Shown here in pieces: positions 1 through 64,000 of a stretch of DNA of 64,000 nucleotides (the first letter of the stretch is position 1; every line of letters starts with the position of its first letter). Made by a program: the position numbers and the translations under genes. The stretch is taken from contig NW_015971553.1 of the NCBI RefSeq assembly GCF_000182565.1, forward strand, positions 445,045 through 509,044. The letters run 5' to 3'. A model generated the notes under the pieces. The model was not told the DNA's origin, made no database searches, and saw only the letters and a program-made list of their open reading frames with translations. This stretch comes from Spizellomyces punctatus DAOM BR117. Its lineage: Eukaryota > Chytridiomycota > Chytridiomycetes > Spizellomycetales > Spizellomycetaceae.

Positions 1-4
1 ATGT

Positions 5-150
5 TGCAGTCAAGATAGGGTGGGTCACAGGCCCAAGAGTATGCAATGTTACTTGCAGTCAAGATAGGGTGGGTCACAGGCCCAAGAGATGCAATGTTAC
101 TTGCAGTCAAAATAGGGTGGGTCACAGGCCCAAAATATGCAATACTACTT
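5..150. repeat. 48-49 bp tandem repeat, three copies
   Basis: The motif TGCAGTCAAGATAGGGTGGG recurs starting at 5, 54 and 102 (third copy with one A for G), each time followed by TCACAGGCCCAA. The period is 49 then 48 bp. The window starts inside or at the edge of the array, so the true copy number is unknown. No coding function is visible. Confidence 0.9.
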
Positions 151-224
151 GCAAGTACAACTGGTGGGGAGGATACAGGGGGACTCTACAGCTTCTTCAC
201 AATCCCACAATAGAAAAGCTCTAT

Positions 225-540
225 CTGTTTTATCAGAGCTTCTGATGCTAACCAAGTGGTGTGTCTGGTGGTAGTTCTGGAGGTTGTGCTGGGGGTAGGT
301 TTGTGGTATGGGATGGTGTGGGCTGGTCTGTAGGAGTCCTTGAGGGGGGTTCTGGGCATAAGTTGGGTCTGGGATAAGAGGCAGGGGTCTTCTGATATTA
401 CTCAGAAGGACTAAGGCTGGGTCTGGGGTCTGGGGTCTGTTGGTCTTCTGATATTACTCAGAAGGTCTAGGGCAGGTTCTGGGGGTCTGGGGATCTTAGC
501 TTCTGATCTCTCACAGAAGGTCTAAGAGTCTGGGGTTGTT
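225..540. repeat. G/T-rich degenerate repeat with palindromic core
   Basis: A G/T-rich stretch with repeated GGGTCTGGGGTCTG-type segments. The 21-bp word CTTCTGATATTACTCAGAAG (ends CTTCTG/CAGAAG, able to form a 6-bp stem) occurs near 388 and 434, with a variant near 498. It looks like a minisatellite or transposon terminus; no gene is apparent. Confidence 0.6.
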
Positions 541-635
541 GTCTAAGGTGGTGCTACCATGTAACAGGCTAGCAGGGACAAGAAGACAACAGAAAACTAG
601 GGAAGACTTGGTTACTACTTGTTCTCCCTTTGAGC

Positions 636-752
636 GGCCTCAGAGAGGTCCTCTTTTTATAGACAAAGGGGCTGACAAATGCTATATCCTAAGGGGCCTC
701 AGAGAGGTCCTCTTTTTATAGACAAAGGGGCTGACAAATGCTATATCCTAAC
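636..752. repeat. 59 bp direct duplication
   Basis: A segment starting GGCCTCAGAGAGGTCCTC and ending GCTATATCCTAA occurs at about 636 and again at about 695, nearly identical, with a period of 59 bp. Each unit contains a TTTTTATAGACAAAGGGG stretch. Confidence 0.9.
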
Positions 753-756
753 TACC

Positions 757-900
757 CAATCAGATCACATGTCATCCTAAACTATTTGTCAGCCTATTGC
801 ACCATTTGCAACCAATCAGATCTTGTACATGTCATCCTAAACTATTTGTCAGCCTATTGCACCATTTATAGCCAATCAGAAGTGAGAGAAGTCATCCTAA
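757..900. repeat. 60 bp tandem repeat with CCAATCAGA motif
   Basis: GTCATCCTAAACTATTTGTC recurs with a period of exactly 60 bp (units around 771 and 831, partial unit near 891). Each unit carries CCAATCAGA, which resembles a CCAAT box. Whether this is regulatory or plain satellite DNA cannot be told from sequence. Confidence 0.85.
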
Positions 901-938
901 ATACACTGTGCCACTTGATTGAAAGGGGCAGATGCCAG

Positions 939-1021
939 TGTGTCAGAATACTCATCTAATTTAGCCAGAAATGGCTAAATCTGCTTATTTATCTAATTCT
1001 GGTCAAATGAATGCTGACACC
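939..1021. repeat. Imperfect palindrome with perfect inner hairpin
   Basis: The outer arms GTGTCAG and CTGACAC (939 and about 1015) are inverted. Inside, TTAGCCAGAAATGGCTAA forms a 7-bp stem with a GAAA loop (about 962-979). It lies just upstream of the Fanzor remnant and could mark the left part of that element, but it does not match the element's right terminus. Confidence 0.5.
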
Positions 1022-1035
1022 ATCAGCAAAGTCAT

Positions 1036-1515
1036 GTGCCCACTAGTTTGGAACCACATCTAACCAGTATAACCATAGCACTGACAGAAGAATTCTGTCA
1101 CAATCAACTTGCCGACCATGCTTCCCACGCGCTGAAATTCTATCTCCTTTCATCAGCGCCAGTTTTTCCCACAGTAAATCAAGAGACGATTGAAGCCATC
1201 CTCTATCTTCTCAACAAAGGTGAATCATGGCAACCAAAAACCGGTGCGAAGAAGGCATTACGCGAATCCTTGTTGCCATACATTCGTTGGTACTGCCACA
1301 TCGTTGGCTTCGTTCATCCAAATCTACAAAAAGAGCAGCAATCAGTCAATTACCTGACAGCAAGTATGATGGCGAATCTGAAGGTCAACATCCAGGAACA
1401 CTTCATGATGATGCTGCTCCGGTACATTAATCTGCGGCTCGACGTGAAGGGACAGAAGCAGCGACTGCCACTGAAAAGTGTAACAACGAGGACGTCTTCG
1501 AGAGATCGCGAGTAA
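1036..1515 (+). pseudogene. Probable Fanzor N-terminal region
   Basis: A 160-codon open frame without a good ATG start. Residues near its end, around VNIQEHFMMMLLRYINLRLD, resemble the N-terminal helical segment of Fanzor proteins, in which an Asn-rich stretch precedes a conserved helix. The frame stops before the Fanzor core, and 1516-2029 has no continuous matching frame. Either a long intron (for example donor near 1480, acceptor near 2054) or decay separates the two parts. The assignment rests on pattern memory and on position directly upstream of the recognisable core; it could be an unrelated ORF. Confidence 0.45.
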
Positions 1516-2029
1516 GCCCAAATCGGACGCAGGAAGCATGAATCGCGTGACCAACTCCACCGATTGGGTTACCGTGACCGAAAAAACCAGTTCAGAGAAT
1601 GGCAATTGGCGCATTAGATTTCAGCGTGCCTTGTACAACCTGTGGAGGCCCGAGCCAGTGTGGAAAAGGAAGAGATTGGTACCGCCACCAATAAATCAGT
1701 TGCGGTGCAGTGACACCCATTAGTTTAGTTTAGTTTAACAGTTTATCCAAGAATCTTGTATAAAAAGGATGTATTCAATAAAATAAGTCAGGGGCAGAAG
1801 CCGTAGTGACACTAAATCCCCATAACTCGCTTCTCAACTCCAATCTTAGGTTAACAGGAACCTAACAGAGTGCTTCAACGGCCTGATCACCTGTACTGAA
1901 GCCTCTAAATCCTGCTCGGTTCACAACTAACCGACTCTCCTTGCCTCTTGCCCCCAAGTCGCTACCGACGCCCAAAGAAAGGATTCGGAGACTATGATTC
2001 CTAGTACGGCCACCCACATAACCTGCTAG

Positions 2030-3457
2030 GAGACCCAAGTCGTCTTTACCGTAGTCTACCAACAAAAAATCCGCTACAAAAGCGATGCGCGGAAAGCTTT
2101 CTTTGCTCGTCTTCACTACTTGAAGTCGGTTTTCCTTTTCAAAACCATGCCAGAATCGCTGGATGACTTGACTGCTGAAGAGAGTGAACTTCTAGAAGAG
2201 ATTTGGTCCCTTAACATTCCCCTTTCTGACGACCAGCCACTCGCATATTCCGTTGCTGTAGACCCTCTCGTGTTCTTTCCTGCATACTGTCGGTTGTCAA
2301 GCCTATATGAAAAGCATGGATTTCGACAGTTCAGTGCGATACCTCTGTGCCGCTCGCTCATTCAAAGTCACGTGCGAATGGACACCATCATCCTGTACCA
2401 GCATATCCTTTGCATCACGCAGTGAGACACAGAAACTGTCGAAAAGGATGATCTGTGGTTGCGCGTCTGTAATCTGTGGAACAAGGCTTTTAGATCTCGC
2501 CACGGTATGCAGTTTGAAGGCTCGATCACGACGGATGGAACCTCAGTGTCTGTATACCTAAAGCACCCAGAAGCAGACAAGTATGGAAAGCGCAGAGCGA
2601 GAAAGTCAGCAAACATGGTGGCAGCGGAGGTTAAAGTGCAATACATGGAGAAAAACTTACCTGCTTGTCGAGCAGCAGAGAATGTCGTCGTTATCGACCC
2701 AAACAAGCACGATATTCTCTACTGCCAAGACAACAGTGGTATGACATTTCGCTACACCGCCAACCAGCGAGCTGTGGAGACTGGAAGCCGTCGATTTGCA
2801 ACAGAACGGCAGCAGATGAAGAAGGAAGCGGGAATGGACCTCATAGAATCACGTATCCCTAGTCACAAGACAATGAACCTCATGGACTTCATGCGCTATC
2901 TCCTTGTTCGGCGCGCTGATTGGGATCGTCAAAAGGACTTCTATTCGCATCCTGCCCACACGTGGTGGAAGTGGCATGCATTTATAAACCGTCAGAAGAG
3001 TGAATCGAACCTCATATCCAACTTACGCAACAAGTACGGTGAAAACTTTACCATTGTGATGGGAGATTGGAGCGATGCCGGTTGAACTGCAAGATTTCAG
3101 ACCTCATCAAAGACGAAAGGTTGGCGCACCCTCTTTAAGCGCAACAGGATCAACTGCTTCCTTCTCGACGAGTATAAAACCTCATCTGTCTGCCCTCACT
3201 GTTCATCCGATGACTTCCTTGAAAAAGGTTTCAAAACACGACCTCATTCAAGACCTTGGCGACGACGAGAAGGCAAGATTGAAAAAGTCCATGGATTGCT
3301 GGGTTGTACCAACCCTAACTGTCAGCAAGCCTGGACGATGCGCTACTGGAATCGAGATACGCTGAGCACCTGCAATATGCTGATAATCGTGCAATCAATG
3401 TTGGATGGACACAGTAGACCAGAAGTGTTCAGCAGGAGTGTTCCAGCCGTAGCTTAG
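2030..3457 (+). pseudogene. Fanzor (TnpB-like) nuclease core, two in-frame TGA codons
   Basis: One reading frame runs from 2030 to a TAG at 3455-3457 and is broken only by TGA at 2423-2425 and 3083-3085. Translation shows Fanzor landmarks in order: GFRQFSAIPLCRS and MDT, then ITTDG, then RuvC-I VVVIDPNKHDILY (Asp at 2696), MGDWS, RuvC-II LLDEYKTS (Glu at 3170), a zinc finger CPHC...CTNPNC, and RuvC-III NRDTLSTCNML (Asp at 3356). All three catalytic acids and all four zinc Cys are present. Fanzors are RNA-guided DNA nucleases related to TnpB and Cas12. Each TGA is one transition away from CGA (Arg), as expected from deamination of methylated CpG. A GT-AG intron at 2422-2493 (72 nt, frame kept) could hide the first stop, but that segment reads like Fanzor coding sequence. 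Probably a recently inactivated copy. Confidence 0.85.
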
Positions 3458-3543
3458 ATTGGTTAGATTAGGTTTTCCGAGCCGGTTGTCGCCGGTTCAA
3501 TCCCTGGTGCGGGTGCTAGTGCCAATACCCACCGGCTCCGCAC
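3449..3543 (+). ncRNA. Candidate Fanzor omega RNA scaffold / element right end
   Basis: This block begins at the Fanzor stop codon (GTAGCTTAG) and contains TTTTCCGAGCCGGTTGTCGC followed by CGGTTC, which can fold as GAGCCGG/CCGGTTC around a TTGTCG loop. It then runs TCCCTGGTG...GCTAGTGCC to the terminal repeat. The same block is found at 10154-10234 (A) and 60957-61010 (C), and partly in B at 53279-53321. In TnpB and Fanzor systems the guide RNA scaffold overlaps the ORF 3' end and runs to the element's right end; placement here is the same. Transcription and function are inferred. Confidence 0.55.
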
Positions 3544-3589
3544 TAGCTTGTCCTTGCAACTTAAGTCATCCGCCACTTTTCAACAAACG

Positions 3590-4688
3590 ATGGCTTCCGA
3601 AACGATTCCCGCCCGCTTCGGCCATATCCGGCGTTACTTTGCGCTCTTCCTCCTCCTTACTGTGATTATTGGTGTGAGCGCATACGAGGACACTGTTCCG
3701 TTGATTCTATGGAGTGGCAAAAAGTAGCCGTCATGGTGCTCCCTGTCCGTTGAACCTGCACCTTACTTGAGTCGTCTATTTCTTTTCCAGATTTTCAGTT
3801 CCAAGTACCTCCTCCATACTCCGGAGATCAGACTTGTCGCCAGTGTTTGGAAACGTCGGTTGTCGGAAACTGAATGTGGTCTTTGAACAGAAAGATGTGC
3901 GCATGTCGTGTATCTGTCGCTACTCCCCTGCTACATCATTTAACACAAACATTTATATAGCTTCACGCCTTGGATCTTCCTCATTTGTCTCCCGCAACCA
4001 AAAAGTTGAAACGATCAGTAGACTCTGCTCCTTCGAGCCTCAAAATATCATTTGTTGCGGCCGCAAATGATGTGAAAGATGTCGTGGAACATATCCAGGA
4101 TGCATGCCAGAAAGCTGGGCAGGAGGCTGTCGTTCTGAAAATTGGAGAAGGTATGATCGACCACGGAGGGAGAAATAAAACTATCAAGATAATAACGCAT
4201 GTTTGGTCCCTAATACAGATGGGTCGGTACCTGATCTCAGTGATGGAAAAAGTTACATCCTGGTCGCTAGTTTGAAGCCTCTTCGCGCCGCTTCAGCAGC
4301 AGAACACGTCGAGACAATGACCGAAAATGACAACGTTATCGACAAGGTGCTGACCGACATCACCAAGCTGGAACAAGACGATTGGACAGCTGTGTTTACC
4401 GGTGTATCCAACCCTTCGGTGCGTCCACGCTGTTTGGTTGATGTATTGTTACCTGTAGACTCACCAGTGCATACGCAATTACAGACGCTGCGAAAGCGAG
4501 CTACTCAAGCCACCCCCTTGCCATGGAGCAAGCGCCCCATCTTCCAGAAATACGTGTTTTTCAATCAAGGTCTCTTCATGTGCATTTTCGCGATGGTGCC
4601 TCTCGTGATCATCGGATTACTTGGCGTACGAATCATTAGCAGTATTCAAACGCCCACTCGCTATGAAACCAAGAAGAAGGAAAAATAG
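3590..4688 (+). CDS. ER V-ATPase assembly / Big1-Voa1-Ac45-like membrane protein
   Basis: Spliced gene. Exon 1 from ATG 3590 encodes a signal-anchor (YFALFLLLTVIIGVSA) followed by YEDTVPLILWSGK, typical of the mature N-terminus of Big1/Ac45 proteins. Likely introns start at 3730 (GTAGCC, ending TTCCAG near 3791), after about 3840 (ending TATATAG at 3960), and at 4151-4218. The last exon (4219-4688) ends in a transmembrane segment (FFNQGLFMCIFAMVPLVIIG) and a short Lys-rich cytosolic tail, KKKEK, which resembles an ER-retrieval signal. Family members act in the ER in V-ATPase V0 assembly, and in yeast affect beta-1,6-glucan. The exon 2 end is uncertain. The Fanzor element ends 46 bp upstream of the start. 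Confidence 0.7.
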
Positions 4689-4928
4689 GGACTAGAATCC
4701 TCTACGCTCATTCTCTTATATGTTGTGCCTGAATATACCTTGCTGTTCGTCTTCACGTAAAGAACAAAGTGGACTCTGCATCAGTAATTGTCACGCGTAA
4801 CAGAATTGCAAACTGTATTGGTATATAGTATGCGAAACAGCTGTAACATGGTGTAATTCGGTACTGGAATGCCAAACTTCCGATTTACCTGTGAGTATCA
4901 GTATCGACTAAGACTCCAGCGTTCCTGC

Positions 4929-6396
4929 TTAAAGTCGCCATTTGGAAGCTTTTTTGGACGCCTCCAACATGTGTGTGATATCGCATTTCGTAACGGCACA
5001 AAGCGGTTTGTAAGCCAACCTATTGAGATCGGGAAAGAAAACCAACCCTGCCGCTCGCTCGATTGCTACGTAGATACACAATCAGATTTACAGATAATAA
5101 AGGGCATGAAATGGCGCCGGGAAGCTTACCGTCAAGCGGCATAGTAAAAGCTTCAAGGGATGCAGTGTTTTCAATGGGTTCATTGGGCAGGACGAACCCT
5201 TGTAAGGCATGCTCCTTTCCCTTCACACCCAATACAACTGCAAATGTCGTAAGTTAAAACGTTGGGCGTTCTAAACCGATCAGGGACGCAACTCACCCTT
5301 GTAAAAATGCGTCGGAACAGCCGTATTTGGTGGATCGCCGATAACCTCATACTTGACGTACGATCGCCCATCTTCTCCTACTTTTGGTAGGTAGAGTGGT
5401 CCAGTAATGACATAAACATCGTCAAAGACTTTGGTGAGGGATCGAACAAAGCTCTCAAAATAGAACCAGTAGTTTCTATTGAATCCCTTTCCGACTTGGG
5501 GGCTGATATTTGTTACTGTTCTTTGGCAATATGTAATCAGTGGAAGCGTAGTGTGCGATGAAGAGGTTGGACGTACAAAGGAAGGTTTCGTTAATAGCTT
5601 CTTGTGAATCGCGAACGTCAGCAGCTGGTGCGAGGTGCCCCCTAATAATCTTAAAGATTGAGTCTGGAAACAATTGCGAAAAGTCTCGAGTTAGTGAATC
5701 CAACAAATTACCGATCATATCCGGTCTTCACATAATCCTTCAGCTTTGCACGGAATAATCTTGGAATCCGTAAATCCTCTCTGAAGGTCGAATGACTCCG
5801 GTCCGGTTTATCAAGATTCGCTTCATCTACTACTATCAGACTAGTGGAGGAATTGGATTTTCCCTCCAGGGTAGCTGCTGTCAGATGCTCTGCTACCTGG
5901 GTCGTAATATAAACAAAGCGGGTAGCGAAGCTGTTTCGGACAATAAGCAGTATCGTACCCAGTTTGGATTTCTTAAAGAACGATTGTAGGAAGTAACTAA
6001 TGGTGATAAGCGGTAGTGGCTAGTTGTTAGTCTGGCTGCTTTGTACAAGAGGCTGTCATTCTATATTCCATACCATATGCTTGGCGGTAGAGGAGATCAG
6101 ATACTGGCCCTTTGAAGAAGAAAAGGCGACAATAATAATAATGATAAAGCCATTGCCAGTATATGCCAATATGCACAATTAAAATAACCTGGAAAGCCAA
6201 ACTTCATGATTTCCTTTGCTTTATGGACTGGTTGTTCAGTCACATCCGTAGGTAGTGTTGGAGGCAATGTAGCAGGAACATGCGGGACAATTACTTCTGT
6301 TTTTTGCGTGCGTTTATACAGTGCAATACCCCCCAGTCCCCCCAGCACAGCTCCAGCTCCAAATGCCACTGCGGCGGTCAACCTTGATACAGGCAT
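4929..6396 (-). CDS. NUC1: Mitochondrial endonuclease G-type nuclease
   Basis: Minus-strand spliced gene. The first exon (ATG at 6396) has a hydrophobic N-terminal segment (AVAFGAGAVLGGLGGIALY) then IMKFGFPG, the usual entry to the DNA/RNA non-specific endonuclease domain. The catalytic DRGH motif is assembled across an intron (exon ends TGATCG at 5712, next exon starts at 5641), giving GYDRGHLAPAAD. Later come NISPQVGKGFNRNYW (Asn metal ligand) and VYVITGPLYLP, then GFVLPNEPI, then IERAAGLVFFPDL in the last exon. The stop is at 4929-4931. EndoG/NUC1 is a mitochondrial intermembrane-space nuclease active in mtDNA turnover and cell death. The usual WVAEHLT reads QVAEHLT. The start is 142 bp from that of sepiapterin reductase, suggesting a shared promoter region. 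Confidence 0.88.
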
Positions 6397-6538
6397 TGCG
6401 TTAGAGAATTCAACAATGGGGTCGTGAGCATGTTCAATCCTCCTTTGCGACCGCGCCTAGCAACGCTCCCCCAAGTGTGATGTGGTCATCATCCCCGACG
6501 AAGGCGTCCTTCCCATCTTGCAGCATTTCTATCCCAAA

Positions 6539-7324
6539 ATGCCCCGTACCCTAATTCTCCTGACAGGCGCCTCGAGGGGCTTTGGGAAATCTCTCACCCT
6601 AGCCCTATCGGCGTCTAAACTCGTAGCACAAGAGACCGACTTGTTACTGACGGCCCGTAACACTGCTCAGTTGGAAGAAACCAAGGCGGAAGCCCTCGCA
6701 GCGGCGTCGTCAAAGTCTCTTCACATTGTAACGCATTCGGCTGATTTTACATCTCTGGATCTGGACAGCGTTTGCAAAGATTTGTTTGCCAAAATCCCAC
6801 ACCCGGCGACTCAATACGCGCGGGTATATCTTTTCAACAATGCCGGGTCACTGGGGAAACTCGACAGAATGCGACACCAAACTCCCGATGACATTAGCCC
6901 TGCCGTTCATCTGAACCTTACCGCTCCTCTAGCATTGACGTCCGCTTTTCTAAGACACTTTCCCAACCCCACTCAGATCCATATCATCAACATATCCTCA
7001 TTAGCGGCCATCCAGGCTTTTGACTGTTGGGGCGTTTACTCTGCAACCAAAGCTGCCCGAGATATGTACCACAAGACCATTGCAGTGGAAGAGCCCAACA
7101 TAAGGGTATTGAATTATGCACCTGGACCACTGAATACTGATATGCAGACGAGGATCAGGGAGGAGATGCCGGATGTGCCTTTGAGGGAGGTGTACACTGA
7201 CATGCATGCTCAAGGCAAGTTGGTTGAACCAACGGTTTCTGCCAAGGTATTGATTGGATTGTTGGAGAAGGATGAGTATGAGAATGGGGCACATATAGAT
7301 ATCTATGATGTCAAGGGATGGTGA
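6539..7324 (+). CDS. SPR: Sepiapterin reductase (SDR family)
   Basis: Intron-less, 261 codons from ATG 6539; an upstream in-frame extension lacks an ATG. Sepiapterin reductase makes the final NADPH-dependent reductions in tetrahydrobiopterin synthesis. The sequence shows the SDR cofactor motif TGASRGFG near the N-terminus, NNAG, the catalytic Ser in INISSLAA, and YSATKAARDMY with the YxxxK pair. VLNYAPGPLNTDMQ is a signature that separates sepiapterin reductases from other SDRs. Length fits the family. Biopterin synthesis is known from early-diverging fungi such as Mortierella, and is uncommon in Dikarya. Divergently paired with NUC1. Confidence 0.88.
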   Translation: MPRTLILLTGASRGFGKSLTLALSASKLVAQETDLLLTARNTAQLEETKAEALAAASSKSLHIVTHSADFTSLDLDSVCKDLFAKIPHPATQYARVYLFNNAGSLGKLDRMRHQTPDDISPAVHLNLTAPLALTSAFLRHFPNPTQIHIINISSLAAIQAFDCWGVYSATKAARDMYHKTIAVEEPNIRVLNYAPGPLNTDMQTRIREEMPDVPLREVYTDMHAQGKLVEPTVSAKVLIGLLEKDEYENGAHIDIYDVKGW

Positions 7325-7815
7325 CTTGCCTTTAGTGGGACGGTGGAAAAGGAATGTTTATTGTAAATGTAAACCCAAATATGAACTCTTGGTTTTCAAG
7401 TTTCCTATTTTTAAAAGTAGCTATGCTGGATGAGTGACGTACGTTGACTGTCTTTTCGTTTAGCAATCTAATCACTTGCATGGTCAGAGCAATGCGGAAC
7501 GGAAGGAGTGATCTGCACAGCCCATGACCTTGACATTCGCCATTAATGCCTGGGTTAGTGGCACGATTCTTCGTTGAGCAAAGCAGGAGGATGAGATCAC
7601 CCAAAGGCTGCTTACACTCTCCTCGGTCGGTTGACCCTTCGTTTCTACATCTTGTTGTCCGACAACAGCGCAGCAAACGAGGTTGTTCGCTCAGTTCCAG
7701 TTGATGTTTTGGTCGTGGCCGATGCTGCGCGATCATGATGAGTCAATCACGGAAATTTACCCAATTTTTTGAACTGCCAAAAGTCATTGCTGCTGAATTG
7801 CCAAATTCCAACAAC
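7325..7815. other. Intergenic region
   Basis: No supported gene between sepiapterin reductase and EF-P. Short open frames on both strands lack family resemblance or splice support. This stretch should hold the first gene's terminator and the EF-P promoter. Confidence 0.6.
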
Positions 7816-8604
7816 ATGTTTGCTAAACGACTCTGCACACATCGACAGAGACTTTTCAACCCCTTCCCTTCGCACATATCTCGTCGATTCCTCCAAGTAC
7901 CTGTCAACCAAGTCAAACGAGGGGCGGTCATTGAGCTGCGAGACAGAATATGGGTGGTAAACAATTACACACACCACACTCAGGGGCGAGGAGGAGCACA
8001 CTACAAGTTTGATTTGCGGGATGTAACTGGATCTGGGAAGGCGTTGGAGAGGTTTAATTCCGGACAGACGGTGGAAGGTGGGGAACTTGGATATTATGGA
8101 AGATCAAATTGTTTTGTCTGATTCGTTTCTTTATGCAATAGTTGTTGAGCTGGATACAAAAGAGCTGCAGTTCTTGTACCTAGATGACCAAGAGCTGCAC
8201 TTGCTAGACAATGAAACCTTTGAAGAGCATGCCTTTCCACTTGGTATTTTCAATGGTATGATCCAGATCTGTGATTTGCGGCCTTTTCATATAATCAGTT
8301 GCTTACTCGGGGATAATAAAAAGGCGGTGACAAAGCGATACCGTTTCTGCAAGACGGAATGCGGATTGAAGTCGATTTTCATGAAACAAAGCCCGTGGTC
8401 GTAAAGATGCCAGAGCGAGGTACTTACACCGTGGTGGACACTCCACCTGTTGCGTCGAGCGGAACTAACGAGAGCAAGGGCACCATGTTCAAAGATGCGA
8501 CCTTGGATTCTGGGGCTCATGTTATGGTCCCAGAATTTGTCAACATTAGAGATAAGATTGTAGTAGATCTTGGAGAGTACAGATATGTTACGAGAGCCAA
8601 ATAG
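7816..8604 (+). CDS. Mitochondrial elongation factor P (bacterial type)
   Basis: Three exons: 7816-8077, 8142-8243 and 8324-8604 (GT-AG, phase 1 at both junctions), giving 214 aa. The N-terminal 30 residues are rich in Arg, Ser and Phe without acids, as in a mitochondrial presequence. Domain 1 follows with the tip loop HTQGRGGAHYKFDLRDV. The middle reads LQFLYLDDQELHLLDNETFE, and the C-terminal OB domain has KMPERGTYTVVDT, DATLDSGAHVMVP and the terminal YVTRAK. EF-P binds the ribosomal E site and relieves stalling at proline stretches. The tip residue is Arg (about residue 58) rather than the Lys of E. coli EF-P. An upstream in-frame ATG at about 7735 is possible; 7816 gives the better presequence. 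Confidence 0.87.
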
Positions 8605-8787
8605 ATGATGGGACAGTTGAGATGGGAACACCAATCTCAAGCATGCGGTTTTCAAAAAGTTCACAATTGTTCAAAGTGGGTGACATACGGCGAAGATCAG
8701 TAAACGTATTACAATATTCTCTGTTAAAACTGATGATGATAATTGACTTGCGATACAAAATTTAAAAGAATATCTAGCACAAAACAA

Positions 8788-9354
8788 CTACTTGCTAGAT
8801 TTGCTCCCTTCACTGACAGGCTCGCGATAAACTACGACTGGAACCTTGGAATGGCTTAGGACATAACTGCTTACGCTACCCATAACCAAGTTCTTCAGAG
8901 CTCCTCGTCCGCGATTGCCAACAATAACCATGCTCGCTCCTAGCTTGTCGGCAGCTCCCACCAGGACCTCCCTGGGATCGCCCCAAACGAGCCGTGCTTC
9001 TACTTTTACGCCGTCCAAATCTTTGGCGTACTTTTGTCGCACATCTTGTACAAGAGTCTTCATACCATCCATTACATTTTGTTTAACTTGTTCTATGTAG
9101 CCGGTAATATCCACTCCAGTATAGAAATCCATCGCGGCCGGTGGGAACGCGCGGGGGATGGTGTGGAGAATAACGAGGGTGTCATTTGGTTTTAGAAGAT
9201 GAGTAAAGGTGTACTTTAGCAAGGGCTCTGCATCGGGTGAGTCCAGCCCGAGGAGGATAAGTCGTGCGGGCTCCGTGGTTGGTGCAGGAAGGTGGGCCAG
9301 TGTGGTAGGTTCCAGAGTATCTGGAGCGGGACCATCGAATACTTGCGAGGACAT
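8788..9354 (-). CDS. Universal stress protein (UspA-like domain)
   Basis: Single exon, 188 aa, start ATG at 9354. After a 30-residue Pro/Ala/Thr-rich N-terminus the Usp fold begins with RLILLGLDSPDAEPLL and ends with PVVVYREP. The ATP-binding signature is complete: VGNRGRGALKNLVMGSVS fits Gx2Gx9G(S/T). It may therefore bind ATP like MJ0577-type proteins. Cytosolic role in stress tolerance is inferred from family only. It converges with EF-P, and its promoter region abuts element A (starting at 9499). Confidence 0.88.
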   Translation of the reverse strand: MSSQVFDGPAPDTLEPTTLAHLPAPTTEPARLILLGLDSPDAEPLLKYTFTHLLKPNDTLVILHTIPRAFPPAAMDFYTGVDITGYIEQVKQNVMDGMKTLVQDVRQKYAKDLDGVKVEARLVWGDPREVLVGAADKLGASMVIVGNRGRGALKNLVMGSVSSYVLSHSKVPVVVYREPVSEGSKSSK

Positions 9355-9498
9355 GTTTGCTTTTGTTTTGCGCTTGCTATTAGGAGTGCCTCTGTAAAGA
9401 AGGGAGAGCAGAAGGAAGGCCTTTTATAAAGCGGAAGCTACAAGATGCCAGTACACAGCAAGACGCAGCATGACTCATCGACCGTGTCATAATCGGAC

Positions 9499-10234
9499 GT
9501 GATTGAAAATGGCACTAGGACCCATTATTATCCGGATTAATCCGGTTAGTCATATCGCATAATCAGCACCCCCATCTATCACTCAAAGCGGTGTGGCATG
9601 GATGCTAATGTTCTCCAAACTGCGGTGAGGCATGCTAATGTAACGTTTTGTCTTTTTCAGCTGGACCCCATTTTGCCACAATCGAGGTCTATAAAAGGGG
9701 GGCCTTTTGCTGTCTCTCCCCTTCCTCACCAGTTCCTCGACTCTCAAACCATCTGCGCAACTCTCATCGCGACTCGGTCCAATCATGAGAATGCAGATGT
9801 GGTGGTGCCGAGGACCTCGACCGCCCGACAGCAATCGTGATCAGAACCAGCGGCAACCAATTGGATCCGATAACAAAACCTACTATTATGCTGCTACACT
9901 TGTTGAGCTTGGTTGGTAAGTACCAATGGCATTTCTTTTCATTCTGTCATTCATCTCGCTGACATGCAGTTTTTAGTCTCCAAGCCTTGTCACTGAAGAT
10001 CCTCCAGCTTGCGAGTCTCCCCAATGTTGCGAAGACTCTGGCTTCAATGCCATCAAGAGTTCTGGATCAAGGCCTAGTAGGGACCGTGTGTGGTGGTGGG
10101 CAATTATCCGGTTACAACCAACCGTTACGTATTGCGTGTATAATTGTCTAGTAGTAGCTTAGCTTTTCCGAACCGGTTGTCGCCGGTTTATTCCCTGGTG
10201 TAGTAGCTAGTGCCATTTTCTGTCACCTCTACAC
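9499..10234 (+). mobile_element. Non-autonomous element A with Fanzor-like right end
   Basis: About 730 bp. The left end is GTGATTGAAAATGGCACTAG (9499); the right end (10207-10234) is its imperfect inverted copy and is followed by TA. Inside, in order: TATA box at 9690-9697, ATG at 9785, a short frame starting MRMQMWWCRGPRPPD, a canonical 54-nt intron (GTAAGT at 9916 to ATGCAG at 9969) with a GCTGAC branch site, then the hairpin block CCGAACCGGTTGTCGCCGGT at about 10169-10188. Element B carries the same architecture in inverse orientation at 53279-53882. No transposase or nuclease is encoded, so mobilisation must be in trans. The outer 8 bases of the left repeat look lost. Confidence 0.8.
9690..9697 (+). 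promoter_or_regulatory. TATA box inside element A
   Basis: TATAAAAG followed by GGGGGCC lies 95 bp upstream of the conserved ATG in element A. The same TATAAAAGGGGGGCC word is kept in element B, so it is part of the element and not of a neighbouring gene. Confidence 0.65.
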
Positions 10235-11129
10235 TAATCGACAAAAGATGTTTAACAAAATATGAATATCGTGCAAAGAAACGTGCTCGCAAAAGTGTTT
10301 TAGCAGGTTGGTCTGGACAAGAAGTTTTGTTGGATTCGTTTGGATTGGCATTGCAGCTGGCTGAGTTCCGGCAGCAAAGCACGAGGTGGATTTGTCTTTG
10401 ACGTTGTATCCAACAGAGCAATGAAACCACAAGGCCGTGACAGGCGAGTTGGAAGCTCATCTTGCGCTTGCCATCCTCTTCTCGATGTGGGCTTGCAAGG
10501 ATGTGAACACTTAGCGTCTTTTCGTAACTTGTCTTTGCACTCTAAACTATCGGATTCCTCCTATTCAACAGCTTATCAATAGCTGAAACACAGAGTCTTC
10601 AAATGCAGTAAGGCATGTCTGGTTAAAGATTATTATAGCGTACAAAATGGAAGGATGCTCTGGGGTGACCTAAAACATCACTGAATAACACCCATTTGCA
10701 TGTAAATGTTGCGCAAGATGCATGAGTGCTTTCGATAAAGCGTCACCAGGGAACATCATACTGGTGCTGAAAAGCGGTGCTCAACATGCTGTTTGCAAGT
10801 TTCAAGTGAAATCTACGGCATGGTTAACGCCTCAAAACCTGTGATCTACGGATGTTGGTATGTACATCAACCAGAAAGTCTTTCGGAGAAAGTTCATGCC
10901 AACCGTTCCAGCCCCGTACCGATCTATGGATTCCTTGAGTATTCAAACCAAATGTCTGCAATATCGGTTGGACAAACGTTGGAAAACACATCCCAAACCA
11001 GAAGTGTCAAACGATGGGATGTATCACGTGATGGGCATTACGATGTAACACTTTCCCCAGGCTAGACAAAAACTCCAGCCCATGTTGGTTCGTCACTCGT
11101 TTGGCGACCGTCCATTCACAAATTGCAAC
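10235..11129. other. Intergenic region, no supported gene
   Basis: Several short frames exist, for example one at 10793-11065 ending near VKRWDVSRDGHYDVTL, but I recognise no family and find no joining exons. They may be gene relics. The 3' part should include the promoter of the acyltransferase at 11130. Confidence 0.5.
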
Positions 11130-13213
11130 ATGTCGAAGCAGGGACCACTGAAGCGAAAATCCAAGGGTGTTCTTCCCGACAATGCTCTTTCAATTACAGA
11201 GCGCATCTTTTATCAGTCGGCACCAGGTCGACCACAGGTGACGTACGGAAGGGCAAGGGCATCTTCAGGGATTTGTATTAACAGTCATCTTCTCGGTCTC
11301 GTCTATACAACAATGGGTTCCTCCAGGTCATAATGTCCTTTCTGTTGCGCCTACACCTTCCACCGCAAACGCCAGACGTATCAATCCCACGGCTCGTCGA
11401 CCTACTCAAGCTAGCTGCCTCCGAACACTATCGCTTGACATCTTTTGTAGATCCTACCACACTCACCGTTCGCCCGTTGGGGGAAACTGCGGCAGATTTC
11501 AAGCCAGAATATCGTGTGGTAGCTCGGGAGGATCATGACACGTGGAGAAACGTCTTTTGTGATGAGATGAACATAAATTTCGACACCAACGATGTTACGA
11601 AACCTCTTTGGAGGACGGTTATAATTGCGCACAAGAGCGTGGCGAATGGTCAGGATGTGGCTCCGTTGAAAGCGATAGATAGTGCAGTTGGGCTCAATGA
11701 CTCAGCTTTGACGGTTCCGTCGGGAGAAGGAGAAACGGAGACTGGGTCGTCGAGTCCGAACTCGTCACACACTGTACCTAGCGCGGTAGAGTCTACGGAC
11801 ACACTCATTCCGGCGCAGCTCGGTCCCAACAAGATCGATACATCCCCGCTTACTTATTCATCACACCGACTGGAAGATAAGCGTCATTTTGAGATCATTT
11901 TCTCTTTCCATCATTGCTTAGGGGATGGGCTTTCGATGTATGCTTTTGCAAAGACGTTCCTGGCGGTGTGCGATGCCGATCATTTGAACGCAAGTGATCT
12001 ACGATTGGAAACGGTTGCACTGGTCACTGAGCCGCCACCATTGATTGATAATCTCTTTAATCCGTATCTGGTGCAAGTACTTCCTGGTAGGAACTGTACA
12101 GTCCCATTTAGCTGTCGGGATATTGGCCGATTGACCGCTAACTTGCATCATTTGAAAGTGGCCGCATCAATGGCAGTGAGCTTTGCGACCTCGAAAGGCC
12201 GCTCCCGCTTCAAAGGTCGTAAAGTCGATCGCATTACGGACAATACAGCTTCCCAAGCTTCATCATCAGATCCCATAACCCTAAACTCAACAGATGCTGA
12301 AACCGCTCTAAAACAAGAGTCACGACCCACCTTAACACGTCCCCTCACATTACCCATCCCACGCCCGCTTTTAAACACATCACAAACAAACGCTCGCTTC
12401 CTTTGGTTCGATTCTGTGTTTACCGAATCTCTCAGAAAAAGAGCAAAAAGGGAGAAGACATCCATAGCGGCTGTTTTGGTGGTTGCTGCAATGGCTGCAG
12501 TTCGATCCGCATTCGAGACAATTCCCAAGTATTCCCAAGATCCATCAAAAAGGTGCCGCAAACGCCTGCCAACTCATCAAGGATGGGTAGTCACATCTAC
12601 TATCCGATATCTGCTACCGGGATCGCGCCTCTTGCAAGGTGGCGACAGAGCAACCGATCCTGCCATGCAAATATTTGGTGGATATAGTGGAAGTGTCATG
12701 AATTCGGCTCATCGATGTACCGACAGCGACACGTTCTGGGGGAGAGTTCGGTCAGTGCGGAGACGGATAGCGCAAAGTCAGCGATCAAGCGTGGCTCGAC
12801 TTCAATTGGTAAATTGGTGTTTCCGCCATAAATCATTGTGGAAACGTATAAATGAGAGCACAGATCTCTCCAAACTTTCGCGATCCTATTCTGTAGAAGT
12901 AGCGAATTTGGGTGCTTGGGATTATCCTATTGCTTCACCACGACATAAATCACAGGACGACCCTAGAGCAGTATTATCTCATTTTGCAGGATTAGTGAAT
13001 TCCTCCTTTGACGGCGTACGCGGTTTGTTTACGTTAGGTGTGATCACACTGGGTGGTGATATGAGCGTTGGCGTAGGTTATGATAAGCATTCAGTGAGTG
13101 AAGCTGATGCAGACGCCTTTGTCACTGCATTTGAAAGATGCATGCGCAAGTTAGTGCTTGATGATAATGGACAAAAGAGTAGAGTTACAGTTGGGGAGCT
13201 ACGAAAGTCTTGA
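11130..13213 (+). CDS. CoA-dependent acyltransferase (alcohol acetyltransferase-like)
   Basis: Two exons: 11130-11237 and 11327-13213, joined in phase 0 (GTGACG...CTCCAG), 664 aa. Exon 1 supplies the typical N-terminus (LSITERIFYQSAPGRPQV); exon 2 continues with VIMSFLLRLHLPP. The catalytic motif is FHHCLGDGLSMY, matching HHxxxDG of the condensation/CoA-dependent acyltransferase fold. A low-complexity Ser/Thr-rich insert (about 250 bp from 11650) precedes it. The C-terminal half carries GGYSGSVMNS and VANLGAWDY, where the family usually has its second structural motif. Likely transfers an acyl group from CoA to an alcohol; substrate unknown. No adjacent biosynthetic genes suggest a cluster. 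Confidence 0.65.
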
Positions 13214-14083
13214 TTGTAAAATAGATGACATAGATCTCTTTCCTGCGTTGGACTGACTGACGCTCAACAGTCTTGTTGAATTAAAAAAGAAAAACCAAAA
13301 AACCATTCATAAACTGAATCCGTTGCACTTAAACAAGTTGGCTTGTCGTGTTTTCTTTGATGACACAAATCGACTTTAAATGCTTTTAATGTCTTTTTGA
13401 ATTTTTTTTAGAGGGAAACTAAACGTGGGGTTTCTATGGCGAGAGTTTTGGCCTGAGACGTAGCAGGCTTTTTGGTTGAAAAGGTTTCTAGTGTTTTCAA
13501 CAAACACACACAAACTATACTTGTTTGTGCAGGAACACAGTTGGGGAGAGTTTGAGGCTAGATACGCAGCAACTACTACTACACACACACGCACAAGGTC
13601 AAGAACGCCGCTACCTTTTTTTCACCAGGGAGGACCGGTCCGCGTTGGTTGAGAGAACCAGGACTACGCCAAAAGCTAAAACGAGGTAGGTCATGCCATT
13701 TCACTATGCATGGCACATGCTGTACTCGCATGAGCGACACTGGGCATTGTTGGAACAGGGGACACGGAGTTTCAAGACGTGTTGCCAACGAACAGGACTG
13801 GGAACAGTGGGGACGGCGGGCATACTTGTAGCAGGGAGTGAAAGGTTTTCTGCCGTGAGTAAATCTGGTCGACCTCAGTGAGCGGGTTGTCGGACGATTA
13901 GTTGTCCTATGCCTCACTGGTCTTCATATACGCTAGCCAAGCTAGAAAGAGAGCTGCGCAGGAGGTTGAGAGTGACCTATACTGTCTTTTCTGTGGGGAC
14001 TGGTGCTAGCCGACGACCAAAACAGTCGTAGCTGAGCATTAGACGCTGGGATCTAACGTATCTACTCTGATTCTCCCATCAGG
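13214..14083. other. Intergenic region
   Basis: About 870 bp with A/T-rich runs near 13280-13420 and a CA-rich stretch near 13571-13592 (ACACACACACGCAC). No gene supported on either strand. It separates the acyltransferase from the CHD remodeler and should hold the latter's promoter. Confidence 0.6.
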
Positions 14084-17000
14084 ATGAGCGACTTTGACAG
14101 CCTTCCATTAACATCCTCCGAAACCTTCACACCAATACGCTCGGAAACACCATTAACCGACCCATTCGACTCTGACTCCTCTCTATCTGACATATCGGAT
14201 GCGCATGGTGAGGATGATGACCTGGATGATGGCCGACCGGTTACCGCCAGTATCAATGGGAATACGAATGGGAATGGGAATGCCATGTCACAAGACTTTC
14301 TAGATGACAATGAGGTATGATTCTTTGGGTTATCTCTCATAATGTTCTTCATCCTAATCCATACGTTTAGTCGAACGAATCTGATGAGCTCGACGATGAC
14401 GATGATGACGATGACGAAGATTTTGAGGAGACTGAAGCCCGAAAAGGAAAGTCAAAGTCAAAGAAAGGAGCTGCTACCTCCAAAAAGTCCTCTGCTGCAC
14501 GTGCGGGAAACGCAAAGCCTGCTCCGTATGATAGCATTGTTATACCTATGGGTGACAAGTCATCGATCGAGAAACTTATTTCATGGCGGACAACGGATGA
14601 TGGAAGCGAGGAAATTCTTGTGAAATACAAGGTACGACTCCTGCCCATTTCTTGTTTGCCTACTTGGTCGTCGAGCTCATGCGGGATTTCCTTTCCATCT
14701 TCAAAAGAATTTGAGCTATTGCCATGCGGAATGGCTACCGCGTGCAGAGGTGGAGGGAAGCAAAATGGGAAAGATGCGTGTCAAACGCTTCATGGAGAAG
14801 CCATCGTGGGAGATGCAGTGGAGCGAGGATGAGCCTTTCAATCCATCGTTCCTCAAAGTAAGCTCATCGTCGCAAGAGATGTCCGCTTCTTTCATGCAAT
14901 AATTCATTTGGTTTTTCAGATCGACCGATTGCTGGATGAAGGAGAATTAGGAGACAAGGTTTTCTATCTTGTGAAATGGTGCGCGCAAACGTACGATGCT
15001 AGCACCTGGGAGAATGCAGAAAAAGTCAAGGAGGTGCGAGATTCTTTGCTAGATTGATCGTCCTGGTTATCGGTGCATTAATACCTTATTGTACCTCTCC
15101 ATCAGCTGGACGCTGACAAGATCACAGAGTTTGCACGGCGGCGGCACCTCGATTCTGCAAAGGAGGCCAGTTATTTGGCTCCCCGTAAACGCCCGAATCC
15201 AAAGGAATGGAAAAAGTTGGACGAATCGCCATCGTGAGTATTTGATATTCGATGCTTTCTCTCCCTTAGGTCAGAGCTAATCCTACTTGGCTCCATAGAT
15301 ACAAAAATGACATGCAACTTCGGCCATACCAACTAGAAGGTTTGAACTGGCTCCTATTCTGGTAAATCGTTTGGGTTCTTTTTCGATATTTTTATAGAAA
15401 AGAATACTGACGCGGCACCTTTACCAGCTGGTACAACAGACAAAATAGTATTTTGGCGGACGAAATGGGGTAAGTGGTGCCCGACAATCGGTATTCTCAT
15501 TTCTTAGTCAACGTCTAATTGACCAAACTTTTTAGGCTGGGAAAAACTGTGCAATCTACCGTCTTTCTGGACTATCTCTACACCAAGGAGAGATTCTGCG
15601 GACCGTTCCTGATCGTCACTCCACTTTCAACCATCGGTAACTGGGAACGGGAAATCAAAACCTGGACAGAGTTGAATGTTGTCGTATACCACGGCCGAGA
15701 TATATCCCGAAAGCTCATCGAAGAGACAGAGTTTTATTATAGGGACTCTCAGGGGCACATCATTCCGGACATATACAAGTTCGATATCATTCTGACAACA
15801 TACGAGATGGCAATGGCTGGTGCCTCACACTTGCGACCCATAGCATGGCGATGTGTCGTTTTGGATGAGGCGCATCGTCTCAAGAATAAGACGTCAAAAG
15901 TGTCGGAAATTCTAAAGACATATAGGATGGACCACCGAGTTCTTTTGACTGGAACGCCATTGCAGAATTCTTTGGATGAGCTGTGGGCGTTGCTCAATTT
16001 CCTGCAACCCGATAGATTCGGGTCTGAGAGCGATTTCCAGAGGGAGTATGGAAGTTTGAGCAGCGCAGCTGATGTGGAGAAACTGCAAGGACTACTCAAA
16101 CCACTTATGCTACGTCGAATGAAGGAAGACGTTGAAAAATCTCTTCCCGTCAAGGAAGAAACGATCATTGAGGTGGAGTTAACCACGACGCAGAAGAAAT
16201 GGTACCGATCAATTTTGGAAAAGAACTTCACTTGGCTGAAACAAGGGACGAAGAAAACTAATGTTCCAAACCTCATTAACACCATGATCGAGCTCCGCAA
16301 GTGTTGTATACACCCGTTTTTGTTGAAAGGTGCCGAAGACCAGATTATGAGGGAAAGAGGAGGGGATACCGTAGAGCACCACTTTCAAGCTCTCGTACAA
16401 GCTTCAGGGAAGATGGTTCTTATTGACAAGTTGTTGACAAAGCTGAAAGCTGGCGGACACAAAGTCTTGATATTCTCGCAGATGACACGTTGTCTGGATC
16501 TTATACAGGACTATCTCCGGGGTCGCCAATGGCATTTCGAGCGTATCGATGGTGGTGTACGTGGAGATTTGCGGCAGGCAGCTATTGATCGGTTTTCAGC
16601 ACCGGATAGTGACACTTTCATCTTCTTGCTCTGTACTCGCGCTGGTGGTGTGGGAATCAACCTTACAGCTGCAGATACCTGCATCATCTTTGATAGGTAG
16701 GTTGAAATGGAGCAACTCCAATTAGCGCGGCCATGACGTGTACCTGATCGTTCTGTTTCCCCTCTCAGTGACTGGAATCCGCAGAACGACTTGCAAGCAC
16801 AAAGTCGAGTGCATCGAATTGGTCAAAAGAGGCCAGTACAAATATATAGACTAATAACCCGCAATACCTACGAGCGCGAAATGTTTGATCGCGCCAGTAT
16901 GAAGCTAGGTCTTGATCGAGCAATCTTACAAAGAATGGATGCTCAATCGCTTGGGGAATCTGGGCTCGACGGTCTGGATACCTCGAAACCACCATCTTCG

Positions 17001-20000
17001 CTGTCCAAAACGGAAATCGAAGAATTGCTGAAGAAGGGTGCTTATGGTGCTATGTTGGACGATGATGCAAGTAATCAGTTCTGCGATGAAGATATTGATA
17101 GCATTTTATCACGACGGACCCATGTCATCAAGCATGATACTACTACACAGTCAGAAAAAGGCTCAATATTCTCCAAAGCCACTTTCTCGGCATCAAATGC
17201 CGACAACGTTGACGTCAATGATCCCGATTTCTGGGATAAAATGGCTGAAAGGGCCAAACTGGAAGTAGTCGAAATAACGCCAGAAGCGGACCTGATTCTT
17301 GATTTACCGCGACAGCGTCGTCAAGTGCAGCGATTCGGGGCGGTATCAAGAGGGAGCCCTTTTGAAGACGAGGACGACGGGAGCCGCGGGTCACGTTCAG
17401 ACACGGTGAAACCATGGGCATTGGCTGAAAAAACGCGATTAGAGCGGGCTATGATGGTCCATGGTTTTTCTGGCTGGCAGAAGATGGTAGAGGAAGCCTT
17501 ACCGAGACGTGCGGTTGAGGATGTCAAAGCATGCGCTAGAGCAATGGTCATTCACGGGTTGAAGGTCACCTCCTACTCGGAAGCAGAACTGATTAACGAT
17601 GTCAAAGCTGCTCTTGCACAGGAAACGGGAGATATTCTGGATGATACCAATTACGTGATACCTGAGATCCCCTACGAAGGTGCTACAAGACGCCAAATTG
17701 CAGAGTATCGTTCCTTCTTGCTTGATGCCCCACCGGAATACCATGAGCATCTTGAAAAGAGGGCTAAAAATATGCTCTCTAGAATCGCCATGATGTTCTG
17801 CATTCGCGAAAAGATAAAACCCACAAAAGACATGAAGATGCCGCGCGTCGTTGGAGCGCCTCCTGCACCTTGGTGGGGATTAGTTCAAGATCGAGATTTG
17901 ATAATCGGGATATCGAAATATGGGTACCAGCAATACGATAGAATACGTATGGATCCTGAGCTATGTTTCTTCTCGCAAACTTTTGCGGATCTTCCCGCTG
18001 CGGACACGAATGGTGATGTGGAACTGGGCATCGATAGAAAGGACGATAAAGACAATGTGGATCCGGATGATGTGGACGACGTTGTAGATGAAAATGGTCG
18101 ATTTCCAGCTGCCGACACACCAGGTTCAGAAAATGCATCAGGAACCGCTACCCCGTCATTCGATGCAACTGAACAAGCCGGCAACAATGGACTGCACTTC
18201 CCATCACCTAGTGACCTCGGTTTCCGCTTGAGACGCATAATGGCCGCATTTCAAAAGGAATTGAATTCAGCTGCTCGAGAGGAGGCCAAGCGTCAACAAG
18301 CTGAAGAGCGCACTCGATTGAGGCAAGAGAAGGAGCAGGAGAAGATTCGTGCCAGAGAACATGACCTGACACGAAAGGAAAGACAAGAATTCTTGCGGAC
18401 TCTCATGTCCTTTGGTGTGGAGACTCTGCCAGGATCTCCTGGTGTCCGTGATTGGAAACGCTTCAAGGAGCTGTCAAACTTGCGAAAATCTCCTGAAGTC
18501 TTGGAAGATCACTTTATTAAGCTAATGGCCATATGCGACGATGTCATTCGCTGCACGGAACTAGCTGCGATGCAGAATGGAACGAATGGATTATCCCTTG
18601 GCGATGCAGAAGAAGCGCTGGAAGCCTCGATTAGAGAAAAGGACCCCGATATCACCTATGATAAGGCAAAAAAGTTGCTTAAGCGACTTGATCAGATGCG
18701 GATACTGCGTGAACAGGTTTTACCCCATCCTCAGGTATGCGATTTCTTGAAGATCTAAATGTTGCGTTTGTCCCGGCTCTGACTTTAGTTCTACGCTTTA
18801 GCTTGATGACCGTTTGGCAATACTGAAACGTCATGGTCGATCAGGATTGCCGAGGTAAGTCAAAGGAGAGCGTTTGTTCTTGGGCTGAAAAGATATCAAT
18901 GCGTACTTTGGTTGCAGCTGGTGGTCATCCGAGTATGATAAGCACTTCCTGCTCGGAATAGCCAAATGGGGTCTTAACAGAAGCGATCTCATCATGGAAG
19001 GTGAGTAGCAAACCTCAGGCCAAACTTTGTGACAATTTTGTAACATTATCCTCCTCCATCAGATCCGACATCGGCGTTCTTCCCTCTCCATCAAGAGTTC
19101 CTTCAGTCGCTCGAGGTTCGCCGCGCCGAAAATATATCTAGAGACGAGCTCGTTGACGGCAAATGGGAGGAAAAATTCTGGATGAGAGAGCCTGTGGCAC
19201 TACGGCGCTTTGAGGCTCTTTTGGAGGCTGCGTTGAAGGAACCCCCACCAAAGTCGCAGAAAAAGCATGGGCGGAGGTCAAAAGCATCGTCGCCGGACCG
19301 CATGTACGATGACTTAATGCAATCTCCAAAGGATTATTCCGGAAAATCCGTCCGACTGAAGCTCAAAGTTGGCTACAGCCCTTACATGGACGATGATATA
19401 CCACCGGAAGAGACACCTTCTCAAAAACGAAAGCGTACCGCGTCACGGGAAGACAGCGGAGGACGGAAGAGAGCAAAGGGCCGTGTAAAGGAAGAGGATG
19501 ACCTAAGTGGGGATGATACCGATGAGATGTTGCAAGCGGCCCGTAAGAGGACTGATAAGAAAAAGAAGAAACGACGAGAGGTGGAAGAGTTCGATGCCCC
19601 GGAGATGGAAGGCGAGGAGTATGATGTGGCATGGGAGTCTCCACGCCCACACAAAAGTCACCGATCCACCCCTACCGGGAGCGACCGAAAAAGGAAAAAA
19701 CATCGGAAATCTGAGCGGCATAGCCTCACGTTTGGAGAATATGAAGGCGCTCATGTGAAAAGCGATGCTGAAGACTCTATGGATGATACGCGAAAGCGGC
19801 ATCGTCGAAGTAAGCACGACAAGTCCGAGAAACGGAAAAAGCACAGGCACAAGAGTTCTACACATCCAGAGCTGGAAACGGAGGAACTCTCTGAGCGACA
19901 TTCACGTAAACGCTCAAAGTCACATAACGACTACCCAACGGACGCTGCTGTGGATCCGATGGAAACCTCACAACGATCCAGATATTCCATAGATTATCTT

Positions 20001-20087
20001 GAACAACATGCTGTCACGACGGGACCAGCAGACGTTGAACAGTTTGGGGACCCTATATTTGATAGCGATGCCGGCGAAGATCTTTGA
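14084..20087 (+). CDS. CHD chromatin remodeler, CHD6-9 (Kismet/CHD7) class
   Basis: Twelve exons can be traced with GT-AG junctions and an unbroken frame: 14084-14314, 14371-14631, 14708-14857, 14920-15033, 15106-15233, 15299-15361, 15428-15469, 15536-16696, 16769-18734, 18802-18854, 18918-19000, 19063-20087; 1758 aa. Order: acidic N-terminus, two chromodomains ([27 protein letters not shown]), SNF2 ATPase with Walker A DEMGLGKT and DEAH box ([10 protein letters not shown]), helicase C ([32 protein letters not shown]). Hallmarks of CHD6-9 follow: [39 protein letters not shown] and [16 protein letters not shown] Lys/Arg-rich, likely disordered tail of about 280 residues closes the protein. It slides or evicts nucleosomes in the nucleus. 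Confidence 0.92.
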
Positions 20088-20333
20088 ACATGTGGTTTCG
20101 CTTGCAGTGAAGGGGGGTGGAACGTGTGTTGGAGGTGGACTGTTAGTATTCCGGAGCACTGTGTATAGCTTTTTAGAGTGGAGAGAGTGGGGCACCAAGT
20201 GTCAAATATATGGCTTGATATGTTACGGATATACTTTTGATGGAACGAACGTGTCCTAATGGATATTTGGCTGAAGTGATGGAAAAGCACTCAAGTTTGC
20301 AATGCCAACGCAACCTCATTTGATAGCGATTGT

Positions 20334-21373
20334 CTATGATTCTCTCTTTTTTCTACCCTCCCTCTCTCGACAGCCATCCGCTAGCCGATGAGCTGGGTCA
20401 AATCCACATGCTTGTAACGGGTTGACTAATGCAGGGTTTGGAATTGTATTATCTATTGCTCCTAATGAAGTGTATCTATAAGAAATAACAAGCGATTAGT
20501 GATGGTCGTGTGGTCAATGAGCCCATTAGCATCAACTAACCCAAGATCGTATAAAATACAGTATGGGATTCTAAGATTTGCTAGTCCTTTCCAGATGTCT
20601 GCGTAATTCCAGTCCAGGATGGGATGTACACGCATGAGTGTCGGCCAATCCGGATCTGTCATCTGAAATGGCTGCAAGTGTTCTAATGCAAACAGAGCGT
20701 AAGAATGTCACTTGGTCTGGACTGTGACTGACTGTTTATGCTAACCTCCAAAAGGATCTGTTCGTCTTGTTCCTACCAACATTGCCTTCGTCTCTGGATA
20801 TCGATCTAGAAAGACTTGCAGCCCAGCCCGCATGGGTCCGTACATTTTTACCAGTTCCAGATTGTATCTAGAGGTAACAAAGTTATTGTCAATGTCTGGT
20901 CAAGGTGGACAGCTACCATCGGGCACTTACCGGTCGACGCAGAACTCTACAAAATCGTCGACCTCTGGAAACGAATTTGTGTAGGCAACATAGAGTGTCT
21001 TTATTTTTGTTCGCTTTCCACTGGGATTTTCTCGTTCGTACGCTTGTCGTGCTGCATATAGCAAGTGCAGGAGAACTGTACAGTCTTTTCCTCCGTTGAA
21101 ACTGAGCGCCACATTGTCTGGCCTAGCATAGTGGAGAGCAAATGTCAGGACAAGCAAGAAGATAAATGAAAGGGTACCAAAAGCTCACCCATATCGTTTT
21201 AGAGCCTCCTTTATGATTTTAAAGGACTCGTCCACTTTTTGAGCTCCCTCTAGGTTACCAACAAGTACCCGCTCCACATCTTCTAACGGCGCGAAAGACT
21301 CAGGATGGTCCGAGACGACCGCATACCTATGCCCGTTCACGCACACCCGTTTGGCTTGTGCGTATTCGTTCAT
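20334..21373 (-). CDS. FAD1: FAD synthetase (FMN adenylyltransferase)
   Basis: Minus-strand gene with at least five exons. Exon 1 starts [14 protein letters not shown] (ATG 21373). Exon 2 has the PAPS-reductase-type nucleotide loop [18 protein letters not shown]. Exon 3 reads [20 protein letters not shown]...[10 protein letters not shown], exon 4 [20 protein letters not shown] and [10 protein letters not shown]. The last exon completes [17 protein letters not shown] and ends at a TAG at 20334-20336. These are the diagnostic motifs of eukaryotic FAD1, which transfers AMP from ATP to FMN. The start lies 231 bp from VPS54 on the opposite strand, and the 3' end converges on the CHD gene. Confidence 0.87.
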
Positions 21374-21604
21374 GCAGTTTGCCGATGCAAAGGCGACTTT
21401 CTCCCCCTACTGACCCTGCTGCATTTACAATTTCGGGAGATCTCAAAACACTTTTGGAGGTGCTCGAAGTCTAGTCACGTGATATGGTTGAGTCAGCAAA
21501 CTCGCCGCGACGATCGACGCTTTCCAGCAGCTTGTACTTAAGATCGTCCCATGATCTGCGGGGACTAGTTTCTTCCACGCGCAAAAGCCTAAATAAGTTG
21601 GCAG

Positions 21605-24600
21605 ATGTCGTTGTTTAGTAATTTTGGTTTGTCCCGGTCTGAAGCACCGGGACCAAAGAGGTCATTCTCAACGCCACTGAACAGCCCACTTAGCAATATG
21701 GCATCTGCCCCCGCAAAGGAACCTCGCCCGTCACCTTCTGCTGATAACTTGGCGTCGTTGAAAAAGACTGCCATACATGAAAATCCTCTTGACGAGGTTC
21801 TCGAGTCTGAGCATCCGTGGACCGTGCGGGATATCGGGATAAATGCTATATCGGTAAGAATTTACCTACAGCCAATTCTCGAACAGCACGAATGTACTCT
21901 TAAGCACAGCCGTGTTACTTCACAAGGGTATCATCAACGATCCACACGAGCAAGCAAAATCAGGACAAAAGCCATTAAAAGGCATGGATAGCATAGTCCC
22001 CGTTACGCCTGCAGTAATACGGAAGGTGCAAACTTCCGAGTTCGACCCTTACATCAAGTCGCTTGCGGACGTGTTCGGGAAGTATCAACTAAACCGAGCT
22101 GTGGGATTGGCCACAGCAACGGAGGGTATGCCCATGTTAGGCAGCGTAGACCAGCCGTCACCGTCCTTCGCCAACCTCGAAGAATTGACGTCGCGACTGG
22201 GCGTGGCGGGAACCGAGAAACGAGGGTCATCCGGACTATCTGCAAACCAAAAGAACAGGCTACGAAATGCAAATGTTGTTTCCCTTGACACTGTTCCCTC
22301 TATATTTCTAGAGCCCGAATTCAACCTGAGCAATCCGCACACTTTTGCCACTGTTTGTGAGAACGTCGATATCACGTCCGCAACCAGCTCTGAGTCGACT
22401 ACAACCAATGGAATTTTGCAAGAGAAGTTGTCACATTATCTGGATACCGTGGAAGTGCACCTAATTAGGGAGATTTCGCGACGATCATCCTCGTTCTTTG
22501 CGGCACTAGCAAACCTTCAAGCCCTCCATCATGAGACGCAGTCGTGCGTAGCGCAAATCAAAGGTCTTCGGGAGAAATTGGCCGGAGTATCGCGGACGAC
22601 GACAAAGAAAGGGTTAGAAGTGGTGCGCTTGAAACGAAGAAGAGGCAATCTTGGGGTGCTATACGGGGGAGTGAAGCTGGTAGCGGAGATACGGCAATCG
22701 CAACCGATGATACAAAGCTTGTTGGATCATGGTGACTTTGTAGCGGCACTGGATATGGTTGAGCATGCCAGTTTGGTGCTGCGGGGGCTTGATGTGCACG
22801 GAAAAGCTTCTAACGCCACTCAAGAACAATCTGCACTCACCCACGGCGTCAGATTGGTGCGTAGTACTTCAATAGTGTCGCAGGCTCTGGACCTCAGACG
22901 GGTCAAAGCCCTGGCCAGTTTTAGTGCTCAGCTAGGACACCTTGCACGAACGATTGGTACGATGATGGAAAATGAGCTGGCAAAAGTGATTTTGGCGGAC
23001 GTCCAGGAGACTGTGGCCACCATGGACGCCTCAAAAATTTCACCGGGAATCAAAAAAGCACCGGCATCGAACTGGGTTCATAATATGCTCAACAACAAGT
23101 ACTCCTTTAATGTATCCTCCCCTGTAACACCATCATTTGACCAAAGTCTAACTGTGGACGAAGAACGATTGAAAAGTCGCTTGCTACCACTGGTACTTGG
23201 ACTCTTGCGAATGGACAGGCTCGGAAGCGCACTGCAGCTGTACAAAGACGCTCTCTTGAAAGAGGTGAAGACCATGTCCAAGAAGGTAAAGATTGAACGC
23301 CGTTGGCTTTGATGACTATAGGTGTCAGGGTGATTTATCAAGATCTTTGAATGTTCACAGTACTATCCCCCTGTGTTGGCGCTTGATTCAATCTCAGGCT
23401 TGTCGCCCATGGCTTCATCTCCTATGACTCCAAACACCGAAAACAGTCAACAGCAAAGGTACAGCTGTTCCGCGCCTTAACTCCAACAGCAAAATACTTA
23501 TTCTATTGTTCAGCCCACTGGCACGGCAGCTTCGCTCGATGACTTTCGATGCATTTTTTGACCTTCTCCTTATGGTATATGTCACCCTCCTGCACGTCTT
23601 ACAGCGAGTCGCGATTGTCCACCAAATCATCGTAGTAATAGTAAAGGAAGCGCAAGAGCGTGGGGTAGTGATAGGTGCCGATAGCGGGAAACTGCTCGAA
23701 ACAAGTCCTTCAGAGTCCGTTTCTGATCATCCAAATAAATTGAAAAAGAAATTGAGTGAGGAGGAGGACGAGTTCGGATCCACGGCAACCTTAGATATTC
23801 AGAACGAAATGCTGATGGGTCCGTCGCCTGGCGAGAAGCAGAGCACCTCCTCAGCGGATGCTGGTGACGATGGGTCGAGTGCATCATCTACCTACGGGCA
23901 AATGATTTCCGAGTCATCCGACGTCCTTTTCTCGGCATCCGATTTGGCACATGTCCGGTGCGCCAAGCTAATAGGGGTACGTTCCGAGCAAAACGCCCAG
24001 CTCAACCCTACCGATTTCTTTCGCCTATTCGGAGCGACGTGGGAGTTCGTGGGAGGAGGGGAGGCCCTTTGCGGGCGAATGTGCTTTGGTTTAAAAGGGA
24101 CGCTCCTATCTCAGGTAAGCTACTCCCTCGATTTCAGACGGTATGTTTGGAATGTTGCTCACTCTTCGACTTCCATAGGCGAAAGCTTTCATAAATCGCT
24201 TTCATGAAGAAAAGGCAAAGCAAGTAGCTCATATAGTCGAAAATGAGCAGTGGGCACAAGCGGAGGTGCCTGAAGACTTTCAGCATCTTGTTGAGCAGTT
24301 TTTTGCCGTTAGCGTTCCGTCGTCGCCTGATAAGCATAGTTCCAGCGAAGAGTCCTTGGAGCGTCAAGAGTATGAAGATGATGGTGACATTGGGGCTCTC
24401 CGTGGCAGTGTTACGTCACCGCGGTCCTCATTGGTGGGGATGAATGCATCGTCAGGCGGAAGAAGCCAGCGATATCTCGTCATCGACGGACAGAAATATA
24501 ATGTCGTCGCATGCGTCCTGCTATTTTTGAAGATGCTGACGGAATACGTTCAGTGTATGGAAAATATTCCCGCTTTGACAACAGATGTCCTCAATAGAAT

Positions 24601-25861
24601 AGCTGATATCTTGAAGGTGAGAGGAAGAGACCGAGGCATTTCATTTCATGCGTTTAGCAATCAATTAATCTATTTTCTTTGCTGCAGCTTTTCAATTCAC
24701 GGACATGTCAGGTAATCTTGGGAGCAGGAGCAATGCGATCTGCCGGTCTGAAGAATATATCAGCCAAGCATATAGGTAAGGAAATAGTACGGGCGAGGGA
24801 CGCTTGGAGATCTTCCACTAATCGGGCGAACCGCACCCAGCTTTGGCAGCTCAGTCTTTAGGGGTTGTTATTGCCGTAATTCCCCACATAAAGGAGAGAA
24901 TTCAAAGCCACTTGCCTCCGAAGCAGCAGATCCTACTGGGGGACTTTGACCGACTACTACGCGTATGGATACCTGTATCATATGTTTTGAGACGTTCGTC
25001 CTAAGAACCCCTATTTATTTCCAGGACTACAAAGATCATCAAAGCGAATTATACGCCAAGCTCCTGTCGATAATGGAGGACTTTTGCCTTGCTCAGACCG
25101 ATCGGCTGAAGGTAAAAAGTTTTGGTTGCCAGATCACGGTCTCGGTCTGCTAAGACCCATTCTCTGTACAGGCCATAAATTGGGATAATCCCGAGCCTGC
25201 TCAGTTTTCTTCAGAGGAATCCGCAACTGTGTACATGCACGATATCGTTAAGCAAACTGTCACGCTCCATAAGGTTTTGACAAGATATCTGCCTCTAGAC
25301 ACTATGCGGGTAAGGCACGTTTGACGTTGTTTGGGATCCGTTTCGTAAAGCTAAATTTTTGCGTTGGATGCATCCAAGGCGGTGATGACAGATGTATTTA
25401 AAAGTTACAATCGATGTCTGGGTGATAAACTTAAAGATATAGATCTGTTTACTGGAGCTGGGAAGAATCGGTATTGTATCTAATGCATGGATGCTCATGC
25501 GTACCATCCTTGTCTCATCATTTCATTCATTTGTAGATTACTGATCGATGCACAGTACCTAATACATAAACTATCTGCGCTGGACGGGGTTGATGGACCA
25601 GGGAATCATCTCGAGGTAGTAGTCAACAACATCAAGATTAAAGATCGCCGCCAGTCGATGGCGGCGGTCAGCACCACTGGACGAGCTGCATCATCGGATG
25701 GTGGCCCAGGACGACCCGCCGGGACCAGTGCAACACCGCCTCCGCCACCTGCTGGTAATGCTGCCGCGGCTGCGGCTGGTGCACAACGAAAATCCAACTT
25801 CGCCTCTGCCTTTGGAAATATGCTAAAGACCAAGAATGCCAATTTACCAGGAGGAGGTTAA
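21605..25861 (+). CDS. VPS54: GARP complex subunit VPS54
   Basis: Eleven exons with consistent phases: 21605-21853, 21927-23285, 23361-23458, 23514-24114, 24179-24616, 24688-24775, 24841-24962, 25025-25111, 25172-25309, 25379-25470, 25537-25861; 1198 aa. The N-terminal half has the Vps54 entry motif around FLEPEFNLSNPHTFATVCE and a long helical region (YLDTVEVHLIREISRRSSSF). The C-terminal Vps54-like domain shows VENEQWAQAEVP, SAGLKNISAKHI, LAAQSLGVVIAVIPHIKERI and RLLIDAQYLIHKLSALDG. GARP tethers endosome-derived vesicles at the trans-Golgi. The tail is Gly/Ala/Pro-rich and probably disordered. Confidence 0.92.
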
Positions 25862-26047
25862 TATAAAAACTTGTAATAATGTCACAGTTTTTGATTGTCA
25901 CGCATATAATTATTAGTCGTCAATGCCTCCACCATTTCGGCTATACTAGCATATTGGTTATTCTACGAACCTACACAATCTTGCACTACTACAGTCTACA
26001 GCCGCCGTGATCATCGCGAACGCCAAAACCAGAGCCTATGCTCATTC

Positions 26048-27083
26048 CTATTGTTTATCTTTGGCAAATTTGCGATAAATGGTTTCCTGTTTGCCTTCGT
26101 GCTTTGCAGCATATCGTGCTGCTGTGAACAAAAAGTCGCTCAACCTAGCGTCAACGTGAGGTAAGCCAATCAACGGCCATCGCTATGAAAGTCAGATATT
26201 TGCCTCGATATACCTGTTGAGATACTTTTGTGTACTCTCATCTGCCAAACCGTCTTGAACGATCGGAACAACTCTTCGCTCAGCGCGTCGACAGACGCTG
26301 CGAGCAACGTGTAATGTTGACGCCGATCTTCCGCCAGACTACATAAAGAAATGAGTTTGCAGAATAAAAAACAAAAACAAGGAGATATTTACCGGCAAAA
26401 TAAAATTTCTTAGTGGGGGAAGACTTTCATCGAGCTCATCAATCCAGCTTTCAAGCTCTTGGACTAGGAATCCGTCTGGGTCGAACTGCGTCCGTGCTGG
26501 GTTGATGTGTGGCACCAATAAGCACCGCAAAGATATGTCGTGACAAGAAATGGCCATTACCAAGCCTCACTTCACTGGCTTTGGCTCTCGGTGTGGCGAC
26601 GTTGGATCCAATGTCTTGCAGCAGGCATTGGACCTGATGGAATGTAACTACGTCAAAAATAGGTCAGAATATCGTTGATCCTGAAGAGTGCAGACCTTTT
26701 GTAGCTTCTCATTCAAGCCGTTTCCTGCTTCTTCCGAATACTCGATCGCTAAGCCCAACAAACTCGACAGTTCGTCGGTAGTTCCAAGAGCCTCGAATAC
26801 TTGGTCATCTTTGGCGCGTCGCTCGCCCGTAAACAGCGCCGAAGTTCCTATATCCAGGAGAAAGAGGCTTTAGTCCGTTGTTCAAAGTCTCGGTCCCATA
26901 TTCCAACGGAGCCTGTTCGGTAAGTTATCGACCTTTGTCACCCGTCTTAGTGTAGATCTTGATGCGACGCGTCTCGTCGGCCATTTGTGGGGCTGTTATG
27001 TGGAGACCGCAAGAAGGGACGGCAAAGAATCGAGTACGTACAATGTGAGGAAGAAGTGCTAGTCGTCGAGTCAGCAAACTCAT
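26048..27083 (-). CDS. MMAB: Mitochondrial cob(I)alamin adenosyltransferase (PduO type)
   Basis: Minus-strand spliced gene. ATG at 27083 gives a presequence-like start, [20 protein letters not shown], then [12 protein letters not shown], the PduO-type N-terminal motif. The next exon reads [20 protein letters not shown] and [14 protein letters not shown]. Further exons give [10 protein letters not shown] and a segment around [22 protein letters not shown]. Others yield [13 protein letters not shown] (the conserved Arg-rich helix) and [10 protein letters not shown]. The stop is at 26048-26050. The enzyme moves the adenosyl group of ATP to cob(I)alamin for methylmalonyl-CoA mutase. Its presence implies vitamin B12 use, typical of early-diverging fungi. 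An in-frame extension upstream to 27326 is open but overlaps the divergent LIN1 start. Confidence 0.88.
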
Positions 27084-27228
27084 GACATCTGGCGTCTGGA
27101 AGGCAGGAAAGATCGACGATGCGGATATCGTCATCACGTGGTCGAGCAGTGTCATCCTTGTTGGCATGGTATCCAATGCAACTCGCACGATAAACGCTGA
27201 GGGACGATCTTTAGGCACAGCGTGAACA

Positions 27229-28548
27229 ATGTCAAGTTCAAATAACGTCAAAAAACGTAAGCCAGAGCAGAATGACCTTGGTGCAGACAGTGGGAAGCAG
27301 GGCAAAATCAAGAAAAGAGTGCGCATTGGGGATGCAGATATAGTAGGAACTGCGTCTGGTGAATATGCAGAGGTCGATGATTCTGAGGATCTGGAGACAG
27401 GTACTACTGCTGTTGCGGACCATAAACGATTGTCGTATATCCTAAGATATCACCTGTGATGGTCACTAATAGCCAAGACACGGCGCGGCGCGGTGAAGCT
27501 CGACGGCTATGGAAGCGAGTCGGAGTCAGAGGATGACGATGAGGGCTTGGCTGGAGCAAACGGTGGTGACGATGATATGTTTGGCGACTCTTTTCCCACT
27601 GGTGAAGATGCGAAGAAAAAGAAGGGGGAAGTAACGTACATGCGAAGTGATGAAATCGAGGGTCAAGAATGGGTTGCAGATAGGGATGACTATAATGAAA
27701 GTGGGATCAAAATCACCCCATTTAACATGGAAGAAGAGATGGAGGAAGGGTATGTGGACCGCATTATGTTGGCGTATTTCGGGCGTTGAATGATCTAGGT
27801 CGTTCACAGAGGCTTTGATGAAGCCGGGCACTACATCCAGAAAAAGGACGAGCACCGGATGCATGATCGCTGGTTACAGGGAGTGACCAAGGAGGAGATT
27901 GAGAAGGTATCTCTGGGATCCTCTAATGCCCATCGCACTTTACTGGCTGACTCGTTCGTCACTAGGCGAAAGCTGCTCATGATCGGCAACAAGACCGAAT
28001 GAAAGCGCAGAAGGATGCAGAAGATAACGAAATGGCATCAGATAATCCTGATCACATATGGCTTAAAGTTCTCTCTTTGATACAACCTGGCGAGTCTATC
28101 CCTCGTGTAAGTCCATACCAACCTGTCGTGATATTTTAGTACCACTCACTTTTAGATCAGGCTCTGCGACGTTTGGCAGGAAATAAGCCAAAGGTGCCTC
28201 GAAATAAATGGAAAAAGAATAAAAAATCAACAGATGAGGCCACGACTCCAGTAGAGGAGGTTAGAACTTGCAGACAACCAGAATTAATGAAACTGCTAGC
28301 TCACTATTCCTAATCCAGGATCCTCAAGCTGAAGAACGGAAGAAGGACCTTGATCATTTGACCACTTACGCGAACCAGTTATTGACTGTCGGGGCATTAG
28401 GTATTTGTGCATCTCTTCATGTGTTCGACCTGAAACTCATACCTGGACGTTCGCAGACGCTTATGATTTGACATACGAGCAAGTAGTGAGAAAATTGCGA
28501 AGCGCAGACTTGTTAGCCGATGATTGGCAGCCTGGCGATCCTTTGTAA
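27229..28548 (+). CDS. LIN1/CD2BP2-like U5 snRNP protein, apparently without GYF domain
   Basis: Spliced gene from ATG 27229. The N-terminus is acidic and Lys-rich (KKRKPEQND; ESESEDDDEG). The family core follows: GQEWVADRDDYNESGIKITP, FNMEEEMEEG and, after an intron, FDEAGHYIQKKDEHRMHDRWL. Later exons carry PDHIWLKVLSLIQPGESIPR and YDLTYEQVVRKLRSADLLAD, ending DDWQPGDPL at TAA 28546-28548. LIN1/CD2BP2 links U5 snRNP to Prp6 and leaves on tri-snRNP formation. The C-terminal GYF domain normally found directly after this point is not seen; an opposite-strand gene begins its 3' end only 176 bp on. Divergent partner of MMAB (145 bp between starts). Confidence 0.82.
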
Positions 28549-28723
28549 GATAATATCTCTGGCAAGGCCGTGTAAATAAGAAATATTTTATTTGTATCGA
28601 GATGATTCTTGAGGATGCCCAATTATTATAGATGTAAATGGCGTCTGCATGGGACGAGGATACGAGGAGGTTGGTCTATGGTACAGGGAGGAAGTGTTCC
28701 GAAATTGCATTGGTGAATCACAG

Positions 28724-29012
28724 CTAGCGTCGTTCCGCTCTAGGACCAACAAATTTCTCCATGCACTTTTTGTATGCCGCAAGTTGCTCAGAGCATTCTG
28801 TTACAGCTTTTCTCGCCACATCTTTATCCTATCCACAACAATTTAGTTGAACATCGCGGCTAGATCTGGGTTAGGCAATGCCTTTCCTTTCATACCCCGT
28901 TTGGCAGTGATGCCCTCTCGTAGCAAGAAAAGAATGTATCCGCAACGTCAGCGCATTTCCTTAGCTTGAGGGGAAAGTATGGAGGCAAGAGCGGCTCTTC
29001 CAAACTCGACAT
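28724..29012 (-). CDS. Twin CX9C mitochondrial intermembrane-space protein (73 aa)
   Basis: Two exons, 29012-28896 and 28828-28724, with a 67-nt intron (GTATGA...GTGGATAG), phase 0. The spliced product starts MSSLEEPLLPPYFPLKLRKC and contains C-ADVADTFFS-C and C-SEQLAAYKK-C, that is two CX9C motifs in a helical hairpin (coiled-coil-helix-coiled-coil-helix fold). Such proteins are imported by Mia40/Erv1 and mostly serve respiratory-complex assembly. Both halves are too short to appear as ordinary ORFs. I cannot name the subfamily with certainty; several small assembly factors share this layout. It converges with LIN1 and is divergent from RPS0. Confidence 0.82.
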
Positions 29013-29557
29013 GCTGTTGCAAAAGGACGAGCAAAAGAAACGAAATCCTTCAACCTTCCGACTGTCCAAAGCCTGAATGGCTTAGTCCGATCTACCACGT
29101 GACTTTGCTGTTGGGAATATCAAAGGCGAATCGTTGCATCCACCACTTGCTCCTTCCTTTGGCCGTGTTTGAACGCTTGGTAGGTATCAGGAATTGGAAG
29201 GATAAAGAGTGGACGATGAGGAAATTCATCGATCTGACGGGGGGAACGTACGAAGGAAGGATGGATGGATAGATGGATGGATGATTTCGATGGGTGAGAC
29301 TGGCATGTCGAAATTGCGGTGCTGTGGAGAACGTCATTTGGAATTGGAACTGTGATGGAAATTGGGGAACATCTGGAATATGGACGTAATGGAGAGGAAG
29401 GTTTATCTCAGAAAGTTATTGCTGCGGTGGCTGGAGACGGACGATCTCATACTGTCATTCCTCGGGCGATCTCTGACATTATCCGTTTTTTTACTTTTAG
29501 TACTGTCGTACCCTCACTTTTTCGACAGTTCTTCAGTTCGAGAGCCCAACTGCAACC
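29013..29557. other. Intergenic / RPS0 upstream region
   Basis: No gene supported. It contains a short GGAT microsatellite (about 29257-29283) and pyrimidine-rich stretches near 29485-29525 just before the ribosomal protein start, as common in ribosomal protein promoters. Confidence 0.6.
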
Positions 29558-30540
29558 ATGAGCAAGGTTCCAGCTATCCTCAACGTGACCGAGCAGGAAG
29601 TCCAGGCCATGCTGGCTGCCCAGGTGAGGACGATCTCTCATGAATTGGAATATGTACAATCTAAAGACTAACAAGGCTACTTGTAGTCCCACGTCGGCAC
29701 CAAGAACTTGGACAAGCAGATGGGTCCCTACGTGTGGAAGCGTCGTAATGACGGTATCCACATCATCAACATTGGCAAGACCTGGGAGAAGATTGTCTTT
29801 GCTGCCCGTATCATTGCTGCCATTGAGAACCCCGCGGACGTTTGTGTCATTGCGGCCCGTCCCTATGGTCAGCGTGCGGCTTTGAAGTTCGCCCAGTACA
29901 CTGGTGCCCAGGCTATTGCTGGTCGTTTCACCCCCGGTACTTTCACCAATTACATTACCCGTACTTTCCGTGAACCCCGTGTGCTTCTTATTACCGACCC
30001 CCGTACCGACCACCAAGCCATCAAGGAAGCGTCCTACGTCAACATCCCCGTAATTGCTTTCTGTGACACTGACTCTCCTCTTCGCCATGTCGATGTTGCC
30101 ATCCCCACTAACAACAAGGCGAAACACGCCATCGGTCTCGCTTACTGGCTTCTTGCCCGTGAGGTCCTTCGCCTCCGTGGCACCATTGCGCGTACTTCTC
30201 CTTGGGAGGTGATGGTTGACATGTTCTTCTACCGTGACCCTGAAGAACAGGAGAAGGAGGCTGAGGCTGCTGCTGCTACCACTGCTGCCGCCGCCCCTGA
30301 GAAGCCCTTCGGTGCCGAATACGGCGGTGAGTGGGGAGCTCCCGCCGCTCCCGATGCTGCCCCTGCAAACCTTGAGGTAAATAATTACAAAGTGCCACAT
30401 TTCTCTAACGATTGGCTAACAACGTTTTTCTACAGTGGGAGGCCAGCGGTACTGGTGTTGCGGATGTTGCTGGTCTCGCCTCTGCTCAGATCGAAAGCGG
30501 TGACTGGGGAGCGTCTACCGGCGAATGGGGTGCTGAATAA
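29558..30540 (+). CDS. RPS0: 40S ribosomal protein S0 (uS2, SA)
   Basis: Three exons: 29558-29623, 29687-30376 and 30436-30540; 286 aa. The sequence starts [20 protein letters not shown]. It continues with [56 protein letters not shown] and [12 protein letters not shown], all near-invariant in eukaryotic uS2. The C-terminal tail is acidic and Gly/Trp-rich ([14 protein letters not shown]), as usual. The protein sits on the 40S head-body junction and is needed for 18S rRNA maturation. Codon use is visibly more biased (GCC, CGT, ATT/ATC) than in neighbours, as expected for high expression. Confidence 0.97.
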
Positions 30541-30625
30541 GTGCCTAACTAGAATGCAAATTGTGTTTACACACATGTTTATATGTGCAAATATAGCCTG
30601 ATATATTCACGGCAATATGGCCTGA

Positions 30626-31656
30626 TTATGTCCCTGTCCGATTTGCGCGATCTACTGTGACAATGTCTATTGGATGCGTCTTTTTTGCTGATCTCCAGAA
30701 TCCACATGGCGATAGTCTCCCCGGTCCCTCCGCTATAGCCGAAGCCCTGTGAGCCACATCTTCTTGCTCTCTTAACCATCTGCTATATTCTAGTGTTGTC
30801 ATTTTGCGGAAATCTACAGCATCAACTTCAGACGACGTTGCGGAACGATACAAAGCAGTGAAACACCCACATAAGATTGTATGTAGTCGTAAAAGACCAC
30901 CGAGAAAGCACATGAATGAGATGCATACTATTGAGTGGATGCCCGCAACCGCTCGAAATGCTGCCTCACTCAAGTGGCGAGAGCCTCCTGTCATTTGGGA
31001 GTTGGACCGATCAGCGTTGAATGCCTAAAAGTACAAAGAAAAGCAAAGCTTACCGCCAACGACACACATGCCTATCGATATCGCAGCCATGCTTTGGCTG
31101 TACAGAAATGTCACTATCATGGTTACAATATAGAGCCTACCTAACCGCAGAATATGAAATCTACTAATGTCGGAAACGACAGAGCTATAATTGAGATACC
31201 TATAGTTTCGCTTTCCTATGCACGAGTTGGTGAAGAAACAGTGATGGTCCAAGCGAAGTACGCATTTATCACAATATTTACAATGCAATGATGTTGCATG
31301 ACTGGGTGGAATACACTTTAGCATCATCTCTTGTAGCGACACAAGCCATAAATTACTTACACGGATGCCCTACATATGAAGCAGTAGAACGCGGTAGATG
31401 GAACGTTTTCTGGATCTACCCGTCCTTGTGAATGGATAATTGCGGGATCTGCTGGATTTAGGATCATGAGAGTAATCCCTCCAGCCGTCAAGGTTACCCA
31501 GCATACTGCGACCCACACGATGAGCCATGTGCGGAGAGAGCTCAGATGGAATGTATAGAGGATATAGAAGCAGATGGGAGAAAGAAGACCATAGAGGATA
31601 CCAATCGCCTGTCGAATGCTCCAGGGGCATTGGCAGCCATTCGTGCGTGGTGCCAT
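30626..31656 (-). CDS. DHHC-type palmitoyltransferase
   Basis: Minus-strand spliced gene, ATG at 31656. The first exon has two membrane segments ([36 protein letters not shown]) followed by LNPADPAII and CFICRASV. The next exon holds the Cys-rich domain, [18 protein letters not shown] and [13 protein letters not shown], with the catalytic Cys in DHHC. A third membrane pair and the TTxE-type motif [11 protein letters not shown] occur in the last exons. These enzymes S-acylate cytosolic cysteines of membrane proteins. Six of the usual zinc ligands are visible; exact intron limits in the C-terminal half are not certain. Confidence 0.82.
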
Positions 31657-32268
31657 GGGCTGTAGAAAGTGATTTTTACGAGGATCTACTCTTTGTTACG
31701 GAGATCGCGTCGCGAGCACGTTACGTAACCCGACGTGAAAGGCGAGGTTAGGGTTAGGGTTACTACGTGCTCTATCATCCAAATTATGCATTGGACCAGG
31801 TTTTATTGGTCATTGATGATGAGGAGATATAGATCAACTAGTACCTAGCGGGCAAAAGCGTATTGGATCACCAGCAAAGATCATGCCTTGCAAAGATGTT
31901 GTTTTTGCAGTCATGAGGGTATGTCCCTTCTAGGTGCTATGGCCCCGGCTCTCCATATTCTTGCAGCGGTTCAGAAGACTTGATGTAGCAATTGATACAT
32001 AAAAGTAATTGAAGGTCTTGTCAGCCAGATGGTCGAGGATTATGATTCACTATTCAGCGATATATCTGATCATTGTCTCCCAATCCAATGTGTTTTTCAT
32101 GTGGAGGCCATGATCTCATAAGGAAAGTACATAGGAATATGAAGAGCGTCCTTTTCTATCACATCTGGTAAATGCCTGCTTTCACTCAGATGTTACGCAA
32201 GTCTCACCACCCAATGTCAATGCAATTTGCTCTTGCTTCTAAGCGATATCTATCTCCTAGCTACAAAA
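31657..32268. other. Intergenic region with short telomere-like tract
   Basis: No gene supported. GTTAGGGTTAGGGTT at about 31748-31762 is two and a half TTAGGG units, the fungal and animal telomere repeat. A similar tract of CCCTAA lies near 63861. Too short to be a telomere; perhaps a regulatory site or an interstitial remnant. Confidence 0.55.
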
Positions 32269-34389
32269 CTATAAACGAAACCCAACCACACCGCTCCGCC
32301 CTCCAATATCCGGCAAAACCCATCTCCATCCTTTTTCCAAAACATCCTCCTCCTCGGGATGCAAGCAAGTCAACACGACCTTTTTCAGCACCCTGGAGGG
32401 AGTTGCCGGTTTTTTCACAGAGAGTTTCCAATCCGGAGTTTCGCAACCAACAACTAAATTATTTACATCCAAATGTACGCCAGACGTTGTATGAGGTCTC
32501 ACTTTTGTTTTCTTTACCACAACCGATGGCGTCGTCTGCGGCCGCCTGGTAGGCCTCCGAGTCCACTTTGGTGCCTCTAACACCATTGTATGCAGTTCAG
32601 GCGGTTTTGCGGGGGGTTTGGTCGTCCTTTTTGGCTGCACATGGTCAGGGGGATCTGGAAGGGGTGGGAGGTAATCTAGACTGGGGGACGATGATGTTAG
32701 AAGAAGGTGGTGGGGGTAGATGAGCGGGGATGAATTGGGAGTGAGGTTCAGGGTGGGTAGGATGGTTTGTTGGGTATGTGGCCGAGAGGGTAGCCGGCGA
32801 TGAGAATCAAAAGGGGTCCAGGGAGCCGGTCTACGTGTATCGTGGATTTCTATAGTGGAGTTTTGAATGTCGTGTTTGGAGGGCGATGCCTCCGTGTGGG
32901 ATGGGTCTCTGTCAGCAGGTTCAGACTGTTCGGACAGAGACGTTGAAGTCGGGCGAGTGTGTAAAAGGGACGTTGTATTTCCTCGACGTCCTCTGCTACT
33001 CGGTCTGGTACTAGTAGGTGTGGAATGCCCGGTTGCAAGCGATAGTCCTGACGAGGTGAGTGAAGAGAAGGACGCAGACGCATTCTCTCCACTCCGCCAC
33101 TCTTGAGGTTCATCAGCGAATCCAGTATCGGTAGTAGAGGTTGGTAACTCATTCTCAAATATCGGTATGTCGGAGTCGGTCCCGTTTGATAGCAAAGGAC
33201 TACGTCCGCAAGATTTCTCAGCTTCGCCTTCATTGCCCTCAAACATTCCAGTCGTGAATTCAGTATCAGTGTTTGTTGCAGATGCATCGTACTTGGATGT
33301 TGACAGTGCTGGCGAAAGCCGCTTCGCGCTGCACAATTCTTCACCGTCAGAACCTGTTCCAGTATCTATCACGTCTGACGAAAGTGAAACGAGGGGAGAG
33401 GATGATAGTTCTGGAATTGGATTTGTGCTGTAGGATGCATTTTCCTCGTTGCCTAATCCTGTTACGGTTTGAAGGCCATGCGTTTGGCCGGATGAAGACG
33501 CTTTAGATAAGGACACGGAAGAACCACCTTCCACTGGGCCCTCCGCATCATCAGATTCAATTGTATTTGCAGCGTACTCTCCTTGTTCACTAGCGGGCAA
33601 GTAGTTGTTGGAAGAGTTTGAGATGCCGTAGTGCCGTTGAGTTTCAGCGCGGTCATCAGCACCATCTTCATAGTGAATCCGTACACTGTCGCTGCTTATG
33701 TAGGGTTGTTCCTCATTTCGCTGTGCCCTTTGTTCCGTATCATGTACCCCGCTGCCATCTGCTCCCGCTAACCCAAACTTTATCTTTGAAAACACTGCGG
33801 GATCCGAGCTGAGAATGTCATCACTTGATGCGGACAGGTTATCGTAATGACTGGATGCATCGATCTCAGTAGCATCGGCATCAACCTCTTGTGCGACCGA
33901 TTCTGGAAGTCTTGCCTTGAATGCTCTCGGCTTCCGAATCATAGGTGTACTTTGTGAAACTGTTTTGCTTGTCCACATCGTTTTGGATACGAGTCCGATT
34001 TGGTTGGTACTTTTTGCAATGTTTCTCATCCAGGGGTCGTCGTCCTCTTCGTCACTTGACTGTCCATTCTGGTCTACTTGTGTCGAGCTGGTAGTGCTTT
34101 TAGCACCCACCTCGCCTGAAAACCGCATAGGACGGTAGAGTCCCGCTCCACCATTTCCGCCGATACCATGACCTTTAACCCGTGGGATGAGTAGGGGTGG
34201 GTCATCTGGGTTGTCATCTCGTTCCTTCTCTGTATCCTGTTGGTCATCGTCATCTTCTGATTCTTCCGCACTATATGCTGGAACAATCACAGCTTCAGTT
34301 TTGCGTCTACGAACCGTTCCGTCGCCCCATGTCCAGATATTCTGGAAGGAAGTTCGGGCGGGTGGTGGGAGCTGCCAGGGGTTTGTCAT
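32269..34389 (-). CDS. Uncharacterised Ser/Pro-rich, largely disordered protein (706 aa)
   Basis: Single uninterrupted frame from ATG 34389 to the stop at 32269. The N-terminus (MTNPWQLPPPARTSFQNIWT) and the C-terminal 60 residues (ending LPDIGGRSGVVGFRL) look ordered. The middle is Ser/Thr/Asp/Glu-rich with many SS, SP and TP pairs, and low in hydrophobics, typical of a phosphorylated scaffold or regulator. No domain recognised, no signal peptide, no membrane segment. The 2.1-kb open frame supports a real gene. Confidence 0.7.
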   Translation of the reverse strand: MTNPWQLPPPARTSFQNIWTWGDGTVRRRKTEAVIVPAYSAEESEDDDDQQDTEKERDDNPDDPPLLIPRVKGHGIGGNGGAGLYRPMRFSGEVGAKSTTSSTQVDQNGQSSDEEDDDPWMRNIAKSTNQIGLVSKTMWTSKTVSQSTPMIRKPRAFKARLPESVAQEVDADATEIDASSHYDNLSASSDDILSSDPAVFSKIKFGLAGADGSGVHDTEQRAQRNEEQPYISSDSVRIHYEDGADDRAETQRHYGISNSSNNYLPASEQGEYAANTIESDDAEGPVEGGSSVSLSKASSSGQTHGLQTVTGLGNEENASYSTNPIPELSSSPLVSLSSDVIDTGTGSDGEELCSAKRLSPALSTSKYDASATNTDTEFTTGMFEGNEGEAEKSCGRSPLLSNGTDSDIPIFENELPTSTTDTGFADEPQEWRSGENASASFSSLTSSGLSLATGHSTPTSTRPSSRGRRGNTTSLLHTRPTSTSLSEQSEPADRDPSHTEASPSKHDIQNSTIEIHDTRRPAPWTPFDSHRRLPSRPHTQQTILPTLNLTPNSSPLIYPHHLLLTSSSPSLDYLPPLPDPPDHVQPKRTTKPPAKPPELHTMVLEAPKWTRRPTRRPQTTPSVVVKKTKVRPHTTSGVHLDVNNLVVGCETPDWKLSVKKPATPSRVLKKVVLTCLHPEEEDVLEKGWRWVLPDIGGRSGVVGFRL

Positions 34390-34608
34390 GCTTTACCGGG
34401 TCTATAGTAAAGGCTTCTTGGTCGCCAGATAGCAGCTTATGGTGTGACGAATTGGATGATGCTATTAATGGAGACTTGGCAACTGGCTCATGGGTGCAAA
34501 TATGACAAACTCCTGAGGGTCGTCCGGGTATTTATTTACATTTCTTCAGGGTTCCACCTTGGACATACCACTATTTATATTATACTGTCTCCCAACCTAT
34601 GCAATAAC

Positions 34609-35880
34609 TCATATAGTTGGGGTTGCCCACTTGGTTTCCGTGACAGTTACGGTCACAGTGACCCTCTTGTCCTCCCCGAGATCCCGTTTCTGTCTTTGGA
34701 TTTCTTTTAGAGGTGCCAACCCCTTCACTGGCATACACCCATCAAATCCCGGCCCCTTGACAGCACCTCCCCGGACTTCCACGCCCCCAAGGGCAAATAC
34801 CCCACCAACAACACGAGAATCGCGAACAGTTACGCCCCCCTTTGCCAAGACCGTTCCAAAAAAGTCGATACTGTCTAGTACCACATGCTCTGCTTCGAAA
34901 AAGTTCCATAGGACTTTATGTGGATAAGTGACCATACTTGTATCCAGATCTCTCAATTCAATCGTTCCGGTCCCAAAGACATTGACCAAGAGTGTTGAGC
35001 CTGGGTTCAGCTTTTGGTTTGCAGGTCCTCCGGGAAGTGACATGCCGATCAGGCGGACCTGGCCGAGTGCTCCGCCATCAATGTACGCAACTTGGGTCAT
35101 ACTGCTCCCCACAACAGATGACGATAACTTGAACACCAATTTGGGGGGTGCAGCTCGGTGCAACGCAACAGATATTGTTGGTTCCAAGTCACTCACGCCG
35201 TCCACCAGAACTTTCAAATCCCCTTCCAAAGACCCAAATCCATAGTCAGGCACCAGGACTCCACATCCCCTGCCCTCCAACACACTCAAGCTCTCCTCGT
35301 CCACATCCTTGTCCTCCTTTACCCCAATATTTCCACTGATAATCTCGCTTGCTACCACACGCACTGAAGACCCGCTGAGAGCAGCGTAGGGGAACAAGTG
35401 TGCGGCATTGAGCAGAGGACAAGACTGTGGGGCGGAGAAGGTGGATCTTCCAATGGTGGAGTTTTCAATTGTTAATGACCCTTTAATGGAAGCCGCTCGT
35501 CCTGTACATATTATTAACAAAATGTAAAACAAATGTCAAAAAGGACAAGTACTCACCATACACTTGAGAATCAACAACCACCACATCATTCCCGGCAACT
35601 CCAAACACCGATACAAAGTTTCCCAAAGGTGGCTGCGAGCATCCTGCCGCCCCCGCTTCCCTAATAATCGGCACTGTACACAAGACATTTCAGTCACCAC
35701 TCTCAACGGCATGGCCGTATACCACAACATACCAGGTGCTCTCCTCTGCCTCTGTACACCTTCCTGTGCTATCCACCGCCTCGCAACCCCCCATCTCTCC
35801 AAGGTATCCGGAAATAGGTTGGATACGAGACTAAAGAGGCTGACAAAGACGGCGAGGGCTGTATAGACGGTGTAACTCAT
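34609..35880 (-). CDS. Secreted choice-of-anchor-A domain adhesin-like protein
   Basis: Three exons on the minus strand: 35880-35733, 35673-35557 and 35501-34609, phase 1 at both junctions, 385 aa. The start MSYTVYTALAVFVSLFSLVS is a signal peptide. The body fits the choice-of-anchor A fold: GNFVSVFGVAGNDVVVVDSQ, STLLVNVFGTGTIELRDLDT, KVLWNFFEAEHVVLDSIDFF, GTVLAKGGVTVRDSRVVGGV. The C-terminus (QRQKRDLGEDKRVTVTVTVT) has a dibasic site. The family is best known from bacterial surface proteins. Likely a cell-wall or extracellular adhesin; no GPI signal is evident. Confidence 0.75.
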
Positions 35881-36021
35881 ATTGAAACTGGAAATCAAGA
35901 AAGCCTTTTGCAAAACGCTCTCGTCCTGCAAGTCCGACCGGCTTACGCGAGCGTGTTTACACGTGATTTGGTTTTTGTTTGTGTAAATCCTTCGGGCCAA
36001 AAAAGCGTTTCCATTGTCGCA

Positions 36022-36186
36022 ATGTTTAACAATCGGACCAAGCAGCGAATAACGGTTGGACTCATCGTTTCGGTTGCGCTGTTGTCGATCTTTACTGTCG
36101 CCTATCCTACCACTGGAATGGGACGACGAAAGAGGAGCAGAGAGGTTGGAGGGCCATCTTACAATCGACGCGATGGACCGACTTGA
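36022..36186 (+). CDS. Possible small single-pass membrane protein (54 aa)
   Basis: Short frame from ATG 36022 with one hydrophobic segment (ITVGLIVSVALLSIFTVAY) followed by a basic stretch (GRRKRSREVGG). It begins 142 bp from the divergent adhesin-like gene. It might continue through an intron (GTTGGAGG at about 36147). No family recognised; could be chance. Confidence 0.3.
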   Translation: MFNNRTKQRITVGLIVSVALLSIFTVAYPTTGMGRRKRSREVGGPSYNRRDGPT

Positions 36187-37109
36187 TGGTCAATAGTTGG
36201 TCAACCTGCGAACGAAATGGGGAGCGTCGCGATGTTATGAAGTTCAAGGTTACCTTGCCGATCCTCCCATGGGACTAGACAACGCTAGTAACGACAAGCC
36301 GGTGAACAGTTTGGAAGAACAAACTTCACCGTTTGGGGGACGCAGTCAGGTCGGGTAGAGCTAGTCGTCGAGTCACCGTATCGGTGCGCTGCCGAGGGGG
36401 ATCGACGAAGAGTAAAAGCGACGGTGGAGAGGAAATAGGGAGGACACGACATCCGCGCAGTCAATGTACAAACAGACACTACCTTTTCACGTACGAAAGA
36501 AAAACAGCCGAACTCATCCTATTCACCACGGCTTAACCCACGGTGTATTACCTCAACTTGCTTCCAGGAGTCGGCACACCGGATACCTAGAGATACCCTA
36601 CTTGTATATATCCCGCTCGTAATTTAATGCAACATAGAATACTGATATAGAATCACATTTGGGATAGATAGTCATAAGAAGGAAATATGTACACAAAATA
36701 TATACAGCAGGAAGATGCATTAGTTCCATTATCCATCTGGAGGGCTTGGAGGGCTTGGAGGTTGATCCTGAGCCGGTGGAGTAGGTTCTCGCTCATTGCT
36801 TACGGACGCAGGGAGCCTCATGAGCGTCCAGTGTACCGTTCGCGAATAACTAATGGGCGGTCAATATATACCCTAATCAACAGAAAAACATAAGAGAACC
36901 TACCCATCCTCAAAGACAACTCGACAGCTAGTCGCCAAAGAAATTGAGAAATCAATGTCCCCATACAAACCAGCGAAATTGCCACAGCTCACCTCTGTTT
37001 CTCACAGAAAATCTCACGAACCCAACCAAAATGCCATCCCGCATCCCTGACCGACGACGATTGAGCACCATACCAGCGGACACGTCCCCAATTCGCAGAA
37101 CTTTAAAAC
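36187..37109. other. Intergenic region
   Basis: No supported gene. Contains a GGAGGGCTTGGAGGGCTTGG direct repeat near 36740 and may include further C-terminal exons of the downstream minus-strand demethylase, whose end is uncertain. Confidence 0.45.
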
Positions 37110-40480
<3,371 letters not shown>

Positions 40481-40585
40481 TACTTGTTTGCTTACTTAAC
40501 CATTCGAATGCATTTCATTAAACTGAATGGAGTCATCCAAAGGGCCTTCGACGAGCGTTTGACGAGATCTCGACTTTCAAGAAAC
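40481..40585. promoter_or_regulatory. Compact bidirectional promoter, demethylase / THOC3
   Basis: Only 105 bp lie between the divergent start codons of the KDM4-like gene and THOC3. All 5' UTR and core promoter elements must fit here or in the first exons. No clear TATA box. Confidence 0.5.
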
Positions 40586-42156
40586 ATGTCGACGCCGTAC
40601 CTTGCAAAACTAAAATCCGTATTTGCATCAGCACATACACGCGAGCTACGCGGGCACAAGCAAAAGGTACTCTCCGTACTGGTTCTACGGGATCGCTTGG
40701 ACTCACCGATCTGAAAGGTCCTTACCGTAGGATGGAACAATGACGGTCGGAAGCTGGCATCCGGGTCTGCAGACCAAACAGCGCGAGTATACACCAGTGT
40801 AGAAAGAACGGTAAGCTTTTGTTTTTGCCAACTCTGATAAGTAAGCAAGTGTACCAAATTTCAATTAGAGTAGCAAAGATGCCATCGAACTCAAGGCGCA
40901 TACCGGAGACGTCGACCAACTGTGCTGGGATCCAACGCACCCTGATCGTCTTGCAACCGCATCACTGGATAGTTCGATTATGATCTGGGATATCCGAAGT
41001 AGGCATCATCACCATCATTAATTGTCCCGGCATGGCTTACCTATGGATCATGTCTCAACAGCAGCCGACAAGACCCGCACACATCCTTATGCCCGCAAAG
41101 TCAGTACAACAGGAGAGAACATCAACATCTGTTGGAGTCCTGACGGACGACATATAGCTGTTGGTAACAAGGTAGGCTGGAACCATTATAGCTGTGGGAA
41201 TCTCATGGTTCTTACAACCCATTATGCTTACAAAGGAAGACATGGTCTCGTTCATCGATCCTCGTGGAGGCGGGGACTCAAAGAGTGAAAAGAAATACAT
41301 ATGGCACACAATCAAAAACGACGTCGAGGTAGGCGGATTTATTAACCTGTCTGGCCGCCCGTACTGTACTCACCGGTTGACTAGATAAACGAAATCAGTT
41401 GGAACTACGCTGGGGACTTATTCTTTATGACAACAGGCCAAGGTATGGAGGTGTACCAATTTGACAATGTATAGATTTGTGCTGATTTTTTCGGTTTTAC
41501 ATACAGGAACGGTCAAAGTCTTGGAATTCCCCCAGTTCAAGCCGGTGCTGGACCTGACAGCTCACACCGCAAACATATATTGCGTTGAATTCGATCCAAG
41601 GGGAAAGTAAGAATCTATACAGTACCATTGAGCTGAACGGTATCCAAAAAGATGGCATCCTCAAACTTTCCTGGCAGATACTTTGCAACGGGCAGCGCCG
41701 ATGCTCTCATATGTTTGTGGGATATTGAAGAATTCATTTGCGTAAGAACGTTTGGAAAACTCGAGTAAGTTCCGCTTTTGGTGTGGCTTATCATTTCAGA
41801 GATTTATACATGCACATCTTTATGCAGGTGGCCCATCAGAACCATAAGCTTCAGTTACGATGGAGAGCTCATTGCATCAGGGTCCGAGGACCGAATAATA
41901 GATATTGTAAGTGTCTTTTTTTGGTAATTGTGTAGCAAGGCAAACGCGATCATGTCCTAATACTGTTCTCTAGTCGGCGGTGGAAACTGGAGAAAGCGTC
42001 CATACAATCCAATGCAATGCTGCCATGAACAGTGTTGCATGGCACCCGACCAAGCACATACTTGCATATGCGGGGGACGACGTGGGTGGTAGAGATCATA
42101 AAACACCAGAAGGGAATCTGCGCGTATTTGGAGTGTCATCATCGTCAAGTTCATAA
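40586..42156 (+). CDS. THOC3: THO complex subunit 3 (WD40 protein)
   Basis: Multi-exon gene from ATG 40586 to TAA 42154-42156. Exons join to a WD40 propeller: FASAHTRELRGHKQK, VLTVGWNNDGRKLASGSADQ (spanning an intron), GDVDQLCWDPTHPDRLATAS + IMIWDIR, NINICWSPDGRHIAVGNK, EISWNYAGDLFFMTTG, VKVLEFPQFKPVLDLTAHT, FATGSADALICLWDIEEFIC, TISFSYDGELIASGSEDRII, ETGESVHTIQCNAAMNSVAW and the C-terminal LRVFG. The pattern WDI, SADQT, CWSPDG and TIQC...WHPTKH is specific to Tex1/THOC3, which acts in co-transcriptional mRNA export (TREX). About nine short introns. Confidence 0.9.
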
Positions 42157-42398
42157 TAGATGAATGCTTGCATCTTGTTCCTTTTCGATGACGTTTTTCC
42201 ATTCCCATCATGCAATGACCGTTTAAAATCCCGTAATAAAAAACAAAACAACGAGGGGGAGCTTTTCATCCAATCCGCGCTCCAAGGCTTCCAACGTGTG
42301 CCCTGCATCATTTAATTTCCTACGCGCAAGCGCAGTCCATTGCAGGTCCGACGACCTCCCACCGTTTGTCATTTTTTTTACCTTCATCTTGCTGTCAC

Positions 42399-43944
42399 AT
42401 GTCCACCTACCCCACCATTATACCCAGAAGCCCTCTTGGGCCAAAGGGTACTACCTCACCGTATTATGTTCCTCCGCTGATTGCCCGTACCTCAGACGGC
42501 CACATGGAAGAACTAGTCGAAATCTTGTCAGACCGTCGTGGATGTCTCATTATCGGCGCTGGAGTGTCAGTGTCATTAGCAGACAGTGAGGAGAATAAGC
42601 GTCTCGTAACATGGAAAGGGTTTTTGGATCGATTAGCACAAACCGTAAAGGACATGCTTGGACTGGAACAATCATGGTATGAGGAGGTGAAAGCCATGTT
42701 GGATATTGACCCAGCGAGGCACCGCGAGGGTACTGTGGACAGACAGTATGCTCTTCGACTCGATAAAGCTGCAGAGATGATTGAGCATCACGTCAATACG
42801 GGGCATTTGGGAGGAAGTAGTGACCCTTTTATGCGATACCATCATCTTGTCTTCAAGATCCTCCATACCCTCCGGGCTGACCGCTCCTCCCCCATTGCCA
42901 GCTTGCTACACAACCTCCGTACTCCCATCTTCACGACAAACTATGATGTTCTTTTAGAGGACGCTACAGGGAGATTCACACTCTCCATTGAAGATTTGTT
43001 AAAAGCGCAAAGAGCATATCGTCTCAAATCAGATCAACATCCCCTTGCACAGCACCAGCAATACGTGTTCCATCTTCACGGCATCTTCTATGATGACCCA
43101 GAGCGCAAGTTTGTGCTGACAGCGAGAGAGTATGCGATTACGATCGATGATTTTATTATGGCTTTGAAACCTGTTTTGGTGGATGTGGGGAGTAAGGTCA
43201 AGACTGGCGGAATGGCTTTTCACAGAAGCATGGTTTTCATTGGGACGGGCGGAACATTGCAGGTATGACCATGCTGGAGACAAGTTATGTGAAGCATTTA
43301 GGTGTGTATTGGTAATTAATCGCATCTCGTGCACTCTTCCAGGACATTCATTTTACAAGCCTCTTTGCCGCTCTTTACGAGTAAGTTGGCCATTGTTGTT
43401 GTTTGCAATATATGCCGAATCACCCATGTATTTCTCTTCTCTCTCATCATAAAGACACAATGTGTTTCTGGAATCGAACGGATTTGAACGTGTTCTTCAC
43501 TACGTCCTCCTCAACGAAACCGAAGCTACCCACATCACCGACTTTACGTTTGAAGATTCGCTTGGCCGACGAATCCATGCACATGAGCTCCTCGTCCCCG
43601 TAGTGTACGGTAAAACATACGACGATTTACCGAAATTCCTCGCAGTGCTAGCCAAAAAACTCGACGAGGACGAAAAATCCCATTCGAACGCTGACAGCGT
43701 CAATGGAGATGACGAGGACTATGCGCCAGCCAGCAAAGATAAAATTTTTGGAACCGGACGAGGGACTGTGGAAAGTGATTCGGATGTCGGTCCGATGAGT
43801 CCACCAGATGGATTTGTACCTAGGCCATCTTACCTACGAAAGGTCAAAGGACATGTGAGGCGACGGTCGAGTCTTTCGACAGAATACGTGGATCCGGACT
43901 TGCAATCGGTACCAGAGAAAAAGGTTCAAACAAATGGAGCATGA
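42399..43944 (+). CDS. SIR2_2-family putative NAD-binding/NADase protein
   Basis: Three exons, 42399-43262, 43343-43380 and 43455-43944, 463 aa. The domain shows GCLIIGAGVSVSLAD (NAD-binding loop), TPIFTTNYDVLLEDAT, YVFHLHGIFYDD (conserved His), and VFIGTGGTLQDIHFTSLFAA. These are the motifs of the SIR2-like 2 group, which includes NAD-cleaving effectors of bacterial defence and fungal NLR-like proteins. Classical sirtuin zinc Cys pairs are absent. The last about 120 residues are acidic and Ser-rich. No partner receptor or defence gene adjoins, so the function stays open. Confidence 0.75.
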
Positions 43945-44003
43945 ATCCTTTGTGTGGTCTGCTCCTTGTTTTTATTCTCTATGTCAGTCTCTGTCCTAGA
44001 TCA

Positions 44004-44739
44004 TTAAGCGCCCTTGTATTTATACTTGAATCCCTCCAAGCCTTCCACACCCTCCCTCACCTCCCCCATCGCCCTAATCGCATACCACTGTCCCAGCACC
44101 AAGACCAATGGCAAACACCCGACACCGACTCCCGTCCACCCATCCCCTAAATACATCAAGAATGGCGGTATGAGGGCCACCACAAATGGAACATATTTGA
44201 CCGCGGAGTATGCTAGTGGTTCCGTGACAGGATGACGGAACGACAGGAACGGGGTTGTAAGGCAAATTGCTGCGGAAAGGAGATAGGCTAATCGATATTG
44301 AGGAAGCGGGTTCAAGGGGAGCGGTAGTAGTGAAGCTAGGAGGTACCTAACAAGCAAGCTCGCGTGAGCAACGGTACTATTATGCAAACTCAGAGAATAC
44401 AAATGTACATACAATCCAGAAGCCATAAATGAAACCTTGTAAAAAACATTTTCGTACACTTGTTGGTGATGATCTGCTTCACGCTTTAGTGTTGCGATTA
44501 TCTCTTCCTGTTCTATGTGACGAGGCGCGTAGGGTTATTGCACACGTCACGCCGTCATGCGAGAGAGTGCACTTTGACATACGCTGTTCGTCAAGGACAA
44601 TGTTATCGTCTTCTTCTTCCTCGGCATCCTTGGAGGTGAATGGTGTCCGTTTGTGCATGATGCTGGCGACAAAGGAGGAAATGCAAGATGCCTTCGCGAA
44701 AGTTTGGTGTGTCATCCATTTGTCGTGGAAGAGGTTCAA
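44004..44739 (-). CDS. Uncharacterised multi-pass membrane protein
   Basis: Three exons inferred on the minus strand. Exon 1 contains MTHQTFAKASCISSFVASIM then an acidic stretch (EEEEDDNIVLDEQ). A GTATGT...CATAG intron joins this to QQEEIIATLKREADHHQQVY and ENVFYKVSFMASGL. After a second intron come three or four hydrophobic segments (YLLASLLPLPLNPLPQY; LAYLLSAAICLTTPF; YVPFVVALIPPFLMYLG; GCLPLVLVLGQWYAI). It ends FKYKYKGA at about 44006. Family not recognised. The start codon (44739 or a later Met) is uncertain. Confidence 0.55.
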
Positions 44740-44960
44740 ATCCCGATCAAGGCATTCTTTCCTTGTTTTCTTTCCTTTTTATTTTTCTTTTGTCCAAATA
44801 GATGAAACAATCCACCAGGGCAGAAAACCGCAGGCAACCAACCAACATGCCTCTGTATAAACGTAATTTGCAATTCAAGAACCACCAAATCCTCCAATTG
44901 ATAGTTCTATATATCATGCATAAAACTAGAATCTATGCTACCACTATCACAACCGATCAT

Positions 44961-47197
44961 CTACACTTCCTCAATCTTCAAACTCTTTTTATATTGGTTC
45001 ACCACTCCAGCACCATCACCCACCTTCCCTTCAAATCGTGTCAATTTGCCCTGATCGCATACCCAAACTTCATTGCACACGGCATCCAGGAATCGCTCAT
45101 CGTGGGATACGATCGCGATGCCTCCTTTGAATTCCCGTAACGCAGAGGCAAGAGCATCAATGGAATCCATGTCCAAATGATCTGGTGTGAGTGAGACGCG
45201 TTAGATAAATTATTAGTGTAGGGTGAAATTAGAGGTCATTCTTACTGGTCGGTTCATCCAAAACCAGGACATGAGGATTGGTCATAGCCATCCACGCGAA
45301 AACGGCTCGACTCTTTTGACCTCCACTGAGGGTCCCAATAGGTTGCAACGCAGTCGTGCCCGTCAAACCAAACCGTCCCAGTACTCGTCGGTAATCCTCT
45401 TCTTGCATTCCAGGGAATTTGCTCTGTAAAAATTGCACACTGCTCGCTCCAAGCTCCAATTGATCGACATGGTGTTGACTAAACAAGGCTATTCGTAGTC
45501 GGCCATGTCTTGACACCATACCCTTTTGTGGCTCCACTTGCCCTGTCATGAGGCGAATGAGAGTGGATTTACCAGCTCCATTCGGACCGACAACAGCAAT
45601 CTTTGAATCCATTTGCAAATCAAATGAGACGCCGCTGAGAATAGTTCGCTGTTCGTTGTAACCAAATGTGACTTCTTCCATTCGGAGAATCGGTGGAGAC
45701 AGCTTTTCTGGATCAGGAAACCGAAAGTAAATGTCCTGTCCTTCCCCAGAAATTCCCTCCATATCATCTTTTGGTGGTGGTTCAAGCGGTGGTAGCTTTT
45801 CAAGAATCTTAATCTTTGATTGAGCCTGTGCTGCTCGCTTCGCATTGTACCTCCATCGGTCAATAAACGCTTGCAAATGCTGTCGATACTGTAACTGCGC
45901 CTCGTATTCACGCAACTGGTTCTTTCGCCTCTCAGCTTTGGTCCCAACAAATGTAGAGAAATTTCCACGATAATAATCCAGTAAACCATCATGCAAATGC
46001 AGGATATCCGTTGATACCGCGTCCAGGAACGATCGATCGTGGGAAACAATCAGTAACGTTGCCTGCCACTTTTGGAAGTATCTTTCCAACCACACCACAG
46101 CGGGAAAATCGAGATAATTTGTCACTTCATCGGCAAGCAACAGATCTGGCTTACAAAAGAGAGCTCGCGCCAACGCCAAACGCATCCTCCAACCACCGCT
46201 GAACGTTTTTGTCGCCGCCCGTTGCTGTTCAGGCGAAAATCCTAAACCGTTGAGAATGGATGAGGCCTTGGATTCAGCGGTATCCGCGTCAATCTCTTCC
46301 AGCCTTTGGTACACCTCCTTTAACCGTTTTGTCATTGTTTCAGCAGCCTCTGGAGTGGTAGTCGACTTTGACAGCGCCGAATTCAACTGCTTCTCCTCCG
46401 CCAAAAGCGCTGTTCGCTCCTTATCTGCTTGCAATACAGACGCCAACGCGGGCGTATCGTCACCCGCAATCTCCTGTCCACGTGCNNNNNNNNNNNNNNN
46501 NNNNNNNNNNNNNNNNNNNNNNNNNNNNNNNNNNNNNNNNNNNNNNNNNNNNNNNNNNNNNNNNNNNNNNNNNNNNNNNNNNNNNNNNNNNNNNNNNNNN
46601 NNNNNNNNNNNNNNNNNNNNNNNNNNNNNNNNNNNNNNNNNNNNNNNNNNNNNNNNNNNNNNNNNNCACTGGGATCGCATCCGGATCGTACAACCCACCC
46701 CTCGCCGCCTTTTTTTCTGCCAACTTTTTCTCAGCAGCCCGTAACTTTCTCTGATCCACCGTGGATGATTTAGGTCCATTCGTCGAGTGTCCATGTCGAA
46801 TGTCCCCAATATTCGCCCGTGTAAATTCCAGCGTCGTGGATACAGTTTGGTTCATCACGACTGGCCCATCCAATGCTACGACACCTCCATGAGCGAGCGA
46901 CTGCTTTGTTGACGGTGTGAGAGCAGCCAGTTTTTCACATAGCGCGTCAATCTCGTCTTTTGAACTCCCTGCTTCGCTTAGGAGCGGCTCCAGAAAGTCT
47001 TGAAGACCTTCCTGGCTTCGATCGCTTGAGGGATCGTCAAAATACCCCAAGACCTGGAAATGACCAGAAACAATCAGTTACCATTTTGTTCATGCTAAAA
47101 GTCGAGTTTAGAAGCGTACATAATCCCTCAACTCCCCATCTAAATGAGGAGCCGCCTCCCGAATGAAGACCGAAATCTCTTTTGTCGAGGGAGCCAT
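44961..47197 (-). CDS. GCN20: ABC-F ATPase GCN20, interrupted by an assembly gap
   Basis: Minus-strand gene, ATG at 47197: MAPSTKEISVFIREAAPHLD, intron, LGYFDDPSS. The Gcn1-binding N-terminal part is followed by VDQRKLRAAEKKLAEKKAAR, then 181 unknown bases (46486-46666) that remove the first Walker A. ABC1 then shows FSGGWRMRLALARALFCKPD and Walker B LLLADEVTNYLD, the linker DYYRGNFSTFVGTKAERRKN, ABC2 with Walker A GPNGAGKSTLIRLMTG, LSGGQKSRAVFAW, and DEPT joined to NHLDMDSIDAL. The stop is at 44961. GCN20 acts with GCN1 on stalled ribosomes to activate GCN2 during starvation. In ABC1 the usual DEP reads DEV. Confidence 0.9.
46486..46666. other. Assembly gap (181 N)
   Basis: A run of 181 ambiguous bases inside GCN20. 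It hides the region of the first ATP-binding loop. The frames on either side fit the same protein, but the true gap length is not guaranteed. Confidence 0.99.
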
Positions 47198-47357
47198 GAC
47201 TTGCAGTAAATCTAATCGTTCCCTGCGCCCACACCAAAAAACTGCAAAAAGCAACTCGCTTGCTTCTCCAGCGAACCTTCACCACAGCACGTGACTCTCG
47301 CGTAAAGGACGCCGATCGGCCGTTGTTTTTGTTCTGAGCTCTGCCTTTGCAATCCAA

Positions 47358-47658
47358 ATGCCGGACTCGGCCCACATCCAACGCCTACGAGACTACCTAA
47401 ACCATAAAGCACGTATCACGATATCTGATGGCAGGATCTTTATCGGGCACTTTGTCTGCATCGATAAAGGGCAAAACACCATTTTGGCTGGTGCAGAAGA
47501 ATTCAAGAATGGTAAAGACCATGAGTTCCATTGCTGTATATTGTCGTTTTGGTTCATGTGTGATATGACTAGGGGAACGGAGGTTTGTGGGGCTGATCAT
47601 GGTACCGGGTAAACATCTCATCAAGGCCGAGTTTGAGGCGAATGAGGAATACATGTGA
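47358..47658 (+). CDS. NAA38: NatC auxiliary subunit NAA38 (LSM domain)
   Basis: Two exons, 47358-47511 and 47573-47658, phase 1, 79 aa. The Sm1 part reads RITISDGRIFIGHFVCIDKG, then QNTILAGAEEF. Exon 2 supplies ERRFVGLIMVPGKHLIKAEF. The combination of DGR...G.F.C.D..NTIL and RxxGLxMVPGKH is typical of NAA38/LSMD1 rather than of the LSM2-8 ring. NAA38 supports NatC, which acetylates N-terminal Met before hydrophobic residues. Starts 160 bp from divergent GCN20. The complete reading frame is only visible after splicing. Confidence 0.85.
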
Positions 47659-47986
47659 TTCGCGCAACAGCGACATGGCAAGGGAACCTACGCTAGAAAC
47701 ACTTCCACGAGACGATATGAACCGTGAGATCAACAACACCCATCCCCATATCGTTGGGTACAAGAAATGGGCCGCCGGTCCCTCAACGATGAAAACGGTT
47801 CCCAAACCCCACATAAACCGCTTTTTCCCCACATCAAAAACCCTCGGGCATCGATGCAATGGTGATATCTTTTTGCAGCACCAAACCTATTATACAAGGG
47901 TCGACCACTTAAAAATGCGTGGAGTCATGTGTACTATCTACTCATATTGCGTCCCCAAATACATTAAATCACACAAAACACACTGG

Positions 47987-50900
47987 CTAATCAGCCATGT
48001 CATCCGTTCTAAAGACAAAAAGTAAGTTCAAGCCTTGCAAATAAGTGTACACAGAAAGACTTGCCTGTCACTTGGCTTGATCATGCCAGGAATGCTCAGC
48101 GCCTTCTCCATCTCCATCTTTTTCTTCAAGGCAGCCTCCCTTTCCCGTTCCTCAGAGTACAAGTCACTATTATCCGCACCAGCAAATTCCTAACAACAGC
48201 ATAAGGCTCAATGCAAATACCAAGTAACTCCATCGGTTAATTCATACCTTTAGCGTCACCAAGAAGTCCCGCACATGGGGCAAAAACACTTCAAAATCTC
48301 GTGACGTCACAAATAGCCCAGCAACAAATGTCTGTACGTGCACTCTATAAAGCCCCACAGTCAACACACATCCCAGATAAAACACACCAAACAGGAAAGG
48401 ACAAACCTCTGCAAATGTGCAAACGACTTTAGGAGCAGATCTGTGGTATAGTCTTGAAGGAATGCCTTGTTTGTCGCAACAGGGGTAGGAATTTGTGTTG
48501 GGTCAAAAATAGGCACTTTGATCCGGTCTGTCTCAATAGCATTAAACATGTCCCGCAAGATCATGCATTGCAATCGGAAACCTATCATATAGTCAGTCAC
48601 AGCCAATGTCATTCTTGCAACAACAACAAGCAACATACCAAATTTGTGGAAAGGATTCACCAAAACGAAAAAGATATCTTGTAACAGGCTCACAAAGTAC
48701 GTTTGGTAGAATTGATTCGCAAGCGCTGGGTCCACCGCGCCAAACTGTGTTACCATGGTCGATATGATCGACAAGCCCAGTTCGCTAATATCGGGTATTG
48801 TGTGCTTGATACCCCATATGACACTGTCGTAAAAGACGCGGAATTGAGGTGCCGGCATTTGTACAACGGCTAGAAACAAAGATAGTGAGCACATGTCCAG
48901 AGGGAACGAATTGACTTGATTCTGTCCATACCTTTGAAGCAACTCTGTGTAATCGCATGCATCAATGTAAAGAACCCAATTCGATGTTCAGGATTATCTT
49001 CAAAGTTTTTGCTAATCATGTTCACCGTACACTCAAACACGGCACCCAGCACAGCAGGAATCTTGTCATCCATCAAATCCTACAAACACATGAGAACGAG
49101 GACTTTGTACACGTTCCAAGTGAGACACAACATACCCCCAGTTTGTTGATGATGCTCGCCATGACAGTTAAGACGAACGCGTCCTTTGCTGGCTCAACAC
49201 TCCGCGCATAATCTCCCAAAACGGCCTCCAGCAGCGGTGGTATAATGTTCTGCATAACAATCTGCAGATCCTTCTCTTCCGACAAGCCAATGTACGTTTC
49301 CATTAACCGCAGAATCTCCTTTTTAATTGTCCGCAAACTGCGTGCCTTGGGCGTCTTGGTAGCAATAAGCCCTGAAAACAACATGAGGACCCATCAACGA
49401 GGCCACCAGAAACACTCGCCCGTACCTTGTGTTACAACCAATTCTGCAATAATTCCACTGGCAGCCGTGTAAAGACCCAACAAATCCATAAAATTCCGGC
49501 CAATTTGCACATAAAAGGGACCTCCGATGGACGTGCAAGCCGCAACATTGGTTTTGATGATATGTGACAGGAGCTTGACCGTGTCGGGCTCGTGAAGGAT
49601 TTCTGGTTTGACCCGCGCTTGGCTCATTTTGGCATCCCACTAATATGCAATCGCGTTAGTCACGTCATACGAGGTCAGAAAACGACTTGACCTACCGCCG
49701 CATTAGCTGACTCCATAAACTTGTTGATCAACCGCTCTTGTTGTGGTTTACTTGGCTGAGCGGAAATCATGTACCCGACCGCTTCGTAGAATGTGTGCAT
49801 CTTAAAAGGAAATAAATAACCAACGACAATAACGGAGTAGCACACATTATCAGGCTCACCTGCGGTGGGGGCAAATCCGATGTGATTTGGTCCATGGTCG
49901 CCAGTATTTCTTCAATGTAGGGAACAACCTCATGCTGCTGCTGAATCACGAAATGTCGCTTGCATTTCTGAGCGATTTTGATAAATGTATCACAAGCCAT
50001 CTCTTGCACACCTAAAAAGGAAGCTCCGTAAGCATGCCATTCACACGCTTTTGCCCAACGCGATTTCACGGACCCTCATGAAGCTCATGCATAAACTCAA
50101 ACAGCTTGTTCACAACCGTCTTCAAAAATTTCCAATGCGCCTTCAAGAACCGTGGATATTGGCCAACAATATACATAATGTTAGACGCCACGATCGCCTT
50201 ATTATCTTTGCCTCGTTTCATTTCCGTGAGCCCCAAAAGCTCCTTGATGACAGTCACCAGAAACTTTTTTTCAACATCCTCGCTCATGGCTCCACTAATA
50301 GACCCGATCGACCAACAGAGTTTGTTCAAGTTGGTCCATGACCATTCCGATCCATCAATCTGTTTACATCTGTTAGGGTACAACGCATGTACAATCATGG
50401 AAAACAGAGGAACAGGATGGACTTGCCTGTTTTGCCAGCTTTTCTGACATGATCCGCTCCATGTCCTCCACATCCAAGTGCGTCAAATACACCAACACCT
50501 CTCGCATGCTCTTGTACAGCACAATGGTGTCACTCTCCTTTAGCGTCTCACGAACAACTTCTCCCTCATCGTTCTCGACAACAATAACCTACCAAAATCA
50601 TACCTGTCAGTTCCAACAATCGTTGACAGACGTTTCTGCGTGACCCACCTCCTCAGGTTTCACCATTTGCTCGATCATAATAACCCGAAGTCGAGATAGC
50701 ATCTCGGCGTAAATGTTCTTTCTCAAGGGCAGATTCGGGGCAAAGGATGTGCGATTTATTCCAGAAACAGCACCGAGGTTCAGCAAAGGCATGTCGACAC
50801 TATGTGGCATTGCTTGCAGTTCATCGAAAAGCCCCGCAATCTACAAGAAAAAACATGTGAGGGGTGCACATTAAAATAGCAGCTGCTGGCAGGCATACCA

Positions 50901-52512
50901 AGGTCGTCCAATATTCCAAACAGATCTTAAAGACCTCGCGGTCCTCAACCTCTGAAATCCGCAAAAGATATCGGTGTCCAAGCAAAAGATATTCTTTTGT
51001 AGGCCCATGTTGTCCCGCCGCAAATTCCAATGACTGTACAGTCCCACGTTAGTCGAGATTATGCGACATTTTCATCCAGAACAGACTAACCTTTAAATGT
51101 CTCCCCAAAAACGTCGTTAGAAAGAGTGACAAATTTTGAATAAATTGCTGCTCCGCATCCGAACTCGTTTCCCACGCTTTTGCTATATCTAAAAACTCAA
51201 CCAATGAGCACCCGCCCGATGTTTGTTCATCCGCTGAACACGGGGATCTTACTCGTCTCTGGTGGAAGCACGCTCGGTATGGTAGCGATTACGTGGTTAT
51301 ACATGAGCACAAACTTTTCCTGATACTCCGCCCCCAGTTGCAATCCAGCAATCTCGGTGAAGCATTTTAGAGTCACGTTGCGGAATGCCGGAACACCGAG
51401 AAACTGTACATTGGTCAAATACGTGGCTATCAACATGATTAGGAAATCAACCTTGCTCTTACCCGATTTTGAAGGATATTTATGAGATTGGTGTCAAAAA
51501 TGTAGCCAAGGTTCATCCAGCTGAGGAATCGTAGGAGCGTCTCCAATGTTGCAATGATCAAGCTGGGTTTCTGGGCCTTTTCCAGCACAACGTGACAGAG
51601 TTGGAAAATCTCTGCACACTCGCCCAGCATGGTATTTTTTAGGTTTTGGGTTTTTTTCGACGTCATTTGCTCCTCCGAAAAGTCGAAAATCTCCTCACTA
51701 AGCAAGTTAATATGGAGATTCCGAGAATACCCTGATAATGTGCCAAGACCCACCTCAATAGCTTCAGAATGTTCATTGTATTCTCGCAAAGGGCCAGATT
51801 CGTCTTACTCGAGTTTACAATTTCAGGAATGAAGGTAGGCCAGTTGTGAGGCCATTCGTGTTTTAGGATCTAACGAGGTCATTGGTCTCATAATTCACAC
51901 CTTCAAGCCCCAAAAACGTGTTTACCTGTACGAGGACCATGTTCAGCTTTGCCAGTACAAGTCTGTTCTTTTCTAATGCTTCATCTGTACTTGAATTCTT
52001 TACAATAAACGCGACAACAAAGTTTTGAATTCCTACGCGTGGACCATTTGTCAATAAGTGGAAAGATATGCAGGTTTTGTATCTTTACCTCCTCGTTCTC
52101 CTTGGGGGAGCGCTTTCCACATTGTTTTGATCAGATTCTCCAATATTTGTAGAGCAAGGTACTATAGATGTATGAGCATCGTCAGATAAACAGTAACAAT
52201 TCAGCAACCTTGGCTGTTGGGCCGTACCTTTGCTTGCAACACTTGCGACCGCTCCAAGATAGCATCCACGCGCTTCCAAGCATCAGGATGTTGTCGAAAT
52301 TGCTCCAAAATCATGTTCGCCTGAGCTTGCTGCAAGTAGACAGAAGAAAAAGAAAGGTTGAGCACAATATCAACCTATGGGTGCGTCGAGGCATGCTCGT
52401 TCGCCCGGATCTCTAGTTTTCGTACCTCTGGTCCACCGAGGAACATTGTGTTTACCACGCGGTCAAACAGACCAATATCCAGGTCCGTCCCAAAGTCCAA
52501 AATTCCCTCCAT
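47987..52512 (-). CDS. XPO1: Exportin-1 (CRM1)
   Basis: Minus-strand gene with many small exons. Start [20 protein letters not shown] at 52512, then the importin-beta N-terminal repeat ([50 protein letters not shown]). The CRM1 central signature is present: [80 protein letters not shown]. The C-terminal HEAT repeats follow ([18 protein letters not shown]). XPO1 exports leucine-rich NES cargo with RanGTP. The C-terminus is best read across a GC-AG intron (48064-48009) to end DRTDDMAD at TAG 47987-47989; without it translation would end at 48028 with CTLICKA. Confidence 0.93.
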
Positions 52513-53276
52513 AGTGTCAGCAAGTAGCGCAGTCAAAGGTGGTGTCGTAGCAAAAGTCTGTGAGGTCCGGGAGTGTACGGTTGAAGGGGGTGATGACTGG
52601 CAAAATGCACCGTAGGCGTCGAAAAAACTCGGCGTTCGTTCCTATTTGACCCTGTCCACACAGTTTTATTTTTGCCTGCACGACAGGCCCGTCGCCGATG
52701 AACGCTGTGAAAAAAAAAAAAAAGCGGATGCGTGGATGCGATCAGCAATGGATCGTTTCCTATGGGCGACCTTTTCAAATAATGTTGAAGTTTGTCCGGC
52801 ACGAGGGGATAGTTTTTACAGTCACATTAAAAGAGTCGCTGTGCCGCTAGATAAGAAAGCTGTGCCGATCATTAGTCTGTGCCACTCAATGTCACGGGCT
52901 TCAGACATCTTCTTAGAAAGCTGCCACGTAAAGACCTCCAGCAACTGAACTTCCTGTCCAGCTCACCTCGAGGCACAGGGGAAATTAGCAATGAAAAAAC
53001 AAGGAACTCTGAACAATCCCGACGACCGAAAACTACATTGGTATAAAGGCCAGCCCCCACAACCACAATCGTTCAGCTATTGGTGTGAATAGCGACACCT
53101 GCCGCTGTCACAAGAACGAGTAAAACATGTTTACCATCCACTTTTGCGCAGAATGAAGAGCGTCGTCAGACATTTTTACCAACCCAACGCGCAGAGTTCT
53201 TTCCCATCACATTCTGACCAAGATGCTCATTGAAAAAGACCATTCCAGGCGCGACTCGACTCAGACTTGTGTAGAA
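52513..53276. other. Intergenic region
   Basis: No gene supported. Includes the XPO1 promoter and an A15 run near 52708-52722. Short frames on both strands lack recognisable features. Confidence 0.6.
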
Positions 53277-53278
53277 TA

Positions 53279-53882
53279 GTGTAGAGATGACAGAAACTGG
53301 GACTAGCTACTACACCAGGGAATAAACTCTTGATGGCATTGAAGCCAGACTCTTGCATCCAGGAGCGAATCGACTGGGCAGCGTCACAAGCTGGGGGATT
53401 TTCAGTGACAAGGCTTGGAGACTAAAGCTGCATGTCAGACAGAATGGCAGAATGAAAAGAGATGATGCCATTGGTACATACCAACCAAGCTCAACATATG
53501 TGGCAGTATAATAGCAGCTTTGTTGGTTCCGAGTGGTTGCTGCTGGTTCCAGTTGGTTGTAGTCAGGTGGGCGAGGTCCTCGACACCACCACATCTGCAT
53601 TCTCATGATTGGACCGAGTTGCGATGAGACTTGCCATGTGGGTCGTGATGAGAGTTGCGCAGATGGTTTGAGAGTCGAGGAACTGGTGAGGAAGGGGAGA
53701 GACAGCAAAAGGCCCCCCTTTTATAGACCTTTGGCATGTGCCTCACCGCAGTTTAAAAAAAAAACATTACATGCATGCCACACCAATCTGAGTGATAGAG
53801 GGGGTGCTGATTATGTGATATGACCAACAGGATTAATCCGGATAATAATGGGTCCTAGTGCCATTTTCAATCACCTCCACAC
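53279..53882 (-). mobile_element. Non-autonomous element B, TA-flanked, Fanzor-like end
   Basis: 604 bp with 28-bp terminal inverted repeats (53279-53306 and 53855-53882, 22 of 28 identical), flanked on both sides by TA (53277-53278, 53883-53884), as in Mariner/Tc1-type insertions. Read on the minus strand it repeats element A: TATA box (53725-53719), ATG at 53606, 54-nt intron (53481-53428, GTATGT...ATGCAG), and the end CCCTGGTGTAGTAGCTAG. An extra 24 bp relative to A keeps the frame. The hairpin block has been lost between TCAAGAGTT and TATTCCCTGG. The spliced frame is longer than in A, reaching KSLASMPSRVYSLV. Confidence 0.82.
53719..53725 (-). promoter_or_regulatory. TATA box inside element B
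   Basis: TATAAAAGGGGGGCC on the minus strand, identical to the word in element A and at the corresponding place upstream of the shared ATG. Conservation between the two copies suggests it is used. Confidence 0.6.
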
Positions 53883-53884
53883 TA

Positions 53885-54350
53885 TGTTCAATGCGTTCCA
53901 AAGATTTGATGCACAAAATTGGCTGGACATAGTACTAAGAATATGCGACGGATTAATGGGAAACAAAACACCCTCATGGGAGGCACGAAGATCCCCTTTA
54001 TTTATGGGTTTACCCTTACATGGCGTCCGCCAGGGTAATGATCCTAGATTCCATTTTGGAACAAGTGAGCTTAAAAGTGAAATGTGACAATGCGTAGATA
54101 GTTTACGATCAGACATTGTATAATCAGGATCAAAAAGTAAGTAGTGTGCAAAAATGACAGTATATTATCAGTAAAACTATCCAGCTCCAAATACACACGC
54201 GCAACACACACACACATACACACAGAAACGATACTACATGTCACAAAAAAAGGATCAGATACAAACTCTATGCAATCAACGTTGTTAATAAAAAGTGTCC
54301 ATTTTTCTGGCGGCATTTCCAAATCTCTCGGCTCCTCTCTATCTCGGCAT
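53885..54350. other. Intergenic region with CA microsatellite
   Basis: A/T-rich DNA with ACACACACACACATACACAC at about 54206-54225. No gene supported. It holds the 3' UTR of the minus-strand membrane protein at 54351. Confidence 0.6.
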
Positions 54351-55304
54351 TTAATATCTCGGCTGCGATGACGTGTCATAGCCCTGATATGCAGCGTACG
54401 GCCCGTGACCAGGCGCATAGGCATCGTACCCAGCCGTAGAATGAGCGGCTGCGGTTGCATAAGGCGGAGCATAAGCATATTCATAGGGTACATAGGCTTC
54501 CTGTGGCTGGGCCGAGACAGGGGCGCCAAAGGGCGTGACACTGGGCGATTGGGAAACGTGAATCGTGTCGTGAAGAAAGCGTTTGTCGCGGTCCTGGGGG
54601 CCGGGCACGGGACTGGTGGAAGGGGACGAAGGTTGGGTAGGTGTGGGGCTGACCCCGGGTGCGTCCAGATCCGCCAGACGACCGCGAAAGCGTTTCGAGG
54701 GTTTAAGCCCCAATTTGCGAAAGACAAAAATGCCAACACCGGCAATGACAATGGCAGCCCCACCGACCGACAAACCAATAATGACGGACGTGCTGCTGCT
54801 CTTTTTTGTCGTGTCTCCTGCCTCGCTATCAGGAGCGGGGACGCCTGAGGTCGTTGCCTTTGGATTACGTGTGTTTACGTTTCCCTGCCCACTAGGCCTA
54901 TTTGTCACGGTGACAATAACGGTTGGAGCGCCATTATCGCCTGTTCGAGTAATGACGACGGTCTCTGAAGGCGGGGCATTGGTGATGGGAGGCGGGGAGA
55001 CTGTGCGAGACGGTGCCGGAGCGTCTGACGTGGTGATTGGCGGGTCGGGTGAAGGAGACTGTTGGGACGGCGTCGGGGAGGAGGATGGAGTGGGGGATTG
55101 CTGAGTGGAAGGTGGGACTGTCGCAGGGTTACTGGTTCCAGAGGGAGCCTGACGTGCGTACAGCATGGGCACCCCTATTCTCCCGTGTATCTCGTGGGAG
55201 AGTTTCAAGAGGGCCGTCGCCTTTTCCTCCTCTTTGTTGGCAGCGGTGCATAACCATGGGCACGACAAGAGGAGGAGGAGGATTGAAACGACGAATGACT
55301 TCAT
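54351..55304 (-). CDS. Mid2/WSC-like single-pass surface protein
   Basis: Single exon, 317 aa, ATG 55304. Signal peptide MKSFVVSILLLLLSCPWLCTA, then about 150 residues rich in Ser/Thr/Pro (TPSSSPTPSQQSPSPDPP), likely O-mannosylated, with TVIVTVTNRPSG before the membrane. One transmembrane segment (VIIGLSVGGAAIVIAGVGIF) is followed by basic residues and a cytosolic Pro/Ser- and then Tyr/Ala-rich tail (YVPYEYAYAPPYATAAAHST). The layout is that of cell-wall stress sensors, but no Cys-rich WSC domain is present. Function inferred from architecture only. Confidence 0.7.
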   Translation of the reverse strand: MKSFVVSILLLLLSCPWLCTAANKEEEKATALLKLSHEIHGRIGVPMLYARQAPSGTSNPATVPPSTQQSPTPSSSPTPSQQSPSPDPPITTSDAPAPSRTVSPPPITNAPPSETVVITRTGDNGAPTVIVTVTNRPSGQGNVNTRNPKATTSGVPAPDSEAGDTTKKSSSTSVIIGLSVGGAAIVIAGVGIFVFRKLGLKPSKRFRGRLADLDAPGVSPTPTQPSSPSTSPVPGPQDRDKRFLHDTIHVSQSPSVTPFGAPVSAQPQEAYVPYEYAYAPPYATAAAHSTAGYDAYAPGHGPYAAYQGYDTSSQPRY

Positions 55305-56152
55305 GATGGACTCAAAGAGCCTCTATCTGCATCCGCTCCAGAGTCCACAAAAGCGATAAGACTAATGATTCCAATGACGACGGCAACGACAACGGTGGGC
55401 GATGGGCGATGGACGACGGCAACAATGAAAAAGAGGTGAAAAGTTCAGTGTGAGAATTTCCCTCCTTTTTTGTTCGTATCCTCATTCCATTGTGAATAAG
55501 ATGCATTGGAATGTAAGCGATAGCGAATTTGTGTTCCCATTGAACCAAGCAAAATCAAAGTTCAGTCATTTGTGTCATTTGTGTGGTTTGAAACGGAGGG
55601 GAAATGGTTTATCCTCCGTCCGCATGAGGCGATGCAAGCAGGACATGGCATGTGCGCCCAGAGAATATACGTGCACAGGATGGAAGCGGTGCAGAGAGTG
55701 TGTGGGGGATCGAGTGCATGCGATGAACAGACAGCGAGGCGAGCGACAAAAGGTGATGCCAGATTGTTGAGACGGTATACAACGACTCTTCCCTCCTCCA
55801 GTGTTGCTAAAACCTTCACAAGGAAGCGCTATGGACTCGTGTCGTATGCCTAGGAACGTGTCTCTTCCTAGTTCTAGTGACATGCCTATGGAGTGGAAGT
55901 AATCTAGAGGGTCATGCCGTCCAAAGGACAACTGGATGGCGGAGCTTCCGCCCATATGCGTGACAGCGGCACAGCAACGATTGGAATGAAACTCTGTTCT
56001 TGTGAAACGCGCATGCTGTGCCACCTGCCATAGCACGTGATATCAGATGATACGTGTCATTCAACGCTTTGCTCGCGTTCGTTGCCCTCGTCGTTTTCCT
56101 TGCACTTGTCGTCGTCACCGTCGTCGTTGTCATCGTTGGCATCGTTGTCATC
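55305..56152. other. Intergenic region
   Basis: About 850 bp without a supported gene. Just before 56153 lies a GTC/GTT-rich stretch (56085-56150) that would add a Val-rich extension if an upstream ATG of ECM15 were used. Confidence 0.55.
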
Positions 56153-56644
56153 ATGAAAGTTGTTGCAGACTTTTGTCTCATTCCATTGGGTGTGGGCACA
56201 TCTGTATGTCCATCTTGCTATGCACTCAACTGGCAACACCTCACTCACACGAAATTCGCTCCCAGCTGACAAAGTATGTGGCCATTGTCCAGCAGACCCT
56301 CCAGGCCTCTCCCCACATCAAGTACCTCATGCACTCGTGTGGCACAAACATTGGTAGGGAACATGACATGCGACAAATGGATGCATGAGTGTCAGAGCAT
56401 GAATTGGCATATCATCTTTTTTCGCATTGGATTCATCATGTACTTTCCGGATCTTACAGAGGGAGAGTGGGACCATGTCATGGAGGCCATTAAATCCTGC
56501 CATACCTCCCTTCACACTCGCCACGCCGTCCCTCGCATCCACACGACTGTTCGCATCGGAACCCGCATCGACAAGGATTCGTCCATTCAGGAAAAAATCG
56601 ATCGAGTCAAGAGTGAACTAGAGTCGTCGTCATCGTCATCGTAG
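56153..56644 (+). CDS. ECM15: UPF0045/YkoF-family thiamine-binding-like protein
   Basis: Three exons, 56153-56203, 56266-56353 and 56460-56644; 107 aa. Reads MKVVADFCLIPLGVGTS, LTKYVAIVQQTLQASPHIKY, LMHSCGTNIEGEWDHVMEAI, VPRIHTTVRIGTRIDKDSSI. This is the MTH1187/YkoF-like family, to which yeast Ecm15 belongs; bacterial relatives bind the pyrimidine part of thiamine. Length equals that of yeast Ecm15. An in-frame ATG at 56054 would add a hydrophobic Val/Ile-run, probably not used. The C-terminus ends in a Ser run. Confidence 0.88.
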
Positions 56645-56784
56645 CAGGTCTGCATGATGTGTCTGAATACAAATCATCCCTTTTACTAATGAGACATGCC
56701 AGATACACTCTGCCTTTCAGTGCGCTGCAGAGAGTGGACGACATTGTATATTCAGTGCAGTGCAACATCACTGTTCAAACAACA

Positions 56785-57450
56785 TCACTGTTCAAATTGC
56801 GTGTAAAAATTTTGTAAAGCCTCCTTCTTTTCCTCTTGGCTGTTTGCATCCGCAAATGCTTGGCACATGAATTCACTCCACTGCACGAAAAAGGCTTCAA
56901 ACGACTCTGACACGGGTGCAACCGCTTCCTTGCCTTCCAAATCCCCATAGTAAACATTTCCAAATGCCACCTTTGACTTTTTCGATCCATTGACCAGGCA
57001 CACCCAGAACCCCATCTCCTGTCCGATAACATCCAGTTCCTCATCATAGTCCATCTCAATCCTCACAAGACTTGATTCGGTCGGGTGAATATCACCACCC
57101 ACCACGGGCAAACCAAAATCCGCGTCCGGAGACGCCTCCGTGTCGTGCGTCAGTAAAAGAAACTCTGAAATCCCTGCCGGAATGCGGACAAGGGGTCTCT
57201 TGTCCTCTGGTATCAAGTCCAGCAATTCCGAAAAGACCTCTGACATGTCGTCCGGGTCTCGTACGGCTTTGATGGAGCCAAACTCGACGGGAAACGCTGA
57301 GCGCAACTGATCCAACGCCGACCGCAATTGGGTTTGAATCTCGGCGCGAGCGCTCCGTATGAATGCATCTTGCTGCCCTCTAGGCACGTCCTCGATCCCT
57401 GCATACTCTACCAACGCCCTCCAGTCCAGTTCATCCTCATTGTCGCTCAT
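56785..57450 (-). CDS. Uncharacterised protein, possibly SMI1/KNR4 (SUKH)-like
   Basis: Single exon, 221 aa, ATG 57450 (MSDNEDELDWRALVEYAGIE). The middle contains LVRIPAGISEFLLLTHDTEA and GFWVCLVNGSKKSKVAFGNV. The end, VSESFEAFFVQWSEFMCQAF, resembles the closing helix of SUKH-fold proteins, where a sheet region is followed by an S-F-xx-F helix. The similarity is weak and from pattern only. Acidic overall, no signal peptide or membrane segment. Confidence 0.6.
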   Translation of the reverse strand: MSDNEDELDWRALVEYAGIEDVPRGQQDAFIRSARAEIQTQLRSALDQLRSAFPVEFGSIKAVRDPDDMSEVFSELLDLIPEDKRPLVRIPAGISEFLLLTHDTEASPDADFGLPVVGGDIHPTESSLVRIEMDYDEELDVIGQEMGFWVCLVNGSKKSKVAFGNVYYGDLEGKEAVAPVSESFEAFFVQWSEFMCQAFADANSQEEKKEALQNFYTQFEQ

Positions 57451-57774
57451 TCTTGGCCAAAATTCAGATAAAAAAAGCCCCAAAATGAAAAAGCCCCAAT
57501 GTCCGTATCACGTGGTTTCGGACTGCTTAGTAGCCCCTTTTGTGTGAAAAGAAAGGTGTGAAGGAAGGGGGAAGGGCGGGACGGAAGACGGAATTTGGTT
57601 TGGGCATTTCTTCCATCTGGCCATTTGGGTGAAATTTGTAGAAACCATTTCCATTGGGAACTGTGAACGACGCAGAGACGATTTGCCAGCGCTGAACACT
57701 GTAATAACTGACGCTACGCACACACACACATTTGCGCCTTCATTACCACCAACAGCACGAGTACTTGTTTGACT

Positions 57775-59634
57775 ATGCCGGCAACCTATTTGCGAATAAC
57801 GATAACACCACATCGGCCGGGGTCTTTGCCGGGGTACGACGGTGACCGGCGAGTCGAGTGGTCCATTGCCGAAGACGCCGTCTCCATTGCAGAGGCACAG
57901 CGCAAGACGAGGGATGCCCTGAGGGTTTTGCGGGCGTTTTGGGAGGAAGGGGCTCCGGGTGGCTTGCGGTTTGCAGAGTTTGCCAAAACAGTATTGGCGG
58001 ATGGTCCGAGCTCGCCAACGACACCTGTACCAACTACAAGAGGCAAGCTGGGTTCTAGCGAGGACGGGGATGATGACTCAGGAGAGGATCAAATCGACTT
58101 GGTGGATCCACTAGCGGAAAAGCTCGTTCGTCACCCCAATGTACTTCCCGCATTCCTCTCGGATCTCCGCGACTGGGATTCCTTTCGGTTATTGTTGCGC
58201 CGGCATGGAGGCGAGGTGCCTTTTGAAGGAAATGGCTCGCCGGTGCAGGCCGTAACGTCTCGTGCTAATGCTGCTGGTGGTGACTTGAACACTGCCCTCG
58301 TGCAGTCCAACGCGGCGACAGCCGATAATAGCAGCACGAGTGAACACTCGTCCTCGTCATCTCCACCTTTGACACAACCTCCCCCTGGCGCCACGTCGGT
58401 TCTCCTCTCAGCCCTTGCCACCCGCGAACGTCAATGGCAAGATGAGCGTGCTTCGCTCCATGCCGCTCTCTGGGCCGCTGGAGAGCAGGTTCGTACATTG
58501 GTAGCAACACTCACAGACGCTCTGGAAAAAGTGGCTGCCATTTCGGATGGCGCAACCGACTGCAACTCGGTCCCGTCTCGTACTTCCAAAACAGTGCGAT
58601 GGGACGAACTCGTTCTCAAACGCGAGGTCATACGCGAAAGTGCCGCACAGTGGGGTCTTGGCCCGTCAGACGGTAACCATTTGGACTGGAGGGAAGCAGA
58701 GTGGCTCAAGGAACTCGCTAAGCAGGAGCAAGTAGTTCGTGCCCGTGGTGACTCGGGCCCAGGCTTAAATTTCTCTCTTGAAGATATCTTGGCAGTTGTG
58801 AAAGCTGGAAGGCGACTGACCAATCATGGCGCTACGGATGAAAAGGACGGTTACATGTATGTGACTGAACAACACAACGACGACGACCATGACGAGGATG
58901 ACGATACTGAAGAGGATATCGAGGATGACATGGTGGATGCTCGGCAAGCTCCCTTACCACACGGCAACAGTGGACCAACCGCATCCGTCATTGATCTCAA
59001 CGGTCATGCTCAACAAGAACGACAGCCGGACGATGAGGACGAAGACGACACAGAGTCCGAGGACGAAACCAATGCAGCCATGCTCACGGCTCGATTGGAA
59101 CAACTCCGGAAATTGGCTGATCTGGCCGTTGCAAACGCGGCTGGATCTGCAGACTCGGAACCCGTTCAAGGGGCAGCACCTTCCGCCGAGCAAGTGCAAG
59201 ACGCTGTCCATGTCCCAGCTGCCGCCCCGTTACCTCCCATCGAAGAAGCGGAAGGCGAGCCCAACGACCCATCAGCCTCCTCTGAAACTCCCAAAGCCGA
59301 CACACCCATCCTCATTGCCTCTGGACGCCGCCCCCGCTCCCGTCCCTCTCTAGACACCCCACCCGTCCTCATCGCCTCGGGACGCCGCGACCGCCCAAGC
59401 TCCACGGACTCTACCACTACCACTCCGCCTAAAATGGAACCAACCCCCCCGTCCACCCCTCCCCCGAGCGTCGTTGACACCCCCGCCCAACTTGTAACAA
59501 AACAACGGGACGAACCCATCACGTTTACGGAGGCTTTGGCTCTAGATAAACTTTCTCCTGTAGAAAAGAAGCGGACTTCGAGCTTGGTGAAACGGGTCTG
59601 GAGAAAGATGAGCGGAGAGTTTAAAGTCAAATAG
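57775..59634 (+). CDS. Uncharacterised acidic protein with internal repeats (619 aa)
   Basis: Single long frame from ATG 57775. The N-terminal 120 residues (YLRITITPHRPGSLPGYDGD; AQRKTRDALRVLRAFWEEGA) look globular. A helical, possibly coiled-coil part follows (RERQWQDERASLHAALWAAG). Acidic runs (DDDHDEDDDTEEDIEDD; DDEDEDDTESEDETN) and a Pro-rich C-terminal region come next. PILIASGRRPRSRP and PPVLIASGRRDRPS form a 20-residue direct repeat. It ends in a basic amphipathic stretch (SSLVKRVWRKMSGEFKVK). No domain recognised. Confidence 0.7.
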   Translation: MPATYLRITITPHRPGSLPGYDGDRRVEWSIAEDAVSIAEAQRKTRDALRVLRAFWEEGAPGGLRFAEFAKTVLADGPSSPTTPVPTTRGKLGSSEDGDDDSGEDQIDLVDPLAEKLVRHPNVLPAFLSDLRDWDSFRLLLRRHGGEVPFEGNGSPVQAVTSRANAAGGDLNTALVQSNAATADNSSTSEHSSSSSPPLTQPPPGATSVLLSALATRERQWQDERASLHAALWAAGEQVRTLVATLTDALEKVAAISDGATDCNSVPSRTSKTVRWDELVLKREVIRESAAQWGLGPSDGNHLDWREAEWLKELAKQEQVVRARGDSGPGLNFSLEDILAVVKAGRRLTNHGATDEKDGYMYVTEQHNDDDHDEDDDTEEDIEDDMVDARQAPLPHGNSGPTASVIDLNGHAQQERQPDDEDEDDTESEDETNAAMLTARLEQLRKLADLAVANAAGSADSEPVQGAAPSAEQVQDAVHVPAAAPLPPIEEAEGEPNDPSASSETPKADTPILIASGRRPRSRPSLDTPPVLIASGRRDRPSSTDSTTTTPPKMEPTPPSTPPPSVVDTPAQLVTKQRDEPITFTEALALDKLSPVEKKRTSSLVKRVWRKMSGEFKVK

Positions 59635-59978
59635 TCTTTTTGTAGATTTCCGCAGGGTGGTATTGATTTTTTTCCTTTATATAATGTTGATTAGCTTTTA
59701 TTGTTTTCCTATGTGTTTTGAGTTTTATTATGCTTCTTTTTGGATTTAGCTTGTGAATTGTCTTTTTTTTTTCTGGAGTTTTAATAGTCTTGTTTTGTTA
59801 TGTTTCCTTTTTGCATGTTTAAACATTCCACTTGGTATTTTATGCACAATGAGATATAATCCCGCTCCTCTCTGTAACTCCAATATTCCCTGCATTTGCC
59901 CAGCCCTATTCATTGATATTCACCCGCATCAGTAGATACATAGCCTAACCTAACCGTAACACCGGGAGTTCCACCGCC
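59635..59978. other. T-rich intergenic region
   Basis: Strongly T-rich on the plus strand (59635-59830), probably the 3' UTR and terminator region of the preceding gene. No gene supported. Confidence 0.6.
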
Positions 59979-60194
59979 ATGATGGCTGTTGGAACCATCA
60001 GCCTTGCCCTTGCTCTTTACTACGAAATGCAACGTAACCCCGACCTTTTGACCACCAAGGCCGCAGATGTCAGGCAGGCACTGGGGCTCAAGTTGCCAGG
60101 AGGCTTCAAAATGAAAGACGGTCCTACACAAGACGTTGTTGGTGAAGACGTTTCAACCAGGAGCCGTTTCCGTCTGTCTCAGTGCATCATATAA
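59979..60194 (+). CDS. Possible small protein (71 aa)
   Basis: Frame from ATG-ATG at 59979 with a short hydrophobic N-terminus (MMAVGTISLALALYYEM) and a basic/polar remainder (DVRQALGLKLPGGFKMKDGP). Composition is coding-like, with a good ATG context (CCACCGCCATGATGG). No family recognised; may be a fragment of a spliced gene. Confidence 0.35.
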   Translation: MMAVGTISLALALYYEMQRNPDLLTTKAADVRQALGLKLPGGFKMKDGPTQDVVGEDVSTRSRFRLSQCII

Positions 60195-60496
60195 GAGTCT
60201 TGATGCTCTGAGACAGGGGTCATACATACAGTGATTATACAGTGGTAGACTTCATCTAGCTGAACAAACCATATTCCCATAGGGAACCCTACTTGATATG
60301 TGCTGGTACTGAACCACGTCAGGAACACACACACACACAAGAGTATGACAGCCACGTCCACCCAACTGCAATAGCAATAGGAATTGGTTGCTACCACAAA
60401 GATTTGCTATTAAAGGTACTATTATGCTACTGCATGAACGGTGCTTGATTGGTATGTACTGATGGCATTGTTGGGTAAAGTCAAGTTATTGGTGTT
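60195..60496. other. Intergenic region
   Basis: No gene supported. Contains ACACACACACACAA near 60321-60334. Confidence 0.5.
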
Positions 60497-60745
60497 TGCC
60501 TGCAACTAGACTTGTTGCACTTGAGAGGTCGATAGCTCTGTTAGAAGCTATGCTGGAGAATGGCTCTGGGCACCTTGTGTGTCAAGAGAGATCACAGGGT
60601 GGCAACCTGACTTTGACCTCTAATTTTGGGCACATAAGACAACTAACTAAGAATAAGTTTTGCAAGCTTGTAGCGCGGATTCAGGGCTTTCTAGAACCGT
60701 TTTGGTCTTGTTGATAAGTTAACAACTCGCCTAGTTATGCAAGTT
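60497..60745 (+). repeat. Dispersed repeat D, copy 1 (inverted partner at 63045-63345)
   Basis: Shares CCTGCAACTAGACTTG, GATAGCTCTGTTAGAAGCTA, CTAACTAAGAA and CAGGGCTTTCTAGAACCG with the reverse complement of 63045-63345. The two copies point towards each other around the membrane-protein gene at 61564. The word ATAGCTCTGTTAGAAGCTAT can form a small hairpin. Copies differ by indels and substitutions, so the insertion is old. Confidence 0.8.
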
Positions 60746-60794
60746 ACCGTCCCATGACAATCTCGATGAAATTAATGAATTTCAACAGGCATCA

Positions 60795-61034
60795 TATCTG
60801 TTCCATTCTGTCATCTGGCTGACATGCAGTTTTAGTCTCCAAGCCTTTGTTCACAAAAATCCTCCGGCTTGCGAGTCTCACTGATGTTAACTCTCTTGCG
60901 AAGACTCTGGCTTCAATCCCATCAAGAGTTCCGGATCAACGTCCAAGCTTAAATTAGCTTTTCCGAACCGGTTGTCGCCGGTTTCTTCCCTGGTGTAGTT
61001 AGCTAGTGTCAGTTTCTTCTATGTAAGCAGTGTA
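60795..61034 (+). mobile_element. 5'-truncated element C (right half of the A/B family)
   Basis: Begins within the family intron (CATTCTGTCATCTGGCTGAC then ATGCAG), continues with TTTTAGTCTCCAAGCC and CTGGCTTCAATCCCATCAAG, and keeps the hairpin block TTTTCCGAACCGGTTGTCGC at 60959. It ends with CCCTGGTGTAGTTAGCTAGTG and a decayed terminal repeat. The promoter and ATG are missing. Confidence 0.75.
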
Positions 61035-61563
61035 TATGTCATCTCGTAAGCTCTTCCTGTGTCCCATGCTCATACCTAAACTTAACCCTAAGGTATAATG
61101 TTTGGTTGCGTGGTATATAGATATTCATAGTATGGTAGCATCTATAAAGAGACAATGGTGCGCGTGGTGCTGCTGGCTGTCCATTGTTCCTGGTGTCTAA
61201 ACAATGGAATTTCCTTATCTTCAATCATGACCCCAGAAAAACATGCCCCACACTTTGACGCAAATTAGACTGCGGTTAATGCACATAACGTTCATAAAAG
61301 CTTCATATTTCGTCCCGCCAGTTCTGTCAAACCTGCCTGAGAAATCGGTTATGTCATAACTTATTCATACCTATCAAAAGTAACTTGAAAGATCAGCCTG
61401 AAATTTAGCAGTCCTATCCTACTCTTCCTTATTCCATACGTTTACCAAAATACCAGCGAATTGATTCCCTCGGTTGCCGGGTTTGTTGCCACCACCTCTT
61501 CTGACCTTCTAGTTCAACCAAGAACTTATCTTGTAAACATTAGTAACGAATCCACCACGCAGA
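61035..61563. other. Intergenic region
   Basis: No gene supported. Upstream region of the single-exon membrane protein at 61564. Confidence 0.55.
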
Positions 61564-62493
61564 ATGATCACGCTTCGAGAACAACGTCAAGTCGGGATCT
61601 TATTCACGGGGTTCGCTCTCGGAATCACCTCCTCAGCCCTCATAAACTGGTCACGAAAACACCCAAAAAACAGGAACGTCATACTTCAGCTCTATTCCAT
61701 CCTCCTCTCCGCCGTCGCCAACATTCTCATGTTTATCATTGCCCACGAGATCCTTAACGATCGGTACGGTAAACCAGCAACAATTGCATCCTTCCTGGCC
61801 AACAATTGTAGCGACTTTCAGCAGTACTTTTTGACTTACTTTTCCGTGATCCGATTCGAATCACTCATTTACCCACGCAACCGGCGGGCAACGTGGGGGA
61901 TTAGATCGTGGGCATTCCTCATAGTTGCGCTTTACTTTATCGACCACCTGATGACGTACATTGCAATGGCGAAATGCAACATGGAAAACGTTGCGACTTT
62001 TATCCAAAGTTACTACTTCAACAGTATCGGTAAATCCTCCGCGATGGCCGGATTGTTCCTCTACCTCGTCATGGTCCTCGTGGTGGACATCTGGCTCATC
62101 GTCAAGATTCGAGACTCGCAAAAAACGTTGACAAAGGGTGTCAACCTCCAAGCAAGCCATACTCAAATCGCTATTATAATCATGTGTGTTGTGGTGAAGC
62201 TCGCCGAATCCGCTTTCAAGCTGGTGAGCGTACTCACCACCTATGGCGCGCTGGACTCGTACATCCGGGGCATCACCTGCGCGATCGAGATTTGGTCCAT
62301 TACCGAGCTTGGCGTTACGGTGGAGGAGATTATGAAAGTTAAGCGTCCCGGACAGTCGAGCGATCCTCCTAGTCAAGAAACGCGGGAAGGAGGTAAAAAC
62401 TTGTACCTTTTACCAAGGGTGTTTGGAAAGAGCGCGGAGAGTAAATTTTCTTTTAAATACTCAAATGGTTTCTTGTTTTTACAACAGCTTTAG
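61564..62493 (+). CDS. Multi-pass (about 7-TM) membrane protein
   Basis: Single exon, 309 aa, ATG 61564. Hydrophobic segments: VGILFTGFALGITSSALI, LYSILLSAVANILMFIIAHE, a segment near FQQYFLTYFSVIRF, WAFLIVALYFIDHLMTYIAM, AMAGLFLYLVMVLVVDIWLI, IAIIIMCVVVKLAESAFKLV, and one near SYIRGITCAIEIWSITELGV. The count and the short loops suggest a seven-helix receptor-like fold, but no retinal Lys motif or GPCR signature is seen. It lies between inverted copies of repeat D. The last about 50 residues are hydrophilic. Confidence 0.65.
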   Translation: MITLREQRQVGILFTGFALGITSSALINWSRKHPKNRNVILQLYSILLSAVANILMFIIAHEILNDRYGKPATIASFLANNCSDFQQYFLTYFSVIRFESLIYPRNRRATWGIRSWAFLIVALYFIDHLMTYIAMAKCNMENVATFIQSYYFNSIGKSSAMAGLFLYLVMVLVVDIWLIVKIRDSQKTLTKGVNLQASHTQIAIIIMCVVVKLAESAFKLVSVLTTYGALDSYIRGITCAIEIWSITELGVTVEEIMKVKRPGQSSDPPSQETREGGKNLYLLPRVFGKSAESKFSFKYSNGFLFLQQL

Positions 62494-63044
62494 CGGATGA
62501 CCCGACCAATATCCGCAGGAACACACACAAGTCCCCGGCTTGAGGTCCCCGATGCTCAAGTAGATATTATTGAGCTGGAAGAATTAGAATTCCCTTTTGG
62601 AGATGAGATGCGCTTACAATTATGTTTGCAGCGCATCATGCATTAATCAGATTGATGTTCAGTGTTAATTTTGTCAAGTACTTGCATTGTCGAGTGGTGA
62701 TAGAAAAGCAGGCAGGGCCTTGTGGGAACCAATGGCATTAAAGAGGGGTTTACTTTTGTTGGACCCATTCCAAAGTATGATTTCAATTATTTACTCTCAG
62801 AAATGACACGAATGTCCGCCGGAGGCCCGTGAGGGGTGTGTGGAGGCCCACCAAACGTCTCATGGAACTTTTTGGCAGCTCCAGATGCGCTCAATCACCC
62901 TGCAAGCAAACAACATCTGTCATCTCCCGCGGGTGCCCAAACGGTGGGTTGGGGTACGGATGCCCATGTAATCCCCATGTGTGGGTGGGTACCCATGACG
63001 CGCCCGCGTGGGTGCCTGCTTTCATCGGAAATGACAAAGGACGG
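62494..63044. other. Intergenic region
   Basis: No supported gene. G/C-richer stretch near 62815-63020 with several short overlapping frames and no recognisable product. Confidence 0.5.
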
Positions 63045-63345
63045 AAACTTGAATAACTCTGCGAGTTATTAAGTTATCGACAAGATCAAAACGGTTCTAG
63101 AAAGCCCTGAATCGTGGCTACAAGAATGTTAAAACGGTTTCTTAGTTAATTGTCTTACACGCTCAAAAGTAGAGGTTGAAAGTCAGGAAGTCATCATGTG
63201 ATCTGTCCTATACTTAGCACCCGCATTTTTCTACAATACAACTATTTCACTATTCTGTTGACACTTAGAGATGTTCCGCAGTGACAGCATAGCTTCTAAC
63301 AGAGCTATCCACCTCTCAGGTGCACCAAGTCTAGTTGCAGGAGCA
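63045..63345 (-). repeat. Dispersed repeat D, copy 2
   Basis: Reverse complement matches 60497-60745, including CAAAACGGTTCTAGAAAGCC near 63087 and TAGCTTCTAACAGAGCTATC near 63291. It is about 50 bp longer than copy 1 owing to internal insertions. Confidence 0.8.
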
Positions 63346-64000
63346 AGCCCTAAAACTCAACCTTACCCAACACTTCTCATGCTCTTGGTAGGACTTTCCC
63401 TACCCCCTAGTGCCAGCTCCCTCAACCTTCAGGTCTCATAGGCATCTCGGACCCACTCCCAAATCATCGGTTCTTAACCATGCATGCTGCCCAGTGTCCA
63501 CACCTAGGTCCTTCTGAGCATCCTTCACCAAGTGATAGTGCCGCCACACCTCTGTGGTCCGGTGCTTGGCATACTTCTGTTCTGCCCATAGAGCATAATT
63601 CTCTCAGTAGGCCACTTTCTCACTCTGCAATCATCATGCACTTTGGCTGAACCTTCTTTTCTGCAGGAACTTTACCTCCTCACAAAGGTCTGACTCCTTG
63701 TTGTTGTGATTTCCAGCAACTGTTGTGCTTCCTACCCTCACAACTGGGTTGTCTGCAGTGGTTGAATACACATGAAAAACGGTGACTACGTGAATGACCA
63801 GAACTGAGCAACTGTTATTGTTGATCATTAAAACGCTTGCCTTCTCTATTGTATACTCAGCTAACCCTAACCCTAAAAAAAATCCTAATCCACACCTGTG
63901 ACCGAAGCGACACACGTGTGAGAATACTGTGATTGCTCCAATCACAACACTCGTTTGCCACTGTGGTCACCACAACCCTTGCCACTGGTACCCTTCTTTG
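63346..64000. other. Intergenic region with telomere-like tract
   Basis: CTAACCCTAACCCTAA at about 63861-63876 is the complement of TTAGGG repeats, followed by an A run and the variant AATCCTAATCC. No gene supported before the window ends. Confidence 0.5.

Follow-up and report, generated by a model that had tools for sequence, protein, structure and literature searches.

Ghost satellites of the Fanzor element SPu-1 in Spizellomyces punctatus: an oriented CATA motif and candidate scars of guided empty-site cutting

Guide RNA loci that lack a nuclease gene are known from prokaryotes as the trans-acting omega-RNAs of IscB, whose scaffold is unrelated to that of Fanzor. In Spizellomyces punctatus, 42 Fanzor loci and 134 ghost Spu-1 loci have been described, with a 75-nt scaffold, a guide of 14-15 nt, a CATA TAM and a conserved CA ahead of the left repeat (Saito 2023, PMC10432273). 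Omega-RNA expression has been shown at four Fz loci, SpuFz1 is active in human cells with the omega-RNAs of four ghost loci, and its cuts fall past the TAM, at 16-17 nt on the non-target strand and at 20-21 nt on the target strand (PMC10432273). That paper found no transposase within the Spu-1 repeats, describes the biological role of Fanzor as not known and raises the possibility of help to other transposons in trans. Bao & Jurka 2013 (PMC3627910) had described SPu-1 with putative TA duplications.

Two further systems are close to the elements analyzed here. TnpB cut-and-copy in the IS200/IS605 elements shares with them the right-end guide RNA, the left TAM, the empty site as a target and restoration by copying from the sister (PMC10432273); here, however, the host is a eukaryote, a mariner-type TA duplication takes the place of the single-strand transposase TnpA, and footprints alone are seen. 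The Chlamydomonas Fanzor elements CRe-1/2/3 are likewise left-truncated with intact 3' ends, and their 5'-truncated copies mostly carry duplications of 7-19 bp directly after TTTT, but they have Helitron-type ends, one-ended rolling-circle transposition has been proposed for them and some of their duplications are far longer, 44-443 bp (PMC3627910); the latter are beyond what the cut distance explains. In related Helitrons that lack Fanzor such duplications are very rare (1 of 200 in one family), and the authors left open whether Fanzor causes them (PMC3627910).

We analyzed a window of 64,000 nucleotides, the whole stretch of S. punctatus DNA under study, in which a block at the 3' end of a Fanzor gene had been noticed to recur in smaller elements. 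This block belongs to SPu-1, the S. punctatus element carrying the Fanzor SpuFz1, and forms its right end. Its 16-nt core CCGGTTGTCGCCGGTT was found in the window exactly (three matches, no mismatches), at 3482, 10173 and 60968 on the plus strand; with up to 3 mismatches allowed, 100 shuffled versions averaged 0.41 matches and two shuffles reached three. The remaining parts also recur as the original prediction had it, in place or a few bases off, with the end of element B at 53277-53327 on the minus strand. Both limits of the block had to be moved. It had been taken to start exactly at the Fanzor stop codon, but GTAGCTTAG at 3449 reads GTA GCT TAG and the stop codon is at 3455-3457; the proposed end at 3543 lies 2 nt inside the scaffold, which runs from about 3472 to 3545 and is followed by the guide from 3546. 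Absent from that account was a second stem, which is the right terminal repeat itself (GTGCGG/CCGCAC in the window SPu-1 and GTGTAG/CTACAC in element A).

The SPu-1 copy in the window (1103..3545, plus strand) is a broken remnant of the described SPu-1/SpuFz1 element (Fanzor1), which the family in this genome matches in the protein (PDB 8gkh), the terminal repeats, the TA duplication, the CA at the left and the right-end omega-RNA. BLASTN to the full-length copies L032 and L038 aligns 1103-1478 and 2078-3545. The copy is 5'-truncated without a left end, carries an insertion at ~1479-2077 and has a broken Fanzor frame, the longest open frame being 192 aa. Its omega-RNA scaffold (3472..3545, plus strand; placed by SPu-1 copies and the numbering of PMC10432273) comprises stems 1 and 2 and ends in the TA of the target duplication, and its predicted fold (z -3.90) was equaled by none of 200 shuffles. 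The predicted guide is the flanking DNA at 3546..3560 (plus strand), the first 15 nt past ...GCACTA, with the length taken from PMC10432273. Homology between this copy and the ghost L058 is confined to 3463-3524. The insertion of ~600 bp looks like a separate mobile repeat, since its end recurs in near-identical form in L033 and L042, abutting Fanzor homology at other positions. A reading of L111 as a Fanzor-ghost chimera was rejected, as its upstream part matches this insertion by eye.

The smaller elements A, B and C had been proposed to be satellites without a nuclease that use Fanzor in trans and bring their own guides. Elements of this description are the published ghost Spu-1 (PMC10432273), and the guides of the copies that we collected are all distinct (114 of 114). 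The elements themselves are therefore already published, and there is nothing new here on the SPu-1 family; what is added on the ghosts is their families (G1, G2/G3 with a divergent right end, and mixed), the orientation of CATA, the covariation and the scars. A and B share with the ghosts the lack of a Fanzor gene, ghost-type repeats, CATA at the left and an omega-RNA-like right end (damaged in B). As carriers of an omega-RNA, A stands, with its fold kept, and B and C do not, stem 1 being lost from B and C being degenerate.

Element A (9490..10236, plus strand) is a G1 ghost satellite, identified by ghost homology, with an altered left end and an intact right end; it is 80% identical to the ghost L058 across 9495-10236. 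At its left junction stands CATA (9488..9491, plus strand), a TAM whose TA doubles as the target duplication. The next four bases, ATCG (9492..9495, plus strand), are the first 4 nt of the element's own guide, replace the outermost left repeat and form a candidate repair scar. The scaffold (10164..10236, plus strand) has two stems as in SPu-1 (fold z -4.23), and the predicted guide is the flank past the right end (10237..10251, plus strand). Element B (53277..53884, minus strand) is a G1 ghost with CATA at its left end. Since its omega-RNA stem 1 is deleted, the remnant scaffold folds poorly (z 0.12, with 105 of 200 shuffles as good), and the flank in guide position (53262..53276, minus strand) is probably out of use, as stem 1 is missing. 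The ghost L140 (contig C3, ~178,865) has likewise lost stem 1 to a deletion, with its ends kept. Element C (60412..61017, plus strand) is a degenerate, interrupted ghost with homology at 60412-60472, 60801-60939 and 60946-61017; it keeps stem 1 and has lost the right terminus, no CACTA end being found and the final ~15 nt being unrecognizable. A short repeat is common to element C (60635-60794), a place 2 kb downstream (63017-63157) and two places in L069.

In the genome searched (24.0 Mb, 29 contigs), the 21-mer TTCCGAACCGGTTGTCGCCGG from the core of stem 1 has 168 matches at up to 3 mismatches, and its reversed control has one. Copy counts rest on the first 100 of these 168 matches and on copies found by BLAST; a place fetched twice was counted once. 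Four of 83 core matches had no CACTA end and were removed before counting (L049, which is element C, L073, L087 and L119). In the ghost L073, a second right-end piece, inverted and head to head, comes after the omega-RNA stem 1. The sets of distinct copies whose right end could be read comprised 105, then 110 (the set of the CATA count) and finally 114; the minus-strand Fanzor loci L019, L020, L021 and L025 are outside the first two sets and inside the last. The copies end in ...CACTA, with unrelated flanks beyond. Most G1 ghost loci have both terminal repeats, typically ~740 bp apart, and no Fanzor gene. Among the 15 Fanzor loci examined, frames of 621-634 aa were found in five (L032, L034, L038, L040 and L045); the intact 634-aa Fanzor of L038 matches SpuFz1 of PDB 8gkh over residues 2-634 (E=0), which places the genome in S. 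punctatus or a near relative. CATA followed by the SPu-1 repeat stands at the start of L032, L036, L038, L040, L045, L134, L135, L137 and L138, and in L136 the left repeat is present without the CA. The block might have turned out never to lie next to Fanzor genes, which would have spoken against the original prediction; it was found as an SPu-1-type right end in 27 of 105 copies, several of them with a full Fanzor frame. Two right ends of the G3 type (L085 and L089) sit on copies with Fanzor homology upstream.

An intact copy reads CA-TA-[GTG...CAC]-TA-guide, TA being the last bases of the scaffold. For every right-end family, the first scaffold listed is predicted to form stems 1 and 2. Stem 2 is GTGCGG/CCGCAC in SPu-1, GTGTAG/CTACAC in the G1 ghosts and GTGTAT or GTGTGG opposite ATACAC in the G2/G3 group. 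Compensatory changes, whose absence would likewise have counted against the prediction, are present in both stems: between families in stem 2 (TA to CG, AT to GC and GC to TA) and, by eye, within ghost families in stem 1 (GC to AT in L129, L139 and L142; CG to TA together with AT to GC in L141 and L143). Each of the changes between families may be one old event. The conservation of stem 1 is biased upward, because its core or BLAST served to select the copies. Where left and right repeats differ, in G1 and G2, the 5' arm of stem 2 follows the right one, which speaks for an RNA hairpin beyond mere repeat symmetry. Counted as a possible sign of RNA-level selection, wobble (G.U) and A.C number 6 and 4 in G1, and 20 and 0 in stem 1 of the Fanzor copies, the latter mostly two changes common to many copies. 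Five ghosts (L056, L068, L077, L082 and L100) combine a G1-like scaffold with the right terminus of another family (...TAATACACTA), which suggests exchange of ends between families. Mixed ends were noted in four copies, and of the three shown one (L068) is without a normal stem 2.

Some copies with a missing or altered left repeat have, at the left junction, CATA and the first k nt of their own guide, followed directly by the element interior. Seven of 114 copies have k of at least 7 after CATA (L125 with 13, L041, L090 and L097 with 11, L081 and L142 with 8, and L124 with 7), the expectation from 200 permutations of guides among copies being 0.000; in the earlier set of 105 copies six were observed, against 0.000 expected from 100 permutations. 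L041 is a Fanzor copy and the six others are not. In the first batch of copies the junctions lie at or near the edge of element homology. Five extra copies (L139-L143) were picked by right-end type after the pattern had been noticed, with their left sides unseen: a guide prefix of k=8 follows CATA in L142 and, within CGATA repeats, GATA in L139; the left repeat is retained in L140 and L141, and L143 is scar-free.

With no TAM required, the 114 copies contain eight guide-prefix repeats of at least 8 nt, six after CATA, one after GATA and one after TTAC (L021), compared with 2.55 expected after any 4-mer in the set of 110; this excess is modest, and the weight rests on the CATA before six of them. 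Shorter matches add less. For k of at least 4, 11 were observed and 3.7 expected, and if one TAM mismatch is tolerated, a clear excess begins only at k of at least 6 (9 against 3.2). Short matches are not significant alone, so that position is all that speaks for element A (k=4) and L113 (k=5); L098 (k=7 after TATA) has a junction of the same type and, like these two, is unconvincing alone. The k=7 match of L039, after the one-mismatch TAM CAAA, falls inside the Fanzor gene. As scars, L108 (k=6) and L102 (k=4) were rejected, their matches being internal to the element and due to chance. Among copies with an aberrant left side, no scar was seen in L083, L088, L103, L028 and L035, and L034 has k=2 only.

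We consider the following explanation probable, though well short of certain. The family would consist of inverted-repeat transposons that insert at TA, with a right end encoding the two-stem scaffold and the host flank serving as guide; some copies carry Fanzor, and ghosts without a nuclease would use it in trans, movement being probably due to a Tc1/mariner-type transposase supplied in trans. When an element leaves, CATA and the guide sequence would be restored, forming the exact target of the RNA from the copy remaining on the sister or homologue. Fanzor may then cut the vacated site, and repair off the filled chromatid would reinstate the element. The filled site would be spared because its right junction reads CACTA and not CATA before the guide. 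Given cuts at 16-17 and 20-21 nt, a broken empty site would retain, on the left, CATA and up to that much of the guide. If repair from the right side aborts, a left-truncated copy would be joined to this left broken end, leaving CATA and a few guide nucleotides. The values of k, 4-13, fall within the limit that such cutting would set, the longest, 13, being under the published cut sites (16-17/20-21 nt; PMC10432273). Guide nucleotides on the left would be an unexpected product of excision by a transposase alone. We infer the cutting and copying in native cells, the transposase acting in trans and the repair route from these footprints.

Alternatively, the junctions could be true target duplications, left by one-ended insertion of a Helitron-like or target-primed kind and not by Fanzor cutting. 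Left truncation with a duplication of variable length fits this as well, and it is the process that Bao & Jurka 2013 proposed for Chlamydomonas (PMC3627910). However, copies with an intact left repeat show TA only, in the manner of mariner elements, and the seven strong cases start right after the TAM and are shorter than the Fanzor cut distance, so we regard one-ended insertion as unlikely. Whether the whole of a wider picture holds, in which native Fanzor would perform RNA-guided homing, satellites would ride with their own guides, the junctions of CATA and guide prefix would be its fossils, the same scar would occur in Chlamydomonas and a mariner-type transposase would be the mover, is in our judgment evenly balanced. 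No report linking Fanzor cutting to guide-prefix repeats was found in the literature searched, PMC11423790 and PMC10711439 among it, which largely excluded subscription papers and preprints; three points seem to go further than the literature found, namely the argument from CATA orientation, the scars and the candidate transposase.

A search of the genome with DDE_3 gave two matches, one of them an intact gene, the only one found (402 aa in the chosen frame, DDE_3 E=1.6e-12). This Tc1/mariner transposase lies in a 3.03-kb element on contig C3 (~531,540-534,565; L130 and L132), whose ends are an inverted repeat of ~35 bp. Over 30 positions each end is identical to the ghost left repeat in 22, which none of 300 shuffles reached (best of four repeat probes, 9-13 mismatches). 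Two ghosts, L119 and L062, flank the element, each within 1 kb and in mutually opposite orientation. The element is a single copy without a clean TA duplication or CATA, and its repeat has no other occurrence in the genome at up to 3 mismatches. A search with the intact protein found itself and three fragments; there were no ghost-like repeats in the fragment region L133, and viral contigs gave no relative. An organism name is attached to three of 30 homologues, and these are from the chytrids Phlyctochytrium, Lobulomyces and Clydaea. A search with DDE_1 had no match, and its controls were equally silent. The DDE_3 element is a candidate mover of the ghosts, to be taken as a lead.

CATA has an orientation. 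CA precedes the left repeat in 67 of the 75 copies in which that repeat was found, 65 of them reading CATA; the other 35 of the 110 copies, with a left repeat unrecognizable or out of reach, are outside this count. A separate anchored count of ghosts alone gave CA in 56 of 64, with 19 of 83 unanchored. The right ends counted with these left repeats, which had been required to read CACTA, finish in TA. The mirror-image TG after the right end occurs in nine of 114 copies. The asymmetry between CA at the left and TG at the right is better accounted for by a TAM than by a transposase with a symmetric preference: a transposase that needs only TA gives no ground for it, and a nuclease requiring CATA before the guide does. 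This bears on the reading of the elements as ordinary Tc1/mariner MITEs, with CATA a target preference of the transposase and the omega-RNA-like end a passive relic of SPu-1. Such a reading accommodates the TA duplications and inverted repeats, which are classic features of mariner elements, the presence in the genome of a mariner transposase whose repeats are related, and the broken scaffolds of some copies, B and C among them. Symmetric TA targeting would nevertheless predict TG at the right as often as CA at the left, contrary to the 67 of 75 and nine of 114 found, and the compensatory pairs and the junctions of CATA and guide are left without explanation; we think this reading quite improbable. 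That ghost RNAs chiefly direct Fanzor to other genomic targets, for regulation or to help other transposons, and not to their own empty sites, is very doubtful, even with diverse guides and the help to transposons in trans raised by Saito 2023 (PMC10432273), since each guide is by its origin the flank of the element itself, CATA being in place, and a comparison of 97 right flanks showed one short match and otherwise no common repeat.

Under the explanation by guided cutting of empty sites, the scars and the CATA asymmetry would document, in a form that can be read from the genome, how a eukaryote repairs RNA-guided breaks, and ghosts kept for a working guide RNA would, at the level of that RNA, parasitize an element that is itself a parasite. 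Scars, orientation and candidate transposase together make native Fanzor homing testable by strain resequencing, and the junction test can be applied to other genomes with Fanzor or TnpB.

The pair GTAGCTTAG...GGTTCAATCC is similar to A and B boxes. A Pol III or tRNA origin was rejected, as ARAGORN found no tRNA in the window, Rfam gave nothing at the gathering threshold and copy A deviates from the B box.

The ghost bodies (~9690-10162 in A, and G1 loci) contain a TATAAAAG box and an exon-like frame that starts at an ATG and stays open in 56 of the 68 copies aligned. No AG was found at the assumed acceptor boundary in the 68 copies and the exon frames join uncleanly, so that the case for a small spliced gene is suggestive only. 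A donor-like GT follows the exon-like stretch in 67 of 68 copies; the next stretch is more variable than the sequence on either side, and another open frame ends at the start of the omega-RNA.
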